Shown: one piece after another, positions 1 through 64,000 of the stretch
How positions within the stretch are numbered: the stretch's first letter is position 1
Layout: the number at the start of each line of letters is the position of its first letter
Notes under the pieces: model-generated
What the model was told of the DNA's origin: nothing
Database searches by the model: none
Seen by the model: the letters and a program-made list of their open reading frames with translations, nothing else
NCBI GenBank assembly: GCA_019454875.1
Contig: JACFNL010000003.1
Location: 1-64,000 of the forward strand
Direction: 5' to 3'
DNA from: Candidatus Cloacimonadota bacterium
Lineage (GTDB): Bacteria > Muiribacteriota > UBA6191
DNA: 64,000 nucleotides
Translations under genes and position numbers: made by a program

Positions 1-460
1 TCAGTTCCTGTGTCAGAGGCTTACGGTTGCGGCGGATATATTGAAATCTCTCAAAGTAATCACGGGTAGGGAAACCGACGATTTTGCGGGGCGGGTAGTT
101 TTCCAGATCCCAGAAATAAATTTCGTGTCCATTGGTATAGAAGCAGAATGGCAACTCGCAACCCAGCTGTTTTTGAATGTTATAACAATATTGCTTGGCT
201 TGCTCACGACCAAGTGCTGCATCCTTGCAGGTTTTTTTGGCTTCAACTACGGCTAAAGGCTTGCCATTCTTACCGAGTAACACATAATCGCTGAATTGAT
301 GACCTTCAAAAGTTGGAGGTGGTTCGACGGTATCCACCGGAAGCGAAATCAGAATATCAAATTCTTCGATGACCTGCGTGGGATCTTTAACATTCCAGCC
401 AGCCTGAGAGAGCAGATTATCAATCAGTTCAGAGCGGGTTTGAGCCTCAGTTCTGGTCAT
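1..460 (-). CDS. hsdR: Type I restriction endonuclease subunit R (HsdR), N-terminal part, cut by window edge
   Basis: The frame is open from the ATG at 460 to the left edge (153 codons). It begins MTRTEAQTRSELID and has a PD-(D/E)xK nuclease core with Asp58, Glu73 and Lys75 in a D-x14-E-A-K arrangement, followed by EQAKQYC, FCFYTNG and YPPRKIVGFPTRDYF, all typical of the HsdR N-terminal domain. In type I systems this domain cuts DNA after translocation by a helicase motor, which would lie beyond the edge. The start is supported by an SD (GAGGAAA) 7-8 nt upstream. hsdM and hsdS are not in the window, so completeness of the system cannot be judged. The missing C-terminal part also leaves open a related DEAD-helicase nuclease. 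Confidence 0.85.
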   Translation of the reverse strand, partial: MTRTEAQTRSELIDNLLSQAGWNVKDPTQVIEEFDILISLPVDTVEPPPTFEGHQFSDYVLLGKNGKPLAVVEAKKTCKDAALGREQAKQYCYNIQKQLGCELPFCFYTNGHEIYFWDLENYPPRKIVGFPTRDYFERFQYIRRNRKPLTQEL

Positions 461-596
461 GTCTTAATTTCCTCTGTTCATGCATCTGCACTATCGGTTT
501 CAATATAGCAGGTAACAAGGTACATGAAAAACCGAAAAGGAAATGGGGGCCTGCGCCAAACTAGAGAGTGTTAGAAATTCTGTGTCATATAGAATA

Positions 597-986
597 TTAA
601 ACCTCTCCCACTTTAGTAGCACAGTAGGCCAGGTAGCCTGAACGAGTCATTCCAGCGGCTTCTGCTGCCTGATCGATATCAAAGAGTAAGTCTTCCCGGA
701 TAGTGATATTAATTCTTTTGTGCTTCGCTGCTTTAGGCTTGTAGGGGATCCCAAGGATTGTGATGGCCCCATCTGATTTATCCAGTATATCTTCAATCCT
801 TGAAGGCTCTGGAATAGTTTCATTGTCATCAAGCATGCAACCAATATGCAGGGCCAATGCTTCTTCCGCCATGCCTAATGCCTCGTCAATGGTGGATCCG
901 GCAGTAATACATCCGGGAAAATCCTCAAACGAAACCCCATAATCAGAGTCTTGGTCTTTATGTATATAGGCAAAATAAATCTTCAT
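597..986 (-). CDS. hicB: HicB-family antitoxin, without an intact HicA partner
   Basis: The 129-residue protein has the two HicB parts. The N-terminal partial RNase-H-like fold (about residues 1-60) carries YGVSFEDFPGCITAGSTIDEA. The C-terminal ribbon-helix-helix DNA-binding segment (about 88-129) carries RINITIREDLL and MTRSGYLAYCA. HicB proteins neutralise HicA, an mRNA interferase, and repress the hicAB promoter. hicA normally lies immediately upstream; here only a short in-frame relic remains (995-1024) and an HNH gene occupies its place. The antitoxin may therefore be an orphan, or may counter a HicA encoded elsewhere. Confidence 0.85.
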   Translation of the reverse strand: MKIYFAYIHKDQDSDYGVSFEDFPGCITAGSTIDEALGMAEEALALHIGCMLDDNETIPEPSRIEDILDKSDGAITILGIPYKPKAAKHKRINITIREDLLFDIDQAAEAAGMTRSGYLAYCATKVGEV

Positions 987-994
987 GTTTTACC

Positions 995-1024
995 TCACAG
1001 TCCCGCCTGTTTCATAACACCTTT
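995..1024 (-). pseudogene. hicA: Relic of the hicA 3' end
   Basis: Read on the minus strand, the ten codons after the HNH stop give KGVMKQAGL and a TGA stop 8 nt before the hicB ATG. HicA proteins commonly end in a ...KQAGL motif and sit just upstream of hicB at this spacing. I infer that the rest of hicA was lost when the HNH gene or its flanking DNA arrived. The match is short and from memory of the family, so chance is possible. Confidence 0.45.
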
Positions 1025-1996
1025 TTAACTCCCGATTCCCTGTTCCAGCCGCAACTGCCGAATCAGAACCAGGGAGCGTTCAATCTCTTCCCGATAGTGC
1101 AGGTATATATGATGCATTTCACAAAGGGTTGTTAAGTTTTCCACTGTATTTTGGCCCCCATCCTTCACGGGTTTTATGTGGTGAATGTCCAGATGCCGCC
1201 TATGGCTACACCTGTGTCCGTTCTTTTGGAAGCTGCACCGACCCTTATCCCTTAAAGCCACCTGATTTAAGATATTCTGTGGTATGTGTTTTCTTTTCTT
1301 GTCGGTGGGTCCAGCATCCAGCGTGACAGATTGATTGGTTGAGTCTGATTTACGGATTGGGCCAGAGGTGGCCGCGACAGATTGTTTTGCAGTGGCAGCC
1401 TTTTTAGCTTCTGCTCTTTCCGCCTTAATCAATGGGTCATGTTTGGCTAAGGCCTCGTTTATTGCCCACTCAAACACTTCGGTTAAGGTTTTGTTGCTCT
1501 GGCATTTTTTGGAGAAAACATCCTGGGCTCGTTCTGTCAAAGCTTTGAAAGCTTCGGTGGTGTCGATGCTTAAGCGAAAATAATCTGCATTGATTCTTTG
1601 CCAGAAGTCCCGTCTGGGTTTGTAGGTGGAAACCTTGGCAACCTCTTTTTCCAGTTCCCGGCAGGAAAGTTTTTTGGATTTTTCGATCCACTCGGATTTA
1701 TTCTCAGAAGTAATAACCGAGGATACTTTTCTTAGTTTGGCCAGGCCGACTTCACCCGAGGCAATGGCTTCTTTCATGTCTGGAATTTCAACAGATTTTC
1801 GGGCCACCGTAATCAAGTTACTTACGGTTGCGGCACTGATTCCCTGACCAAGATTTAAGTATTCAAACAGGGATGAATAACCAAGCTCAAGAAAAAATTT
1901 GGTGAAATCAGCTTCCTGAGTCAGTTCAATTAAGAGCCCTTCCTGTTTTCTATACTCTATGACGGTTTCTGTGATTTTTTGATGTAGGTTTTGCAT
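1025..1996 (-). CDS. HNH endonuclease-domain protein of a multi-copy family
   Basis: The protein has 323 residues. The N-terminal helical region (about 1-130, with ELGYSSLFEYL and SCRELEKEVAKV) is like the long family of HNH proteins found in many copies in Bdellovibrionota. A basic low-complexity stretch rich in K, A and T follows (about 195-240). The C-terminal HNH domain (about 245-305) has paired Cys (RCSFQKNGHRC), LDIHHIKPVKDGG, ENLTTLC and a final His pair (MHH). It should be a metal-dependent DNA nuclease; its biological role is unknown. The start has no SD but has TAGCAT 6 nt upstream, suggesting a leaderless transcript. The gene ends 38 nt before hicB and appears to have replaced hicA. 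Confidence 0.8.
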   Translation of the reverse strand: MQNLHQKITETVIEYRKQEGLLIELTQEADFTKFFLELGYSSLFEYLNLGQGISAATVSNLITVARKSVEIPDMKEAIASGEVGLAKLRKVSSVITSENKSEWIEKSKKLSCRELEKEVAKVSTYKPRRDFWQRINADYFRLSIDTTEAFKALTERAQDVFSKKCQSNKTLTEVFEWAINEALAKHDPLIKAERAEAKKAATAKQSVAATSGPIRKSDSTNQSVTLDAGPTDKKRKHIPQNILNQVALRDKGRCSFQKNGHRCSHRRHLDIHHIKPVKDGGQNTVENLTTLCEMHHIYLHYREEIERSLVLIRQLRLEQGIGS

Positions 1997-2002
1997 ACAT
2001 TT

Positions 2003-2008
2003 ATGCTA
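2003..2008 (-). promoter_or_regulatory. Candidate -10 box for a leaderless HNH transcript
   Basis: On the minus strand TAGCAT lies 6 nt before the ATG at 1996. No SD is present. No convincing -35 is seen, so the call rests on the position of the box and on the same arrangement at other genes in the window. Confidence 0.4.
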
Positions 2009-2425
2009 CCACGGGATTTTTGGGCATATTTTGAGGCTATTAGAGAGGACAAATTCCGAAATTTTGCAATTTTTGGAAGGGCTGTCTGAGATCAGGCAAT
2101 CATAAAAGGAAATAAGGCATTAAAGCAGAAATTTTCCGAGGGGTTGGAGCAGGCTAAAGAATACCTTCAAAAAACTTGTCAAGAAATACTTGCAATAAAA
2201 TATGCGTGACAGATGATTTATTTTCTGGTCACGGTGGAGCTTGTCACAAATCACATAATCCCGACAAGCTGTCTGTGACAGATGAACTTTACGGGTTCAT
2301 TTCTTCCTTACTGCGAGACTGGATATGGCCTTATGGAAAGACTGTCGTTTGAGGAATGAGTAAGGAAAAACAATAAAGTGCCACTTGAATTTGGTCTGGA
2401 TTTCTCGCCCATTATAAATAGAATT
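2009..2425. other. Non-coding gap of about 420 bp with clustered dyads
   Basis: No credible gene is seen. 2205-2300 has the 11-mer GTGACAGATGA twice in direct orientation, with TTGTCAC and GCTTGTC/GACAAGC copies in inverse orientation between them. ATGAAC/GTTCAT arms follow at 2282-2300. A 9-bp inverted repeat (TTCCTTACT at 2304-2312 with AGTAAGGAA at 2359-2367) encloses 46 nt. The region could hold operators, a structured RNA or the remains of an element; nothing here decides between these. Confidence 0.5.
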
Positions 2426-3568
2426 TTAGCTCTCCTTGCGGCGCTTTATCTCCCTTTGTAAAAGGGTCAGTTCCCGGCTTACCTGGCCTGCAATGGAGGA
2501 GTTTTCCTCGGCTCGGCGAATCAGGTAGGGAATGACTTCGCGCACGGGACCATAGGGAACATACTTGCAGACCTTGTGACCAGCATGGGCTAAATTGAAA
2601 GTGATGTGATCGCCCATGCCATAAAGCTGGGCAAAACTCAGATGGGGCTCTGCCTTCATATTGCGAGCAATATCCAAGGCTCGGGTCACGCTGTTTTCGT
2701 TGTGGGTAGCTGCACAAAAGGCCACGGATTCGGGATGGGCAAGACAAAGAGCAATACCTTGATCGTAGTCTTTGGAAGTGTCTTCGCGGGTTTTTTGCAT
2801 CGGGGTCGGATAACCCATCAAATGCGCTCTTTCATTTTCTTTTTCAAGGTATGCTCCGCGCACCTGTTTGACACCTAACCAAAACCCCTCATTTTTTGCC
2901 ATCTGAATGGATTGTTCAAGATGGGCTAGACGATCATGGCGATACATCTGCCAGGTTCCGTAGATAATTGGTCTATCACGGTTGTACTTCTTCATCATCA
3001 TAAAAACCAGTTCATCAATGCGATCCTGAATCCAGCTTTCTTCGGCATCAATAAACAGACAGACATCAGAATCAACGGCCTTGGCACAAATGGAATCAAG
3101 ACGAGAAATTACTCGCTGCCATTCCAGTTCCTCATCTTTGGAAAAGGTAGGTCTTTCCAGCAGAGCAAAACGGGCAATTCCAGTGATTTTAATACTGGTA
3201 AACTGCAAGGATTTATAACGGGCACTGTAATCAAGAATGGTGAGAAGTTCTTTGGCTGTTGCATCAAACTCGACTTCATTCTGTTTGGCTTCAACCGCAA
3301 AATCAAGGTTGGTAATAACCCCAAACCTCTCCAGATCGGTGACGGTCTGCATACATTCCTGAATGGTTTCCCCACCACAAAAAAGGGGAAAAATCGTGGA
3401 ACGCAAAGCAGAGTCAATGGGCAGATGCATTTTAAATGCCAGCTCCGTTGCCTTAGTACCGAAACGGTTCAGAGTCGGATTGTTAAACATTCCAAATAAA
3501 AATGCTGACTGCTTCAGCTCCTGGTCGGATTTTCGCAAAAACGCAATTCTGGTATCAGAAAAATCCAT
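2426..3568 (-). CDS. Proline dehydrogenase (PRODH, FAD-dependent)
   Basis: The 380-residue protein matches the PRODH TIM-barrel family that oxidises L-proline to pyrroline-5-carboxylate and passes electrons to the quinone pool. Visible family segments include DVCLFIDAEESW, YGTWQMYRHD, VKQVRGAYLEKE, FCAATHNENS, FAQLYGMGDHI, and the C-terminal KYVPYGPVREVIPYLIRRAEEN with substrate-binding arginines. The start at 3568 (MDFSDTRIAF) has an SD (AAGGAAG); a longer frame to 3736 only overlaps proS. It is downstream of proS by 14 nt and surely cotranscribed. No P5C dehydrogenase domain or gene is adjacent, so the second step must be encoded elsewhere. Confidence 0.9.
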   Translation of the reverse strand: MDFSDTRIAFLRKSDQELKQSAFLFGMFNNPTLNRFGTKATELAFKMHLPIDSALRSTIFPLFCGGETIQECMQTVTDLERFGVITNLDFAVEAKQNEVEFDATAKELLTILDYSARYKSLQFTSIKITGIARFALLERPTFSKDEELEWQRVISRLDSICAKAVDSDVCLFIDAEESWIQDRIDELVFMMMKKYNRDRPIIYGTWQMYRHDRLAHLEQSIQMAKNEGFWLGVKQVRGAYLEKENERAHLMGYPTPMQKTREDTSKDYDQGIALCLAHPESVAFCAATHNENSVTRALDIARNMKAEPHLSFAQLYGMGDHITFNLAHAGHKVCKYVPYGPVREVIPYLIRRAEENSSIAGQVSRELTLLQREIKRRKES

Positions 3569-3582
3569 ACAGCACTTCCTTC

Positions 3583-5070
3583 TTAATAAGCTCTGGCAAA
3601 AACAACCCGCCCCATAGATGGTTTCCCACTGTAAATACAAACACCGGCTTCCTTTTCCTGATGAAGAGGAATACAGCGAATCGTGGCTTTGGTTTTTTCC
3701 TTGATCGCCTCTTCGGATTGAGATGTCCCATCCCAATGAGCCAGAATAAAACCACCAGTGGAATCCAGAACCTTCTCAAAATCTTCCATAGTATCTACTT
3801 TATAGGTGTGGGAGTCTCTATAGGCACGGGCTTTTTGTAACAATTCAGCCTGAATTCTATCCAATGTCTCATTGATTCTGGAAGCCAGTCCATCACAAGG
3901 GACAATTTCTTTTTGCCTTGTGTCTCGTCTTGCCAGTTCTGCCGTCTGGTTCTCAAGGTCTCGAGGACCAATTACCAGTCGTAAAGGTACTCCAAGCATC
4001 TCATACTCAGAGTACTTCCAGCCTGGGGACTTTTTATCGTCTTCATCAAGCTTGACCCGGATACCAAGAGCTTTTAGCTCACTGGCCAATTCTTTGCACT
4101 TTGCCCGGGTGCTTTCGAGCTGCACATTTTTGCCTACGGGAATTAGGACCACCTGAATTGGAGCCAGGACAGGAGGTAGTACCAGCCCGAAGTCATCGGA
4201 ATGGGTCATTACCAAAGCCCCCATCAGTCGGGTTGAAACACCCCAGCTAGTGGCCCATACATACTCTTGTGTTCCTTCCTGAGTCAGATACTTTACATCA
4301 AAGGCCTTGGCAAAATTCTGGCCCAGAAAATGACTGGTTCCAGCTTGTAAAGCCTTACCGTCCTGCATTAATGCCTCAATACAATAGGTATCAATAGCAC
4401 CAGCAAACCGCTCATTCTCCGTTTTAACACCCTTGAATACAGGCATGGCCATTGTGTTTTCAGCAAAATCAGCGTAGACATCCAGCATTTTTCTGGTTTC
4501 TTCCACAGCTTCTTCTGAGGTTGCATGGGCTGTATGCCCCTCCTGCCACAAAAACTCGGTAGTCCTTAAAAAGAGACGGGTACGCATTTCCCAGCGCACC
4601 ACATTTGCCCATTGATTTACCAGAATGGGCAGATCGCGGTAGGACTGAATCCAGTCCCTGTAGGTGGACCAGATGATGGTTTCTGAGGTAGGGCGAACAA
4701 TAAGCTCTTCTTCCAGTTTGGCTTCAGGATCCACCACAACTCCATTACCATTGGGATCGTTAATCAGTCGGTAGTGGGTTACTACGGCACATTCCTTGGC
4801 AAAACCTTCAATGTGGGAGGCTTCCTTGGATAAAAAGCTTTTGGGGATAAACAGCGGGAAGTAGGCATTCTGATGTCCGGTAGCCTTAAATGCGGAATCC
4901 AGAACGGATTGCATTTTTTCCCAAATGGCATAACCATAGGGTTTAATCACCATACAGCCCCGAACCGGGGAGTAATCGGCAAGACCTGCCTTGATTACTA
5001 TATCGTTATACCATTGGGAATAGTCCTTACTGCGACTCGTGATTTCTTTGTTGCCCTGACTCTCAGACAT
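3583..5070 (-). CDS. proS: Prolyl-tRNA synthetase, short archaeal/eukaryal-type form
   Basis: This class II aminoacyl-tRNA synthetase has 495 residues, the size of the ProS form lacking the bacterial editing insertion. Motif 2 is in the [13 protein letters not shown] / [17 protein letters not shown] block, preceded by [11 protein letters not shown]. The C-terminal half has an anticodon-binding domain (about 290-400, [11 protein letters not shown]) and a C-terminal extension ending in Tyr, as in this subgroup. It charges tRNA-Pro in the cytoplasm. The start at 5070 has a strong SD (AAGGAG) and an upstream extended -10 promoter. The downstream partner is proline dehydrogenase, so one transcript carries proline use and proline catabolism. 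Confidence 0.95.
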
Positions 5071-5099
5071 AACCTGCTCCTTAAATTTTCAGCGAGGCG

Positions 5100-5105
5100 A
5101 TTATA
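5100..5105 (-). promoter_or_regulatory. Extended -10 promoter of proS-PRODH
   Basis: On the minus strand TGG-TATAAT lies about 30 nt before the proS start, leaving a short leader that contains the SD. The -35 region is weak, which fits an extended -10 promoter. Confidence 0.6.
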
Positions 5106-5138
5106 CCACCAAGCGAAACTTAAGTGCGGGTTTGTTAA

Positions 5139-5330
5139 TCAGTGAATGTGCTGTTCACGAGCCTGATACTGTTGTACCAGATCCAGATTGGGTCCACGAA
5201 GAAATACGGAGTCGTTAATAATCAGGATCTGATCAAACAGCACCTGTCCGTTCTCAAAATCAGCCAGAAATTCCGTCCAGACATCCTGAACCAGTTCGAG
5301 CTTCACTACCGCGCTTTCTCGCATAATCAC
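5139..5330 (-). CDS. Small hypothetical protein, perhaps the 3' part of a frameshifted lipoprotein gene
   Basis: The 63-codon frame from a GTG at 5330 reads as a plausible protein (ESAVVKLELVQDVWTEFLADF...), with no family recognised. Just upstream, in a frame shifted by one nucleotide, 5404-5327 reads LFVLVSGCCFSADKNQQYF and ends at a TGA overlapping the GTG. LVSGC is a lipobox. A single-nucleotide indel would join the two into one short lipoprotein. Neither part has a good SD, so this is a tentative call; the rest of 5331-5540 shows nothing else. Confidence 0.35.
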   Translation of the reverse strand: MIMRESAVVKLELVQDVWTEFLADFENGQVLFDQILIINDSVFLRGPNLDLVQQYQAREQHIH

Positions 5331-5527
5331 TTCTTTCGGGTCGCTACAAAATACTGCTGATTCTTATCGGCACTAAAGCAACAACCGCTTACAAGTACAA
5401 ACAAGATAACACATTAGTAGCCAACTTTTGTCATATAGTTCCCAAAATAGTACGCTAACCAACAAATCTGATCATTTCATTCCAAGATTCCCCAATCTCC
5501 AGACTTTTCTAAAGAACGATACTTCTA

Positions 5528-5533
5528 TATACT
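5528..5533 (+). promoter_or_regulatory. Candidate -10 box of the TM2 gene
   Basis: TATACT ends 7 nt before the GTG at 5541. There is no SD, so the mRNA may begin at the start codon. Confidence 0.45.
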
Positions 5534-5540
5534 GACTTCT

Positions 5541-6095
5541 GTGATAAGACGAAAATCGATCAAAAAATATGTGCCAGGAAAAAAGGACACCCTGATTGCC
5601 TATATTTTGCTGTTTCCTCCTATGGGAATGCTTGGGCTTCACAAGTTTTATCTGGGTCAGCCGATCTGGGGACTTCTGTATTTCTTTACTGGGGCATTTT
5701 CCGGCCTGGGTATTATCTATGATCTTTTGAAAATCCCCGAACAGGTTGAGCAGGCCAATGCCCTGCTTAATTACCGCGATGCCCCACAAAGGGGAGAGCT
5801 TTATGATTCTGTGTACACAGCTACTGGTGGGGAAACTCCTCATGATGAGAACATCATCGAAGCCGACTATGAGTATATCCACAAAAATGGAAGTGGATTC
5901 TCCAAACCGGAACGGTCTCTTGAAGCCAGAATCATTGAACTAGCAGAAGCCTCGGAGTTAAATCAGCTCACCCTTAAGGATTTGATCAAGGCGGGAATTC
6001 CTCTGGATGATGCCAAGCGCACCCTGGAAAAACTGGCCAGGGAAGGTGTTTGTGAAGAAGTGAACATGGACGCAACTAAAGTCTATTGTTTCTGA
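5541..6095 (+). CDS. TM2-domain membrane protein
   Basis: The protein has 184 residues. A TM2 domain spans about 15-60: AYILLFPPMGMLGLHKFYLG, then GLLYFFTGAFSGLGIIYDL, two membrane helices joined by the short G-x-H-x-F-Y-L-G motif. The C-terminal half is soluble; its last 50 residues (LTLKDLIKAGIPLDDAKRTLEKLAREG) look like a small helical winged-helix-type domain. TM2 proteins are widespread and mostly uncharacterised. The start is a GTG with no SD; TATACT 7 nt upstream suggests leaderless translation. Its 3' end overlaps the convergent gene by 13 nt. Confidence 0.8.
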   Translation: MIRRKSIKKYVPGKKDTLIAYILLFPPMGMLGLHKFYLGQPIWGLLYFFTGAFSGLGIIYDLLKIPEQVEQANALLNYRDAPQRGELYDSVYTATGGETPHDENIIEADYEYIHKNGSGFSKPERSLEARIIELAEASELNQLTLKDLIKAGIPLDDAKRTLEKLAREGVCEEVNMDATKVYCF

Positions 6096-6862
6096 ATATC
6101 TGGCTTTCTCGGGTGTCTTTTAGGCCAGAGCTTGTAGTGCTGAAGCAGGGTATCCTCAAGGATCTCAAATTCCCTTCTGCCCCCTACAAGGTTATGCTGC
6201 TCATACCATCTCCACAAAAACTGGGCTACAATCTCACTGTCTCTTCTTAAGCTCAGTGCAAGCCCCCACAGGCGAATTGCCAGTTCCTTATGCTGAATGG
6301 CCTGAATCACCAGTTCATCAGGATGGGGATATCTGGCATTTAAAGACAACTTCTCTCTTAACAGGGCCAGTTTTACACTCAGCCACTCATATTTCTCAAA
6401 TCTTTCAAAAATGGAAACATCCCCTGCCAGCCCGGAATCCCCATATTCGTCAATGGCCCAGTCCATCAGCACTGGATAGTCATGAACCCCTTTGCTTGCC
6501 AAAAGCCTAAGAAGCCAGACTGACCTTTCTTTAGGATCACTTAATGTCAGATATCTCAGTCGCATGTAATGAATGTATGCCAGCCTTCTTCTGTCCTCGG
6601 ATAACATATGTGGCTCCAGGGCCATTTCCAGAAGCGGCAACGAGCCTACTGACTTCCTCTCCAAAAGGGCCTGTAAACAAAAATAGAAAATATTGCCGTT
6701 ATCTGAATTGATTCCCATTTCCAGAAAACCAGCCTGCTCGGTAAGTGGCAGTGTTTTTAAGGTGGATTGGAATTCCGTGAAGTCTTTCTGTTCATCACGG
6801 TTCTGATCCTCAAGACCATAAACCAAAGTATGCAACAGAATTGCGAGAAGCAATTGTTTCAT
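6083..6862 (-). CDS. Secreted alpha-helical protein of unknown function
   Basis: The 259-residue protein has a signal peptide (MKQLLLAILLHTLVYG) and a mature part made almost wholly of predicted helices with Leu, Arg and Glu periodicity, resembling a HEAT-like or TPR-like solenoid; I do not recognise a family. Its ATG overlaps the stop of the upstream dehydratase gene in an ATGA, so it is the last gene of the run from glutamate dehydrogenase. It probably acts in the periplasm. Confidence 0.7.
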   Translation of the reverse strand: MKQLLLAILLHTLVYGLEDQNRDEQKDFTEFQSTLKTLPLTEQAGFLEMGINSDNGNIFYFCLQALLERKSVGSLPLLEMALEPHMLSEDRRRLAYIHYMRLRYLTLSDPKERSVWLLRLLASKGVHDYPVLMDWAIDEYGDSGLAGDVSIFERFEKYEWLSVKLALLREKLSLNARYPHPDELVIQAIQHKELAIRLWGLALSLRRDSEIVAQFLWRWYEQHNLVGGRREFEILEDTLLQHYKLWPKRHPRKPDIQKQ

Positions 6863-7830
6863 AAAACCGTCTGAAAATCCGCCAGTACCATTTCCCGAAT
6901 AATCTCGGTCAGGGGCTTTTGGGCTTTCCAGCCCAGTTCCTGGTAAACTCTGGATGGGTCTCCTATCAGGGGAATCGGATCCGATTCACGAAAAAACTTG
7001 GGATCCGTCTCCACAAACTGCTTCCAGTCCAGTTCCAGAGTTGAAAAAGCAATCTCAAGAAAATCCTTCACAGAATGGGTCTTTCCCGTGGCCAGAATAT
7101 AATCCCTTGGCTCATTTGCCTGAAGCATCATCCACATGCCCTGAATAAAATCAGGGGCATATCCCCAGTCTCGGACTGCATCCAGATTACCAAGCTTTAG
7201 GGTTTTATCCAGACCTTTGGCAATTCTGGCAACACCTCTAGTGATTTTTCTGGTTACAAAATGTCTGGCCCGCCGTGGTGACTCATGATTGTATAAAAAG
7301 CCTGTACAGGCAAACAGACCTTCACGGCTTCTGTAGTTCTGTAAAAGATGGTGGCTGGCCACTTTGGAAATGCCATAAATGGAACGGGGAGAAAATCCTG
7401 ATGTCTCATTCTGAGGTGCAAAGTCAGGTTTACCAAACATCTCGCTGGAGCCTGCATAAAAAAATCGGCATTGTGGTCTTAGCTCAAGAATGGAAGCCAG
7501 AAGATAATGTGTGGCACTGAAATTGGAGTTCATAACCTGAAACTCTTCTTCAAAACCATAATGCACAAAACTGGCGGCAGCCAGATGATAACACTCATCT
7601 GGCTGCACATCCTTAATACAGCGATACAGGGATAGATGATCCACAATACTGCCCTGGTGCAGAATCACTCGGTTACGAACCGAAGACAGGTTGTCTTCCC
7701 GCCCCCCGGAAACTTCCAGGGACTCACGGCGGACTAGTCCATGCACCTCATAACCTTTGGACAGCAAAAACTCGGCAAGATAAGAACCATCCTGCCCTGA
7801 AATTCCTGTGATCAAAGCCCTTTTTTGCAC
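6859..7830 (-). CDS. gmd: GDP-mannose 4,6-dehydratase
   Basis: This 323-residue extended SDR protein has the Gmd signature ALITGISGQDGSYLAEFLL, the catalytic Ser/Glu in SSEMFG, YGISK with the active-site Tyr and Lys, LYNHESPRR, and AVRDWGYAPDF. Gmd converts GDP-mannose to GDP-4-keto-6-deoxymannose, the precursor of GDP-fucose, GDP-rhamnose or GDP-perosamine. No enzyme for the second step is adjacent. The start is a GTG 4 nt after the upstream stop without a clear SD, implying translational coupling to the cyclic-nucleotide-binding gene. Confidence 0.88.
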   Translation of the reverse strand: MQKRALITGISGQDGSYLAEFLLSKGYEVHGLVRRESLEVSGGREDNLSSVRNRVILHQGSIVDHLSLYRCIKDVQPDECYHLAAASFVHYGFEEEFQVMNSNFSATHYLLASILELRPQCRFFYAGSSEMFGKPDFAPQNETSGFSPRSIYGISKVASHHLLQNYRSREGLFACTGFLYNHESPRRARHFVTRKITRGVARIAKGLDKTLKLGNLDAVRDWGYAPDFIQGMWMMLQANEPRDYILATGKTHSVKDFLEIAFSTLELDWKQFVETDPKFFRESDPIPLIGDPSRVYQELGWKAQKPLTEIIREMVLADFQTVL

Positions 7831-7834
7831 CTGT

Positions 7835-8353
7835 TTAAAAATTCCAGTCCGAGAACAACGAGGCTTTGAACTGAGTAAACTCCTTGAACTTTGCTCTCAT
7901 GTCCATCATGGCCACATTCATGGCCTCCATTTTTTCTCCCACAATTGTACCGACATTATGAGACAGCTTAAACGCCATCAAGTCGTTTTTCTCCAGAAGT
8001 TCAAGATACTTCTGCTTGTTGAAGAACAATACTGTAGAAGGCTCAAGGCACAGAGCTGTACTGGTTCTGACCCTTTTGGCCATCAATCCCATTTCACCCA
8101 AAACAGTAGGGGCCTCAATATCAGCCAGAACCTTGGGCTTTTCAGCCTCTTTCTCTCTTTGTACCCTGATTTTTCCCTTCAGAATCAAAAAGAAACCTCT
8201 GGCTTCCTGCCCCTTGTGAAAAATGATTTGATTTGCCTCATACTCCACAGTTTCTGTAAGGGACAAAAAATAATCAAACTCCTGCTGGTTAAAATATTTA
8301 AACAGAGGATTTTCCTGATAGTGTGTTTTTAAATAGTCAACTGTTTCACACAT
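7835..8353 (-). CDS. Cyclic nucleotide-binding (CNB) domain protein
   Basis: The protein has 172 residues with one CNB domain (about 20-130): FKYFNQQEFDYFLSLTETVE, IFHKGQEARGFFLILKGKIRV, and a phosphate-binding cassette-like VLGEMGLMAKRVRTSTALC. The conserved GEM and the Arg of the R-T/S motif suggest cAMP or cGMP binding. No DNA-binding domain follows; the C-terminal 45 residues look helical. It sits 8 nt after glutamate dehydrogenase in the same operon and has an SD (AGGAGA). The CHASE2 cyclase at the right edge could supply the ligand, which is inference. Confidence 0.8.
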   Translation of the reverse strand: MCETVDYLKTHYQENPLFKYFNQQEFDYFLSLTETVEYEANQIIFHKGQEARGFFLILKGKIRVQREKEAEKPKVLADIEAPTVLGEMGLMAKRVRTSTALCLEPSTVLFFNKQKYLELLEKNDLMAFKLSHNVGTIVGEKMEAMNVAMMDMRAKFKEFTQFKASLFSDWNF

Positions 8354-8361
8354 GGTTTCTC

Positions 8362-9591
8362 CTAAATTCCGCTCAGGGCAGTCGCCTTGCCTACCCGACC
8401 AATGGCAATCATAAAGGCTGCTGTGCGCAAATCCACGCCCTTCTGTTTGGCCACCTTACAAACCGTCTGATATGCTGAGCGCATTTTGGTTCTCAGCCTT
8501 GAGTTTACCTCTTCCTCGGACCACTGAAACTGCTGGATATTCTGGGTCCATTCAAAATAGGACACACATACCCCACCAGCATTGGCCAGAATATCAGGCA
8601 TCAGAAGTATGTTGCGTTTCTGCAAAATCTCATCGGCCTCAGGGGTCACCGGTGCATTGGCAGCCTCAATAATATATTTACAATTGAGGGAGTGAGCATT
8701 GCTTTGATGAATACAGTCCCCAAGAGCCGCAGGGATTAAAAAATCGCAGGGAAGTGCCAGAAGTTCCTCATTGGTTACATGAGTATACCCAGGTACTGAA
8801 GACAGGGTTCCCCCCTCAGAGCAGTATTGAAAAAGTCTGGGAATATCAAGACCTTCCTGGGAATATACTCCACCAGTATAATCACTGACTGCCAGTACCT
8901 TACCTCCGAGGCGATACAAAATCAGGGCAGCCCAGGAACCTACATTCCCAAATCCCTGAATCACAAACGAGGATTCTTCAATCGGATGTTTTAAGTCTTC
9001 AAGCAGGTTCTGAATCACATAAATCACACCTTGACCCGTGGCGGCAGTTCTTCCCTGAGACCCCTGCAGTTCCAGAGGTTTTCCGGTTACGACCGCGGGA
9101 CTGTACCCGTTGATTTTGGAATATTCATCCATAATCCAGGCCATTACCTGGGAAGTTGTGTTTACATCCGGTGCCGGAATGTCCTTGTATGGCCCAATGG
9201 ACTCATGCATGGCTGAAATGAACTTGCGGGTTACCGTTTCAAGGTCCTTTTCCGTCATTTCCCTGGGGTTACAGTTTATCCCGCCCTTGGCCCCCCCAAA
9301 AGGGATATCCACCAGTGCGGTTTTCCAGGTCATCAATGAAGCCAAAGAATTGGAATGTTCCAAATCCATGGTCGGGTGATATCTTAATCCCCCCTTGCAA
9401 GGGCCCCGACCCTTGTTGTGTTGCACACGAAATCCCGTAAAAACCTTCATGGAACCATTTTCCATTTCCATAGGAATTTTTACGCTGATTGTACGCCAGG
9501 GGCGAGACAGCATCATCATGATGGGCTCGCTCAGTTGCATGGCATTGGCTGCCTTATTAAAGTAGTACAGGGTTTGGTCGTTGGCACTCAT
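8362..9591 (-). CDS. gdhA: Glu/Leu/Phe/Val dehydrogenase, most likely glutamate dehydrogenase
   Basis: The protein has about 409 residues. The dimerisation/substrate domain carries GRGPCKGGLRYHP and the catalytic-lysine motif PFGGAKGGI; then come IPAPDVNT and a Rossmann nucleotide-binding domain with VIQGFGNVGSWAA. It should interconvert glutamate and 2-oxoglutarate. The Asp in AVSDYTGG at the end of the second Rossmann strand favours NAD, but I cannot decide this firmly. The start is uncertain: GTG at 9600 is possible, ATG at 9591 (MSANDQTLYYF) is chosen on alignment with family N-termini. It heads the run to gmd. Confidence 0.88.
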   Translation of the reverse strand: MSANDQTLYYFNKAANAMQLSEPIMMMLSRPWRTISVKIPMEMENGSMKVFTGFRVQHNKGRGPCKGGLRYHPTMDLEHSNSLASLMTWKTALVDIPFGGAKGGINCNPREMTEKDLETVTRKFISAMHESIGPYKDIPAPDVNTTSQVMAWIMDEYSKINGYSPAVVTGKPLELQGSQGRTAATGQGVIYVIQNLLEDLKHPIEESSFVIQGFGNVGSWAALILYRLGGKVLAVSDYTGGVYSQEGLDIPRLFQYCSEGGTLSSVPGYTHVTNEELLALPCDFLIPAALGDCIHQSNAHSLNCKYIIEAANAPVTPEADEILQKRNILLMPDILANAGGVCVSYFEWTQNIQQFQWSEEEVNSRLRTKMRSAYQTVCKVAKQKGVDLRTAAFMIAIGRVGKATALSGI

Positions 9592-9680
9592 GAACACCAC
9601 CGTTGAAGACTGTTACAGGAATACTTGGTACTGGAGTCTAACATTTCCCTGTACTGCAAACCAGACCCAAAACCTCAATT

Positions 9681-10382
9681 TTAGTCTTCCAAAAGAATGT
9701 TACAGCCAAAATCCGGCATAGGAGGCACATATGGTCCGCTCTTACTAATTGGAGCACCGTGAACCGGGGCTGAAAATCTTGGTGGAGGAACTCTCATATC
9801 ATTTGGCATCTGGGGTACAGATGGTGGCATATGCCAGCTGTAGGCCTCTGGCTCTGGTACACGATCGTAGGCTTTGGGGTGCTTCCAGTAGTTAGTATAG
9901 GTTCTTGGACGGGGATTAAGGGTCGGTGTAGGTACTTCGGTAACAAAACTTCTAGGCCCAACAGCCTGTGGAGATAAAACCACATAAGGAGTCCCTGTAC
10001 CTGTGTTTTTCAAGAAGTCTGGCATTTCCTTGTGTGGAACTGCCAGAAAGTCTGTACCTGTTAATGGTGTTTCCTGTTTTTTGGCTTCATTTAATGGAAT
10101 ATCCTGAGCCATAGTCTTTGGATGTGTAGAATGAGGCGACCCATCATAGACCTTTGCTACGGCTTGTCTGGTCTCTGAATGAGTATCAGTCTTTGGGGTT
10201 TTGGAAGGCATTACCAAAGATTGCCCAGCTGGCAAAAGAATGACAAAACGAGATCCTGACTCGACTCTGTCACCTTGACTCGCTTCAAATTGCCTGATGG
10301 TTTTTTCAATCAGACTTAAATCCAGACTTGCCTCAAGTGAGGACATGATCACAACAAACAGCCCAATTTTTCTGGTCCACAT
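9681..10382 (-). CDS. Secreted proline-rich protein of unknown function
   Basis: The 233-residue protein starts with a signal-like segment (MWTRKIGLFVVIMSSLEASL) and an SD (GGAAGGG). The mature part is low in order and rich in Pro, Thr and Tyr, with blocks such as PTPTLNPRPRTYTNYWKHP and PPSVPQMPNDMRVPPP. It may be an envelope-spanning or surface-exposed linear protein. It follows the giant-protein operon by a 130-nt gap without a clear terminator, so it may be a fifth member of that unit. No family is recognised. Confidence 0.65.
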   Translation of the reverse strand: MWTRKIGLFVVIMSSLEASLDLSLIEKTIRQFEASQGDRVESGSRFVILLPAGQSLVMPSKTPKTDTHSETRQAVAKVYDGSPHSTHPKTMAQDIPLNEAKKQETPLTGTDFLAVPHKEMPDFLKNTGTGTPYVVLSPQAVGPRSFVTEVPTPTLNPRPRTYTNYWKHPKAYDRVPEPEAYSWHMPPSVPQMPNDMRVPPPRFSAPVHGAPISKSGPYVPPMPDFGCNILLED

Positions 10383-10512
10383 ACATCCCTTCCTTGTTTC
10401 TGTCAGTCCCTTCGGAGCTTTGGAAAGTGTTAAAGACAGGACTATTTAGGGATTTTTTTGATTTTTAGAAAAGCAGGACAAAACTAAACCGGGTGTCGAT
10501 TTTCTTGAAAGA

Positions 10513-11343
10513 TTATCTGATGGCTTCCTTTAAGTATTCCCTTACAAACAGCTCCAGGGATTGAACCTGTGCTGAAGAAAGCTTCCATTCCCTGGCCAGA
10601 GAAACTATGGCCTCCGAAGAAATATCCCTGGCCTCTGTCATAATAGCTGGAAACACATTTAATACCAGAAATCGGTCTACATATTGTTTCATGGCATCCA
10701 AAGTGGCTTTATCTGTTGCCTCATCTGCCGGAAGATTGATGTTATGCAGGGCTTGAATTCGGTCCAGGCGTTCAAAGTCCTGGGACAAAAATGACTCCAG
10801 GGGATGGAATGGATCCGACAGGTGACTCAGATCAATATCGCTATGTGAGACCTTAAGCCCTTCCACCTGTTCCGGCTGACGGATCAGGGTAGCCTTAGGA
10901 TCGATTAACCTCTTGACTGTCAATTCGATTTCTTCTTCTATTTTTTTTAACATCAGACCGGACTGCTCTGCATTAAAAAAATATTTCTGGGTAATCTCAT
11001 TTTTCTGTTTGCGACATTGTTCCTGATTGGCTTTCAGATCAAGCCGTAAAGCCTGATTTATCTCCTTGTATCTGTTTTGGCTCATAGGGCTGCCCGGCAA
11101 AACTTCAGTTCTTTGAGCCTGCCTGATTTCCCTGATTTCTTCCTCAAGCTTAAGACAGAGGGTATCCAGGCGACCAAGTTCCAGTCTCAGACTGAGCAGA
11201 TCCTGATTTTTCATGAATCTGCCAGCCTGGAAATGCCAGTTTTTAAGCTTTGGATGCAAAAGCTTGAGCAATCCTGGAGAATAGGTTAGAACCTCAGAGG
11301 AACAAAGACTATATACCAGGGTAAAAAATATAAAGACTCTCAT
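10513..11343 (-). CDS. Secreted coiled-coil protein of unknown function
   Basis: The start is placed at 11343 (MRVFIFFTLVYSLCSSEV), giving 276 residues, a clear signal peptide and a 4-nt ATGA overlap with the 2206-residue gene; the longer frame to 11412 has no better start. The central part (about 45-150) is strongly charged and heptad-like (LEEEIREIRQAQR, LMLKKIEEEIELTVKR), predicting a coiled coil. Cysteines occur in LCLKLEEE and QEQCRKQ. The C-terminal 90 residues are helical. The tight coupling suggests it partners the giant protein. Confidence 0.7.
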   Translation of the reverse strand: MRVFIFFTLVYSLCSSEVLTYSPGLLKLLHPKLKNWHFQAGRFMKNQDLLSLRLELGRLDTLCLKLEEEIREIRQAQRTEVLPGSPMSQNRYKEINQALRLDLKANQEQCRKQKNEITQKYFFNAEQSGLMLKKIEEEIELTVKRLIDPKATLIRQPEQVEGLKVSHSDIDLSHLSDPFHPLESFLSQDFERLDRIQALHNINLPADEATDKATLDAMKQYVDRFLVLNVFPAIMTEARDISSEAIVSLAREWKLSSAQVQSLELFVREYLKEAIR

Positions 11344-14300
11344 TGCCTTGTACTCTCCGAACCAATCTGCCGAAAATGAACACTTTGAGGTATGATTCTC
11401 ACAGGAATACACAGGGCTGTTCTATTGCCCTGGGCATCGGTTGCAATAACCTTGATTTCGTCCACCTTGTCCCTGTGGGGATACACATGATGAGTTCTTA
11501 ACTCAGCCCTGTCCAGATACTGATTTCCAGGCCGTTTGTCAATATTGGGAAGGGGGTTCTGGGTAGGCTCAATTCCAAATGAACTTAAGGCCGGAGTTGC
11601 CAGATTACAGGCTTCGGAGCGAATCTCAAGGGAACCGTCCTGAATGGCTCCAACCACATTGTCTGACATGCTGGCCCTGACTTCAAACCTTGTATCCTGA
11701 GGAATTTCCCAGAAAAAATCACTCAGATTGCCTGGGCTTGCTGCGTACTGCGAAACCCTGATTTCAACCGAGGACGGGCTATTGGAGGAAAATGTAACTG
11801 CCTGGGCTTCCCTGCTGATGGAAGAGGCCTGAAACCAGTTTCCTGTCTCATCCATAGGAGCACGGGGATCAGCACTGCGGAAAATATGCATCCTTTCCTG
11901 ATAGGACAACAGATTGGAAAACCCATCCCGGTTAAGGCCCTGTACTGGGGACACCACAAAATAGACAGGCAGCCTGGTTTTATAGTCAATCAGGGTTACC
12001 TGCAAAGAGGGTGGGGTCAAATCACGATAGGTAATGTCTCCAATTCTTGAAGCCTCATGAAACATGGACTGCTTCTGGGCCTCTCTTAAAATTTGTGCCT
12101 TACTTCCAACCAGGGAAGGCAAAGCTACCAGTCCGTTGGATTTTCCAGCCAGTCGATAATGGAAATTTGTTGGATTGATGGAAGCTATGGTATCCGCCTC
12201 CCTGTAATCATCCATGATTCTGGCATCCTGGGCCGTAGCATACATGCTCAGGGTCAGCCCATAGTCATTATTAAAAAAATGCGGGGCTACAATAGCACTT
12301 GGTTCGACTTCCCACACCGTTTCCAAAAAGCAGTTGCCTGGATCTTCCTTGTGCGGATGGCTGGCTACAAGACAATCTGCTCCCGCCCTCTGAGAATCCA
12401 GTCGTAGCTGGTTTCGATTGGAATTGGCCCCACGGGTAGGAAATCCAAACATGTTTAACAACCCGTCCTCAAAATGCGGCATAAGATGGGCTACCTGGGC
12501 CAATCTCTCCGAAGAGGTGGCGGCTGTATGCGAAAACACCATAACACCAGCAGGTTGATATGGAAAAATACTACCTTGAGTAAGGCGGCGGTTAGCAAAC
12601 CAGTCCGCATCCCCATAAGCCTTGGCCGTGAGTGTGGCAGGCCAGGTCTCAGTGGAAAATATCATGTCGTTTCTGCGGGCAGTTCCCTCACCCTGATTAA
12701 AGTAGTGAAAATGGTTGGCAACCGATTGCAGATTCACACCGGGAGAAGGTTGTCCCGGCCAGAATTCAGAGAGACCATGAGATTTATTAAACACCAGACT
12801 GTTTTCTGCTCCATTGAGTTCCTGGTTGCGGTGCGACTGTAAAAAACTGTAGGATTCGTTGCCTAGTACTCCTAAACCCCTGCGATTTCGTGGATCCATG
12901 CCAATTTCATAATAAAATCCACTGACTACTGGCAGTCCCCCCTGAATCTGGGGCAAGCGGGTCGCATCCTGGACTGGAGCATTCTGCCATCCTGCATATT
13001 GAGCATTGTCCCGCACCCTTAAAGTCACTTCTTCTACATTGGCCCGTCCTGCAATAAGGTTTTGTGGAACCCCGGAAATTTCTGCAATTTCCGGGTTCTG
13101 TAAATCCCCTACAAAAATTTCCGCAAAATGATCGGAATTGGCACGATAGGTAACCGCTCCGGAATCACTGATATTAAATCCAGGTAATTCCTCGGCCTGC
13201 TGCAACCCAAAGGACATGGCATTGGGACTGGGATAACTTGTTTTGACCCGTCCAAAACCCCTCCAGGCCGTAAACCGATCTTCCCCATATACATATTCCC
13301 TTTTCATGACCGAAAAAGTCTCTGTGACAATCTCAAAGGCACTGGCACTTGCTCCACTGGGCAATGCTGGGGCTGCATCATAATAGGTGAACTTACCAGT
13401 ACCTGCTCCAGAAGGACTTAAAATTTCCTTTTGAGGTTTCCAGGCAACAATGGGAGCAAACACCTGGCAACTTACCTCAAGTACAGTTACACCAGTGGGC
13501 ACAGGGAATCGTAGGGGACGAATTTTTTGCGCAAGACTAACAAAATCAAAAGCGGCAACCTTGTTGTCCGTGTTGATTTCATCCCTTAAAATCCCGTTCA
13601 TTTCTAGAGTGGTATCCCCTGTTAAAAGAGCATTATTTTCAAGCAAGGGAATGCGAAAGTAGATTTTATATGGATCCGTTGGATCCTCCTGCAAAAGACG
13701 GGTATTATCCATAACCAGTCCAGAAGGATTATGGGCTCCTGGAGCTACAAACTGCACCAGCTTCTGAAATTTTTCGCGAACCCCTGCCGGACTATAATTG
13801 GCATACCAGTTCAACCAGAACACTTCTGCCAGATTTCCAGTACGGATTACAGCCCTTTTTACAGTACCGTCCGGCAAGCGGTAGCGCATAAACCATACAT
13901 ACTTCATATCGTACCAGGTATAAAATCCGTGGGGAGATTCAATGACCCCAAGTCCTGAAGGATAATGTTCTTTTCTAGCCAGTGTTCCCTGATGTAAGGA
14001 CTCAAACAGATCCTCAGGTGGAAGGGCACCCAGAAACTCTTCATCAAACACCTTTCCATCACTGTTCACAATTCTGGCACTGCGACGACTGCTGGTATCT
14101 GCCGAGGCATCATTGCCAAATGCCTCAGTCAAAGCCGCCCCTTCGCCTACTTTTTTCCAGTTGGATGGATGCAGGCCAGACTTGTCCACTAGCGGAACCC
14201 CACCAATTACGCCACAATTCTGGACACCACGATTTTCATAAAGCCCTGTAGTATTGTTAAAAACAGATCGGGGGCAGGTAAAATCAAAATCCCAGGATCC

Positions 14301-17300
14301 AATCCCGCTCTGTTTGGAATGAGTTCCGGCAAATCCCTGATAGTTCACAGCATCCGATCGGAAAAACTCAACCTTTCCGGCCGTATGTACGGGAACATTC
14401 TGTCCCTGATGGGCCAGAATCAGGTTTTCCCCTTGAAGATACTGCAAAGGAATCACTGGTAAACTGCCTACCCGACCAGAAACCAGACCGTGGGCAGTGG
14501 CTGTGGCAAATGCCTGCTGAAATTCACTATCCGTAAGCAAAGACTCCATTCTGAACAGATGATTCTGGCTCAAATCCGTCACATTAACCCGGATCTGGTT
14601 CAGAAATGGGTTGGCCAACGGGGGGGCAGAGCCAACCGTTACGGGCATGGTATAGGAGGTGACCACCAAAGCCGCTGGTACTGTGGATGGATCCGATAAA
14701 TAGGTCACTCCCGTCAAATCAAAACCAACTGCCCCAAGCATCAGAGTGACCTCATATTCACCTGGGTCCTTGAAGTTGTAAGGCATATCCTCGGGCGCGT
14801 ACACTGGGGCAGTGGGACTGCCCGCAATCATGCGGCTCATATCCTGCCAGCAGGAGTCAAACAGAAGGCCCCTCTTTAAAGCTATAGTTCCAGGAGCTTC
14901 GAGCAATGGTTCCGGACTGGATCCATCAGCCCGGATCAGTTCACAATTGGCTTTGACCCTGTTACCAGAAGCAGGAACATTTTCTAAGACAGGGGTGTAG
15001 GGCATGTCATTCTGGGTATAATCCACAAGACTGTGGGGAGGTGATTTGGCCCTAATCTGCCAGCGATAACGCATGGTTCTGGTTCCGCTTCTGCCCTGAT
15101 CCATCCTGGAGTTCATCAATGTTGATACTTCAGAGCGAAATGGTTCATTCAAAAGGGTGGCCACCGTAATTCCAATCCGCGTATCGTTATCCCAGAACAA
15201 GTCCTGAACCGAACCACCCCCAGAAACCAGGGGCAATGTTTTGGTGTAGGCAAAACCTGTAGGCAGATAATTGGAAATCATCTTTACGGCCCCTCCTGCC
15301 GCATTGCCCAGAGTTCTAAGAATCTGATTGGAACTTTGACTCAGTACGGCTGGAACCCCCCCATAATGAGGTGGGTTTTCCATTCTGAATACAGCCAGAG
15401 TGTCTTCAATAAGATTCTGATTGGCATCACAGGTAGCTGAAGCTGGAGTGGTGTCACAGGGATGAACTATATCTACTGTAGTACTTGAACCGGAAGCCGG
15501 TGGATTAGGCACATTGATTACCCCCAGTTTTACATTGATTCCAGAAAAATCAGGGGAATTGAAGGTGGCCGCTGTTACTGTACATGCCCAGCCCGTATTG
15601 GAAATAGCAGGAAAATCGGCATTAAAGATGTCATCACCGGCTGCATCCAGAGGAAAATTGAAGGTAGTGGCACAGGTGCCTACCTGAAAAGTCGGAATAA
15701 CTCCTAGTCTTTCCGGTAACGAACCATCAATAGGGGATAGTTTTTCTACCACAAAACCAGCGTGCTGTTTCATGGTCACGGTTACCTGCATAGGATTCAT
15801 GGGTGTAACCCCATTGGGTTTTGGAACCGGAATACCTGCACTCAGGCTGTTGCAGTTCAAGGTATTTCCCGAAGGATCGCTCATTACATCCATCAATCCA
15901 CCACGACACAGGGTTTCCAGGGAATTGCGATCCACGCGGCTTCCAAAAAGTCTTCCCATGGTTGCCGCATCTTCCAGGGTATTATTGGAGTGAACTATAT
16001 ACACATTGTTGTCACCGTCAGCGGCAATTGCCTTAAGTGGCAGGCGGTTGCCTGCATCTATCACACCAACGGATGAAGAACCGGCTACTGTATGGTTGTA
16101 GTTGGCATACCTAAGATTTAAGCGGTTAGCTCTTTCCTCAGCAAACCAGACAGTCCCCCCTGTGCCCCAGAAGTTGGAACTTACGGTGAAGTGCGAAGCT
16201 GGCAGATTGGAATAATAGACATAATCGGTAGAGCCATCCCTTCGTTTGGAAAACCCAAGTGACTGCACAAAGTTAGGTAATTCCAGGTTTCCCGCATACC
16301 CAAGATCCGTGCCAAAGGCCCGATACACAACCTGCTGATTGACATCAGTACCAAAACGCGCATCTGCATCTCCGACCTTGTATCCGTCAATACCAGCATT
16401 TGCATTGAGGTTAGGACTCACAAGTTCCTTCTGCCTGTTTCCAGCTCCAGCCGCTGTAATTGCCACGCTGATTTCCACAACCGAAGTCTGAATTTCTCCA
16501 GCTCCCAGGGAAGCAATTTTTATCATATACAGTTTTTGCTGGGATTGATCCCTTCCATAACTGGAAGCATAGGCCGTGCTTGATGGGGAGGGCGGGGGCT
16601 CCTGAGTGGATGGAATTGGGCCGAGTCCACATAAATCACCACAATGATTCCATCGTCCAAGATCAGCAGAATAACTGACTGTAGAAGCCAATGGATTATC
16701 CCTGGCATCACTGTAACCATCACGGCCAGCACTGGTAAAAAAATCCCTGCCATTCTCAAGAGTCGTAAATGTGGCAGATGCCCCGGCATTACGAATCATT
16801 ACCTGATTGTCAGCATCGGATAAAAAGGCATCAACCAGCAAAATTTTAACATTCTTTTTAACATCTTTAACCATGGCAGCAGAACGAAGGGCTGTGTAAT
16901 AATCCCAGGGGAAATTCATGGGATACCCTGCCAGACGGCTTTCTGTGGCAGCCCCTGAATGCACCACATGGGGCAACATAAAAAATGCTCCAATGGGTGG
17001 GCTTAAGGGTGTGGAATCACAATTGGTTGGTCCCCTGTTCCAAAGCACCTCACCGGATCGTGGGTGATTCTGACCATAGGGCAGGTAATAACAGCCTGGA
17101 TCTCCGGCATTGGGGATTACCTGATTGGCAGGGGCCAAGGGCATATCAAACCACTCATTATGCCAGTTCTGCCCTACTGGATTAGTAAAATTTCCACCGC
17201 AGCATTCTCCCGGTCTTTGTACTCTTAGCTGTCTGACTTCATCGGCCTCAACCCTGTATGCCTGCCTGCCACCCTGCCAGAATCCAGCGTGATACCAGAC

Positions 17301-17960
17301 ATGGTACATCAAAGGATAGGACTTGTAATGGGGAGGCAACACCGTACTTCCCTCCTCAACCTTTCCGGCAATGGGTCTGAGTCGGAAGGCCCCACGAATG
17401 GCATCCATATCAGTTGATTTAGTGGCATCATCCCCGGATTTGGAAGTATCACGGTTTACCGACAAGTCCTCGGATCCCGATTCATAAATCTTCATCCAGC
17501 CTTCTGCCCCATTAGGAGAGATCACATATCTCCATCCTGACGGGGTGGCCGTAATAGCCTGGCTTCCCGGCAGGTTCATAGTATTGGTATCTGTCATTAC
17601 TGCAGGAAGGGTTGCGGTTTCTAAAGGGTGCCGTCTTGTGGTCAGATTCAGAATTGAAGTGCTGCCATTAGGAGAATCAATATCAGGTTTGGCACGAAAC
17701 AGCTTGATATGTCCGAATTTATCTACAGAAAATCCGACATAATTGGGCAGGCGGGAATACAATGGCGAAGAGGGTGGCACTACATCAGATCTTTGATAAT
17801 CCTCAGATCGATCAAACATATAGAGATCACCAACTGCTCCATCGGAAATCAAAAGGTAAACATCGCCATTGCGTTTCAACAGCTCATTTAATAGTGGATC
17901 CGGATCTGCTAAAACGGTGGACACCAAAACAAAACCAAGACTTAACCAATACCGGATCAT
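11340..17960 (-). CDS. Giant secreted protein (2206 residues), unknown function
   Basis: It begins with a signal peptide (MIRYWLSLGFVLVSTVLA) and has no membrane anchor that I can see. The mature part is rich in Gly, Asn, Ser, Pro and aromatic residues, like a beta-rich extracellular protein. The first 900 residues contain propeller-like stretches (YLLISDGAVGDLYMF, ADGDNNVYIVHSNN), a Cys pair (ECCGGNF) and Cys-rich loops (NHCGDLCGLG). The middle has PKD-like segments (DPGEYEVTLML). The end has Ig-like strands (DEIKVIATDAQGNRTALC). A pilus-tip or adhesin role is conceivable, but no diagnostic PilY1, autotransporter or sortase signal is visible. It overlaps both neighbours by 4 nt. Confidence 0.8.
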   Translation of the reverse strand: MIRYWLSLGFVLVSTVLADPDPLLNELLKRNGDVYLLISDGAVGDLYMFDRSEDYQRSDVVPPSSPLYSRLPNYVGFSVDKFGHIKLFRAKPDIDSPNGSTSILNLTTRRHPLETATLPAVMTDTNTMNLPGSQAITATPSGWRYVISPNGAEGWMKIYESGSEDLSVNRDTSKSGDDATKSTDMDAIRGAFRLRPIAGKVEEGSTVLPPHYKSYPLMYHVWYHAGFWQGGRQAYRVEADEVRQLRVQRPGECCGGNFTNPVGQNWHNEWFDMPLAPANQVIPNAGDPGCYYLPYGQNHPRSGEVLWNRGPTNCDSTPLSPPIGAFFMLPHVVHSGAATESRLAGYPMNFPWDYYTALRSAAMVKDVKKNVKILLVDAFLSDADNQVMIRNAGASATFTTLENGRDFFTSAGRDGYSDARDNPLASTVSYSADLGRWNHCGDLCGLGPIPSTQEPPPSPSSTAYASSYGRDQSQQKLYMIKIASLGAGEIQTSVVEISVAITAAGAGNRQKELVSPNLNANAGIDGYKVGDADARFGTDVNQQVVYRAFGTDLGYAGNLELPNFVQSLGFSKRRDGSTDYVYYSNLPASHFTVSSNFWGTGGTVWFAEERANRLNLRYANYNHTVAGSSSVGVIDAGNRLPLKAIAADGDNNVYIVHSNNTLEDAATMGRLFGSRVDRNSLETLCRGGLMDVMSDPSGNTLNCNSLSAGIPVPKPNGVTPMNPMQVTVTMKQHAGFVVEKLSPIDGSLPERLGVIPTFQVGTCATTFNFPLDAAGDDIFNADFPAISNTGWACTVTAATFNSPDFSGINVKLGVINVPNPPASGSSTTVDIVHPCDTTPASATCDANQNLIEDTLAVFRMENPPHYGGVPAVLSQSSNQILRTLGNAAGGAVKMISNYLPTGFAYTKTLPLVSGGGSVQDLFWDNDTRIGITVATLLNEPFRSEVSTLMNSRMDQGRSGTRTMRYRWQIRAKSPPHSLVDYTQNDMPYTPVLENVPASGNRVKANCELIRADGSSPEPLLEAPGTIALKRGLLFDSCWQDMSRMIAGSPTAPVYAPEDMPYNFKDPGEYEVTLMLGAVGFDLTGVTYLSDPSTVPAALVVTSYTMPVTVGSAPPLANPFLNQIRVNVTDLSQNHLFRMESLLTDSEFQQAFATATAHGLVSGRVGSLPVIPLQYLQGENLILAHQGQNVPVHTAGKVEFFRSDAVNYQGFAGTHSKQSGIGSWDFDFTCPRSVFNNTTGLYENRGVQNCGVIGGVPLVDKSGLHPSNWKKVGEGAALTEAFGNDASADTSSRRSARIVNSDGKVFDEEFLGALPPEDLFESLHQGTLARKEHYPSGLGVIESPHGFYTWYDMKYVWFMRYRLPDGTVKRAVIRTGNLAEVFWLNWYANYSPAGVREKFQKLVQFVAPGAHNPSGLVMDNTRLLQEDPTDPYKIYFRIPLLENNALLTGDTTLEMNGILRDEINTDNKVAAFDFVSLAQKIRPLRFPVPTGVTVLEVSCQVFAPIVAWKPQKEILSPSGAGTGKFTYYDAAPALPSGASASAFEIVTETFSVMKREYVYGEDRFTAWRGFGRVKTSYPSPNAMSFGLQQAEELPGFNISDSGAVTYRANSDHFAEIFVGDLQNPEIAEISGVPQNLIAGRANVEEVTLRVRDNAQYAGWQNAPVQDATRLPQIQGGLPVVSGFYYEIGMDPRNRRGLGVLGNESYSFLQSHRNQELNGAENSLVFNKSHGLSEFWPGQPSPGVNLQSVANHFHYFNQGEGTARRNDMIFSTETWPATLTAKAYGDADWFANRRLTQGSIFPYQPAGVMVFSHTAATSSERLAQVAHLMPHFEDGLLNMFGFPTRGANSNRNQLRLDSQRAGADCLVASHPHKEDPGNCFLETVWEVEPSAIVAPHFFNNDYGLTLSMYATAQDARIMDDYREADTIASINPTNFHYRLAGKSNGLVALPSLVGSKAQILREAQKQSMFHEASRIGDITYRDLTPPSLQVTLIDYKTRLPVYFVVSPVQGLNRDGFSNLLSYQERMHIFRSADPRAPMDETGNWFQASSISREAQAVTFSSNSPSSVEIRVSQYAASPGNLSDFFWEIPQDTRFEVRASMSDNVVGAIQDGSLEIRSEACNLATPALSSFGIEPTQNPLPNIDKRPGNQYLDRAELRTHHVYPHRDKVDEIKVIATDAQGNRTALCIPVRIIPQSVHFRQIGSESTRQ

Positions 17961-18541
17961 GGTTTCTCCTTATCTCCAAAAAACAGCTTGCAGACCTGTT
18001 GCGAGGAAGCCTTCACCTGATGCTTCTCATATAGCCGTGTTAAGATTTCACAGTTAAGATCCATGGCCCCAATAATTGGGTGCGGATTTGTTCCACTCCA
18101 ATTCAGGACAGCTAAAAGACTCTTACTGCGTCTTAGGATCTGAATCTCGTCAATAATTTCCCTAAGCATCTCTTTTTGCTTAAATTGGGTCTGCTCCTCA
18201 GAAAGTATAGTCATCGAGCCTGTTTTAGAAAGCTCCAAGAGAGCACCTTCCAAACCTTCGTCAATACTTCGCCCACGATACAAAGCCTGCCAGTTCTGGT
18301 ACAAATCATGTTCATGGGCTGCGTAAACACTGTCCTGATACATCCCGCCCAACTCTGTCACAAAGGCCCGATGGTCTGGATGAACCCGATACAAAAGAAG
18401 AAGATCCACCATTCCCACCGACGAGGGGGCACTGCGTCCTAGCCGCTTGGCCCTGGCTAATTCCAGCACTTCTCTAAGCCTCGATTCTGAAGCCTCTGGC
18501 AAAACAAGCAGGACAATTAAAAGAAACAGGGCACGAATCAT
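17957..18541 (-). CDS. Secreted helical protein of unknown function
   Basis: The 194-residue protein has a signal peptide (MIRALFLLIVLLVLPEASES) and a helical mature part with two cysteines near the C-terminus (LNCEILTRLYEKHQ, QQVCKLFFG). Its start overlaps the stop of the upstream gene and its stop overlaps the start of the giant-protein gene, each by an ATGA. No family is recognised. The coupling suggests equimolar production with the giant protein, perhaps as a periplasmic chaperone or subunit. Confidence 0.68.
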   Translation of the reverse strand: MIRALFLLIVLLVLPEASESRLREVLELARAKRLGRSAPSSVGMVDLLLLYRVHPDHRAFVTELGGMYQDSVYAAHEHDLYQNWQALYRGRSIDEGLEGALLELSKTGSMTILSEEQTQFKQKEMLREIIDEIQILRRSKSLLAVLNWSGTNPHPIIGAMDLNCEILTRLYEKHQVKASSQQVCKLFFGDKEKP

Positions 18542-19368
18542 TGTTCCTCACCCCTTAGTTTTCCATAACGAAGATTAAGCCTGTTAATGATCTCGGAAGT
18601 CAAATCCGCCAGACTTCCCATAAACTGCTGGCTAATATCTAAAGATTGAGGCTCAAATCCAAAAGGAGCTTTTACGCAGGAGATGCTCTTCTGTACAAAG
18701 GTTTGTAAATCTTTTCCTGATAAATCGGAATGATTGTCTAAAACAGACTGTAATATGACCTCCCAGCGAAACTTTTCTGGATAAAGACTGCGAATAGGAC
18801 GGCAGTTGTCCACAAAATCCCCAGCTGGAACAAGAGCTGAATAGTTGAGTGAATCCATAACCTCCAGACCTATGGATACAATCTCAGCCTTCACCTGCAA
18901 CAAAATTTTTTGTGTTTCCAAAGAACTCAGAAATGCAGGGGAAAGGGCCAAATCCACATCCATTTGATACTTTTGATATAAGGAATGAACAGCTTTCAGA
19001 TAGTTTGGGTACAAGGCAGCCTGCCGTCTGCCAATGTCCTGTAAATGCGACATAGGATCAGCTAAACTTTTGGAAAACAATCCTTCCTTTGCATTTTTCA
19101 AATCCATGAGGCTGTTTTTCAGGTTATGCATCTGATTTGTAACCGAAACCATAAGCTCCCTATGCAGGGTTTCTTCTTTCTGGTAAAGACTCTGAAGCGT
19201 CTTTTTGTCAACAGACACTCTCTTTTTGATTCGTTGCACCAAAGGGTCATAATTTCTTAGAGCAGGATGCTTATCAAGAATGGCCTGAGCCTGATAAGTG
19301 GCAAATCCCGATGCAAACATACTGGGAAGGCAAAAAAGTAAAAATAGGATTAATGAACACTTTACCAT
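18538..19368 (-). CDS. Secreted helical protein, first gene of the giant-protein operon
   Basis: The start at 19368 (MVKCSLILFLLFCLPSMFASG) gives a signal peptide and 276 residues. It is preceded by TACACT 6 nt upstream and TTGACC a further 17 nt upstream, a good promoter for a leaderless message. The mature part is helical and Leu/Lys-rich, with three cysteines (NCRPIRS, SISCVKAP). I recognise no family. A longer frame to 19419 lacks both signal peptide and SD and is rejected. Confidence 0.7.
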   Translation of the reverse strand: MVKCSLILFLLFCLPSMFASGFATYQAQAILDKHPALRNYDPLVQRIKKRVSVDKKTLQSLYQKEETLHRELMVSVTNQMHNLKNSLMDLKNAKEGLFSKSLADPMSHLQDIGRRQAALYPNYLKAVHSLYQKYQMDVDLALSPAFLSSLETQKILLQVKAEIVSIGLEVMDSLNYSALVPAGDFVDNCRPIRSLYPEKFRWEVILQSVLDNHSDLSGKDLQTFVQKSISCVKAPFGFEPQSLDISQQFMGSLADLTSEIINRLNLRYGKLRGEEQ

Positions 19369-19427
19369 GATCCAAGTGTAGGGACGATTTGGCAAAGGGT
19401 CAAGTGCTGACTGAGTCATGCTATTAT
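19369..19427 (-). promoter_or_regulatory. Divergent promoters between the giant-protein operon and the glycosyltransferase
   Basis: Minus strand: TTGACC (19403-19398), 17-nt spacer, TACACT (19380-19375), 6 nt, ATG. Plus strand: extended -10 TGC-TATTAT (19419-19427), 7 nt, ATG at 19435. Upstream elements of the two directions overlap around 19398-19404, so the two units may compete for polymerase. Confidence 0.6.
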
Positions 19428-19434
19428 GAGGAAT

Positions 19435-20514
19435 ATGAAACCCTTGATTTCAATTGATGCAAGAATGATTGCCCATTCCGGTATTGGTACCTACCTAAGA
19501 AACATTCTTCCCTATCTTATAGATTCAGACAGATTCAGTATTGAGCTTTTGGGAAACCCTGAGCTTTTGGAAAAACTCGGTTTTAGTCCTAAGCAGGGAG
19601 TTTCTGTCCGGCCTGTTTTCTGCCCTATTTACAGTTTTAAAGAGCATTATCAGATCCCGGCCGCAATGTCTAAAAACTCAAAGCTTCTTTGGGTTCCTCA
19701 CTTTAATATCCCCTGGCTCTACAAAGGGCGGCTAGTGGTCACAATTCATGACATACTGCCAATGGAAAAGGAGTTTTCCAGTGTATGGAAACGCTTATAT
19801 ACCCTGATTTTTTTAAAAAGAATAGAAAGCCAGGCTGAAACTGTCTTTACTGACTCTATATTTACAAAAAACAGACTTGAAGCCCACAATCTGCTAATCA
19901 AATCTAATCAGCCTGTTGTTACGCCCTTAGGAATTCATTCCTCCTGGCTCAATTTTCAACCTGGGCCAAGACCCCATAACAACCCATACATCCTTTATGT
20001 TGGCAACATCAAGCCGCATAAAAACTTAAAAACTCTTTTGAAGGCACATTCACTATTGATTGATGCTCCCGATCTGATTCTTGTTGGTAAAAAATCCGGA
20101 TTTATTCTAGGTGATAGCGAAACCATAGCTCTGGCCACAAACAACCCAAAAGTACATTTTACCGGGGAAATCCCCATCTCCGATGAAACCCTTTCTCAAT
20201 ATTATCGCCATGCTGAAGCACTGGTGTTTCCAAGCCTATATGAGGGTTTTGGTTTACCCCCCCTGGAAGCTATGGCATGTGGTTGCCCCTGTATCGCGTC
20301 GGATATTTCCGTGCTTAGGGAATTTTATGGTGACTCGGCCAGTTTTTATTCTCCCCCCAAAGATGAAGTGGCTCTTGCCGCTCAAATTGAGGCTATTTTA
20401 AAGAACCCTTCATTAAGGCAGGAAATGATACAAAAAGGCTTACAAAAGGCTATTTCAAGCACCTGGGAAGTCGCGGCTCAAATTATTAAAAACCGGTTGG
20501 CTCAGCTCCTCTAA
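19435..20514 (+). CDS. Glycosyltransferase family 4 (GT-B fold)
   Basis: The 359-residue protein has the GT4 layout. The N-terminal acceptor domain carries ISIDARMIAHSGIGTYLRN. The C-terminal donor domain has YILYVGNIKPHKNLKTLL and VFPSLYEGFGLPPLEAMACG, where E-x7-E binds the nucleotide-sugar diphosphate. It probably adds mannose or a related sugar during polysaccharide assembly at the inner membrane. The start at 19435 is chosen because TATTAT lies 7 nt upstream. Its last 60 nt overlap the last 60 nt of the convergent carB homologue. Confidence 0.88.
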   Translation: MKPLISIDARMIAHSGIGTYLRNILPYLIDSDRFSIELLGNPELLEKLGFSPKQGVSVRPVFCPIYSFKEHYQIPAAMSKNSKLLWVPHFNIPWLYKGRLVVTIHDILPMEKEFSSVWKRLYTLIFLKRIESQAETVFTDSIFTKNRLEAHNLLIKSNQPVVTPLGIHSSWLNFQPGPRPHNNPYILYVGNIKPHKNLKTLLKAHSLLIDAPDLILVGKKSGFILGDSETIALATNNPKVHFTGEIPISDETLSQYYRHAEALVFPSLYEGFGLPPLEAMACGCPCIASDISVLREFYGDSASFYSPPKDEVALAAQIEAILKNPSLRQEMIQKGLQKAISSTWEVAAQIIKNRLAQLL

Positions 20515-22848
20515 ATGCACCTCTTCCCCAGTGGCCAGCATTTGAATATCTGGGCGGGCTTCTGTAAAACTCATGGCATGTTCTGAAAACACCGGAGTTT
20601 TTACCACCGTTTTGAAACTGGGGGTAGAAGATATCCGGTACGACTTAGAACACATGGCCTGTATGGAAGCTTCTACGAAGTTTTGCGACCTTACCAGAGA
20701 GGAACAGGCAAAGGAACGGGAAAATCTAAGGTTTAATTCAATGATGTACAACTGATTCTGATGCAATAAGACCTGAAAATTAAAGCCCCCACAAATTCCC
20801 AGTTCCTGAGTCAGGACTCCGGCCCAATCAAGTATGATCTTTTGATTTTCAGGACTTAGCTTTTGGGGTGGTGAGAAAGAAATAGAGTTTCCCGCGTGAA
20901 CCCCATTTTGGGAATTCACTTCATGTATACAATACAATAGAAGTTCTGTTCCGTTAGCCACACAATCAATATCATACTCGGTAAAGTCTGAAAAGTAGCG
21001 GGTGGCAATTGCAGGATATCTGGCTCTGGATGCATCCTCGTCTGAAGCTACAATCTGCATTCCTTGACCACCAAGAACAAAACTGGGCCTTAGAAGAATC
21101 GGATAACCAATGGATTTGGCAAACTTCAAACAGTCATCCTGATTGTTACACTGGAAAAATTCAGGTTGCGGTAAACCTTTGACTCTTAAAAACTCAGAAA
21201 ATCTGTCCCGATTTTCACAGGTTAATATGGATTCCACTCTGCTACCGAAAAGCGGATAACCTGCCTGATGAATTCCCTCAGCCAATCTCGCCCCAATCTG
21301 GGCTGCGGCGGCCACAAAAATGGAATCCACCTTTTCAACCTTCGCAATCTGCAATACGGTTGGCAGCGATAATGTTTCTATATACAAGCGATCAGATTCA
21401 TCTGGATCCGAGCTGACCGTTGCTGGATTAGGCTGGATCAGAATCACCTTGTAGCCGAGTTTTTTAAGTGTTTTTAAGGTAAAGACCAGATTCCATTCAA
21501 ATTCGATTCCCGAACCTATCTGGTATGGCCCGGGACTGAGTACAAGAACTGTATTCTGGTAATTTTCTCTTGGCACAGGTAAAAATGTCTTTTTTGCACT
21601 GGCACTTAAATAGAATGGAGCGTTCTCAAATTCCTGGTGCGAGGACATGGAATTGATCTGTTTTGGATACAAAGACTGGGACAGGGGAGGATTAGTCAAA
21701 GAGATTTCCGCTTTTTGCAAAGCTTCGCCCATACATTTTCCAAACACTAAAGTCTCTCCGATAGAGCGCATATGAGGACCCCGAACCCACGGGGTTCCAC
21801 CAATTTTATCCCAGTCCCAGTGAGGAATTTTTAAGGCCACATAGTTCATTGCCGGTTCCCAGACAGCACTTAATGAACTCTGATAAGGATGAGGGATTTT
21901 ATGTAAACGCTCGCCTAAACACAGACGAGTGGCAATTAGGGCAATCGGATAATGAACAGCCTTGGATGCCAGGGCTGAAGACCGGGATAGACGGGCATTC
22001 ATCTCGATCACATACACTTCTTCTGTCAATTGGCTATAGGCAAACTGTAGATTACATTCACCAACAATGGCAAAAGCTTCGGAAAGTCCCAATGCCATGC
22101 TGCGAATTTTCTGCCAGACCCGATCCGAAAGTGTCTGCACCGAAGAGACAACAACACTATCCCCTGTATGGATTCCTAATGGATCCAGATTCTGAAGGGA
22201 GGCCACCACAATTTTTGTGCCTAGAGAATCCCTTAACACCTCGGTTTCTATTTCTAGAAAACCATCAAGACAGGCACTCAGATAAACAGCTCCCAACTTG
22301 ATAGAACTATGGATTACCTCTTTACAGTCCGTAATCTGTGCAAAACTTCCGCCTAATGAATAATCCTTTCGTAACAGTACCTTCTGGTGTTTTTTCAAAA
22401 AATCCAGGGCATCTTTGGGGCTGTTTGTCTTTATCCAGGGTGGCTGGGGAAAATTATGTTGCTCAAGGCGTCTGGAAAAAAGTTCCCTGTCCTCAGTAGC
22501 CATAATGGATTCAGGTGATGTACCACAGATCAAAACCCCATGCTCAAGAAAGATTGGCAAACAGGCAATCCCTAGATTAAGAGCAGTCTGCCCCCCAAAA
22601 CCAAGAAACACACCATGAATTTTTTGCTCTCCCAGAATGCGTTTTACGGAATCTGTTACCAGGGGAAGATAATAGGTGATATCAGCCTCCCACCCTTGTA
22701 TGGATGCGGGGTTAGGATTTAATACCACCGTTTTATGTCCCAGGGATTTTAGGGTCCTTACACAGACAGTCCCGGAGTAATCAAACTCCCCTCCCTGTCC
22801 AATGCGCATGGCTCCCGAACCTAAAATCAGATAGGATCTTAAGCTCAT
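20455..22848 (-). CDS. carB: Compact carbamoyl-phosphate synthase large subunit (CarB-like)
   Basis: Both ATP-grasp halves are present. The N-half (about 1-385) has LILGSGAMRIGQGGEFDYSG, ASLQNLDPLGIHTGDS and EMNARLSRSSALASKA. The C-half (about 430-760) has LVLSPGPYQIGSGIEFEW, LRPSFVLGGQGMQIV and GVHAGNSISF. At 797 residues it is about 270 shorter than usual CarB (roughly 1070). The oligomerisation domain between the halves is reduced to about 45 residues, and the C-terminal MGS-like allosteric domain is absent. Some conserved positions differ (HAGNS for HSGDS, NLR for NPR). The ATG at 22848 overlaps the carA stop in an ATGA. It is the last gene of an eight-gene sugar operon, so the carbamoyl phosphate may serve glycan modification rather than, or besides, pyrimidine and arginine synthesis. 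Confidence 0.82.
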   Translation of the reverse strand: MSLRSYLILGSGAMRIGQGGEFDYSGTVCVRTLKSLGHKTVVLNPNPASIQGWEADITYYLPLVTDSVKRILGEQKIHGVFLGFGGQTALNLGIACLPIFLEHGVLICGTSPESIMATEDRELFSRRLEQHNFPQPPWIKTNSPKDALDFLKKHQKVLLRKDYSLGGSFAQITDCKEVIHSSIKLGAVYLSACLDGFLEIETEVLRDSLGTKIVVASLQNLDPLGIHTGDSVVVSSVQTLSDRVWQKIRSMALGLSEAFAIVGECNLQFAYSQLTEEVYVIEMNARLSRSSALASKAVHYPIALIATRLCLGERLHKIPHPYQSSLSAVWEPAMNYVALKIPHWDWDKIGGTPWVRGPHMRSIGETLVFGKCMGEALQKAEISLTNPPLSQSLYPKQINSMSSHQEFENAPFYLSASAKKTFLPVPRENYQNTVLVLSPGPYQIGSGIEFEWNLVFTLKTLKKLGYKVILIQPNPATVSSDPDESDRLYIETLSLPTVLQIAKVEKVDSIFVAAAAQIGARLAEGIHQAGYPLFGSRVESILTCENRDRFSEFLRVKGLPQPEFFQCNNQDDCLKFAKSIGYPILLRPSFVLGGQGMQIVASDEDASRARYPAIATRYFSDFTEYDIDCVANGTELLLYCIHEVNSQNGVHAGNSISFSPPQKLSPENQKIILDWAGVLTQELGICGGFNFQVLLHQNQLYIIELNLRFSRSFACSSLVRSQNFVEASIQAMCSKSYRISSTPSFKTVVKTPVFSEHAMSFTEARPDIQMLATGEEVHLEELSQPVFNNLSRDFPGA

Positions 22849-23696
22849 GAACAAATCCTGTGAACATATTCATCAATCAGATAAAAAAAATCCTGAGGGC
22901 CTGGCTCCCCTTCCGGGTGAAACTGGGTGCTAACATGTCCCCATTCTGGTTCATAAAGTCCTTCTAAACTACCATCATTAAGATTGACAAAACGAATCTG
23001 CCAAGGTGGTTTTACTAATCTAGTGTTTATGTTGTAACTATGATTCTGGGCCGTGATTGCGGTTTTATCCCTTAAAATATCTGTGACTGGAAAATGGGAG
23101 CCATGATGTCCAGATTCCATTTTTTCTGCCTTCAGGCCAAGGGCCATGCCTAACAACTGGTGTCCTAGGCAGATTGCCATCACTGGTTTTAACTCAAGCA
23201 TGGTTCTGATTGTAGGCAAATGACTTTTATAATCTCTGGGATCCCCTGGCCCACTAGACAATACATACCCCAAACAATCCTGAACCTCTAATGGATTTTG
23301 ATCTTTTGACACCGTGCATACCAAAACCCCTCTTGTCTCAAATGCTCTTTGAATTCCTGCCTTGTTGCCAAAATCCCAAAGTATTAGGGATTGGGGTTTG
23401 ATACATTCAGCACCTGTTAGATTAAATTCTCTCCCAACTGGTTTCAGATTCTTTAGGCTCTGGGCATAGGGAACATTCTGCCTGGAAAGCCAGTCCTTCC
23501 AGGATGGGCTTATATAATGAGCTACAACACCCGCTACTGTAATCAGGCCAGACTGCCATAACTCACTTCGATAATCATATAAACCTATATGGGGATGAGT
23601 AAAAACAACAATCTGATTCCAGTAGGCCGGATCTGTCAGAACCTGGGCAAATCCCGTAGTGGAACAGACTGTTATAACCCTAAATTTTTCATTCAT
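22845..23696 (-). CDS. carA: Compact carbamoyl-phosphate synthase small subunit (CarA-like glutaminase)
   Basis: The protein has 283 residues against roughly 380 for typical CarA. The C-terminal class I glutamine amidotransferase domain is intact: SSGPGDP, the nucleophile Cys in AICLGHQLLG, and the catalytic His and Glu in STQFHPEGEPGP. The N-terminal small-chain domain is shortened but recognisable (TTGFAQVLTDPAYWNQIVVF, PHIGLY). It should release ammonia from glutamine and channel it to the CarB-like partner. It overlaps the GT2 gene by 8 nt and carB by 4 nt, so the subunits are translationally coupled. Confidence 0.85.
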   Translation of the reverse strand: MNEKFRVITVCSTTGFAQVLTDPAYWNQIVVFTHPHIGLYDYRSELWQSGLITVAGVVAHYISPSWKDWLSRQNVPYAQSLKNLKPVGREFNLTGAECIKPQSLILWDFGNKAGIQRAFETRGVLVCTVSKDQNPLEVQDCLGYVLSSGPGDPRDYKSHLPTIRTMLELKPVMAICLGHQLLGMALGLKAEKMESGHHGSHFPVTDILRDKTAITAQNHSYNINTRLVKPPWQIRFVNLNDGSLEGLYEPEWGHVSTQFHPEGEPGPQDFFYLIDEYVHRICS

Positions 23697-24405
23697 TCCG
23701 ATATGGCTTCAATTCAGATTTTAATTTGAGCGAGAACAGAATTGTGCGTTTGATAAACTTCAACCTTGAGGTAATACCTGTATTCCAGGATGAGCTTCCA
23801 TGAATTCGGGGCGGAAACACAACAGCAAAACGGCGGATGTTCAAATTCTGAATTCTGGCCTGATACAACACATAAAGGTCCAAAGAAAAATCATGGGGGG
23901 GATTGGACCAGGATTCAAAAAAACTGCGGGAAAATACATTGGGCTGGGCATTGATGTCCCACAAAAAAGTGTTTAGATAAAATGATTCAAAAAGGCTCAT
24001 GCCCAGGGTGAAAAATGTATCCCACCAAGGTCTGTTTTTACGAAGACCCTTGATAAAATTTTGATCTGGATTTTCTGAGCTTTCCAAAAGATTCAAAGCC
24101 GTAATCACATCCCCTGGATCAGTCTGCATGTCGGCATGAGTCCATGCCAGATACTCTGCTTTGGATTCCCTAAGCCCTGACAAAACTCCATATCCATAAC
24201 CTTGATTTTTATGGACTGTCACTACCCTCAGGAATTGATGTTTTTTTGCCAGAGAGTCAAGAACCTGTTCTGAATCATCCGTAGAGCCATTGTTCACCAG
24301 GATCAGTTCTACATCGGGCCGCTTCACTACCTCAGAAAATCGTGAAACAATCAGGGGGAGATTTTTTTCCTCATTATAACAGGGGACAACTATGGAACAT
24401 TTCAT
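23689..24405 (-). CDS. Glycosyltransferase family 2 (dolichol-phosphate-mannose-synthase-like)
   Basis: The 238-residue GT-A protein starts CSIVVPCYNEEKNLPLIVSRF and has ELILVNNGSTDDSEQVLD and the metal-binding AWTHADMQTDP. It has no membrane anchor, like cytosolic GT2 enzymes that load a sugar onto a polyprenyl phosphate or lipid. It overlaps the nucleotidyltransferase gene by 32 nt and carA by 8 nt. The likely donor is the nucleotide sugar made by the neighbouring genes, and the lipid-linked product could feed the membrane glycosyltransferase of the operon. Confidence 0.88.
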   Translation of the reverse strand: MKCSIVVPCYNEEKNLPLIVSRFSEVVKRPDVELILVNNGSTDDSEQVLDSLAKKHQFLRVVTVHKNQGYGYGVLSGLRESKAEYLAWTHADMQTDPGDVITALNLLESSENPDQNFIKGLRKNRPWWDTFFTLGMSLFESFYLNTFLWDINAQPNVFSRSFFESWSNPPHDFSLDLYVLYQARIQNLNIRRFAVVFPPRIHGSSSWNTGITSRLKFIKRTILFSLKLKSELKPYRNE

Positions 24406-25963
24406 AGGGATGCCACTCCACCTTGCTAAAGAACTTCTGCCAGTACAAAAATGAGTTTAACTCATCCGGGGTTCCAAAACACAGGTATTCAAAAACCTCA
24501 AAAGCGACCACACAAAAACCCTGTTCAAGTAACACCTCAATCAGACTGTCTACATAAAACTCATTGTTCACACGAAGCTGTTTTTCTAAAAGGATCCTGT
24601 AGCCTTCCTGAAATACCTTGGGATTTTTAAACCAGAACGAGCCCACCATAAGCAAATCATTTTCTGGATTCAGATTCAGGGGTTTTTTGACTCTGACTTT
24701 TTTTACCCTTCCATTTTCATCTGCTTCCAGCCAGCCATAAGCTTTAGGGTTTTTATTGGCCGGGGGATGATTTTTAAATGAAAACACCACACAATCCAGA
24801 TCCGGCCTTTGCATCAGCTCCTGAAAACCCGCAGAATCCCAGAGAAGAGCCGTATCACAGGCACCAATCAGGATCGGTTTATCCACATCACACAAATCCA
24901 CACCTAAGGCACAGGTACTTGCCTGACCCTCAGTTGACTTACTCAGGGATAAAACTTGGGATTTGGGCCAGTTCAAGCTGAGATATTCTCCAAACTTCTG
25001 CTCTTTAAGCAACTCATCTCTAACAATAAATACCTGATTCTCACATTGAGGCAAGGAATAAACTGCCTGAGCCACCATAGGCTTTTGACTGACTGGAATC
25101 AGCGGTTTAGGAAGATTATAAAACTGTTGAGAAAACCTGCTCCCTGCACCAGCCATAGGCATAATCAGTGTGTGAGGATAGATTTCCTTTGAGAATCTTT
25201 TCACTGCGAGTCTTTGAAACATCTTTGAATAATAAAGATATTCTTTTAAATCTTCTGGTGTACCCCACTGAAGCATGTGCTCAATCTCAAACAGTGATAC
25301 TTTAAGTCCATCCTCTACCATCAGGTTAAACACCATACTCACATAATATTCACCTGCTGTCTGAATGCCTCTTTCCATCAACTGTAAAAAATAGTGCTTG
25401 AGAATGGTCCCTGTTCTGAAATAATAGGTTCCATCCGAGGCAAACTCCTGCATCCTTTGGTCTGTAAACGGCTGTTTCTCGCGAATTTCAATGAGATCCC
25501 CCTCAGATTCGCGACAAAATGCATAATTGGTTGTACCAAGCATATGTGGGTGAAATCCCCTGTATCCAGAAATTGCCCCATCACTTCTCCGTGTACGGAT
25601 TTGTCTTAAAAACTCATGATAGTCCCATAGTTTGGCAAAGTCACAATAACTAACTATCACTTCCTGTGTATCTGAAATTGCATCAAATGCCCTGGATACT
25701 GCGTATACTGGGCCTAGTTTATGGGGGGCTACACTGACAATGAGAGCCTCGGGGGCAAGGTCTTCTAAAACTGAACGCATGTCTGTCGTTTTTAGATGCT
25801 CTTCATTGCAGATAAAGATCAGATTGGTTTCCCCGGGAAAACAATCAAGAACATAGGCGATCATTTCCCGGCCTTCAACAGAAATTAGGGGTTTGGGAAC
25901 CTTATATCCTGCATCAAGAAATCTTTGCCCAACCCCAGACATAGGAATGACAACCTGCATCAT
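24374..25963 (-). CDS. Tandem-duplicated sugar nucleotidyltransferase
   Basis: The 529-residue protein holds two complete NTP-transferase (GT-A-like) domains. Domain 1 (about 1-245) starts VVIPMSGVGQRFLDAGYKVPK. Domain 2 (about 262-515) starts LIMPMAGAGSRFSQQFYNLPK. Both retain the signature loop, the PKPL lysine, a central Asp (SYCDFAKLW, GACDTALLW), GEYYVSMVFNLMVEDG or NNEFYVDSLIEVLLEQG, and a final W/F-GTP-x-D/E-L motif. Single-domain relatives activate sugar 1-phosphates. The fused duplication may give a pseudo-dimer or two specificities. The start overlaps the aldolase stop in an ATGA. Confidence 0.85.
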   Translation of the reverse strand: MMQVVIPMSGVGQRFLDAGYKVPKPLISVEGREMIAYVLDCFPGETNLIFICNEEHLKTTDMRSVLEDLAPEALIVSVAPHKLGPVYAVSRAFDAISDTQEVIVSYCDFAKLWDYHEFLRQIRTRRSDGAISGYRGFHPHMLGTTNYAFCRESEGDLIEIREKQPFTDQRMQEFASDGTYYFRTGTILKHYFLQLMERGIQTAGEYYVSMVFNLMVEDGLKVSLFEIEHMLQWGTPEDLKEYLYYSKMFQRLAVKRFSKEIYPHTLIMPMAGAGSRFSQQFYNLPKPLIPVSQKPMVAQAVYSLPQCENQVFIVRDELLKEQKFGEYLSLNWPKSQVLSLSKSTEGQASTCALGVDLCDVDKPILIGACDTALLWDSAGFQELMQRPDLDCVVFSFKNHPPANKNPKAYGWLEADENGRVKKVRVKKPLNLNPENDLLMVGSFWFKNPKVFQEGYRILLEKQLRVNNEFYVDSLIEVLLEQGFCVVAFEVFEYLCFGTPDELNSFLYWQKFFSKVEWHPYEMFHSCPLL

Positions 25964-27063
25964 TTATCCCCAAGGTTTCTGCGATATTTTTCTGATTCCC
26001 AATTGGACAAAAACTCAATCTCCTTTGGGCTTAAAACCATTAAGCCCTCGTGTGAAATCAGGGAGGCCGATTCAGAAGGCTGATTTTTTGATCTCTTAAG
26101 ACTTCGAGCCCCTAATATACAGAAACAGAAAAACCTAAGCACATCTTCAATTTCTTTGGCCTTCTTTGCGTTTTGACCCACAATAAACAAGTTGTCCTCA
26201 CATATAAGAATTCTTGGATCAAGGCCGTAGTCCAGCCTGAAATCCAAAAGATCCTGTTTTAAGCGGTTCAATGAGGATTTTAAGGGTTTGGGACCACAAT
26301 ACACTAAAATATCCGGACTAAAAGGCGGAAAATACAGAAGATTGGGAGAGGATTGAAACACTCCTAAAATCAGGGAATCTGTGATTGGGCTGACAAACAC
26401 TGGATTTTCAAAACAGGCATAAATCTGGGATACAAGCCCCAATACCTTAATATCAAACCTTGAAAAAGGTATCTCAAATTTTAAGAGGGGCAACAGTTTA
26501 GAATCAAGATCATGCCCCATCTCCAAAACCGAATCTACATCAGGACCAGAAAAAATGACCCCATGATTCTGAAGAAAAACCAGGGTTTTCTGATCGTTTC
26601 TATCTTTGAGACCATCAATGAGAGCTAAACCAAGATCCTTACCTGGAGTGCAATATTTAAGAAACAGTGCATCTGGAAACAGAGGTTTTAATATGTTTTC
26701 ATAATCGGGATGCATAAGAATGGAACATACAAACGCCGGGTGTATGTGTAATGTGACTTTTTGCATCTGTACATGAAGAAATGTTTCAATGGATGGTCTC
26801 TCAGAGCCCTTGTGCAGAGATTTTTGCGTAGCTGATGCAAGATCTTTAAAATGTAAAAACTCTTCCCAGAAAACCGCTAAACTTAATCTGGCAATCCCAC
26901 GATCTGGGCTTAACTCAGCAAGGGTTCGACCACTGGCCTTGATCAACAGGCAATCTCCATCCTTAACAGAGGTGTTGCCTCCACCGGCCTGTACCCAGTC
27001 CGGTCGCATGCCTGCGATCCGAGAAAGGCGAATCAGCTCAGACTCACAGGCTGACAAGTTCAT
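25960..27063 (-). CDS. Class II aldolase/adducin-family protein
   Basis: From the ATG at 27063 ([18 protein letters not shown]) the protein has about 367 residues. The N-terminal class II aldolase domain (about 1-215) shows QAGGGNTSVKD, ASGRTL, HIHPAF with metal-binding histidines, and LQNHGVIFSG. These zinc enzymes cleave or condense phosphorylated sugars. The C-terminal 150 residues are an extra domain I do not recognise. The longer frame to 27165 overlaps the upstream gene and has no SD. The operon places it in sugar-phosphate synthesis, upstream of activation by the nucleotidyltransferase. Confidence 0.8.
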   Translation of the reverse strand: MNLSACESELIRLSRIAGMRPDWVQAGGGNTSVKDGDCLLIKASGRTLAELSPDRGIARLSLAVFWEEFLHFKDLASATQKSLHKGSERPSIETFLHVQMQKVTLHIHPAFVCSILMHPDYENILKPLFPDALFLKYCTPGKDLGLALIDGLKDRNDQKTLVFLQNHGVIFSGPDVDSVLEMGHDLDSKLLPLLKFEIPFSRFDIKVLGLVSQIYACFENPVFVSPITDSLILGVFQSSPNLLYFPPFSPDILVYCGPKPLKSSLNRLKQDLLDFRLDYGLDPRILICEDNLFIVGQNAKKAKEIEDVLRFFCFCILGARSLKRSKNQPSESASLISHEGLMVLSPKEIEFLSNWESEKYRRNLGDK

Positions 27064-29089
27064 CCTCCCCAGATAAAATGCCCTTGGTTTTTTCCGACAT
27101 AAGAAACAGTAAAATGAGCTGCACCATACCCCTATGACCCTCCTCAAACTGTACCTTATCCTCAAGCATATCTTCCAGATTCAAAATCAGCATTCCCGCT
27201 ATTGCCATCAGCTGAACACGGTTCATCTGTGCATAAAATATAAATTCCTGATTCTGAAGATCAGAAGAATAATCCCAGGAATAGGCAAGACCCTGCTCTT
27301 GTAAACACTGGCGCAGAATCTCAGTGTTTACACTGGCCCCAAAACCAAGTTTTAAACCAAGATTGGAAAACTTCTCCTGATTTTCACCATCCTCACAGGG
27401 AAAATAAGAGATGATAAGATCTGCATAATTTTTCTGGGGCTTGATATACTTTAAGGCATCTTCTTCACGGGCCTGAATCTGAGTTAATACCTTTGTTTCA
27501 GAATATCCCCGCTTTAAGGTATCCCGAAGAATTTTCCAGTGACGGCGCAGGCTCTCTTCCGTATCCAGATAAATCTTCAAATCAAGTATTTTGCGCATTT
27601 TAGGAAGATAAAAAGGGTGTAGTCCACTCAAAACAATATACTCTGCTGCTTCAACTTTTCTGGATTCAGTAAGTTTCCCTTCCAGATGATCATAATCATT
27701 TCTGTGAATGGCCCTACCCCGTTTGAGGCTTAATATATCCTCCATCTGTCTGTGCAGATGATTGGCCCTTGGATTGAGGTGAGTCATACTGTTCCAGGAG
27801 TCATGCGCACGGTCCCAGCGATGATCCGCATCCCCTTCCAGATCAAGAAGCCTTAAACCAAACAGGGATTTTAAATCCTTGAGCAGGGTGGACTTGCCCA
27901 CAGCTGAATCCCCACCAATTCCAATGGCAACCCCGAGGCTTCTTCGTCTGTACACCAGATTGGAGCGAACCCCCAAACCATAATGAGCCAGAATCACAAG
28001 AACCAGCGAGGTCCATAGAAGTGTGAAGCCCAAATCAGTAAAAATTCCCTGATTGAGGATAGAAGGCAGCTGTGTTCCCAAAAAATTCAAAGGTGAAACC
28101 GTAAAGGGATGACAGAGCACAAAATACAAAAGATAGGAAAAAACCAGGGTCAGATACAAAAACACTCTTCCTGGTTTTTCATATAATATCTGTACAAAAA
28201 AAACGGACACAAAAGGCAGTGACCAGACATACCATCCAGGCATTGGCGGCACACAAAGAACAAATACAGAAAATAGAAGACCCGCAAAGGAAAAAAAGAG
28301 ATCCCGATTGATTTTTTCATAGGCCAGAAAACGAAGATAAATCACCAGGCAGACCATGGGGGCCACAAATACGGTTCTGTTACCAACCGGAAGATAAAAA
28401 GCAAACAGAAGGCTCTGTTCAGGACTGGCAAACACCGTTTTGTAAAATGCTTCGGAACCAAAGGGAAGGATTCCTATATAAAATATAAGTAGCGGTAATG
28501 TCAGCATCAACCCCATTTCCCAATACAGGTTTTTTTTCCAGAGCCAGATCAGAATCAGGGGTAAAAGTGCCAACACATGGGTTTTGCATAAAAGGGCCAG
28601 GGAAAATCCCAGTGCTGCCAATACAATCTGCCTTTTCATCAGCTGCAAAGCACTAAAAAATAAAAAAGCCGTGGGCACAAGATCAAGCTGAGAATGCATG
28701 TATACGGCATACAAAAGAATGGGAGAGGCAAAATATACCCAAAGGATCAGATTTTTTCTGGAAGAATAAAGTCGCATCAGCATCAGGCAAATAGAGAGAT
28801 CTGCCAAAAGCGATGGAACCTTAAAAGCTAGCCTGAATAACCAGTCCGGAGGCTCAGACACAAAAAGTTTTACAAACCAGAGAGGAAAAGCATGGATCAG
28901 AAGCATCCCCGGAGGATAGGGAAAAGCCGCCATATCAAGAGAGGTGCGATAGCTATCCCATGGATTGGTACCAGATACCAGATAGTGTTTTACAAAGGGT
29001 AGAAACAAGAGATCCAGCCAGTCCGAGCTGAAGACCAGCATCAAAAAAATTTTAATGCCAATAATCAGGCAGAGCCAGTACGAAACCAC
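27044..29089 (-). CDS. Membrane GT-C glycosyltransferase fused to a uridine-kinase/PRK-like domain
   Basis: The first 370 of 681 residues are polytopic, with roughly ten hydrophobic helices and GT-C-like loops ([28 protein letters not shown]). A short basic linker ([10 protein letters not shown]) leads to a cytosolic P-loop kinase domain: [10 protein letters not shown] at 392-401, [22 protein letters not shown] and [14 protein letters not shown], as in the phosphoribulokinase/uridine kinase family. This combines a lipid-linked-sugar-dependent transferase with a small-molecule kinase in one chain, which I do not know from described families. It overlaps the UDP-glucuronate decarboxylase gene by 25 nt and the aldolase gene by 20 nt. 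Confidence 0.82.
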
Positions 29090-30006
29090 TGAACAGACCT
29101 TTGTAATCCCTCTTCCAGTCCCACTTCAGGTGTCCAGCCCAGTACGGTTTGGGCCAGTGTGATGTCTGGTTTTCTCTGTCTTGGATCATCGGTGGGCAAA
29201 GGACAGGACACCATCCCCGAGCAGGATTCGGTAATTTTTATGATCTCCTGGGCAATATCACGGATGGTCACTTCCTCGGGGTTTCCAAGATTCACCGGTC
29301 CGGTAAAACCAGTAGCAGAATCCATCATCAGAACCAAAGCCTCGATCAGATCGGAAACATAACAGAAGGAACGGGTTTGCATACCGTCTCCATATAGGGT
29401 GATATCTCTATTATGCAATGCCTGATTGATAAAATTGCTGATAACCCTTCCATCTTCAATATCCATTCGCGGGCCGTAAGTATTAAAGATCCTGACTACT
29501 TTAATATCCACTCCGTACTGACGGAAATAATCAAAAAACAAGGTCTCCGCACAGCGTTTCCCCTCGTCATAACAGGAACGGGGACCAATGGGGTTCACAT
29601 GGCCCCAGTAATTTTCGGTCTGGGGATGAATCTCAGGATCTCCATACACTTCAGAGGTCGAGGCCTGCAAAATACGGGCCCCTGTATTCAGGGCCAGATC
29701 CAGCATATTGATGGCCCCCTGAATGTTGGTGCGAATCGTCTTGACCGGATCCTGCTGATAATGGACAGGAGATGCAGGACAGGCCAGATTGTATATCTGA
29801 TCTACTTCAAGAAGTATCGGCACGGTTACATCATGGCGAATCAGCTCAAAATAAGGGTTGGATAACAAATGGCGAATATTGGCCCGAGTCCCTGTGTAAT
29901 AGTTGTCCAGACAAATGACATCATGTCCTAGGCTCAGAAGTTTCTCACAGAGATGAGACCCTAAAAATCCAGCTCCACCAGTTACCAGAACCCGTTTTCT
30001 ACGCAT
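29065..30006 (-). CDS. uxs: UDP-glucuronate decarboxylase (UDP-xylose synthase)
   Basis: The 313-residue SDR protein has [65 protein letters not shown] (active-site Tyr and Lys) and [11 protein letters not shown], a full match to the UXS family. It converts UDP-glucuronate to UDP-xylose with recycling of NAD. The start has an SD (AAGGA) and lies 3 nt after the M20 gene. The first step, UDP-glucose dehydrogenase, is not in the window. Confidence 0.93.
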
Positions 30007-30009
30007 TCA

Positions 30010-31158
30010 CTATCCTTCTTTTCTCATGGCTCTTTTTTCTATCAATCGACAGAAAATTTCCGTTCCTGCCATAAGAACTGACTCATCAAAATTAAATTTT
30101 GGATTATGATGGGCCGCGTAGGTAAGGTGGGTACCTCCCGAACCAAGCAAAAAATAACATCCAGGCACTCTCTCAAGGAAATAGGACATATCCTCACCGC
30201 CCATACCCATGATTTCAGGCAGAATATGACCTTCTCCCAAAACATCGGTTACAGCTTCCGCAACCAGGCCGGTACATTCCGAGTCGTTATATATGGCTGG
30301 ATACCCTGATTTTAATTCAAAATCAATTTTGCACTCATATTCCATTTCCATGGCCATAATCTTCTGGGACAGCCGTTTTAATATGAACTGCCTGTCTTCT
30401 CTCGACAGGGAGCGCATTGTACCTTCCATAGTGCAGGTATCTGCGATCACATTAAATCTCTCCCCGGAATGAATGGTAGAGAAAGTCAAAACATTGGCAT
30501 GCATGGCGTTAATTTCTCTTGTCAGAATCAGTTGAGATTCCAGAATCAGACGAGCCGCAATTACAATCGGTTCCACACACAGATAGGGACGGGCTGCATG
30601 TCCTCCCCGGCCATAAATTTTTAGGGAAAACTCATCAATAAATGCCGAAAATATTCCGGGAGCCAGTCCAATTTTTCGTGAAGGCAAACGGTTGCACAAA
30701 TGTAAACCATAAGCCTCCCCTACTTCGGGATTGCTCAAAACCCCTTCATCCACCATGACCTTTGCCCCTCCACCTTGTTCTTCAGCCGGCTGAAATACAA
30801 ATTTTAAGGGACGAGCCAGACGGTGTAGATTTTGATAGGCCCATACAATCGCTCCAAAGACCATGGCAGTATGCCCATCATGGCCACAGGCATGCATCAC
30901 ACCTTTATTTTTGGATGCAAAGGCCAGATTGGTTTCTTCCTGAATGGGCAAGGCGTCAATGTCGGCTCGAAACATGATGGCTTTTCCCGGCAGTTCTTCA
31001 CCAAGGGTCAGGACCAGTCCCGTACCAGCACAGACTTTAGGGCTAAGACCCAATTCTTTCAGGCGGGAAAACAGATAGGTCTGAGTTTCCTTTTCCTGGA
31101 AGCTCAATTCGGCAAGGCGATGTAAATCTCTTCTGAGCTGAATCAGTAATGATTCCAT
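30010..31158 (-). CDS. M20 family amidohydrolase (IAA-amino acid / hippurate hydrolase type)
   Basis: The 382-residue protein has the M20D signature: MFRADIDALPIQEETNLAF, MHACGHDGHTAM with metal ligands, FQPAEEQGGGAKVMV, GLHLCNRLPSRKIG and GMGGEDMSYFLERVPG. It should hydrolyse N-acyl amino acids or a related amide in the cytoplasm. It is the first gene of the eight-gene sugar operon. It has no SD; TAGAAT lies 6 nt before the ATG, suggesting a leaderless mRNA. In this context it could deacylate an N-acylated sugar or amino-acid precursor, which is speculative. Confidence 0.88.
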   Translation of the reverse strand: MESLLIQLRRDLHRLAELSFQEKETQTYLFSRLKELGLSPKVCAGTGLVLTLGEELPGKAIMFRADIDALPIQEETNLAFASKNKGVMHACGHDGHTAMVFGAIVWAYQNLHRLARPLKFVFQPAEEQGGGAKVMVDEGVLSNPEVGEAYGLHLCNRLPSRKIGLAPGIFSAFIDEFSLKIYGRGGHAARPYLCVEPIVIAARLILESQLILTREINAMHANVLTFSTIHSGERFNVIADTCTMEGTMRSLSREDRQFILKRLSQKIMAMEMEYECKIDFELKSGYPAIYNDSECTGLVAEAVTDVLGEGHILPEIMGMGGEDMSYFLERVPGCYFLLGSGGTHLTYAAHHNPKFNFDESVLMAGTEIFCRLIEKRAMRKEG

Positions 31159-31187
31159 GTGGGCATTCTAACATATACAATAGGCTC
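31159..31187. promoter_or_regulatory. 29-bp divergent promoter region
   Basis: Only 29 bp separate the two start codons. TAGAAT (minus, 31170-31165) lies 6 nt from the M20 start and TACAAT (plus, 31176-31181) lies 6 nt from the PHP-protein start. Each -35 would have to lie within the start of the opposite gene. Confidence 0.5.
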
Positions 31188-32933
31188 ATGTTGGGCTCAA
31201 CCCTATTTATCCTCTTACTAATGATTGCATTAGGGATTCAATCCCTCTTTCTTTCTTCTGCCTACACTGTGCTAAACCCAAGCCTTAGTCCTGCCTGTGA
31301 AATGTGGTTTGTACAGGATAAAACCCAGATCCGCCTGGAGATTCGGGTAACTCCCCACCCCGAAGCCTCCGCTCTTGAGCTGATTCGTCCTTCTGAGATG
31401 GTCTCAGAACCAATCAAGGGATTAACCCTTATATCTGATGACAGAACCTTGCAGTGCCTTCTGCCTATCATCAATGAATCCGCTAAACAAAGACCTCCCC
31501 GCTTAAATCGGCCCTACCGTTTTTTTATTGCTCCTGAATGTCGCAATCTTCCCCTGAGTCTTTCCTGGATTTCTCATCACCCGGAGGTAGATGTACCCTT
31601 GAGATTTCAGTTAAGCTCCATAGTTCAATCCCAGAAACACTTTTTGGGTGAGGCTCTTTTGCCGCCTTCCGTTGGCCCAGCCAGAAAAATTATCTGCCGC
31701 CGCCCAGTATTTGATCACCTCTCACCTCTTTGCTCCGGTCTTGATTCCAGAGGTTCACAGGTACCTGTAACCGGATTGGAATATCTGTTCTTACAACCTG
31801 CTTTTGAAACCTCCCTACCCTCCCAGTCTGGCTTACACAATGATGTCCCTTACCTTCTCTATCCCAAGGCACCCTCCAGGCGGCCTGTATTTTTTGGGGA
31901 TCTACATGTACATACGGCCTTTAGTGATGCCAGAATTCCCGTAAACCCTGATCAGGCCCTAAAATATGCCCGCTTTACCTCACTTCTGGATTTTGCAGCC
32001 ATTACCGATCATGCGGAAAATGTGTTCCGTGAGCCTTTGACTGAAAGAGAAATTGCCCTGACCCATCACGCCATCATGGAGCACACAATCCCTTTGGAAT
32101 TCAGTGCTTTTTTTGGATTTGAATGGACCTCTACCTGGAACAATCCAGATAGTGCTTTTGGGCATAGAAATGTGATCTATCCTGATTTAAACCCCAATGT
32201 CTTTTCCTCGGATCAATACCCCGATTTAAGCGAGATGTACCAGGCCTGCAAAGACTGCATCGGGATTGTTCATCATCCCATGATGATATGGGGTGGATAT
32301 TCTTTTAAAAGTCCTGTGATTTCAGGATTCGAGGGCCCTGTGGAAGTATTTTCCACCCACGGAAACTTTGAAAAGCATCTCCCCTCCCATAGCCCCTGGT
32401 TTCGTAAAGACTCTTCGGTTCAGGAAGGATTAAAGCGGGGATGGAAAATGCGGCTTATGGCCTCATCAGATACCCACTTTGGCCATCCTGGCCTGGTGCG
32501 CTTCCCTGAGCTTTCGCTTCACGATCTGGATGGGGGGGGAGTTATTGGAGTGTTTGCCCCAAAAAACACGAAAGAAAATATTTATGCGGCGATTCAGAAG
32601 GGCACATTTTATGGCACTACCGGCCCGCAAATCCTGCTCCTTCCCAGTGATTCGGAAAGCTTGAGCCAGATTTTCCCTCTTGAGGTTCATGGCACAGCCC
32701 CCATTGCCTCACTGCATCTGGTGGAAATTTATCCTCAGGGTCTTTACGAACAGACTATCCTTTTAAATCAGAATACCCCTCTGGATCTGATCCAGGTGCT
32801 ACATCAGCATGACAAAAAAACCATTTCTCTGTTAGCCAATATGAGACCCTGCACGGATTGTCTGGGCTACTACACAAAAATTGTTCAGGAAGATGGACAT
32901 ATGGCATACATAGGCCCAGTCTGGATAAATTAG
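31188..32933 (+). CDS. PHP-domain (DUF3604-like) membrane-anchored or secreted metallohydrolase
   Basis: From the ATG at 31188 the protein has 581 residues and an N-terminal signal or anchor ([20 protein letters not shown]). The first 230 residues are a beta-rich region of unknown type. The PHP domain follows, with metal-binding motifs [29 protein letters not shown] and [13 protein letters not shown]3604 proteins are predicted phosphoesterases or amidohydrolases of unknown substrate. The first 13 codons of the longer frame from 31149 lie over the promoter and are excluded. Confidence 0.8.
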
Positions 32934-32964
32934 GAACATTGAAAAAAAAACTGGATCACAGTAC

Positions 32965-32992
32965 TTGACAGAATCTATACTGGGGGTCTTAT
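32965..32992 (+). promoter_or_regulatory. Promoter region of ahcY
   Basis: TTGACA (32965-32970) is followed after 16 nt by TCTTAT. TATACT at 32976-32981 is an alternative -10, with only a weak -35 (GGATCA). Either gives a leader of about 20-30 nt carrying the ahcY SD. Confidence 0.45.
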
Positions 32993-33012
32993 TCATTTTA
33001 ACGAGGTGTTTC

Positions 33013-34368
33013 ATGCAACAAACAAAACCCGCTGTAAGCTCAGGGGCCGTATGGGGTGAAGGCCTGAGTGGCTTTACCGACTATAAAGTAAAAGATATCA
33101 GTCTTGCCGAATGGGGCCGCAAGGAAATCCAGCTCGCAGAACAGGAAATGCCTGGTCTGATGGCTCTTCGTGAGCAATACGGAAAGACCAAGCCTTTGAA
33201 GGGTGCCAATATCATTGGCTGTATCCATATGACCATTCAGACAGCCGTTCTGATTGAAACCCTGACCGAATTAGGGGCCACTGTACGCTGGTCTTCCTGC
33301 AATATTTATTCTACCCAGGACCATGCCGCTGCTGCTATTGCTGCCCGTGGAATTCCTGTGTTTGCCTGGAAAGGCGAAACTCTGGAAGAATATGACTGGT
33401 GTATTGAGCAGACCCTGTTATGGCCAGACGGGACAGTACCTAACATGATTCTTGATGATGGGGGCGATGCCACAATCATGATTCATGAAAAATTCAAGCA
33501 TCTTCTGCCTAACATCAAAGGCATCACAGAAGAAACTACAACCGGGGTTCACCGCCTCTATGAAATGCACAAGGCCGGAACCTTAAAAATTCCTGCTATC
33601 AATGTAAATGACTCCGTGACCAAATCCAAGTTTGACAACCTGTACGGTTGCCGCGAATCCCTGGCTGATGGTATCAAACGGGCCACTGACATCATGATGG
33701 CTGGCAAGGTCTGTGTTGTAGCCGGATACGGTGATGTGGGCAAGGGTAGTGCTGATGCTTTAAGAGGTCTTGGAGCAAGAGTTATTGTTACTGAGATTGA
33801 CCCAATCATCGCTTTACAGGCTGCCATGGAAGGTTATCAGGTTCTGACCATGGATGAGGCTGCTCCTCTGGCTGACATTATTGTTACCGCCACTGGCTGC
33901 TGCGATGTAGTCACCAAGGATCACTTTCTGCAAATGAAGAACAATGCAATTTTATGTAACATTGGTCACTTCGACTCAGAAATTCAAATGTCATGGCTTG
34001 AGAACAACCCTGAAGTTCGTTGTGAAAACATCAAACCACAGGTTGATCTGTACCACCTGCCTAACGGTCGTTCCATGATCGTTTTAGCCAAGGGTCGTTT
34101 AGTGAACCTTGGATGTGCCACCGGACACCCCTCCTTTGTCATGTCCTGCTCCTTTACAAATCAGGTACTAGCCCAAATTGAACTGTTCACCAAAACCGAA
34201 CAGTATCCAGTTGGTGTTTATGTACTGCCTAAACATCTGGATGAAAGAGTTGCAGCACTGCATCTTGATAAACTAGGTGTAAAGTTAACCAAACTTACCG
34301 ATGCCCAGTCGTCTTATCTAGGCATTAACAAAGAAGGTCCATTTAAACCAGAACACTATCGTTATTAA
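33013..34368 (+). CDS. ahcY: S-adenosylhomocysteinase
   Basis: From the ATG at 33013 (SD GAGGTG) the protein has 451 residues. It shows [33 protein letters not shown], the NAD-binding [19 protein letters not shown], and the canonical C-terminus KPEHYRY, which reaches the neighbouring subunit's cofactor site. It splits S-adenosylhomocysteine into homocysteine and adenosine and so sustains methylation. It is monocistronic, followed by a strong terminator. The earlier in-frame start at 32965 lies in the promoter. Confidence 0.97.
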
Positions 34369-34401
34369 TAGTTGTTCTTTGGGATAAACCCTTTGGGGAA
34401 A

Positions 34402-34440
34402 CGCCCCTTCAGAAAGTTATTTCTGAGGGGGCGTTTTTTA
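34402..34440 (+). terminator. Intrinsic terminator of ahcY
   Basis: A perfect 14-bp stem (CGCCCCTTCAGAAA with TTTCTGAGGGGGCG), a 4-nt loop and a run of six T form a textbook rho-independent terminator 34 nt after the ahcY stop. Confidence 0.95.
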
Positions 34441-34453
34441 TCTCAGCTTTACT

Positions 34454-34475
34454 TATAAAAACAAATTTGTATACT
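34454..34475 (+). promoter_or_regulatory. HEPN-MNT leader, left copy: palindromic operator over a -10 box
   Basis: ACAAATTTGT (34461-34470), a perfect 10-bp palindrome, runs directly into TATACT (34470-34475). The 25-nt block from 34455 is identical to the right copy at 44341. Toxin-antitoxin operons are commonly autorepressed through such sites. Confidence 0.6.
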
Positions 34476-34491
34476 GGTGATGAGGAGTGAG

Positions 34492-34824
34492 ATGCCGCGT
34501 CTTGATTTGCCCCATCTTCAACTCGCCGACCGGCACCTGCACACCTTACAGTTGCTACTTATAAAAACAGTACCCCATGCCGAGGTCTGGGCCTATGGTA
34601 GCCGTGTCACTGGCAACTCGCACGAGGGCAGCGATCTTGATCTGGTGCTGCGCCTTCCGTCCGATTTAACGCAAGATGTAGAGGGCTTCATGGACCTTCA
34701 GACAGCACTTCAGGAAAGCACCCTGCCCATGCTGGTCGAAGTGCACCTGTGGGCACAATTACCCAATTCTTTTCATAGTAACATCGAAGCTGGATATGTA
34801 GTGCTACAGGAGGCACGGGCATAA
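34492..34824 (+). CDS. MNT-domain nucleotidyltransferase (antitoxin type), HEPN partner deleted
   Basis: The 110-residue protein has the minimal nucleotidyltransferase signature: VWAYGSRVTGNSHEGSDLDLVLRL with GS and D-x-D metal ligands, and a third acidic residue in VEVHL. MNT proteins pair with HEPN toxins and can inactivate them by AMPylation. The start at 34492 has an SD (GAGGAG); GAGGAG-TGA just before it looks like the last codons of the missing HEPN gene, now joined to the leader. It is likely an orphan antitoxin. Its last 100 nt are repeated exactly at the other end of the molybdoenzyme island. Confidence 0.82.
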   Translation: MPRLDLPHLQLADRHLHTLQLLLIKTVPHAEVWAYGSRVTGNSHEGSDLDLVLRLPSDLTQDVEGFMDLQTALQESTLPMLVEVHLWAQLPNSFHSNIEAGYVVLQEARA

Positions 34825-34831
34825 ACTGTCG
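34723..34831. repeat. 109-bp direct repeat, left copy
   Basis: The sequence from CTGCCCATGC to AAACTGTCG is identical, base for base, to 44539-44647 in the same orientation. It covers the MNT 3' end and 7 nt beyond its stop. The two copies bracket the molybdoenzyme operon. Confidence 0.97.
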
Positions 34832-34838
34832 TTATTCA

Positions 34839-35129
34839 TCAGGATCGAATATCCACCTGAAGATTAAGCCCCGAAAAATCGATACCTGACTTTGTTTTTG
34901 CCGATGGTTTTATAGAAACAAAGTCATCAGGTGAAAGAAAAATTTTGAGCTTGTGGGGTTCATAAAAAATTTGTGATATCGATACTTCGCAGTTGGTGAC
35001 AATCTCAACCTCAAAAGAATAGAGATTGACTATCTGAAATGATTGCTTCAGAACTTGGTATTGCTCTAGCTGTTGATAGTCTTGTTGGGAAAGCCTTAGT
35101 CTAACTTTATCCTCTAGTCTAATGTTCAT
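34839..35129 (-). CDS. Small unknown protein at the end of the molybdoenzyme operon
   Basis: The 96-residue protein begins MNIRLEDKVRLRLSQQDYQ and is beta-rich. The pattern resembles the small DUF7009-type proteins seen in molybdoenzyme clusters, from memory only. It overlaps mobA by 11 nt and is the last gene of the operon, so it probably serves cofactor insertion or maturation. It has no signal peptide and should be cytoplasmic. Confidence 0.65.
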   Translation of the reverse strand: MNIRLEDKVRLRLSQQDYQQLEQYQVLKQSFQIVNLYSFEVEIVTNCEVSISQIFYEPHKLKIFLSPDDFVSIKPSAKTKSGIDFSGLNLQVDIRS

Positions 35130-35679
35130 GGTTTAAGAATTCCTTCCAATCCTGGGGAGTATTTAAGTTACTAAAATTATGGGAATGCAAAGCCTGGATC
35201 TCATGTATTAAAAGCATTGAATAAAGACTTTTAAAGGAATAAGGCATGTTGAGGCATTTCAAATTTGTCAGCTTGTGCAAAAGATTGCAATCACATTTTA
35301 ATAATACGGGTAATTCAAAACCAAGGTATTTAACTCCTGATGCTTTGGCAGGCAGTTTTAGAAGTGGGGTGAGAATATCGCGATCCAGTAAAGGCATATC
35401 CACAGGAAGAACCAGAAGCTTTTGTGGCCCATAATTTTCTAGAACATAAGTAGCAACGCAACGAATCCCTTCCAGTGGACCTTGCCCTAAGACCTGATCG
35501 GGAATTGAAATGTAGTCCTTTTGGTTCCCACTAACCAAAACGGAATCAATCTGAGGTAGAGAAGCCAAGGTTTCATACTGTTTTTGTAAAAGACTTTTAG
35601 ATTGATATAACAATTCAGACTTGCATTGACCCATGCGCTTGGAAAGGCCACCAGCAAGAATCAATCCAATAGTTTTCAC
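35119..35679 (-). CDS. mobA: Molybdenum cofactor guanylyltransferase
   Basis: The 186-residue protein has the MobA signature GLILAGGLSKRMGQCKSEL, LLVLPVDMPLLD with the metal-binding Asp, and GPLEGIR. It transfers GMP from GTP to Mo-molybdopterin to form the guanine dinucleotide cofactor used by the DMSO reductase family, in agreement with the enzyme encoded upstream. It overlaps moeA by an ATGA. Confidence 0.92.
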   Translation of the reverse strand: MKTIGLILAGGLSKRMGQCKSELLYQSKSLLQKQYETLASLPQIDSVLVSGNQKDYISIPDQVLGQGPLEGIRCVATYVLENYGPQKLLVLPVDMPLLDRDILTPLLKLPAKASGVKYLGFELPVLLKCDCNLLHKLTNLKCLNMPYSFKSLYSMLLIHEIQALHSHNFSNLNTPQDWKEFLNHEH

Positions 35680-36917
35680 AAACGGAAAACCTCGACCTTC
35701 TGTCCCTTGGGAACAAATTCTTCATTCCCGGAAAATACAGCCCAGGCATTGGTTTTTAGAAACTGGCTTAAGGATGCTGCGGAACGCCTCTTGGGAGCAG
35801 AGACTTTCCAAACCCCATCGGATTGACTCAATTCGGCACAAAAAAAACTGCGAAAACCCAAAGAGACTTTAACATCATGTAACAGTTCCGCATAAACAGG
35901 TTCTGGGGACTTGCAATAGGTCAATTGATTCAGGAATGGAATGAGAAAAAAACGAAGCCCTACGGCAGAAGCCGCCAGATTTCCAGGTATCCCAAAAATA
36001 AATCGTTCGCGCCCACGGTAGTTTAAGGACGCAAACAATATTGGTTTTCCAGGATGAATGGAGCATTTGTGAAAGTGAATCTGTGCCCCTAACCCCAGAA
36101 GCGTCTCTTTAACAAAGTCATATTTCCCCATACTGACAGCACCGGTGCTGATCAAAAGATCCTGACCTGAATCAAATGCATTTAATAGAAGATTACGATA
36201 GAGGGTCGGATCATCCCTAACAATTCCAAGATTTTTAACATCATGTCCCTGTCCTCGAAGATAGGCTTCCAGATAAATTCCAGTTGCATTGCGAATCTGA
36301 GTTTCATTCAGATTTTTTGTTGCGTAACTTACGAGTTCTTTTCCGGTAGAAACAATGGCTAATTGAACCTTTCTGAGTACCTCAACCTGATCAATACCCA
36401 TGTTTGCCAGGACCATTAAATGATGAAACTCGATCTTGGTTCCCCGTGGTAGTAAAAGCTGACCTAATTTGATATCTTCACCCTGACGGCGGATATTTTC
36501 TCCGTCATTTGGGATAGAGTTAAGACAAATCCGTTTTGCATCAGCATTTTGTTCTATCGTGGTTGTGTTTTCTAAACGAATCACGGCCCAAAAAGCATCA
36601 CTGGGAATTTTTGCACCTGTCATGATTTCAATGGCCTGCAATTCCTCCTTGATTTCTGGTATTTCTTCCCCTGCGACCAATGATTCAGAGATGGTCAGAA
36701 TCGGATTCTTCCCATCCCTGAATTGTGTTAATAAGCTCCGATGAATCAAATATCCATCCATGGCAGAATGATCAAACCGTGGGTGATCTTCTGTTGCATG
36801 GATATCAGTAGCCAAAACACGATTGGCGGCATATTCAAGACCCACCGTTTCAGTATCCAGAGATACTGAAGTGAGGCATTCTGAAATGATGTTCAGACAA
36901 TCCTCATATTTGTGCAC
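35676..36917 (-). CDS. moeA: Molybdopterin molybdenumtransferase
   Basis: The 413-residue protein has MoeA features: AANRVLATDIHATEDHPRFDHSAMDGYLIH, ETGAKIP-type sequence (EIMTGAKIPSDAFWAVIRLE), GENIRRQGEDIKLGQLLLPRGT, STGKELV, and SMGKYDFVKE with IHPGKPILFA and GIPGNLAAS. It inserts molybdate into adenylylated molybdopterin. It overlaps the chaperone gene by 14 nt and mobA by 4 nt. A dedicated moeA and mobA make the cluster partly self-sufficient; the moa genes are not in the window. Confidence 0.93.
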   Translation of the reverse strand: MHKYEDCLNIISECLTSVSLDTETVGLEYAANRVLATDIHATEDHPRFDHSAMDGYLIHRSLLTQFRDGKNPILTISESLVAGEEIPEIKEELQAIEIMTGAKIPSDAFWAVIRLENTTTIEQNADAKRICLNSIPNDGENIRRQGEDIKLGQLLLPRGTKIEFHHLMVLANMGIDQVEVLRKVQLAIVSTGKELVSYATKNLNETQIRNATGIYLEAYLRGQGHDVKNLGIVRDDPTLYRNLLLNAFDSGQDLLISTGAVSMGKYDFVKETLLGLGAQIHFHKCSIHPGKPILFASLNYRGRERFIFGIPGNLAASAVGLRFFLIPFLNQLTYCKSPEPVYAELLHDVKVSLGFRSFFCAELSQSDGVWKVSAPKRRSAASLSQFLKTNAWAVFSGNEEFVPKGQKVEVFRL

Positions 36918-37575
36918 AGGATACCTCTTCTTCGGCTTGGGATACGCTGAACCATCCCTGGAGTTCAGGATTGATATTTAGCCGCTTACATTCTTGTAAA
37001 ACAAGCTGTTCTATCCACTGAAATACGCAACTGTAATATTGTGATTCCATGACTCTAGGGCGTAACAAAATGGAGGAAACAAATCGACCCAGATGGTCTC
37101 GCATAAATTTGAGCATTCCATCGGAAACAATTGCTACTCCCTCTAAATCCTTCTCGTTTTGTAGATAGATAAGCTTCATCATCATCAAACTGTAAAATTC
37201 AAGTTCTACAGAAACATGATCGATCATCTCTGTTCCATCTACAAAATCAAAGCCAAAAGCTTTATAGAAACCGGCAATATCAGAAAGTTCATTAGTTTTA
37301 AACATAGATCTTTCACGCCCATATTCAGTCTCATAAAGAGGGTTTAAGCTTTTAGAAAGATCAAAAATAGATAGATACTCAGAACTCAGTTCCTCAACAT
37401 TAAAGTCTTTGTTCCCAATCAACTGTTCTAATTTGTTTTGCAGCGGCTGCAAAATCTCAAAATCTTTGTCTTTTAATAACTCACTGACACAAACTAGATA
37501 GTTCTGATCAGGATATCCTGAAAGTACAGAAGCTAAAACAAAAGGGCCTGGATTGATTGTACTAATACTGTCCAT
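36904..37575 (-). CDS. TorD/NarJ-like chaperone of the molybdoenzyme
   Basis: The 223-residue all-helical protein has the TorD-family look: LSEYLSIFDLSKSLNPLYETEYGR, FKTNELSDIAGFYKAFGFDF, DHVSVELEFYSLMMMKLIYL and a conserved helix DHLGRFV. Such chaperones hold the catalytic subunit until the cofactor is inserted and guard its Tat signal. It lies one nucleotide after the gamma subunit gene, the position of the delta subunit in ebd, ser and clr operons. Confidence 0.85.
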   Translation of the reverse strand: MDSISTINPGPFVLASVLSGYPDQNYLVCVSELLKDKDFEILQPLQNKLEQLIGNKDFNVEELSSEYLSIFDLSKSLNPLYETEYGRERSMFKTNELSDIAGFYKAFGFDFVDGTEMIDHVSVELEFYSLMMMKLIYLQNEKDLEGVAIVSDGMLKFMRDHLGRFVSSILLRPRVMESQYYSCVFQWIEQLVLQECKRLNINPELQGWFSVSQAEEEVSCAQI

Positions 37576-37576
37576 C

Positions 37577-38431
37577 TTAACGCTCCATCAGTAATAATGG
37601 TGTCCAAGCCATGGTTAGCGACTTCATGCCCCCCACTTCCTCATTTTCTCCCTGCCACACAGCAAAAGCTACATGACTTTTTCCACCTTCCTGTAAGGAG
37701 GAACCGTCCTGATACTTCAGAGGGCGTAAGATATAGACCTTCCACTCATTATTCTCCCAAACTCCAAAAGCTGAAGCCTGTGGATTAGGACGAGTCACCG
37801 TAGTAGAAAATCCCTCGGCCATCAACTCATCAATCCCTTGCGGTTTATAGTATGACTTAGGATTTCCGGCCGCAGTGCCACCAAGAAAAGCATCCTTTTG
37901 TTCTTGAGTCGCCTTGGGAATATTGCCAGTGAATTTGTAGTCCTGAGGATACATATCCACAGTCATATTAGGATATATCTGTTGAATTTCGCGTTTTGAA
38001 CCCTGCTTTACATCCATTTGATACTGATATCTCCAGTGAAAAATATGCACAGGATTACCTTGATGCCCCATAATTACCGCTGGAGGTTGTAAATTATCAT
38101 TGATCGGAAATTGCACGGCCACGGCATCAGAGTAGCTTTTGAGCTTATCTGAATCGTTGATCTGAGGGTCAGACCAGCGCAGACGCAATGCCAGATTTTT
38201 GCCATCATGCAAGGCAGTAACAAAAACATTGGCAACAGAGGTTTGTTTGGGTTTAGGTGTCACCATAGGCTGGGCCATTAGGGAAACACTAAACTCCTTA
38301 TCAGCATTTTGCCAAACCGCAACACTTTGGTAATCTTGGGATAAATTGGTTGTAACCTTCTTTACATTAATTTGGGCAAAGGAAACAGTGCTTAAAAAGA
38401 TTGTGCTTAAATAAAATCGTATTGGGCTCAT
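37577..38431 (-). CDS. Gamma subunit, periplasmic haem-b protein of the EbdC/SerC/DdhC type
   Basis: From the ATG at 38431 (SD GAGGTGG) the protein has 284 residues and a signal peptide (MSPIRFYLSTIFLSTVSFAQ). The mature part matches the ethylbenzene-dehydrogenase-related haem domain: VFVTALHDGKNLALRLRWSD, DAVAVQFPIND, VHIFHWRYQYQ, and a C-terminal WKVYILRPL. In known relatives a single haem b with Met and Lys ligands passes electrons between the Fe-S subunit and a periplasmic cytochrome. This confirms a soluble alpha-beta-gamma enzyme. No cytochrome c gene accompanies it. Confidence 0.85.
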   Translation of the reverse strand: MSPIRFYLSTIFLSTVSFAQINVKKVTTNLSQDYQSVAVWQNADKEFSVSLMAQPMVTPKPKQTSVANVFVTALHDGKNLALRLRWSDPQINDSDKLKSYSDAVAVQFPINDNLQPPAVIMGHQGNPVHIFHWRYQYQMDVKQGSKREIQQIYPNMTVDMYPQDYKFTGNIPKATQEQKDAFLGGTAAGNPKSYYKPQGIDELMAEGFSTTVTRPNPQASAFGVWENNEWKVYILRPLKYQDGSSLQEGGKSHVAFAVWQGENEEVGGMKSLTMAWTPLLLMER

Positions 38432-38438
38432 ATCCACC

Positions 38439-39569
38439 TCAAGGAGTATTGTTTCTGACCGCACCAAATTTTTCATCAAATGCTGTCCGGGTAATCATTT
38501 TTTCCACCAATGGAACACTCACTAGCTCGTCCCCACTCTCATCGTAGCCAAAGGCAAAATCGTCTTTGACTTCAAAACGCCGAATGATTCGATCGGTACT
38601 GCCCATTAACATCAAAAGCCCTTGTGCGACCTTATCGTCTTTGAGTATACGGTAAGCATCAATGGCCTGATTCACATTCGGACCAAACATTTGCTGCAAA
38701 TATTCCTGGTTGGCGTGAACTGGTGGAATATAATAGATATTGGGTTCGAGTCCTAGCTGTGGGTAGTATGGAAGAGCAAGACCGGCCTTATGTACAAGAT
38801 AATCTACAGGATTGTCTGCTTTTGCGTTCCATGGGGGATTAATAAAACCCATAATTCGGATCTTCCCAATGCAATTAACTACACATTGAGGTTGTAGTCC
38901 CTGTTCTACGGCTGGATAACAACCAATACACTTCTCACTTACCCTAGTATGTGGATTGTACATGGATTTTTTATACGGACATGCTTTGACACATTCCCCA
39001 TAACCACGACAACGGGACTGATCAATTAACACGACCCCATCTTCCTGCCGCTTATAGATAGCTTTTCGCGGACAGGCAGCCAGACAGGCTGGATAAGTAC
39101 AATGAGCGCAGGTTCGGGGAAGATAAAAAAACCATTTGTCGTGTTTTAAAGATAGATAATCACCACCATTTACCTGATTGGCACAATCATCTTCACCATG
39201 ATTTGGATACATCCAGTCTTGATCTTCAGGGCTAAAATGTGCGGCTTTTTCATGTGCTTCGGCCGCCTCATAAATTGTTTTGCCGTAGTAGGGCTTTTTT
39301 GCTTCCCAGGCCTGGTGTCCTAATCTCTCAAGTACCCTGACATCCCAAGCTAATGGATAGGAACCATAAGGTTTGGTCTCAACATTGTTCCAGAGCATGT
39401 ATTCCTGACCCTTGCCACTGGTCCAGGTAGTTTTACATGCCAGGGTACAAGTCTGACAGGCAATACATTTATTTAAGTCAAAAACGATTGCCCATTGTTT
39501 TTTTGGTCTATTTTCTGCGTAGGGATATTCCATTTCCCTATCAATTTGCCAGTTTTTTACTTTCGCCAT
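38439..39569 (-). CDS. Beta subunit, four-cluster iron-sulfur protein
   Basis: The 376-residue protein has four cluster-binding groups as in NarH/EbdB/SerB: CIACQTCTLACKT, CAHCTYPACLAACPRKAI, CRGYGECVKACPYKK and KCIGCYPAVEQG...CVVNC. In the third group a Tyr stands where the second Cys would be, as Trp does in NarH, predicting a [3Fe-4S] cluster. It has no signal peptide and would be exported with alpha by the Tat system. SD GAGAGGAA precedes the start. Confidence 0.94.
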   Translation of the reverse strand: MAKVKNWQIDREMEYPYAENRPKKQWAIVFDLNKCIACQTCTLACKTTWTSGKGQEYMLWNNVETKPYGSYPLAWDVRVLERLGHQAWEAKKPYYGKTIYEAAEAHEKAAHFSPEDQDWMYPNHGEDDCANQVNGGDYLSLKHDKWFFYLPRTCAHCTYPACLAACPRKAIYKRQEDGVVLIDQSRCRGYGECVKACPYKKSMYNPHTRVSEKCIGCYPAVEQGLQPQCVVNCIGKIRIMGFINPPWNAKADNPVDYLVHKAGLALPYYPQLGLEPNIYYIPPVHANQEYLQQMFGPNVNQAIDAYRILKDDKVAQGLLMLMGSTDRIIRRFEVKDDFAFGYDESGDELVSVPLVEKMITRTAFDEKFGAVRNNTP

Positions 39570-39600
39570 GATTCTATTCCTCTCAGTTTTTGTGCAGTTA

Positions 39601-42600
39601 CTATTCCTTGCCTGGTTTTAAGAAACCACCAGCCAGATAAGCTTTCATGGCTTTGTTTTCATAAGTTGGTCGATAACCAAGCTCGGCCGGGCGAAATTTG
39701 CCTTTGCCACCAATACCCCCAGCTTCTGCCTTGCTCATTTTGACAAAAGCTTCACGAGGTGCTCCATTTGTACAATGGATATCTGGTTCAAACCCCTTAT
39801 CCATTCCCTGTCCAAACATGGTTTTGTGAACCAGAGTTTCTGTTTGTAGGGTTGGTCGAAGCCATGCTCTGGTCGCACTTTGATGGGAGCCGTAGCGATA
39901 TAGGGACTGATAGTTGGTTTCCGGTGACTTAGCCAATCCATCTTCTCTTGTTTCATGTCCCTTAACGCTACCAAATGTGGCACCATACATATTGTGCCAA
40001 GTACGGGCAATCCCCTTGGGTGTGCCCGGATAATAACGGGCTCTGAGCATAAGTCGAGAGACCTTATACTCCTCAGTTCCTTCTGTCCAGTTACGAAACG
40101 GTCGATCTTCAGGATCGGCATCAATATAAATGTAGTCTCCGTCCTCTACGCCCATTGCTTTGGCATCATCTGGATTGATATCTACATAGCCCTCTGTCAC
40201 AAAAGGCTGTCGGCTATCTCTTCTGTAAACATCCCCAAAGGGACCAAAAAACATCGCATTAAAATCTGTGTCAATTGGTGTGGAGTGTGCCCCATGCCTA
40301 TATTTGGGAGTATGGTACACATGAGAAAACTTAAGCTTTAACTTCAAGGGATGTTTACTGTTTAAAACCTCATCAGTGGACATGATGACATTTCTGACCT
40401 GTCTAGTTTCACAAGATAAGTCGCTTGTGGAAAAGCCCCAATCTTCAGGTTTTAATGGGCGAATGGCATCATGTGGGGCAGCTACAATGACATTGGGCTC
40501 ATAATGTGTAGAATCCACCGGTTCCCGGTAAACCACAAGATTTTCCCCATGTTCAATAAATTCCTTCTCGAATCGGTAAAACTCAAGTCTACCTGACTTG
40601 GTATGCCAAGGTTCTTCGCCTAATGCTTGTTCATAAGATGAAATCCTGGGATAGGTTCTCATATTCATCAGGGCTGGGATTCCTTCCTTGGCCTTGGCCC
40701 GTAAATCATTAAACTGATATCCCTTTAACGAGGCAGAAGCATCAATGATTCTTTGGATATACTCCTCTGTTTTGCCAGCAAAAACAAAATGAAAAACATC
40801 CTTTAATCGTGGTTCTTCAATTTTTTCGGCAATCGCTTTGGCAACCCCGGCTAAAATTTCAATATCTGCTTTAGTGTCAAAGATTCTTGGTAATGGAGTT
40901 TCTGGATACACCTGAACAAAAGGATTGGTACAGGAACCGGTAATGTCAGGAACCTTTACTTCTGCCCAGCTATCTGCCGCATATACAATATCAGCATATT
41001 CACAGGAACCCGTCCACCACCAGTCGGCATAGGCAATAAACTCGACTTTAGGCAGAGTATTCATCACCACATCATAGTGCCATTTGGTATTCCCAATTGT
41101 GGAGTTCGAGTTACTGTTCCACATAAATTTGGTTGGGCTAGGCATGTGTTCTTTGGGGGTAAACATTTTTTTACCCACTTTTAAGGGACGATCTCCATAG
41201 TTAAAAAAATGCAGGGACTCATACTGTAAAAACTTACGAGTCTTGGGTTTTTGCCCTTCTTCAAGACTGAGATTAAATGGGTCTTCCATAGCATAAACGG
41301 GTTCCCCACCAATAATGGCAGATCGATAATTTCCTGCATAACTACCAACATTACCACCAGGGAAACCAACATTTCGGGTAAGGGCAGCCACCAGAAAAAT
41401 GGCCCGGTCTTTTAAATCAGCATTAAAAAACTGGTTTGGTCCCATACCTACGGCAAAAAGAGTTTTTTCCTTATTCTGCGAAATCATTTGTGCCAGTTTA
41501 TAAATTCCAGGAACTGGGCAGCCTGTGATCTGACTGGTTTTTTCGGGTGTAAAATTTTGATCCAGATATTCTTTGGTCAGATCAAAAACGGTTCTTACTC
41601 TAACTTCCTGACCATCTAACAACCTAACAGTAGTTTGGGCGTTTAAATCAGGAGTGATACCAAGCTTCTCAAAACCTGGGCCAAAATCATCTCTGGTGAC
41701 TACAGATATTTTTTTGTCTTCATCCATAACCAGATAAGGGGCAAAATGATCTTTCATGGTATCGGGAGCAAATTGTTGGGTCTGGGATAGGTTGTTAACC
41801 TTTTCCTTTTTATTTTTGAAGCTAATAGACTTAAGTTCTTTGGCTACAAAACCATCAATCACCTCATGAGGTCTTAAGGGTTGTAGCGTATCCATGCGGA
41901 TTAGAAACGGTAGGTCGGTGTTTTTTTGCACCCATTCCCGATCATACCAGTTGCGTTGTATTAAGACCTGAGCCAGGCCTAATGCAAAAGCAGGATCCGT
42001 GCCGGGGCGAATAATTGCCACTTCATCACATTTGGAGGCCGTTGCACTGTACTCCACCGTGACGGCTGCAATTTTTGCCCCCCGAATTCTAGCCTCTGTC
42101 ATCCAGTGGGAATCTGGCATTTTTGTAGTGATCCAATTCATGCCCCAGGAGATAATCAGATTGGCGTATTCAGTACAGCTTAAATCGAAATCATTGGTTT
42201 GAGCACCGGTTACCATGGGATGTCCTGGTGGGAGGTCGGTGTGCCAACTATAGGAGTCCCATCCACGAGCTCCTTTAGCTTCGTCCGAAGAAACTCCCCT
42301 AATTTTGGCATCCATTAAAGCAAGGCTGTTGGCCATGCGGTACATTCCAAACAAACGGGTTGCTCCAAGAAAGGCCATCCCACCGCGTAATTTGAAGGTC
42401 TGTAGGCCCGACCCGCCCATAGAATCGATCATTTCTGGCTCATAGCCTTGGAGGCGAAGGTATTCTGCTCCCTTTTCTCCACTGTAAGTTTTGGCAATGT
42501 TTTCGGCAGCCAGGGCAGTATATTTAAAGATCTCATCCCAACTGGCTCTTAACCATTTGTCACGGCCTCGTTGAAAATATTTGGGATCTGGTTTTCCTGT

Positions 42601-43074
42601 ATCTTTGTCTCTAGGAAATCCTGCATCAATCCACTCCTTATAGCCTCGGCGTATCATTGGGGCTTTTAAGCGACGATCACCATATACCCGCCGCCCCAAA
42701 GCCAGACCCTTCTGGCAAATTCTGGGATCCCAGCGATGTGATGCACGGTTACCATAAAGATCCTGTGCCTTGCCATAACCAAAGGAGGGGCCAATTCTAA
42801 GAACTACCCCATTTTTCATATAGGTCTTTAAGAGACAGTTGTGGGTATCATTAGGGGCACATAAAAAGTGGAAGTGGCTGTCTGGCTTGAAAATATTTCG
42901 ATAGACACTTTCCCATTCTCTATCTGGATATTGAGCTAGTGGGTTATCAATAGTCATTGGCTTAAAATACTTTAAAGGAGCACTCATGACTTTGGAACCA
43001 ATACCTAAAGCCGTAGTTACTGCTGCTCCTTTAATAAAGGATCTTCTATTGATCTCAAACTTTTTATCCGCCAT
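39601..43074 (-). CDS. Catalytic alpha subunit, type II DMSO-reductase family molybdoenzyme, substrate unknown
   Basis: The 1157-residue protein has a Tat signal (RRSFIKGAAVTTALGIGSK, residues 10-28). Near the N-terminus, C72, C80 and C120 with H67/H69 are candidates for the FS0 cluster (FLCAPNDTHNC, DPRICQKG). WHTDLPPGHP at about 278-287 corresponds to the NarG/EbdA loop region that supplies an Asp ligand to Mo. Further bis-MGD segments include IISWGMNWITTKMPDSHW, RNVGFPGGNVGSYAGNYR and the C-terminal ARTWHNMYGATFG. With EbdC-type gamma and TorD-type delta it belongs with periplasmic ethylbenzene dehydrogenase and the chlorate, selenate and DMS enzymes, but the FS0 spacing differs from NarG. 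I cannot name the substrate. SD GGGGGA precedes the start. Confidence 0.92.
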   Translation of the reverse strand: MADKKFEINRRSFIKGAAVTTALGIGSKVMSAPLKYFKPMTIDNPLAQYPDREWESVYRNIFKPDSHFHFLCAPNDTHNCLLKTYMKNGVVLRIGPSFGYGKAQDLYGNRASHRWDPRICQKGLALGRRVYGDRRLKAPMIRRGYKEWIDAGFPRDKDTGKPDPKYFQRGRDKWLRASWDEIFKYTALAAENIAKTYSGEKGAEYLRLQGYEPEMIDSMGGSGLQTFKLRGGMAFLGATRLFGMYRMANSLALMDAKIRGVSSDEAKGARGWDSYSWHTDLPPGHPMVTGAQTNDFDLSCTEYANLIISWGMNWITTKMPDSHWMTEARIRGAKIAAVTVEYSATASKCDEVAIIRPGTDPAFALGLAQVLIQRNWYDREWVQKNTDLPFLIRMDTLQPLRPHEVIDGFVAKELKSISFKNKKEKVNNLSQTQQFAPDTMKDHFAPYLVMDEDKKISVVTRDDFGPGFEKLGITPDLNAQTTVRLLDGQEVRVRTVFDLTKEYLDQNFTPEKTSQITGCPVPGIYKLAQMISQNKEKTLFAVGMGPNQFFNADLKDRAIFLVAALTRNVGFPGGNVGSYAGNYRSAIIGGEPVYAMEDPFNLSLEEGQKPKTRKFLQYESLHFFNYGDRPLKVGKKMFTPKEHMPSPTKFMWNSNSNSTIGNTKWHYDVVMNTLPKVEFIAYADWWWTGSCEYADIVYAADSWAEVKVPDITGSCTNPFVQVYPETPLPRIFDTKADIEILAGVAKAIAEKIEEPRLKDVFHFVFAGKTEEYIQRIIDASASLKGYQFNDLRAKAKEGIPALMNMRTYPRISSYEQALGEEPWHTKSGRLEFYRFEKEFIEHGENLVVYREPVDSTHYEPNVIVAAPHDAIRPLKPEDWGFSTSDLSCETRQVRNVIMSTDEVLNSKHPLKLKLKFSHVYHTPKYRHGAHSTPIDTDFNAMFFGPFGDVYRRDSRQPFVTEGYVDINPDDAKAMGVEDGDYIYIDADPEDRPFRNWTEGTEEYKVSRLMLRARYYPGTPKGIARTWHNMYGATFGSVKGHETREDGLAKSPETNYQSLYRYGSHQSATRAWLRPTLQTETLVHKTMFGQGMDKGFEPDIHCTNGAPREAFVKMSKAEAGGIGGKGKFRPAELGYRPTYENKAMKAYLAGGFLKPGKE

Positions 43075-43084
43075 AAATCCCCCT

Positions 43085-43384
43085 TTAGGATATGTGATAA
43101 GCCGTTGCTGTGATTGAGGACAGGACTACATCCTTAGGCCAGGTTTCTTTCAGATGTAAATAAATCTGACCATCATCCCCTATGGAAAGTCTTAAATAAT
43201 GACCTTCATTAATATCTTTGACGCGAATCCCCTCGGGCAGAGATTCAATAAAAATCGAACTACTGGAACCTATTGTCAGGTTTTGGGCCATCCCTACTGG
43301 AAAATTCTGGAAGGAACCTAGTTTGTATTTTGCAGGTGAGCCGCTCAAGGCCCTAAAAAACTGCCTGCGACTCATTTGGCTCAT
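43085..43384 (-). CDS. Small unknown protein with a Tat-like RRxFF motif but no hydrophobic stretch
   Basis: The 99-residue protein starts MSQMSRRQFFRALSGSPAKY, which copies the twin-arginine consensus, but the next 20 residues are not hydrophobic enough for a signal. The rest is beta-rich (SSSIFIESLPEGIRV, YLRLSIGDDGQIYLHL). It lies 10 nt before the catalytic subunit gene and overlaps the upstream gene by an ATGA. It may be an accessory subunit or a maturation factor. No family is recognised. Confidence 0.65.
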   Translation of the reverse strand: MSQMSRRQFFRALSGSPAKYKLGSFQNFPVGMAQNLTIGSSSSIFIESLPEGIRVKDINEGHYLRLSIGDDGQIYLHLKETWPKDVVLSSITATAYHIS

Positions 43385-44178
43385 GCTCTCTCCCCGTAAA
43401 CAGATATGGGACTGGCATCCCTTAAAGTTAAATGAGGAAACTTCTGTTTGATTTTTTGAATCAAAAGATTACGAAAAAAACTAACGGAAGCCGAACATCC
43501 AACAGCTTCTTTGGGTTCCATTTTATAGACAAGCGCGTTTTCCAAAAGCCCTAAAAAACTCAGTTTCATCTTTTGTCTGTCAAATTCATGAACCAACAAA
43601 TCAAGTTCCACCTGCATATTTTCACTAGCAGGGGCATAGCGGTCTGGATTTCTCCACATAGCATCCGTAGGAATTGGTTCTTCGTTAAAAAAAACATCTT
43701 TGCAGGTTGTGTCCCCACTCATGACGGAGTGATGACGCGCATAACCTACCTCATCGCTTAAACCAAGAACCAGGCCATCGATGGATTCCCTAAAATATTG
43801 ACAGGCCCTACTACCAAAATCCTGACCTGTTTTACAACCTGTACGCAAAAGTGCCACGGCCTTAGGCTTTACAATCCAGTTTCCTGCAAAACATGGAATT
43901 GCAAAGGATGAGAGATGATTTTGAAAATCTTCTTTTTCCCAGGAGAGCCCTATGTGTTTTTGGTAACCTCGGCCCAATTGTGAGGAATTCAAAAACAATT
44001 GATTCAGTAATTGTTCAAATTGCTCCACTTCAAGTTCATTTAGACTGGCAATCACTTCTGATTCTGAAGACATTTTGACATGGATGACCTGGTTGTATGC
44101 AGAAACACGAGCTCTCAACCAACGAGATTTTAAGTCCTCAATTGTACTATCTACCATTGTGTTTTCTTGCGCTTCCAT
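43381..44178 (-). CDS. First gene of the molybdoenzyme operon, Cys-containing cytoplasmic protein of unknown function
   Basis: The 265-residue protein has helical ends and a central segment with RTGCKTGQDFGSRAC and HHSVMSGDTTCKDVFF. The GD-x2-C spacing is reminiscent of ATC-hydrolase/4-vinyl-reductase-like folds, but this is only a resemblance. No signal peptide or DNA-binding motif is evident. Being first in the operon it could be a sensor, a substrate-processing enzyme or a maturation factor. The start could also be 44157. Confidence 0.6.
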   Translation of the reverse strand: MEAQENTMVDSTIEDLKSRWLRARVSAYNQVIHVKMSSESEVIASLNELEVEQFEQLLNQLFLNSSQLGRGYQKHIGLSWEKEDFQNHLSSFAIPCFAGNWIVKPKAVALLRTGCKTGQDFGSRACQYFRESIDGLVLGLSDEVGYARHHSVMSGDTTCKDVFFNEEPIPTDAMWRNPDRYAPASENMQVELDLLVHEFDRQKMKLSFLGLLENALVYKMEPKEAVGCSASVSFFRNLLIQKIKQKFPHLTLRDASPISVYGERA

Positions 44179-44270
44179 AAAATAGGTATTTTTTACACTA
44201 CTTTTAGCTTGAATTTCAATATAAATCTATCAAATATGGAAAATTTATATCCCATAATAGATCATTTGCT

Positions 44271-44303
44271 TGTCAAAATAGCGTTTGTAGGGGATTCCCC
44301 TAC
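44271..44303 (-). promoter_or_regulatory. Promoter and palindromic activator-type site of the molybdoenzyme operon
   Basis: On the minus strand the inverted repeat GTAGGGG-N3-CCCCTAC (44303-44287) lies 10 nt upstream of TTGACA (44276-44271), about 95-125 bp before the first gene. The -10 is ambiguous in the AT-rich stretch that follows. A site just upstream of -35 suggests a dimeric activator. The arm order does not match NarL (TACYYMT). Confidence 0.6.
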
Positions 44304-44340
44304 GATCCATAATGAGACTCTCTGAGAAACAATCTCGTCG

Positions 44341-44361
44341 ATAAAAACAAATTTGTATACT
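44341..44361 (+). promoter_or_regulatory. HEPN-MNT leader, right copy
   Basis: The same palindrome ACAAATTTGT (44347-44356) overlapping TATACT (44356-44361) as at 34461. It is followed by an SD (AGGAGTG) and the HEPN start codon. Confidence 0.6.
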
Positions 44362-44380
44362 GGTGGTTAGGAGTGAAACG

Positions 44381-44640
44381 ATGGCTCTGAATGTCAATCA
44401 TCTAATGCGCACTGCTGACACCTTGGAGCAGGCTTTGTTCGCTATTGATAATCACAATCGAGGCGATGATGTGCTCTTTGATCTTTATCGCAACGCTGCC
44501 ATCAAGAGTTTTGAACTATCGCGCCAACCGCAACAACACTGCCCATGCTGGTCGAAGTGCACCTGTGGGCACAATTACCCAATTCTTTTCATAGTAACAT
44601 CGAAGCTGGATATGTAGTGCTACAGGAGGCACGGGCATAA
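44381..44640 (+). pseudogene. Broken HEPN-MNT operon: HEPN N-terminus joined to the MNT 3' end
   Basis: The ATG at 44381 starts a HEPN/HI0074-like protein (LMRTADTLEQALFAIDNH, LFDLYRNAAIKSFELS). After about 50 codons the sequence switches, at about 44539, into the MNT tail, in a frame that ends at 44617. The MNT stop (TAA) is at 44638-44640. The HEPN catalytic R-x4-6-H region and the MNT active site are both lost. An internal deletion of the ancestral HEPN-MNT operon explains it. Confidence 0.8.
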
Positions 44641-44647
44641 ACTGTCG
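44539..44647. repeat. 109-bp direct repeat, right copy
   Basis: Identical to 34723-34831 and in the same orientation. It ends exactly one base before the stop codon (44648-44650) of the kinase gene on the minus strand. Confidence 0.97.
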
Positions 44648-45862
44648 CTATTTTGCGGGGCTTTTAATGGACAATTCAAAAGTCTTTTCAGTACGGTTCA
44701 TGAATCCGTCTATCAGGGATTTAGCCGTAGGACTGGAGTGATATAACAGACCCATTCCACCGGCTTGAACAATTAGGAATGCCATAACCCAGCGGGCACG
44801 GGCGGCCCAGTTGGATGGTTCGGGAATGTAAATAGCATCCCCTTCCAGAGTGCGGCGCATCTGGGTCTTTCTGACCATTTCCTCATGAATTTCTCTTTGA
44901 ATATTGGTTAACCAGCCCTGATATTGCCTTTGGATGGAGCGAATCGGCATGTAATCGTTGATGAGGGTCAGTATTTCCTCGACAGAAACTGGTCGATCCT
45001 CGGGATCCGGGGACATCAGGGCCTCAACCATTCCCTCAATCAATGGCGATTTGCTGCTGCCTTTTTTCAGCTTTGGATTGCGCTTCTTTTCGTAGATTTC
45101 AACAATACTCTCGGAGTTTCCAAAAATGATAGGCAACCTTCTCGTCAGCATTTCCCAGCTGATTACTCCTAAGGAGTACAAATCGGCTCTGAAATCTACC
45201 TGTTTTCCCTGGGGGTTGATTTGCTCAGGAGACATATAATCCAAGGTGCCAAGCACTGTTCCTGGCAGGGTACGATTCATATCCATGTCTCTGACAATTC
45301 CAAAATCCAGAATTTTCACTTCCCCTTTGGAAGTGATGATTATATTTTCCGGCTTCAGATCACGATGACAAAACCCCCGGGAATGGCATTCAAGAAGGCC
45401 TCGGGAAATTTCTCCCAGAATATGAAAAATCACAACTTCAGGGAATGGTGCAAAGCGTTTGATCCAGTGTTTCAGAGTCTTGCCTTCCACAAAATCCATG
45501 ATGATACAGACCAGATCTTCATTTTCGATCAATTCATGTACCTTGACGATCTGATGGGCATCCAGTTGCTCTAAAACCTCGTATTCTGAAATGAAGCGTT
45601 CCCGCTTTTTACGATCTTTGGCATAATCAAAGGATAAAACCTTGGCCGCATACACTTCCCCTTTGGGATCTAAAACCTTGTAGACACTGGCCATGCCCCC
45701 AGTACCTAAAGGGCGGCCCAGAATCTCATACGGCCCTATGCGCCGTAATTCCTGAGCCTGTCTCGGAGAGCTGGCATATTCCACTTCCAACACAGGTTCT
45801 TTCTGAACGGGTTTGTTAGGTAGTGGATCAATTCCTGCGATCAATGTATTTCTGGTAGCCAT
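44648..45862 (-). CDS. Serine/threonine protein kinase with C-terminal membrane segment
   Basis: From the ATG at 45862 (SD GAGGATAG) the protein has 404 residues. The kinase domain (about 40-300) is complete: LGTGGMASVYK, the VAIK-type lysine in YAAKVL, HRDLKPENIII, LDFGIVRD, GTLDYMSPEQ. A hydrophobic segment (WVMAFLIVQAGGMGLLY) near residue 365 anchors the C-terminus, leaving a short tail outside. The target is unknown. The gene ends at the border of the molybdoenzyme island and is divergent from the helicase. Confidence 0.93.
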   Translation of the reverse strand: MATRNTLIAGIDPLPNKPVQKEPVLEVEYASSPRQAQELRRIGPYEILGRPLGTGGMASVYKVLDPKGEVYAAKVLSFDYAKDRKKRERFISEYEVLEQLDAHQIVKVHELIENEDLVCIIMDFVEGKTLKHWIKRFAPFPEVVIFHILGEISRGLLECHSRGFCHRDLKPENIIITSKGEVKILDFGIVRDMDMNRTLPGTVLGTLDYMSPEQINPQGKQVDFRADLYSLGVISWEMLTRRLPIIFGNSESIVEIYEKKRNPKLKKGSSKSPLIEGMVEALMSPDPEDRPVSVEEILTLINDYMPIRSIQRQYQGWLTNIQREIHEEMVRKTQMRRTLEGDAIYIPEPSNWAARARWVMAFLIVQAGGMGLLYHSSPTAKSLIDGFMNRTEKTFELSIKSPAK

Positions 45863-45928
45863 AACTATCCTCAATTCAATTCCGTAACAGCCCGTCCATC
45901 GTCAATGAAAAATCTTTCCTGAATACAG

Positions 45929-47431
45929 GTGCAAATATCTGTGAAAAAAGGAAATCAGGGGTTTACAAATGCCCTTCACTCAGGGCATGTTTTGCACCAC
46001 ATGCGACTCTGCCTGATTCTGGATCAAAAAATTCGGGTTCCTGTTCCACCCTTGCTTGAAAAGCTCGGACCAAATGAGTTTCAGCATTTTTATGAAGTGC
46101 TGCTAGCTGAACTGAGCGTCGATAATCCAGCCCTCTTGAAGCAGTCTCTATTTCAAAAGGGGCGGTTTTCCAAACAAAGGCAACCAAGAGAATTGATTTT
46201 CTGCCATCTACGCAAACCCAAAACCAATCCCTATCTGGAAATTCCAATAGGATGGTTGAAGGAAATTGTCGAACTTCTGAGGGGCTACGGATTTGAAGTA
46301 GAAGTGGAAAATCTCTTATGTAAGGCCGAGGCGGATTTTTCTTCCAGTATCCAGCTTATGGATTATCAGGATTTGGCACTTAACAATCTCTTAAAGAGGC
46401 ATCGCGGTATTCTGGTTGCTCCCTGTGGGGCCGGAAAAACCGTAATGAGCCTTGAGTTAATCAAAAGACGCAATCGCAGAGCACTGGTACTGGTTCACAC
46501 CCTCGATCTTCTGGAGCAGTGGGTTTTGAGTGCCAAAACATTTCTAGGGATGGAGGCAGCTACCATTGGTGGAGGCAAAAAAAATATCGATTCCAGTCTG
46601 ATTGTCGGAACCGTGCAATCTCTGGTTCGCGACAGAATCCTTTTGTCACGACTGTCTGAAACCTGTGGAATTGTAGTTGTGGATGAATGCCACCACACTC
46701 CGGCCAGCACCTTTACCAAAGTTGTGGGGCTCTTAAAGCCTGAGTATTTGTATGGGGTTTCAGCCACCCCGGAACGGGAAGACGGGCTAAGCAGCATCAT
46801 GCACTTTTTTCTTGGCCCAATCCTGCATCAGATCAAAACAGAATCCCTGCAAAAAACCAAACAGCTTTTAAGACCAGGATTTAAACCCATTGAAACCAGC
46901 TTCTTTTTTGCCTATGACAAAGAGGATAATGAAAGCTGGCATCAAATGATGGAAGCCTTGATCAGAGATCCAGTCCGAAACGAACTGATTGTCAGGCATC
47001 TGCTTTTGGGAATCGGCAAAAAAAATCTGATCCTCTCCTCAAGAATTGAACATCTCAACCTGCTTGTTGAACTGCTCAAAAACAAGGCCCCCAAGGCCAG
47101 AATCGCTTTGGTTACAGGACAAACCGCCAAAAAGGAAAGGCTTGATCTGTTAAATCAGACAAGAGACGGTCAGATTGATTTTCTTTTTTCTACCCAGCTT
47201 GCCGATGAGGGTCTTGATATCCGCTGTCTGGAAAATCTGTTTTTAGTGACTCCCACCAGAAACAGCTCCAGAATCCAGCAAAGAGTAGGCCGTATCATGA
47301 GGCTTTTTGAAGGTAAAAATCCGCCTGTGGTTTATGATTTTGTGGATACCAGAACCAAGGTGCTTTTGTCTCAATACCGTAGCCGGTTTCACTCTGTATA
47401 TCAAAAAATTCTGGATCTCAAACAACAGTAA
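45929..47431 (+). CDS. Superfamily 2 DEAD/DEAH helicase (XPB/COG1061-like)
   Basis: The 500-residue protein has an N-terminal domain (about 1-140) of unknown type, then Walker A APCGAGKTVM, VDECHH (motif II), SATPERED (motif III) and a second RecA domain ending in QQRVGRIMR (motif VI). It should be an ATP-dependent DNA translocase or helicase, in repair or in a defence context. The start is a GTG; 45941 is an alternative, and neither has a strong SD. Confidence 0.87.
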   Translation: MQISVKKGNQGFTNALHSGHVLHHMRLCLILDQKIRVPVPPLLEKLGPNEFQHFYEVLLAELSVDNPALLKQSLFQKGRFSKQRQPRELIFCHLRKPKTNPYLEIPIGWLKEIVELLRGYGFEVEVENLLCKAEADFSSSIQLMDYQDLALNNLLKRHRGILVAPCGAGKTVMSLELIKRRNRRALVLVHTLDLLEQWVLSAKTFLGMEAATIGGGKKNIDSSLIVGTVQSLVRDRILLSRLSETCGIVVVDECHHTPASTFTKVVGLLKPEYLYGVSATPEREDGLSSIMHFFLGPILHQIKTESLQKTKQLLRPGFKPIETSFFFAYDKEDNESWHQMMEALIRDPVRNELIVRHLLLGIGKKNLILSSRIEHLNLLVELLKNKAPKARIALVTGQTAKKERLDLLNQTRDGQIDFLFSTQLADEGLDIRCLENLFLVTPTRNSSRIQQRVGRIMRLFEGKNPPVVYDFVDTRTKVLLSQYRSRFHSVYQKILDLKQQ

Positions 47432-47434
47432 GGC

Positions 47435-47453
47435 AGGGGCAATTTAGGCCCCT
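47435..47453. terminator. Short hairpin between convergent genes
   Basis: AGGGGC and GCCCCT form a 6-bp GC-rich stem around a 7-nt loop, between the ends of the helicase and DUF3084 genes. There is no U tract, so its role as a bidirectional terminator is uncertain. Confidence 0.4.
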
Positions 47454-47463
47454 CGGATATCAT

Positions 47464-48834
47464 CTACTGCCTGGCATCACCTTCAGAAGCGGCATGGATG
47501 ATATTGTAACGGAAAGCAAAATTTCCCGATGCGTAGATATCATCATCGGTAACAATACTTAAAACAGCCTTGGGTTTTTCTTCCTTAAGCGCATCTACAA
47601 AACGGGCAAACTGGATAATCTGCTTAGGGGTACGGGGTTTAAATGGATTACCCAATACTCCCTGGGCAAACATCAGTTTTTTGATATGCTCATCTCTTTC
47701 AAAAATGACTTTCAAAAGCTCTTCAGCTGGGGTCTGTGTATCTAAAGTCATACGATAAATCTCAACCCCGGAGGGTATTAAAAGTCGATCCTCAATGACT
47801 AAAAAACGGGCTTCTTCCAGCTTTTCACCGGCAAACACATTGTGTTCAGAAATGGGGTAAATTAATACACCACGGGCTGTATCTACCCCGGTTTGACGGG
47901 CAGCTTCGATTTTGTCCCATAAAATCTGAACCCTCTCTTCAACCTGTACCGCAAAATTCTGCATTTCCTGAGATTGAAGAAACTGAGGCTCTATTCCAAG
48001 GGAGATCATCTGATTGCGAATCTGGGTCAACAAACCATCAAAGGCCACCAGAAACTCATCTTTTGGGGGCCTGACAGTAATCTGTAACGGATACTCTACC
48101 AGTGGCTCCATGTGGTGAATGACAATCCTTCTGGTTTCCTTCTGTTCTATAATCAGGCTCAATTCAGCAATGGTTTCAAGGGCCTGCAAGGCTTCTTCAC
48201 GCATAGAGGCCAGGCGTACCGAAAGTACCTCCAGCTCCTGCCTTGAAGACTTAAGTTCTTTTTCCAGGCCTTCAAGCTCCGTTCTGGCCGCCGATATCTG
48301 GCGATTTTTGTCCTCCACGGCTTCAAGGTACTGGGCCAACTGATTTTCCCTGGCCATAAGCTGTTCTCTTAAGACATTTTCCTCGATTAGATTTTGAGCC
48401 AGCTCAGCATCAATTTTTAACTTTTCCTGCCGTAGAAACTCAACCTCTCTTAGGGCATCCTTTTGTTCGGCTTCCATCTGAGATTTACGGCTCTCAAGAT
48501 TTGTTCTTTCCAGCTCAAGAAATGCCACCTGATTTCTAAGCTCCTGATCCACTGCCAATGCCTTTTCATAGTCCCTTTGCATCTCCTGGCTTCTGGTTTT
48601 GATGAGGGCAATATCCTCTGTGAGAGCAAGTCGGACATTAGGAACAAACAGGGAGCTTAGCCCAAGTGTACAGGCAGTGATCAGCATACCCGTAACAATC
48701 GTCATGATAACCGCTGTGTTTTTGGGGCGCATCCCCATTACACTGAGTCGTCGTTTACCAATCCGTGTTCCAATCCGGTCCCCAAGATAGGCGATGATGG
48801 CACCCATGATCAGTAATGCGGCAATTCTTAGCAT
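47464..48834 (-). CDS. DUF3084-domain membrane coiled-coil protein
   Basis: The protein has 456 residues. Two membrane helices lie at the N-terminus (AALLIMGAIIAYLGD and VIMTIVTGMLITACTLGL), with the conserved GTRIGKRRLSVMGMRPKNTA between them. A long coiled coil (about 80-225) follows, then a C-terminal domain with VLIYPISEHNVFAGEK. This is the layout of DUF3084 proteins, of unknown function. It is monocistronic and convergent with the helicase. Confidence 0.88.
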   Translation of the reverse strand: MLRIAALLIMGAIIAYLGDRIGTRIGKRRLSVMGMRPKNTAVIMTIVTGMLITACTLGLSSLFVPNVRLALTEDIALIKTRSQEMQRDYEKALAVDQELRNQVAFLELERTNLESRKSQMEAEQKDALREVEFLRQEKLKIDAELAQNLIEENVLREQLMARENQLAQYLEAVEDKNRQISAARTELEGLEKELKSSRQELEVLSVRLASMREEALQALETIAELSLIIEQKETRRIVIHHMEPLVEYPLQITVRPPKDEFLVAFDGLLTQIRNQMISLGIEPQFLQSQEMQNFAVQVEERVQILWDKIEAARQTGVDTARGVLIYPISEHNVFAGEKLEEARFLVIEDRLLIPSGVEIYRMTLDTQTPAEELLKVIFERDEHIKKLMFAQGVLGNPFKPRTPKQIIQFARFVDALKEEKPKAVLSIVTDDDIYASGNFAFRYNIIHAASEGDARQ

Positions 48835-48874
48835 AAGGTTTGAAAAATAACAGAAGATCCAGCAGAATTAAAGC

Positions 48875-49639
48875 ATGATAAAAATGTGGAAAAAATGTTA
48901 CCTGTTGTATCTTTTAACTCTACCATTAAGCTGGGGCAATGCGGGGCCATTTACATACTTTAGTATAGAAAAATTTGCCTCACAGCTGACAAATCCGGAA
49001 AAAGTTGAGTTTTCAACACCATTTCGGGTTATGCATCCAGAACTGCGCACTCAAATACTGGCCCTCAATCTAAGAGACAAGATCATTCCCCTGTATTACG
49101 ATGAGAATCTGACTCAACCTGTTCATGAAGAGTTTCTGATCGCCATGACCAAACAGCAGTTTGGTCTGAATCTGGCCCGTTTTTTTTCGGCCCGGGAAGG
49201 GGCTGAAAAAGAGTATGAGTTTGAATGGCTCATGGCACCGGAGTTTGATTATTATTCCCGCCGCCTGACCTTTTCCCTGCTTTTATTATCGGACTCAAAA
49301 CCTGTATGGATTTTTGCCAAATCCATTCGTCTGCTTGATAGTGGTTATGTCAGTCTGGAAATTGATCAACCCTGGCATCCTGCCCTTCAGGAACTGACCC
49401 GTAAGATGGATCTGGAGTTCCCCGTTCAGGAAGTTTTAAGTACAGGTCTAAATCGGGGACAGTATCTTAGCCCTAGCCGTATTTTTCACGACATGATTCT
49501 GCCCAAAAGCCCCACCCCCATTACCTATAAAGTTGAGGAAGGCCAGTCCTTTGTGGAGCAGAATCGCCGTTCCATTGGTGGCCTTTTCCTTCTGGTTTCT
49601 GTGCTTTTTTTCATTCTTGCCCCCAAGGGAAAAAACTGA
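48875..49639 (+). CDS. Secreted or membrane protein of unknown function
   Basis: The 254-residue protein has an N-terminal signal peptide (MWKKCYLLYLLTLPLSWGNA, from the ATG at 48884; 48875 is the alternative start) and a C-terminal membrane helix (SIGGLFLLVSVLFFILAP) with a short basic tail. The part between is presumably periplasmic. No SD is seen. No family is recognised. It converges on rlmH with a 10-nt gap. Confidence 0.7.
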   Translation: MIKMWKKCYLLYLLTLPLSWGNAGPFTYFSIEKFASQLTNPEKVEFSTPFRVMHPELRTQILALNLRDKIIPLYYDENLTQPVHEEFLIAMTKQQFGLNLARFFSAREGAEKEYEFEWLMAPEFDYYSRRLTFSLLLLSDSKPVWIFAKSIRLLDSGYVSLEIDQPWHPALQELTRKMDLEFPVQEVLSTGLNRGQYLSPSRIFHDMILPKSPTPITYKVEEGQSFVEQNRRSIGGLFLLVSVLFFILAPKGKN

Positions 49640-49649
49640 TTCGACCCTG

Positions 49650-50114
49650 CTATTTGTGGTAAGGCTCACCAGCCAGTATGGTGTGCGAACGATACAGTTG
49701 CTCTAAAAGCATAACCCGAAACAGCATGTGGGGGAAAATCATGGGCGAGAAAGAAAACTTCTGCTGACAGAGCTTTAAAGTGTTTTCATCAAGGCCATGA
49801 CTGCCACCAATAACCAGTACAAGATCTCTGGCAGAATCTCGTACCGCTCCCATTTTGGCCGCAAAACCTTCTGTATCTATTAATAAACCTTTGGGATGAA
49901 ATCCCCAGACAACTGCAGCAGGCAGTTTTTTGATTCTCTCCTGCAACAAACGATTTTCTTCGCGAAACAGATGAATTTCATCGTTTCCCTGATGGCGGAC
50001 TTCCAGTTCATAAATCTGAACACTGTGGCAATGTAAAAGCCTCTTAATATACAATTGAGCCGATGATAACCAGGGCTCCTTCATTTTCCCCACGGCCAAA
50101 ATATGAATACGCAT
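49650..50114 (-). CDS. rlmH: 23S rRNA (pseudouridine1915-N3)-methyltransferase
   Basis: The 154-residue SPOUT protein has the RlmH hallmarks: MRIHILAVGKMKEPWL, the SAM-binding VLVIGGSHGLDE, and the C-terminal MLFRVMLLEQLYRSHTILAGEPYHK. It methylates pseudouridine 1915 of 23S rRNA. Its start codon overlaps the divergent haemoglobin gene's start by 12 nt. Confidence 0.97.
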   Translation of the reverse strand: MRIHILAVGKMKEPWLSSAQLYIKRLLHCHSVQIYELEVRHQGNDEIHLFREENRLLQERIKKLPAAVVWGFHPKGLLIDTEGFAAKMGAVRDSARDLVLVIGGSHGLDENTLKLCQQKFSFSPMIFPHMLFRVMLLEQLYRSHTILAGEPYHK

Positions 50115-50486
50115 ACTCCCACACCTTTTAGTGAATTAAGCCTTGTATCTTTAGGCGGAATCCTGAGGTTAACTCAAATTATTGAGGACTTTTACACCAG
50201 ACTGCTTAAGGATCCCATGATCGGGTTTTATTTTAAACCCTTTTCCAAAGAACAGCTGATTCAAGGCCAGGTTGAATTTGTAAGACGCGTTTTTGGGGAT
50301 CGTAGTGGAACCTATGAGCTAAGGCCCCTGCTTCAGGTACATGCCCCGTTTTCACTGCTACCGGGACAGATTGCCCGCCGCTTCCAGATTTTGAAAGAGA
50401 CTCTTAAGGACTGGGAAGTGGACCCAGAAACCACAAACCGCTGGCTCACGGCAGACCAAAAAATTGGTAAAACTCTAACTCAATAA
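50103..50486 (+). CDS. Truncated haemoglobin
   Basis: The 127-residue protein fits the 2/2 globin fold. GGILRLTQIIEDFYTRLL has the B-helix Phe-Tyr, MIGFYFKPF the CD region, and LLQVHAPF the proximal His. It should bind O2 or NO in the cytoplasm; the H-x-P-F pattern suggests group II. The start at 50103 lies inside the first codons of rlmH on the other strand. No SD or -10 is clear, so the start may be later. The 3' end overlaps the next convergent gene by 7 nt. Confidence 0.82.
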   Translation: MNTHTPTPFSELSLVSLGGILRLTQIIEDFYTRLLKDPMIGFYFKPFSKEQLIQGQVEFVRRVFGDRSGTYELRPLLQVHAPFSLLPGQIARRFQILKETLKDWEVDPETTNRWLTADQKIGKTLTQ

Positions 50487-51613
50487 AAACTCAAGTCCTT
50501 GACATTGATTTGATTCACCCCAGGATCATCGGACTGCCTGTTTTTGAAGGCATCACCCCGGTTTTTTTTCTGTTCCGCCTGACGAGCCAGTTCTCTTCGC
50601 CTCGAAAGTTCCCGCTCCCGTGCATCCTCAACTGCCTTGACTCGGCGATCATGATTGGCTTTTGCCAAATCGGCCCCGACTTTTTCATACACGGGGATTA
50701 AAAGTCTGTCGATTGTGGTTTTTAATCTCATCAGAGGCAAGGGGTTTCCCTGATACATGATCGTACCTTCCCTGTCCACCAAAGTCATTGTCGGCACCCG
50801 GCGATCGATATACTCCATGGACACTTCGCCCTGCTCATCGTAAACAAAGGGAATCAGATCTCCTGTGTCCTTCATAAATTCCTTAGGATCCGACATGTGG
50901 CCCCCGGATTGCAGGAAAACAAAACTCACATGAGTTTTAAATGCTCTTTGAGAGAGAATCTGAATCAAATCCAGGATCATCCCAAACTGATTGGAAGGCA
51001 AAAAGTAACTGGCCCCCACATGCAGGTTTTCAAATTCACGAAACTCCCTTCCCTTTAAAGCCTGACCAAGATTAGGATTTCTTTCCGCCAGGAATCTTCT
51101 TAATTGAGGATACCTGTGTCCCGTGGTAATTTTGTTTTGAAACCACTCCTTTGCAGCTGCTTCCAGCCTTTCCTGATTCAAGGTTTCGTTATTATAATGT
51201 CTGGCGAGGGTCACAATATCAGAAACTGAATCAACGGCAGCCTGCTGCCATAATACGCCGGTCAGCATCACCAGGATCCTGTTTTCCGATTGGGACATGG
51301 AATCATACATACCCAGTCCAGAGGGGTTTATTGATGAAAAATTGTTCAGGCCACGATTTCTTTCAAAAAAATCAATCTGTGAGGCATTTTGGGAAAAGAC
51401 CCCTTCTGGAAGCCGGTTCTCACTTAACAGGGGATGATTTACAAATGGGTATTCCCCACCTGAGGGTTCAGTCAGTACCCGGGGCAGAACAAAATGGGTA
51501 AACTTTTTGCCCTGCCTGCTTATGCTCCCGGACAAGTCTGACCCAAGAACCTGACTGTAAACAGAGCTAATCCATAAGAGCCCTGTCAACCATTTTGCGA
51601 AGCTCATCCTCAT
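50480..51613 (-). CDS. Secreted thioredoxin-like protein without CxxC, coiled-coil tail
   Basis: The start at 51613 (MRMSFAKWLTGLLWISSVYS) has an SD (GGGGAG) inside the upstream gene and gives 377 residues and a signal peptide. Residues 210-320 look like a TlpA-type thioredoxin fold (THVSFVFLQSGGHM, RRVPTMTLVDREGTIMYQG with the cis-Pro-like VPT), but no CxxC is present. A charged helical segment (ARERELSRRRELARQAEQ) lies near the end. It overlaps the true thioredoxin gene, so the two may work together. Confidence 0.7.
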   Translation of the reverse strand: MRMSFAKWLTGLLWISSVYSQVLGSDLSGSISRQGKKFTHFVLPRVLTEPSGGEYPFVNHPLLSENRLPEGVFSQNASQIDFFERNRGLNNFSSINPSGLGMYDSMSQSENRILVMLTGVLWQQAAVDSVSDIVTLARHYNNETLNQERLEAAAKEWFQNKITTGHRYPQLRRFLAERNPNLGQALKGREFREFENLHVGASYFLPSNQFGMILDLIQILSQRAFKTHVSFVFLQSGGHMSDPKEFMKDTGDLIPFVYDEQGEVSMEYIDRRVPTMTLVDREGTIMYQGNPLPLMRLKTTIDRLLIPVYEKVGADLAKANHDRRVKAVEDARERELSRRRELARQAEQKKNRGDAFKNRQSDDPGVNQINVKDLSFY

Positions 51614-52040
51614 CCATCTCCCCGACCACATAGTTCACAATTTTACCGGCACGGTTTGTTACCACCAGCACAGGCAACAGCGATACTCCAAAATACCCGG
51701 CCAAATCCGCATCCCGATCCATAAGGGTATCAAAACGCACTCCATGCTTGGCCGCATGTTCTTTTAAAGCCGACACATCTTCATCGAGGGAAATATCCAG
51801 AAACGCCACGCCCTTTTTGGAATATTCCTGATACATTTTCCCCATGTGTCCCAATACTATCGTACAGGAAGGGCAGGATAGCTGACCTATTTTGTACACT
51901 AAAACCTTGTCTTTTCTCAAAACATCAGACTCAATAATTTTGCCATCCAGATTTTCAAATGCAAAATCTACAAATGGTCTTGGGGCATCTGCCCAGCTTA
52001 AACTGGTAAGGCACGCTAAAACAAAGATAAGTCGCTTCAT
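51567..52040 (-). CDS. Secreted TlpA-like thioredoxin
   Basis: From the ATG at 52040 (SD GGAGGAAAAT) the protein has 157 residues and a signal peptide (MKRLIFVLACLTSLSWADA). The redox motif CPSC lies in IGQLSCPSC, followed by VAFLDISLDED, a cis-Pro motif (VSLLPVLVVTN) and AGKIV. It should act as a periplasmic thiol reductant or oxidant, or as a peroxiredoxin-like protein. A terminator hairpin lies directly before its SD. The longer frame to 52145 overlaps the neighbouring gene and is rejected. Confidence 0.87.
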   Translation of the reverse strand: MKRLIFVLACLTSLSWADAPRPFVDFAFENLDGKIIESDVLRKDKVLVYKIGQLSCPSCTIVLGHMGKMYQEYSKKGVAFLDISLDEDVSALKEHAAKHGVRFDTLMDRDADLAGYFGVSLLPVLVVTNRAGKIVNYVVGEMDEDELRKMVDRALMD

Positions 52041-52050
52041 ATTTTCCTCC

Positions 52051-52083
52051 AAAAAAATAGCCTGACCCCAACAGGGCCAGGCT
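52051..52083 (-). terminator. Intrinsic terminator abutting the thioredoxin SD
   Basis: On the minus strand AGCCTG-N-CCC and GGG-N-CAGGCT arms (52083-52059) are followed by ATTTTTTT and at once by GGAGG of the next gene. It lies 19 nt after the S51 peptidase stop. It probably ends that transcript, or attenuates read-through into the thioredoxin pair. Confidence 0.8.
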
Positions 52084-52102
52084 AAAAACATAGCATCAAT
52101 GA

Positions 52103-53047
52103 TCAGAAATGCGAAAAAATCTCTTCGATTGAGCCAAAATTGCATTCATTGTAGGTGTAATAATGAATGATTCGCCCCTGAGTTGTAATTACAAACGCAT
52201 CCTGCCATGAGGAATCAGGAGACATTATCCTTGCCATCCTGTCTCCGCCTTGAAAACTCCAGCTGCGACCATCGGCATAAAAATGGTCAATACCAGCTCC
52301 GGCCCTGGTTTTGATGTGAAATGCCTCTTCAGGAATATCCCAGCTGTTGTCTGTGACAAATTCTATGATTTGCCAGATGTTTCCAGAGGGCAGAGTTCCC
52401 TGGGAAACAGCAAGACCTGAATCGTTTGGCAATCCAAATATCATACAATGGGGGAATTTCTGTGCTCCTACAAAAAGCTCCCGGTTCTGACTCGGATCAT
52501 GATGCAGGGTGGTCATGATGTTATGTGCCAGTCCAAAGCCGACCGGATCGGCTAAATCTGTCCAAACCTGACTGGAGAGTATGGAACCAAGCTGATCCGC
52601 TCCAGCAGAAAAGCCAACAGTCAATTTACCGCGACGGGCTCTGTCATGCAGAATTTTTTCAAATAAATCCCTGTCACCAAAAAAGTGCTGTCCAATTCCC
52701 TTGTAGCGCTCCAGACCAAGAGAGGAATTTCCTCCACCTAGAATAACTACCTCGTAGTTCGCTACCATATCTACAAAAACTTCCGCATCATGTCTTGTCA
52801 TGCTGGAAGAATAATAAAATGGATTGGACTGGAGTCCCCACTGCCGGAACCTGTCCAGGTACCATTCAAACTTTCCCCATCCGAACTGCTGGGCACTTCC
52901 AAATGCTCCACCATCACTATTTTCCGACATGGGCAAATACAACAGTGTCTTGTTGTCAGGGCTCTTTAATGCCCTCTCCACGATCCACCAGCGGTGGATA
53001 TACTCGCAACGATTGTGAGAACTGTAAATAAAACAGGTTGGGTGCAT
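52103..53047 (-). CDS. Peptidase S51 (cyanophycinase/dipeptidase E-like) protein
   Basis: The 314-residue protein has the class I glutaminase-like fold of family S51: VVILGGGNSSLGLERYKGIG, and the nucleophile elbow VGFSAGADQLG with the catalytic Ser. No signal peptide is seen. Relatives hydrolyse Asp-containing dipeptides or cyanophycin. The start at 53047 has an SD (GGAAGGA). It is followed by a terminator, so it is probably monocistronic. Confidence 0.82.
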   Translation of the reverse strand: MHPTCFIYSSHNRCEYIHRWWIVERALKSPDNKTLLYLPMSENSDGGAFGSAQQFGWGKFEWYLDRFRQWGLQSNPFYYSSSMTRHDAEVFVDMVANYEVVILGGGNSSLGLERYKGIGQHFFGDRDLFEKILHDRARRGKLTVGFSAGADQLGSILSSQVWTDLADPVGFGLAHNIMTTLHHDPSQNRELFVGAQKFPHCMIFGLPNDSGLAVSQGTLPSGNIWQIIEFVTDNSWDIPEEAFHIKTRAGAGIDHFYADGRSWSFQGGDRMARIMSPDSSWQDAFVITTQGRIIHYYTYNECNFGSIEEIFSHF

Positions 53048-53155
53048 TGTTCCTTCCTTTCAAAGGCCAAATCCGATCGAGATTCTACACAACTGCTGGC
53101 AAGGGTGCAAAAAATATAAGCAACAATTTATGGATCCCCTTCGTAGAAACAGACG

Positions 53156-54637
53156 ATGAAAATTTTTGTATTCCTCTGGTTTGGCTGTTTTAGTGTTTTA
53201 TGCTCCTCAGCCTTAAAAACTGACTATTCCGATGCCGCATCCAGGTTCTGGCAAATGGACTCCAGCGCGCAGACTCTGATGCATGACACGGTCACGCTAG
53301 TCGCAAAAATCCCGGAATCCGGACTGATACCACCAGCACTGGAACCTGAAATCACTTTGTTGATTCGCAGGTTTTATGATTTAAAAACTGAGCTCAAAAG
53401 CTTTTCATCCTCGAATTCCAGACAATTTTTACTGTCTCTGTTTCTTCCAGGGCACAATTCGGAAGAAGTCTATGCAGCAGATATCCGAGGCTTTAAGGCC
53501 GATGACTCTCAGTACCTCGAAACTCTATTTGGCTGCCTTAGTGATCTACTCGTTTATGAAGTCCTTCGTTTTTTTTATCATGTTCTTGACAACCGATCTG
53601 AACTGAAGGACAAATGGGAAGAACTTGAAATTGACAATCAGACTCACCATTTCACCCGTCTCGGAGCAGAGTGGCTTAGCAGGCAGGGGCGGGCTCGATT
53701 TGCAAAATCCCTGATTCTTTTGCAATCAAACCAGAGTACAGGCAATGCCTTAATAGCCGGTGGCGCACTCTATCTTACAGCTCTTCTTGACAGACTTGAT
53801 ACCCCTTTGGCACAGGAAACCATTAAGTCATCTTCCTTCTGGGGTCAGGTATCCACAGCCTTTCAGGAATTTTTGTTTGCTCTTAAGATTCGTAAAGGCA
53901 AATGGCTGAACTGGGCTGAATACAACCTGTCCAAACTCTTTGGCAATATTGCTGGATCCATAAACATCCAGGATTTACTGAAATCAATTCCAGAAAGCGA
54001 GCTAAAATCTGTCCATCAAAACTTAAAACCAGGAGATATTTTGGTTGAAAAAACAGCCGGTGCCATTACAGATTCCATCATTCCCGGGCACTTCGGTCAT
54101 GTAGCCATGGTGATTGGAAACATCAATCAACTGTCCGATTTGAAGTTTGCCAATGGGGACCATTTAATAAAGCATCAGGAGATTGTGAAGCTTCTTCCCC
54201 AAATTGAATCGGGAAAAACCGTTCTTGAGGCAATCCGTCCTGGCATTCGCCTGCATGATATCCGTGACTGGAAGATCACCGATTTAGCAATCCTTCGGCC
54301 AAAAAATTCAAACAATCTTGCCGAAACTATTCTCAAAGCCATTCGTTACAATAACACCAGATACGACTTTGCCTTTGATGTAAACACTTCTTCAATTGTT
54401 GTATGTTCCGAGCTTCCCTACCAGTCCTATCAGGGAATGCGCTTTCGCACTAAAAAAACAGCAGGCCGACACACCATCACTCCTGATGATATTGCCGTTA
54501 TGGCAGGCACTGAAGCATTTAGACCCTTGGAACTGATTCGGTTCTATCACAACACCAAAGAGATTTCCGAGTCCAAAATGCTGCCTCTTTACATTCGCCT
54601 TGTGGATAAAGACAGTCAGTACTGGAATTATCCTTAG
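53156..54637 (+). CDS. Secreted permuted papain-like (YiiX/YaeF, NlpC/P60-related) protein
   Basis: The 493-residue protein has a signal peptide (MKIFVFLWFGCFSVLCSS), a helical N-terminal region (about 30-285) of unknown type, and a C-terminal permuted papain fold. That fold carries LKPGDILVEKTAGAITDSIIPGHFGHVAMVIG with the catalytic His and, later, the Cys in SSIVVCSELPYQSY. Related enzymes hydrolyse amides in lipids or peptidoglycan. TAGAAA lies 6 nt before the ATG and no SD is present, so the message may be leaderless. It converges with the FGE-like gene by a 4-nt overlap. Confidence 0.8.
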   Translation: MKIFVFLWFGCFSVLCSSALKTDYSDAASRFWQMDSSAQTLMHDTVTLVAKIPESGLIPPALEPEITLLIRRFYDLKTELKSFSSSNSRQFLLSLFLPGHNSEEVYAADIRGFKADDSQYLETLFGCLSDLLVYEVLRFFYHVLDNRSELKDKWEELEIDNQTHHFTRLGAEWLSRQGRARFAKSLILLQSNQSTGNALIAGGALYLTALLDRLDTPLAQETIKSSSFWGQVSTAFQEFLFALKIRKGKWLNWAEYNLSKLFGNIAGSINIQDLLKSIPESELKSVHQNLKPGDILVEKTAGAITDSIIPGHFGHVAMVIGNINQLSDLKFANGDHLIKHQEIVKLLPQIESGKTVLEAIRPGIRLHDIRDWKITDLAILRPKNSNNLAETILKAIRYNNTRYDFAFDVNTSSIVVCSELPYQSYQGMRFRTKKTAGRHTITPDDIAVMAGTEAFRPLELIRFYHNTKEISESKMLPLYIRLVDKDSQYWNYP

Positions 54638-55446
54638 GGCAGAGACAGGGCACAGCGAAAGCCAACCCAGTCAAGAGTCAGGGTTTCACTAACCCCTCTG
54701 CGCACCGATGCCCTCTGAAAACTGCTAAAGGCTGTTTTAAAACTGCCGCCTTTGACAATCCTGTAGCCAGAGCCCGCATCCTGAAACAGATAGTCCTCTA
54801 CCCTGCGACTATCCATCTGTTCCTTCTGTAGCCGTCTTGGCAAAAGCCTGCCTGAATCATCCATCAAAGCCTCATCCAGGGTCCATTCACTAAGATTTGA
54901 TGACATTAAAGCCACAGAAAATCCCTCATTTGCCTCGGTGGCTATTACCGGTACCAGCTCAGAACTCAAAGAAGCACTAGCACGGATTCCTGTTGGAAAT
55001 ACTGTACTGCTCTTACCACGAGCCGCTGTTTCCCACTGAAGCTCCGTGGGCAAATCAGCCCCAGCCCACTGACAGTAGGATCTGGCCTGAACCCAGTTGA
55101 CATGATTCACAGGCAATTCTTCAAGCAGAGGATCAAATGAGAGATTCAAGGCCTCACAACCACCACCCATAACACAGGCCTGATACTGCCTTCGGGAAAC
55201 TTCCCTCTGATCCATCAGATACTCTTTGAGGCGAGCATAAAGTAGAGGTTTTTCCTCAGGAGGATGCAAAGGATCTTCTGAACCTACAAAATAACTGCCA
55301 ACTGGTATATGCACCATTATGGCATTGTCCTTTTCCCTTAAAACTCCATTTTCTTTTTGGGAGTACCCGGAGGGCAGATTAAGACAATTTCCTCTGTTGG
55401 CCAGAAGGGACAACAAAATCAGAGATTTTTTAAATGCACAGCGCAT
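54634..55446 (-). CDS. Secreted FGE/SUMF1-like (formylglycine-generating enzyme family) protein
   Basis: The 270-residue protein has a signal peptide (MRCAFKKSLILLSLLANRGNC) and a sulfatase-modifying-factor domain: VHIPVGSYFVGSED, MDQREVSRRQYQAC, PVNHVNWVQARSYCQWAGADLPTELQWETAARG, SNLSEWTLDE, RIVKGGSF, VGFRCALS. Family members include formylglycine-generating enzymes and many non-catalytic envelope proteins; a catalytic role here is not shown. TAGGAT lies 6 nt before the ATG and no SD is seen, so it is a candidate leaderless gene. Confidence 0.85.
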   Translation of the reverse strand: MRCAFKKSLILLSLLANRGNCLNLPSGYSQKENGVLREKDNAIMVHIPVGSYFVGSEDPLHPPEEKPLLYARLKEYLMDQREVSRRQYQACVMGGGCEALNLSFDPLLEELPVNHVNWVQARSYCQWAGADLPTELQWETAARGKSSTVFPTGIRASASLSSELVPVIATEANEGFSVALMSSNLSEWTLDEALMDDSGRLLPRRLQKEQMDSRRVEDYLFQDAGSGYRIVKGGSFKTAFSSFQRASVRRGVSETLTLDWVGFRCALSLP

Positions 55447-55499
55447 TGGGAAATCCTATCACAGCCTTCTGTTCCAACCCAAGCAGCATGGTGAGACAT

Positions 55500-55528
55500 T
55501 TGCGTTTCCGTCCAATTCAGAGTATTTT
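55500..55528 (+). promoter_or_regulatory. Promoter of the TPR-protein/gmhA pair
   Basis: TTGCGT (55500-55505), 17-nt spacer and TATTTT (55523-55528) precede a strong SD (CGGAGGA) and the ATG at 55547. Confidence 0.55.
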
Positions 55529-55546
55529 TCCATCGGAGGAAAAATT

Positions 55547-56050
55547 ATGAAAAAACTTATATTGGCTGTTCTGTTTTCAGGTACAGCGTTTTCAATAAGC
55601 CCTGAAAAACAGGCATACATCAATCTGGAAATGGCAAATTACTTCTTTCAGGGTAAAGATTTTGACAATGCCCTGAAGTATTACGGTCTTGCCGATGGCA
55701 AGGTACAACCGGAAGAACTGTCCGTACTGATCTGCCGCAATGTGGCCATGATTCACATGATTAAGGAAGCAAAACCCAAGGCTGTAACTACATTGGAAAA
55801 GTGTATCAATGATGGAAATGTTTCCCTCATGGAAAGCTCCCAGGCCTATCGTGATGTCATTAAAATGTATGCCGAAATCAAGGCTGATGAAGTTAATCCA
55901 AAAATTCAGGACGGAAAACGGCAGGCTTTTGAGGCCCAGCAAAGAGCTATGATGCAAAGAGCCCAGCCTGTGAGTCCAGCACAAAAGCCAGCTCCGACAA
56001 AAGCTCCAGCCAAGGCAGCTGAAGACTCCAAGGTAAAAATTGGTTTCTAA
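55547..56050 (+). CDS. Small secreted TPR-like protein
   Basis: The start at 55547 (MKKLILAVLFSGTAFS) has a very good SD and signal peptide, giving 167 residues; a longer frame from 55319 only crosses the divergent gene. The mature part has helix pairs of TPR type (YINLEMANYFFQGKDFDNALKYY cut into two helices) and ends in a Pro/Ala/Lys-rich tail. It probably mediates protein contacts in the periplasm. Its stop overlaps the gmhA start (TAATG). Confidence 0.75.
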   Translation: MKKLILAVLFSGTAFSISPEKQAYINLEMANYFFQGKDFDNALKYYGLADGKVQPEELSVLICRNVAMIHMIKEAKPKAVTTLEKCINDGNVSLMESSQAYRDVIKMYAEIKADEVNPKIQDGKRQAFEAQQRAMMQRAQPVSPAQKPAPTKAPAKAAEDSKVKIGF

Positions 56051-56643
56051 TGACCGAATTTTCTGCATTCAAAAGCTTTCGTGAGGCAAGAGACTGTCTT
56101 GACATGTTTCTTGCCGATCCAGGCAATGAACTTTTGATGCAAAAGGCCACAGCTCACTGTGCTGATGCACTGCGAAATGGCAATCAGATTCTTAGTTGTG
56201 GCAACGGAGGCAGCATGTGTGATGCCATGCATTTTGCCGAAGAACTGAGTGGCCGGTACAGAAAAGATCGTCCGGCCCTTCCGGCAATGGCCATCTCAGA
56301 TCCTGCCTATCTTAGCTGTGTAGCCAACGATTATGGGTACACAAATGTTTTCAGAAGATGGGTAGAAGCCTTTGGAAAAGAAGGGGATATACTCATAGCC
56401 ATCTCTACCAGTGGCAAGTCCCAGAATGTCCTGGAAGCCTGTGAAGCCGCCCGCAGTCGCAATATGAAAATCATAGGGTTAAGCGGAAAAGATGGCGGGA
56501 GTCTTATCGGTTTTGCCTCTCCATGTTTTGTGGTTCCGGGCCTTACAACTGATCGGATTCAGGAACTCCATATCAAAATTCTGCATATTATGATTGAAGG
56601 TATCGAAAGAAGTCTCTTTCCTGAGCTTTATTGTCTGAGTTGA
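56050..56643 (+). CDS. gmhA: Phosphoheptose isomerase
   Basis: The 197-residue SIS-domain protein has LSCGNGGSMCDAMHFAEELSG, RPALPAMAISD, DILIAISTSGKSQNVLEA and the catalytic-region HIKILHIMIEGIE. GmhA converts sedoheptulose 7-phosphate to D-glycero-D-manno-heptose 7-phosphate, the first step to LPS inner-core heptose. This indicates a Gram-negative envelope. It is translationally coupled to the TPR-like gene. Confidence 0.95.
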   Translation: MTEFSAFKSFREARDCLDMFLADPGNELLMQKATAHCADALRNGNQILSCGNGGSMCDAMHFAEELSGRYRKDRPALPAMAISDPAYLSCVANDYGYTNVFRRWVEAFGKEGDILIAISTSGKSQNVLEACEAARSRNMKIIGLSGKDGGSLIGFASPCFVVPGLTTDRIQELHIKILHIMIEGIERSLFPELYCLS

Positions 56644-56688
56644 GATTGTCGGCTTATTCCAGCCCTTTTTTAGAAATTTTTCTTTTGC

Positions 56689-56694
56689 TACGAT
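56689..56694 (+). promoter_or_regulatory. Candidate -10 box for a leaderless transcript
   Basis: TACGAT ends 7 nt before the ATG at 56702, with no SD between. The upstream region is T-rich without a clear -35. Confidence 0.4.
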
Positions 56695-56701
56695 TGAAGA
56701 C

Positions 56702-57913
56702 ATGGAATCTTCAATGTCGTTTCACTTTCTGGGCCAAAGCAAAAACCTGCTGCGCCCTGTCCAGGGTTCAGAAGTCCCCACAACCGTGTTGACACCAAGG
56801 TACAGTTCCAATCTTTACCCGGCCCGCATGGTTTACCGTCAGGAAGGCGAAACAGAAAACTCAAATTCCAGCATGCCCTCTCAATCCATGGATACGACGG
56901 GACAAATTCGCCGCTACAGTGAAGCTGATTTTGTGAAGGCTGTGGAAGTGATTCGCGACCTGATCAGTGCCGAGCAGAAGTTCAGTGATTATGAAGAAGC
57001 CTCTGTCTGTTACACCCTGTTTGAAATGCAGGCAGCCAGCCCCGCTCCAATTGCTGGATTTTTTGAAATGCTACGGGATGTGGATCCCAATCGTGGTCGA
57101 TCCTTCAGAAAACATCTGATTGAGCAGTTACAACTGTATTTTCCAGATAGGCCCGTCGCCAAACTTATAACCGAAGCCTTGTCCAGGGAATGGAAAGAAT
57201 CGCAAAAAAGCGGAGAAAAAAAGGAAGCCAAAGCACGGGTTGCCAATTCTGAAACCCTGGATCAACTCGTACAGTTCAACCGCAACTTCTACAAATGGAA
57301 CAATCTTTTTAGGGCCTTGAAGCGAAAGCGGGAAGGCAGTGTTGACACCAGTAAGTTTGCTGTTTTGAATAAAGTCAAAGATGCCTATTTTGGCCATGCC
57401 ATGGTCTACATGTTAAGCGGTCATGAAAGCTCAGACAGTGACTTCCGTTCAGAACTTGGAAACACCTACTACCAGTTCAAGACTGAGAACAAACCGATTT
57501 TTGACATGGTTCTGGATCCCAATGCCAACCCTATGGAACTACAGAAAGTCCTGGCATTTTTACGCTGCATCTACTTTGGACTCCTGGTTACAGAAACACT
57601 GTGTAACTATGTCAATATTCTTAAACTGGAAGGACCTTCGGCTCAAAGCCTCTGTCCCGATAAAAAGAAGTTTATCTTAGGCCACCTCAAACGCTTTCAA
57701 AAAACCGTTCTGGATGCCAATCTTACCCAGAACCCGAGCCTGTTACAGGTTATTGATGTGAATTTTACGGCTCAGGGTTTTAAGGAGCTGGTCTACAATA
57801 GAAATGACTGTATCGTAAAATACACGGAGTTCTTCCTGGACAAACGCTATCTCTTTCATTTCGGTGGAAAGACAGATAACATTACAGCTCTCAAGGTATC
57901 CAGAGAGGGCTGA
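56702..57913 (+). CDS. Soluble protein of unknown function
   Basis: The 403-residue protein has no signal peptide. A disordered Ser/Gln/Asn-rich N-terminus (about 1-70, with SNSSMPSQSMD) is followed by a largely helical body with FSDYEEASVCYTLFEMQ, DVDPNRGRSFRKHLIEQL and LGHLKRFQKTVLDANL. I recognise no family. It is followed after 3 nt by the left-handed beta-helix gene, so the two are cotranscribed. Confidence 0.72.
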   Translation: MESSMSFHFLGQSKNLLRPVQGSEVPTTVLTPRYSSNLYPARMVYRQEGETENSNSSMPSQSMDTTGQIRRYSEADFVKAVEVIRDLISAEQKFSDYEEASVCYTLFEMQAASPAPIAGFFEMLRDVDPNRGRSFRKHLIEQLQLYFPDRPVAKLITEALSREWKESQKSGEKKEAKARVANSETLDQLVQFNRNFYKWNNLFRALKRKREGSVDTSKFAVLNKVKDAYFGHAMVYMLSGHESSDSDFRSELGNTYYQFKTENKPIFDMVLDPNANPMELQKVLAFLRCIYFGLLVTETLCNYVNILKLEGPSAQSLCPDKKKFILGHLKRFQKTVLDANLTQNPSLLQVIDVNFTAQGFKELVYNRNDCIVKYTEFFLDKRYLFHFGGKTDNITALKVSREG

Positions 57914-57916
57914 ATT

Positions 57917-58594
57917 ATGCAATTGAACACATCCTGCTTTTTAGATTTGACTGATTTTTTATGGGCCGATCTATTCCAGGGCGACCCTGTGATTTATACA
58001 GTGCTTGGTAAAACCCTATCCGAGTTCTGCTCCCGCTTTCATGGAAGGGAAATTCATGGAACCGTGATGGAAGGTGCCTATCTTGAAGGAGATGGAATCT
58101 ACATAGGTAAGGGCTCCATTGTTGAGCCCACAGCCTATATTAAAGGCCCCTGTATTATTGGAGAAAATACCGAGATTCGTCACGGAGCTTACCTTCGCGG
58201 CAATGTAGTGGCCGGAAACCACTGTGTCATCGGCCATGCCACCGAAGTTAAAAATTCCATCTTTCTCAACGGAGCCAAAGCTGGACATTTTGCCTATGTA
58301 GGAGACTCAATTCTTGGAAATGATGTCAACCTTGGGGCTGGTACTAAACTGGCAAACCTCAAACTGGTGCCTGGGGGAATTGTTCTGAATCTGAATGGGG
58401 AGAGAATCGATACCGGCCTTAGAAAAATGGGGGCAGTGCTTGGTTCCCTCGTGGAGATCGGCTGCAATGCAGTAACTAGTCCAGGAACAATTCTTGCCCC
58501 TCAATCCATGGTCTTCCCTGCTATTGGTATCAAGGGTGTGTTTCTTCAAAAAACTGTGCTTCGGGAAAGCAATATGAATTTGCGTAAATCCTGA
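57917..58594 (+). CDS. Left-handed beta-helix protein (GlmU C-domain-like acyl/nucleotidyltransferase relative)
   Basis: The 225-residue protein has hexapeptide repeats of the LbH fold (YLEGDGIYIGKGSIVEPTAY in part, CIIGENTEIRHGAYLRG, VIGHATEVKNSIFLNG, AYVGDSILG) and then GAGTKLANLKL and GAVLGSLVEIGCNAVTSPGTIL, as in the C-terminal domain of GlmU-type proteins. It lacks the pyrophosphorylase domain. An acetyltransferase role is likely but the acceptor is unknown. Confidence 0.82.
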   Translation: MQLNTSCFLDLTDFLWADLFQGDPVIYTVLGKTLSEFCSRFHGREIHGTVMEGAYLEGDGIYIGKGSIVEPTAYIKGPCIIGENTEIRHGAYLRGNVVAGNHCVIGHATEVKNSIFLNGAKAGHFAYVGDSILGNDVNLGAGTKLANLKLVPGGIVLNLNGERIDTGLRKMGAVLGSLVEIGCNAVTSPGTILAPQSMVFPAIGIKGVFLQKTVLRESNMNLRKS

Positions 58595-58618
58595 GCCTTC
58601 CCGAAGTCCGAAGTTTTT

Positions 58619-59317
58619 TTATTGACCAAGAAGCCCTCTAAGCTCTTTTAACTCTTCCATCTTCTGAGCCCTGATTGTTTCTTCCATGCCTTCTGACTGA
58701 ATCAGTTCAAAACTTAAGGCCTGTAGTCTTTTTCTGCGAGCTGGGGTAAGTTCTTCGTCGGAAGGAACTTCAACCACTACCTGATTGGAAAAACTTCTGA
58801 GGTCTTCACGACGAACTTCCACATGAATTCGTCTGGAGCCATCCTGACCACTTACCTGGATCCTGGGTGCAAATGCCCACATCCCATTGACCCTTACCTC
58901 AATATCACGATAGGTAAATTTGGAAAATCCGGTGTTTCGCAAAAGCACTTCAAACACATAACGATCGGCACTAGTAGCCATAAACTGGCTCTGGTTTACT
59001 GACACATTCAGGTTGTTGACCTTTTTGGACTGTGCCCTGACCCATACTGATGGATCCGACATGCGCACCCTGACCCTGTAGTGTTTCTGATTGCTGTTCA
59101 AATAGACAGTTTCACGGCCATCCTGGTAACCGGGAGCAGAAAATTCGATTCTGGCATGAGTACCAGAAACAAAGGCTGATGCCCTGATATTGTAGATAGG
59201 CCTGAAGTTCTCATTGGTGGCATCAATAGTGAATGTGTAGCCACCGGAAGACACCATTTGAGCCGCGAGGCTGGCAACAAAGCTCATTAGAGTCAATATA
59301 ATTCTGATGATCGTCAT
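58619..59317 (-). CDS. Secreted beta-rich protein of unknown function
   Basis: The 232-residue protein has a signal peptide (MTIIRIILTLMSFVASLAAQ) and an SD (AAAGGAG). The mature part is beta-rich (YTFTIDATNENFRPIYNI, DRYVFEVLLRNTGFSKFTY) and ends in a charged helix (EETIRAQKMEELKELRGLL). It may be an envelope protein. No family is recognised. It is divergent from gapA. Confidence 0.72.
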   Translation of the reverse strand: MTIIRIILTLMSFVASLAAQMVSSGGYTFTIDATNENFRPIYNIRASAFVSGTHARIEFSAPGYQDGRETVYLNSNQKHYRVRVRMSDPSVWVRAQSKKVNNLNVSVNQSQFMATSADRYVFEVLLRNTGFSKFTYRDIEVRVNGMWAFAPRIQVSGQDGSRRIHVEVRREDLRSFSNQVVVEVPSDEELTPARRKRLQALSFELIQSEGMEETIRAQKMEELKELRGLLGQ

Positions 59318-59377
59318 AAATACTCCTTTGCGCTTATTATGCGGAAAAAACAGATACCGTCAAGAGTATTTCTGCAT

Positions 59378-59416
59378 TATAATTGCCAACCAATCATTAG
59401 TATTTAGGAGGGAGAC
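59378..59416 (+). promoter_or_regulatory. gapA -10 box and strong ribosome binding site
   Basis: A consensus TATAAT (59378-59383) precedes a leader of about 30 nt with AGGAGGGAG, an unusually strong SD, 4-5 nt from the ATG at 59420. The -35 is weak. Strong initiation fits a highly expressed glycolytic gene. Confidence 0.65.
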
Positions 59417-59419
59417 CCC

Positions 59420-60421
59420 ATGACAATCAAAGTTGCCATCAATGGATTTGGCCGCATTGGCCGCTGTTTTTTTCGCCAGGTTCACAAACTTGGGACTGAG
59501 GTTGAAATTGTCGCAATCAACGATCTGACCGACGCCAAGACCCTGGCCCACCTCCTGAAATATGACAGTGTTCACGGTCGATTTTCAGGAAATGTATCCG
59601 TGGACGGCAATGCCCTGATCGTGGACGGAAAACCAATCCGCATTACCGCCGAAAAAAATCCGGAAAATCTGGGATGGAAAGCTTTGGAAGTAGATCTGGT
59701 TGTGGAGTCTACTGGTGTATTCAAGGACAAAGCCGAAGTTTCAAGGCATATTAAGGCCGGAGCAAAAAAAGTGATCGTTTCTGCCCCACTAGCCGATCCG
59801 GATATCACCATTGTTATGGGAGTCAACGAAAAATCCTATGACAAAACCAGACATGATGTAATCTCCAATGCCAGCTGCACCACAAACTGTCTGGCACCAA
59901 TTGCTAAAGTCATTGATGCCAATCTTGGTATTGAATCTGGACTGATGACCACAATTCATTCCTATACCAATGACCAGAGAATTCTGGATTTGCCACATAG
60001 TGATTTAAGAAGGGCAAGAGCAGCTGCCTTAAATATGATCCCTACTAAAACGGGGGCCGCTAAAGCCGTAGCAGAGGTACTGCCTCAGCTCAAAGGCAAG
60101 CTGACAGGAATTGCCGTTCGGGTGCCAACTCCTAATGTTTCCGTAGTCGATGTTTGTTTTGTTACCAAAAAACAAACTTCTGCGGAGGCCGTGAACGCCA
60201 TGTTAAATGAGGCCGCACTCAAGGATTTAAAAGGAATTCTCGAGGTCTGCGATGAAGAACTGGTTTCCGGAGATTTTAATGGCTCAAGCTTTTCCTCCAG
60301 TGTCGATGCCAAAAACACCATGGTTCAAAATGGGAACCTGGTGAAGGTACTCTCCTGGTATGACAATGAAATGGGATATTCTACTAGGATTGTAGATTTG
60401 ATTCGGCACATGTTTGCATAA
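59420..60421 (+). CDS. gapA: Glyceraldehyde-3-phosphate dehydrogenase
   Basis: The 333-residue protein has the NAD-binding KVAINGFGRIGRCFFRQ, the catalytic Cys in SNASCTTNCLAP, the GAPDH signature around TTIHSYTNDQRILDLPHSDLR (shown in part), and WYDNEMGYSTRIVDLI. It oxidises glyceraldehyde 3-phosphate to 1,3-bisphosphoglycerate. It is monocistronic, with its own promoter and a hairpin after the stop. Confidence 0.97.
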   Translation: MTIKVAINGFGRIGRCFFRQVHKLGTEVEIVAINDLTDAKTLAHLLKYDSVHGRFSGNVSVDGNALIVDGKPIRITAEKNPENLGWKALEVDLVVESTGVFKDKAEVSRHIKAGAKKVIVSAPLADPDITIVMGVNEKSYDKTRHDVISNASCTTNCLAPIAKVIDANLGIESGLMTTIHSYTNDQRILDLPHSDLRRARAAALNMIPTKTGAAKAVAEVLPQLKGKLTGIAVRVPTPNVSVVDVCFVTKKQTSAEAVNAMLNEAALKDLKGILEVCDEELVSGDFNGSSFSSSVDAKNTMVQNGNLVKVLSWYDNEMGYSTRIVDLIRHMFA

Positions 60422-60431
60422 ACAGAACCGC

Positions 60432-60462
60432 GCTCACCGTCGCATCAACGGCGGCGGTGAGC
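60432..60462 (+). terminator. Hairpin after gapA
   Basis: GCTCACCG (60432-60439) pairs with CGGTGAGC (60455-60462), with two more pairs inside. The T stretch that follows (ATTGTTTCT) is weak. The last codons of the convergent gene lie in the same hairpin. Confidence 0.55.
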
Positions 60463-60981
60463 ATTGTTTCTACGACGGGGAAAGGATGGGCGATGGCCTT
60501 CAAACTCGGACTGGCCGTAGGTGTATTTTTCACCATGGTCGCTATGCTCCTGATTTTCGAGACTATGAATCTGGGCAATTCTGGAGAGGATGAATAATTT
60601 GTATTCCGGCATAATTTTTATGCTGTTTTCCCGAAACCAGGACAGACGAAGCTGGTCCTGCCCCAGTTTGCCCAATGAATCCCAGAATCGGACTTCACGA
60701 CCAAGTTCTGCCGCATGTCCTGAATAGATATTCTCAAGCCTCTCTGCATCAAGACAATATTTGTCTTCCCACCATTTTAAAAACTGTAAAATCTCACCTG
60801 ATCCAATTCTTTGCAGAACCATCAAATCACTATCTAGCTTGTCTACCCCTGGGTTTTTCTCCTGTTTCCAGCTGTAATAAAAGGGATCCTGGTGGGCCTG
60901 AGTGACTACCGGGCCATTTGCCCAGATACTTTGCATCACAACAGCCATTAATGCGGCATTTATTCCCAGTTTTGTAAACAT
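60445..60981 (-). CDS. Small secreted protein of unknown function
   Basis: The 178-residue protein has a signal peptide (MFTKLGINAALMAVVMQSIWA) and an SD (GAGGTT). The mature part is helical and charged, with HSLENQEHSDHGEKYTY and a very basic end (RRRNNAHRRR). That end is encoded by the gapA hairpin arm, so the C-terminus may be an accident of read-through. No family is recognised. Confidence 0.65.
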   Translation of the reverse strand: MFTKLGINAALMAVVMQSIWANGPVVTQAHQDPFYYSWKQEKNPGVDKLDSDLMVLQRIGSGEILQFLKWWEDKYCLDAERLENIYSGHAAELGREVRFWDSLGKLGQDQLRLSWFRENSIKIMPEYKLFILSRIAQIHSLENQEHSDHGEKYTYGQSEFEGHRPSFPRRRNNAHRRR

Positions 60982-61017
60982 CTGAACCTCTTATTATGTG
61001 AACCTTTAATCCTTCTA

Positions 61018-61046
61018 TCGACATTTACCAAAAGGCGATATACTTT
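61018..61046 (+). promoter_or_regulatory. Promoter of the adenylate cyclase gene
   Basis: TCGACA (61018-61023), 17-nt spacer, TACTTT (61041-61046), 6 nt, ATG at 61053. The geometry predicts transcription starting at the start codon, and no SD is present. Confidence 0.6.
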
Positions 61047-61052
61047 TTGGCT

Positions 61053-64000
61053 ATGAAAAAAGCCCGAAAACTTTCCCCCTCCATTCTATTTGTCTTCTTG
61101 TGTATATGTGGATTGTATCTGGATCACCACTTCAAGTTCAGTCTTGGCAAATCCAACCCTGTTCTCGATATTATCGGTGTTGTATCTGACCCAATCGACA
61201 ATTTTCTAACACAACTGGAACGAAGAGCATATGATTCTTATATATCCAGTCGGAATGCCCAATCCCAACAGGATAAAATCACAATAATTCAGAAGGGTGT
61301 ACTGTCCAATAAATTTGAGGAAAACAGCCCTGAATATCTGCGCCATTTGGATGAACTTACAGTTTCAACTCCTACCAGTAGGGATATTGTTGTCGCAGCA
61401 ATTGATGAAAAAACTTTAACCGTTTTGAATGACTGGCCCATTCGCCGGGACAGATATGCTCAGTTTTTAGAACGACTTTTTGAAAAGGGAAAAGCCAGAA
61501 CAGTGGCATTTGATATTGTCTTCTCAGAAGAAGGAGACAAAGAGGCCATAAACGCCCTAAAAAATCTGAAGAACAAGGTAGGTCCTGATTTAAGTAACGA
61601 AATCGATGAACTGTCAAAACAAATTGACTACAATTTACAGCTCGAACAAAGTTTTGCTCGTTATGCTGACAAAATAGTTGGTGGATTCAGTGTGCTTTCG
61701 AAAGAGGAGGCCACCATAAAGGATTTCAGCAATGTGTTCTTTCCGGCTGAGTACAACAGCTACAGGCTGACAGAGCGAGGAATAGAAAACCAAATCATGC
61801 GTAATTATGGGGGCACATATAATTATGCTGGTTTACGAGAGATTATCAAATACAACGGATTCTTTAATGTGAGTCCAGATGGGGATGGAATTGTAAGAGA
61901 GATCGCTCTTCTAAACGCTCTCCCTGTGAAACTCAAACACAAAGACGGTTCCGTAGATCCAGAATCCTGGGAACTGTTTGGCAGTCTAGGTCTGGAGACC
62001 CTGAATTTGTTGAAACATCGATCCATCAGTGCACCAATCAGTAAAGGCACCTACCTTGAGATGGCTGTGAACTCTCCGTTTTTCTCCTTGAAAGAGGATA
62101 GTAAGAATGCATTAAAACAGAAACTGCGAGAAATCCTGCAAGGATGGAGTGGTGCCACAGAACACCAGAAGTTATTACTTGATTCAGCCTGGGCATTATG
62201 CAGATTCAACATGAGTCCAGATTTTGAATTTCTGGAATCCGCCTTGGTTTTGGCCAACATCGGTGAATATTCAGACATAGATGCCTTTCTATTGTCGCTC
62301 AGCACATTTCCCATGCCTATGATTCACAGAATTCTTCAGAACTTTGAACCTCAGTCTCATTCCCTGTTCCCTGACAAGTCCTTTATTGAACTTGAATCCA
62401 ATCGTGAGATGTTAAAAAAAGTTCAAGGCAGTATAAAACCGGTACTAATCGAAGTACTGGTAGAAAATTTGTGGTCGGGATTATTGCAACATCTGATTCT
62501 GCTGCATAGTTTTTCCAAAGAGGACCTGAATAGTCTCAAGAAGCACTTTGAAACTGCTCTTCTTGCTGAAACAGATTTTTTGACATCCATTTACCAGGAA
62601 GACAATCTGGCCAAACCTGAAAACAAGGTTCGGATGGGGAGTTCTTCAAAAATCAAGGTTGCATATAATGCTACCCGTCAAGGTTATGTTCAGTACTCCA
62701 TGATTGATATCATGCAGGAAGATGAACTAGAGGGAATGCTTTTTGGATTCAAAACCCCAAAGGTTACAATAGAGGAAGCTTTAAAGGATCGAATTGTGAT
62801 TCTTGGTCCCACAGCTCTTGGTATCAATGACTGGAGAGCAACCCCGACCTCCAGCTATATGGACGGTCTTGAGATTCACGCCCATGTTCTGGATAACATT
62901 CGTGATGAAATTCAAATTTTGAGACCAGACGGAGCCTTTTTACTGGAATTTCTCGTTCTATTGTCTTTAATGTTTATCCTGCCATATTGTCTGACTCGAT
63001 TAAATGCAAAATTTGGAGCACTGGTATCCTTGCTTCTTGCGGTAGGATGGTTAGGCTTCTGTTACTACTCTATCCATTACAATTTCTCCTATTATCAGTT
63101 CACTCAAACCGTAAGTTTCATTGGGGTTGTCTATGTTTTGATTACTACCTATGAATACATGATGGAAGAACGGGAAAAGAAAAAAACCAGGGATGCTTTC
63201 CAGCACTATGTGAATGCAAGCGTGGTTGATTCCGTGCTTGCCGATCCAGATATGTTAAAGCTTGGGGGGCAGAAGCGCGACATGACGGTATTGTTCTCTG
63301 ATGTGAGGGGATTTACCACCATCTCGGAAAAGCTGGATGCCACAACTCTGGTGGCTTTGATGAATGACTATCTGGAAGAGATGACCAATCTGGTTCTAGA
63401 ATCAGATGGAACCCTGGACAAGTTCATTGGTGATGCCGTAATGGCATTCTGGGGTGCCCCCTTAAAACAGGAAGATCACGCTGCTAGGGCTACCCTCACA
63501 GCTATTGCAATGTTAAAACGAATGGATACTTTAGCTGTAGAAATCAAGGAAAAATATGATGTAGAAGTGGCCATTGGTATTGGACTAAACACAGGGCCGA
63601 TGGTAGTTGGGAACATGGGTTCAAAACAGAGGTTTAACTATACTGTACTTGGAGATGCGGTAAATCTTGGTGCCCGTCTCGAAGGTCAGACCAAAGGTTA
63701 TGGAGCCTACCTGATTCTTTCAGAAAGTACCTATAATCTGGTAAAAGACTGGGCCGCTGGCCGCCTTCTGGATTTAATTGCCGTAAAGGGAAAAACTCTG
63801 CCTGTGAAGATTTTTGAAGTCATTGGTATAAAAAAGGAAATGAGTGCGGAGGCATTGCGCGGTCTGGAAGAATTTGAGGCTGCGGTGCATACCTATTACT
63901 TCGGCCGCAGGTTCCAGGAAGGTATTCAAGTCTTTAAGGATCTGAAAAAATATAGAAAAGGCAAGGATAAGGCCTGTGATTTGTACATTGAACGCTGTGA
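61053..64000 (+). CDS. CHASE2-domain class III adenylate cyclase, cut by the right edge
   Basis: The frame is open for 982 codons to the edge. After an N-terminal membrane helix (about 9-24) an extracytoplasmic CHASE2 sensor begins (DIVVAAIDEKTLTVLNDWPI at 111-130) and ends near 615 (VILGPTALGINDW, GLEIHAHVLDN). Residues of about 330-530 form an insertion not usual for CHASE2. Three membrane helices follow (627-697). The cyclase domain (about 743-920) has the metal Asp in LFSDVRGFT, KFIGDAVMAFWGAP with the purine-binding Lys of adenylate cyclases, and YTVLGDAVNLGARLEG. It makes cAMP in response to an unknown signal. A C-terminal extension starts near 930. Confidence 0.93.
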   Translation, partial: MKKARKLSPSILFVFLCICGLYLDHHFKFSLGKSNPVLDIIGVVSDPIDNFLTQLERRAYDSYISSRNAQSQQDKITIIQKGVLSNKFEENSPEYLRHLDELTVSTPTSRDIVVAAIDEKTLTVLNDWPIRRDRYAQFLERLFEKGKARTVAFDIVFSEEGDKEAINALKNLKNKVGPDLSNEIDELSKQIDYNLQLEQSFARYADKIVGGFSVLSKEEATIKDFSNVFFPAEYNSYRLTERGIENQIMRNYGGTYNYAGLREIIKYNGFFNVSPDGDGIVREIALLNALPVKLKHKDGSVDPESWELFGSLGLETLNLLKHRSISAPISKGTYLEMAVNSPFFSLKEDSKNALKQKLREILQGWSGATEHQKLLLDSAWALCRFNMSPDFEFLESALVLANIGEYSDIDAFLLSLSTFPMPMIHRILQNFEPQSHSLFPDKSFIELESNREMLKKVQGSIKPVLIEVLVENLWSGLLQHLILLHSFSKEDLNSLKKHFETALLAETDFLTSIYQEDNLAKPENKVRMGSSSKIKVAYNATRQGYVQYSMIDIMQEDELEGMLFGFKTPKVTIEEALKDRIVILGPTALGINDWRATPTSSYMDGLEIHAHVLDNIRDEIQILRPDGAFLLEFLVLLSLMFILPYCLTRLNAKFGALVSLLLAVGWLGFCYYSIHYNFSYYQFTQTVSFIGVVYVLITTYEYMMEEREKKKTRDAFQHYVNASVVDSVLADPDMLKLGGQKRDMTVLFSDVRGFTTISEKLDATTLVALMNDYLEEMTNLVLESDGTLDKFIGDAVMAFWGAPLKQEDHAARATLTAIAMLKRMDTLAVEIKEKYDVEVAIGIGLNTGPMVVGNMGSKQRFNYTVLGDAVNLGARLEGQTKGYGAYLILSESTYNLVKDWAAGRLLDLIAVKGKTLPVKIFEVIGIKKEMSAEALRGLEEFEAAVHTYYFGRRFQEGIQVFKDLKKYRKGKDKACDLYIERC

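Follow-up and report, generated by a model that had tools for sequence, protein, structure and literature searches.

Among solved structures, the best match to the enzyme studied here is the nitrite oxidoreductase (NXR) of Kuenenia stuttgartiensis, which shows FS0 cluster ligands C67, D71, C75 and C115, the molybdenum ligand D275 and the substrate-coordinating residue N70 (PMC8387239). NXRs are reversible, and the Beggiatoa 4572_84 enzyme is described as a nitrate reductase (PMC8387239). Kitzinger et al. described a clade that is sister to the Nitrospira/anammox lineage and holds the NXR of Nitrotoga, the nitrate reductase of Hydrogenobacter thermophilus and mostly uncharacterised proteins, and the question of whether members of this clade run in both directions is raised in the same work (PMC6050957). 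The window analysed here is a stretch of 64,000 nucleotides from a contig of a Candidatus Cloacimonadota bacterium, and it encodes an enzyme that is ordinary in kind, a member of the NXR family with a complete operon. We consider it probable that this NXR/NAR-family operon was acquired horizontally and that in its host it functions as a nitrate reductase feeding NirK and cNOR to N2O.

Operon organization

The genes of the operon are encoded on the same strand in the order 265-aa gene, small ORF, alpha, beta, gamma, delta, moeA, mobA and DUF7009-like ORF (Table 1). The family matches of alpha, beta, gamma, delta, moeA and mobA are far above chance, with the exception of the Tat-type signal of alpha (R10-R11), which scores 17.1 bits against TIGR01409 and lies narrowly above the cut-off of 16.7. 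These matches bear out the subunit set proposed from the sequence alone, a Tat-exported alpha, a four-cluster beta, an EbdC-type gamma and a TorD-type delta, the Tat score being marginal. The flanking genes examined encode an AdoHcyase, an M20 peptidase, a protein kinase and a helicase, all belonging to processes unrelated to the operon. FNR-like palindromes occur in the window at no more than chance level, and promoter and terminator scans were uninformative. The small ORF that begins with SRRQFFRA has counterparts only in the nearest relatives (L002, L003, L004, L007 and L011).

Table 1. Features of the molybdoenzyme operon and its parts, in operon order
Feature	Position	Strand	Remarks
265-aa protein, predicted V4R/TRAPP/H-NOX-like fold	43381..44178	minus	No Pfam family; upstream of alpha in subclade
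~99-aa ORF, N-terminus SRRQFFRA, between 265-aa gene and alpha	43085..43384	minus	No family
alpha (catalytic, NxrA/pNar type)	39601..43074	minus	ATG start, 1157 aa, no internal stop
FS0 motif codons C72-C80 (CAPNDTHNC)	42835..42861	minus	Position from ORF; ligands by alignment to 7b04_B and PMC8387239
beta, 376 aa, four-cluster	38439..39569	minus	15 invariant Cys
gamma (EB_dh, haem b)	37577..38431	minus	Likely start is Met17 of ORF 37577..38479 (start inferred from sequence)
delta, Nitrate_red_del; TorD/NarJ-type chaperone	36904..37575	minus	Family match
moeA, molybdenum insertion	35676..36917	minus	Family match
mobA-like, guanine dinucleotide attachment	35119..35679	minus	Family match
DUF7009-like small ORF, operon end	34839..35129	minus	Weak match, under cut-off

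Family identity and phylogeny

The best match of the alpha subunit among solved structures is subunit A of Kuenenia NXR (901 bits, full length), followed by PcrA (161 bits), EbdA (132 bits) and NarG (about 119-125 bits). The best matches of beta and gamma are also to Kuenenia NXR, with 377 and 85 bits respectively. Alpha is 41% identical to Kuenenia NxrA, 24-27% to PcrA, EbdA and ClrA, and 25% to NarG. All features of the type II DMSO-reductase family are present, namely a Mo-bisMGD alpha with FS0 and an Asp molybdenum ligand, a four-cluster beta, a haem b gamma and a TorD-type chaperone. The enzyme is set apart from NarGHI by its low identity to NarG, by an Asp in place of the His ligand of FS0 and by an EB_dh gamma replacing NarI.

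In a single scan of genome contigs, 248 relatives were confirmed and 80 of them, mostly from MAGs, were kept. The clade is thus large, and the kept relatives belong to many phyla and groups: Bdellovibrionota, Myxococcota, Acidobacteriota, Rokubacteria, Bacteroidota, Planctomycetota, Nitrospirota, Thiotrichaceae and others. In maximum-likelihood trees the clade of the window alpha is sister to the NxrA of Nitrospira and Kuenenia and does not lie inside that branch, and the two together are split with full support from NarG, EbdA, ClrA, PcrA and a Haloferax enzyme. A 30-row mixture-model tree gave support of 100/100 for the outgroup split, 100/100 for NxrA and 97/99 for the window clade. The EbdA row in the trees is partial, the EbdA, PcrA and Kuenenia NxrA rows were transcribed from printed alignments, and the Nitrospira NxrA rows, taken from Nitrospirota genomes, owe that name to their motif, their multiple copies and an identity of 57-58% with Kuenenia NxrA.

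The window clade contains the Beggiatoa 4572_84 enzyme (L045). We infer that it is the same as, or part of, the NXR/NAR clade of PMC6050957, whose Nitrotoga and Hydrogenobacter references are absent from the tree, as are SerA and DdhA. A search of 300 genomes belonging to the same order as a betaproteobacterial relative gave, among the extracted matches, no Nitrotoga-type QM motif. A haloarchaeal relative of approximately 46% identity is encoded on plasmid 2 of Natronococcus occultus (L119:8001-11494); its alpha is unannotated, and the match is in two pieces and possibly frameshifted.

The structure search and the trees agree with the sequence-only reading that this is a type II enzyme of the periplasmic type, distinct from NarG. 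That reading had further suggested a separate clade with an undescribed substrate. Alpha does fall outside NarG, EbdA, ClrA and PcrA, all four of which had been proposed for comparison, but it pairs with NxrA, which had been left off that list.

FS0 motif and active site

The FS0 region of alpha had been described as FLCAPNDTHNC with C-x7-C spacing and a distant C120, and these residues are confirmed in the alpha ORF as C72-x7-C80 and C120. D76, which that description had not singled out, lies within the motif at the fourth ligand position (C-x3-D-x3-C...C). The molybdenum ligand is D280 in Y275-x4-D280-x11-Q, and the substrate Asn is N75. When aligned with the Kuenenia enzyme, C72/D76/C80/C120, N75 and D280 correspond to C67/D71/C75/C115, N70 and D275. 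Position 76 is Asp in 101 of the 104 clade rows and Cys in the other 3. Every row has C120, and 103 have N75, as is the case for C72 and C80.

Because the ligand residues are conserved among the clade rows and match those of Kuenenia NXR, the 3Cys/1Asp FS0 is, as judged from the aligned residues, the normal motif of the NXR/NAR family. The earlier view of the motif as unusual therefore has to be abandoned: the same ligand set is present in the solved Kuenenia NXR (PMC8387239) and in nearly all relatives from the wider NXR/NAR clade, so that alpha falls inside a described clade with the same FS0 motif, which is no sign of a new substrate. The proposal of an unusual motif with an undescribed substrate fails because NXR was missing from the comparison. 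Its removal takes away a false lead, and it serves as a warning that a comparison of type II enzymes without NXR makes a normal 3Cys/1Asp FS0 seem exotic. Three Nitrospirota relatives (L102, L103 and L104) read CTPNCTHNC, in which Cys replaces the FS0 Asp to give a natural 4Cys variant. An AlphaFold model of alpha built from 12 rows had a mean pLDDT of 49 and was discarded.

Beta and gamma subunits and export

All 15 Cys residues of beta are invariant in 70 homologues, and its clusters would comprise three [4Fe-4S] and one [3Fe-4S], as in Kuenenia NXR-B. The gamma subunit has no CxxCH motif. Its haem ligands, in ORF numbering, are M137, shared by all 51 homologues, and K286, found in each of the 49 homologues covering it; these correspond to the haem ligands Met155 and Lys305 of Kuenenia NXR. 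A start at Met17 gives gamma a Sec-type signal, read from the sequence alone. The predicted Tat signal on alpha and Sec signal on gamma are as expected for the periplasmic NXR/NAR clade.

Host genome and function

The host genome is 3.83 Mb in size, 94.9% complete and has 1.3% contamination. It contains one copy of alpha with no second match, and the same alpha query found NarG-sized frames in many other genomes. Genes for NirK, NorQ and NorR share one host contig with those for a di-haem cytochrome c, a NorB-like protein of 450 aa and a VWA protein that occupies the norD position. NirK scores 362 bits against a cut-off of 296 and has a C-terminal cytochrome c domain (L159:8140-9534), and NorR scores 494 bits against 476. 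The name norB was given by size and neighbors, as the ORF matches only the general COX1 family. The host also encodes alternative complex III, the genes of which are followed by a caa3 oxidase. Cytochrome cd1 (nirS), NosZ and RuBisCO were searched for in the host genome with no match. NirK exceeds the cut-off in 6 of 11 other genomes checked (L002, L003, L004, L007, L009 and L021).

Because nirK, the nor cluster and the alternative complex III-caa3 genes are present and RuBisCO, nirS and nosZ were not matched, nitrate reduction within partial denitrification is the likeliest function. On the simplest reading the host would be a partial denitrifier that takes nitrate as far as nitrous oxide, and this enzyme would catalyse the first step.

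The same enzyme could instead be mainly oxidative, which we regard as unlikely; it would then convert nitrite to nitrate for detoxification or energy gain, and the electrons would go to cytochrome c and the caa3 oxidase. The match of the active site and FS0 to Kuenenia NXR, the aerobic caa3 oxidase of the host and the presence of a wider-clade member in the nitrite oxidiser Nitrotoga (PMC6050957) are all consistent with this direction. It is opposed by the nirK and nor cluster with NorQ and NorR, by the lack of a match to RuBisCO, the one CO2-fixation route covered, by the single gene copy as compared with at least two in Nitrotoga and several Nitrospira genomes, and by the nearest relatives, most of which carry nirK. 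Since nirK is also found in nitrite-oxidising Nitrospira (PMC11327836), nirK alone leaves the direction unfixed. Automatic naming of these genes as nxrA would assign nitrite oxidation to apparent denitrifiers.

A different substrate, whether chlorate, perchlorate, selenate, DMS or ethylbenzene, is very unlikely, although an EB_dh gamma and a TorD-type delta are common to those enzymes and chlorate reduction is a frequent side activity of nitrate reductases. The low identity of alpha to PcrA, EbdA and ClrA and its fully supported position outside their group argue against it, and the operon in the window does not contain a chlorite dismutase, unlike the clr locus of Ideonella. The substrate Asn of NXR is also present, where EbdA has Ile (PMC8387239). 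Chlorate and hydrocarbon substrates were rejected by this phylogeny and these residues.

For nitrate reduction, we infer the following localisation, electron path, direction and substrate. Mo-bisMGD would be inserted into alpha with the help of delta, MoeA and MobA, after which the folded alpha-beta pair would leave through Tat. Gamma would leave through Sec and contribute a high-potential Met/Lys haem b. Electrons could then pass from quinol through alternative complex III and cytochrome c to the gamma haem b, the beta clusters, the 3Cys/1Asp FS0 and finally the molybdenum site, where NO3- would be reduced to NO2-. The nitrite would be passed to NirK, and the resulting NO would be converted by cNOR to N2O.

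The operon in the window has no redox-partner gene. Many relatives carry genes adjoining alpha upstream for a multihaem cytochrome c, a ~516-aa cytochrome b-like protein and a Rieske-like protein, names guessed from sequence, which suggest a dedicated quinol-oxidising partner (L028, L030, L031, L036, L043, L048, L057, L060, L067, L068, L073, L074 and others). The only Rieske protein found in the host was rejected as evidence of a bc1 complex: its gene adjoins resistance-kinase, transposase and thioredoxin-like genes, and no cytochrome b could be recognised there. A haem-copper oxidase-like frame (G000 contig C78:5000-6285) has several internal stops and is possibly a pseudogene or an assembly error.

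Probable transfer between phyla

The nearest relatives of the window operon belong to Bdellovibrionota, with identities of 76-77% for alpha and 83-84% for beta. Alpha is nested among them with support of 100/100 in the 30-row tree, and beta is likewise nested. The RpoB of the host is 44-50% identical to that of those Bdellovibrionota genomes, 96% to that of a genus mate and 73% to that of a family mate; these are tblastn identities, used in place of an RpoB tree in which three rows (G032, G018 and G477) were in wrong reading frames. A Bdellovibrionota host, as the alpha neighbors might indicate, is ruled out by RpoB. Because the operon (34839-44178) nests in Bdellovibrionota despite an RpoB identity of just 44-50%, it appears to have crossed between phyla. 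Its GC3 of 0.33-0.42 is lower than the 0.42-0.49 of neighboring genes. The tetranucleotide usage of the flanks correlates at 0.62-0.76 with other host contigs (those of nirK and alternative complex III and one more). Against four loci from Bdellovibrionota or neighboring lineages the correlation is -0.04 to 0.25.

Horizontal acquisition fits these data better than misbinning. That the operon comes from a Bdellovibrionota contaminant, with nirK and nor belonging to a different organism, is highly improbable: the nesting of alpha and beta but not of host RpoB among Bdellovibrionota, and the absence of the gene from the sampled genus mate (only 75% complete), would fit such an error, but the usage of both flanks is host-like and not Bdellovibrionota-like, bin contamination is 1.3%, and native flanks lie on both sides of the operon on one contig.

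Upstream four-cysteine protein

The first gene of the operon encodes a 265-aa protein for which a Pfam search found no family. Its predicted structure has a pLDDT of 92, and Foldseek matched the model, distantly (best E 1.7e-4, TM 0.3-0.5), to TRAPP/Bet3 and H-NOX folds, a fold group that we read as a possible link to V4R. Residues C96, C115, C126 and C159 are invariant in 20 homologues. The homologues are located directly upstream of alpha in a subclade of Bdellovibrionota, Myxococcota and Sericytochromatia, and linkage to alpha occurs only there. A profile HMM of the protein was contaminated by a fused frame (L027) and drew alpha frames, so only rows of ~170-310 aa adjoining alpha were used. 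Binding of a metal cluster, sensing of NO or nitrite, and maturation are guesses at its role, and the protein is a specific new target. More broadly, we offer as a tentative and rather doubtful proposal that an NXR-family nitrate/nitrite module takes its own maturation genes along as it moves between phyla, accompanied in one subclade by this new four-Cys V4R/TRAPP/H-NOX-like accessory protein, perhaps cluster-binding, NO/nitrite-sensing or maturing, and that some of its hosts may be unrecognised nitrite oxidisers.

Comparison with known systems

Kuenenia NXR (PDB 7b04, NxrABC) shares with the window enzyme the three subunits, the 3Cys/1Asp FS0, the substrate Asn, the molybdenum Asp, the beta Cys residues, the Met/Lys ligands of the gamma haem and periplasmic-type export. 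The window enzyme differs in that its alpha is only 41% identical and lies outside the NxrA branch, and its locus, which has no adjoining NXR-T or extra haem c genes, groups delta, moeA and mobA with the subunit genes in one operon. The NxrA-like proteins of Beggiatoa, Thioploca and Thiomargarita (L045, L032 and L046), termed nitrate reductase in PMC8387239, belong to the same clade, with 55% identity and the same FS0 and molybdenum motifs, but they fall in another subclade and no four-Cys V4R-like upstream gene was found at their loci. The periplasmic NXR/NAR clade to which Nitrotoga and Hydrogenobacter thermophilus belong is alike by published description, with a Tat alpha, a Sec gamma, a chaperone and a position sister to the Nitrospira/anammox NXR (PMC6050957). 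The molybdenum motif of Nitrotoga, compared by description and not by direct alignment, is Y-4x-D-11x-QM, whereas the window alpha has QT. EbdA and the perchlorate and chlorate reductases share the type II family, an EbdC-type gamma and a TorD-type delta with the window enzyme; they differ in alpha (24-27% identical), in their position outside the window clade and, for EbdA, in an FS0 with 3Cys/1His (PMC8387239).
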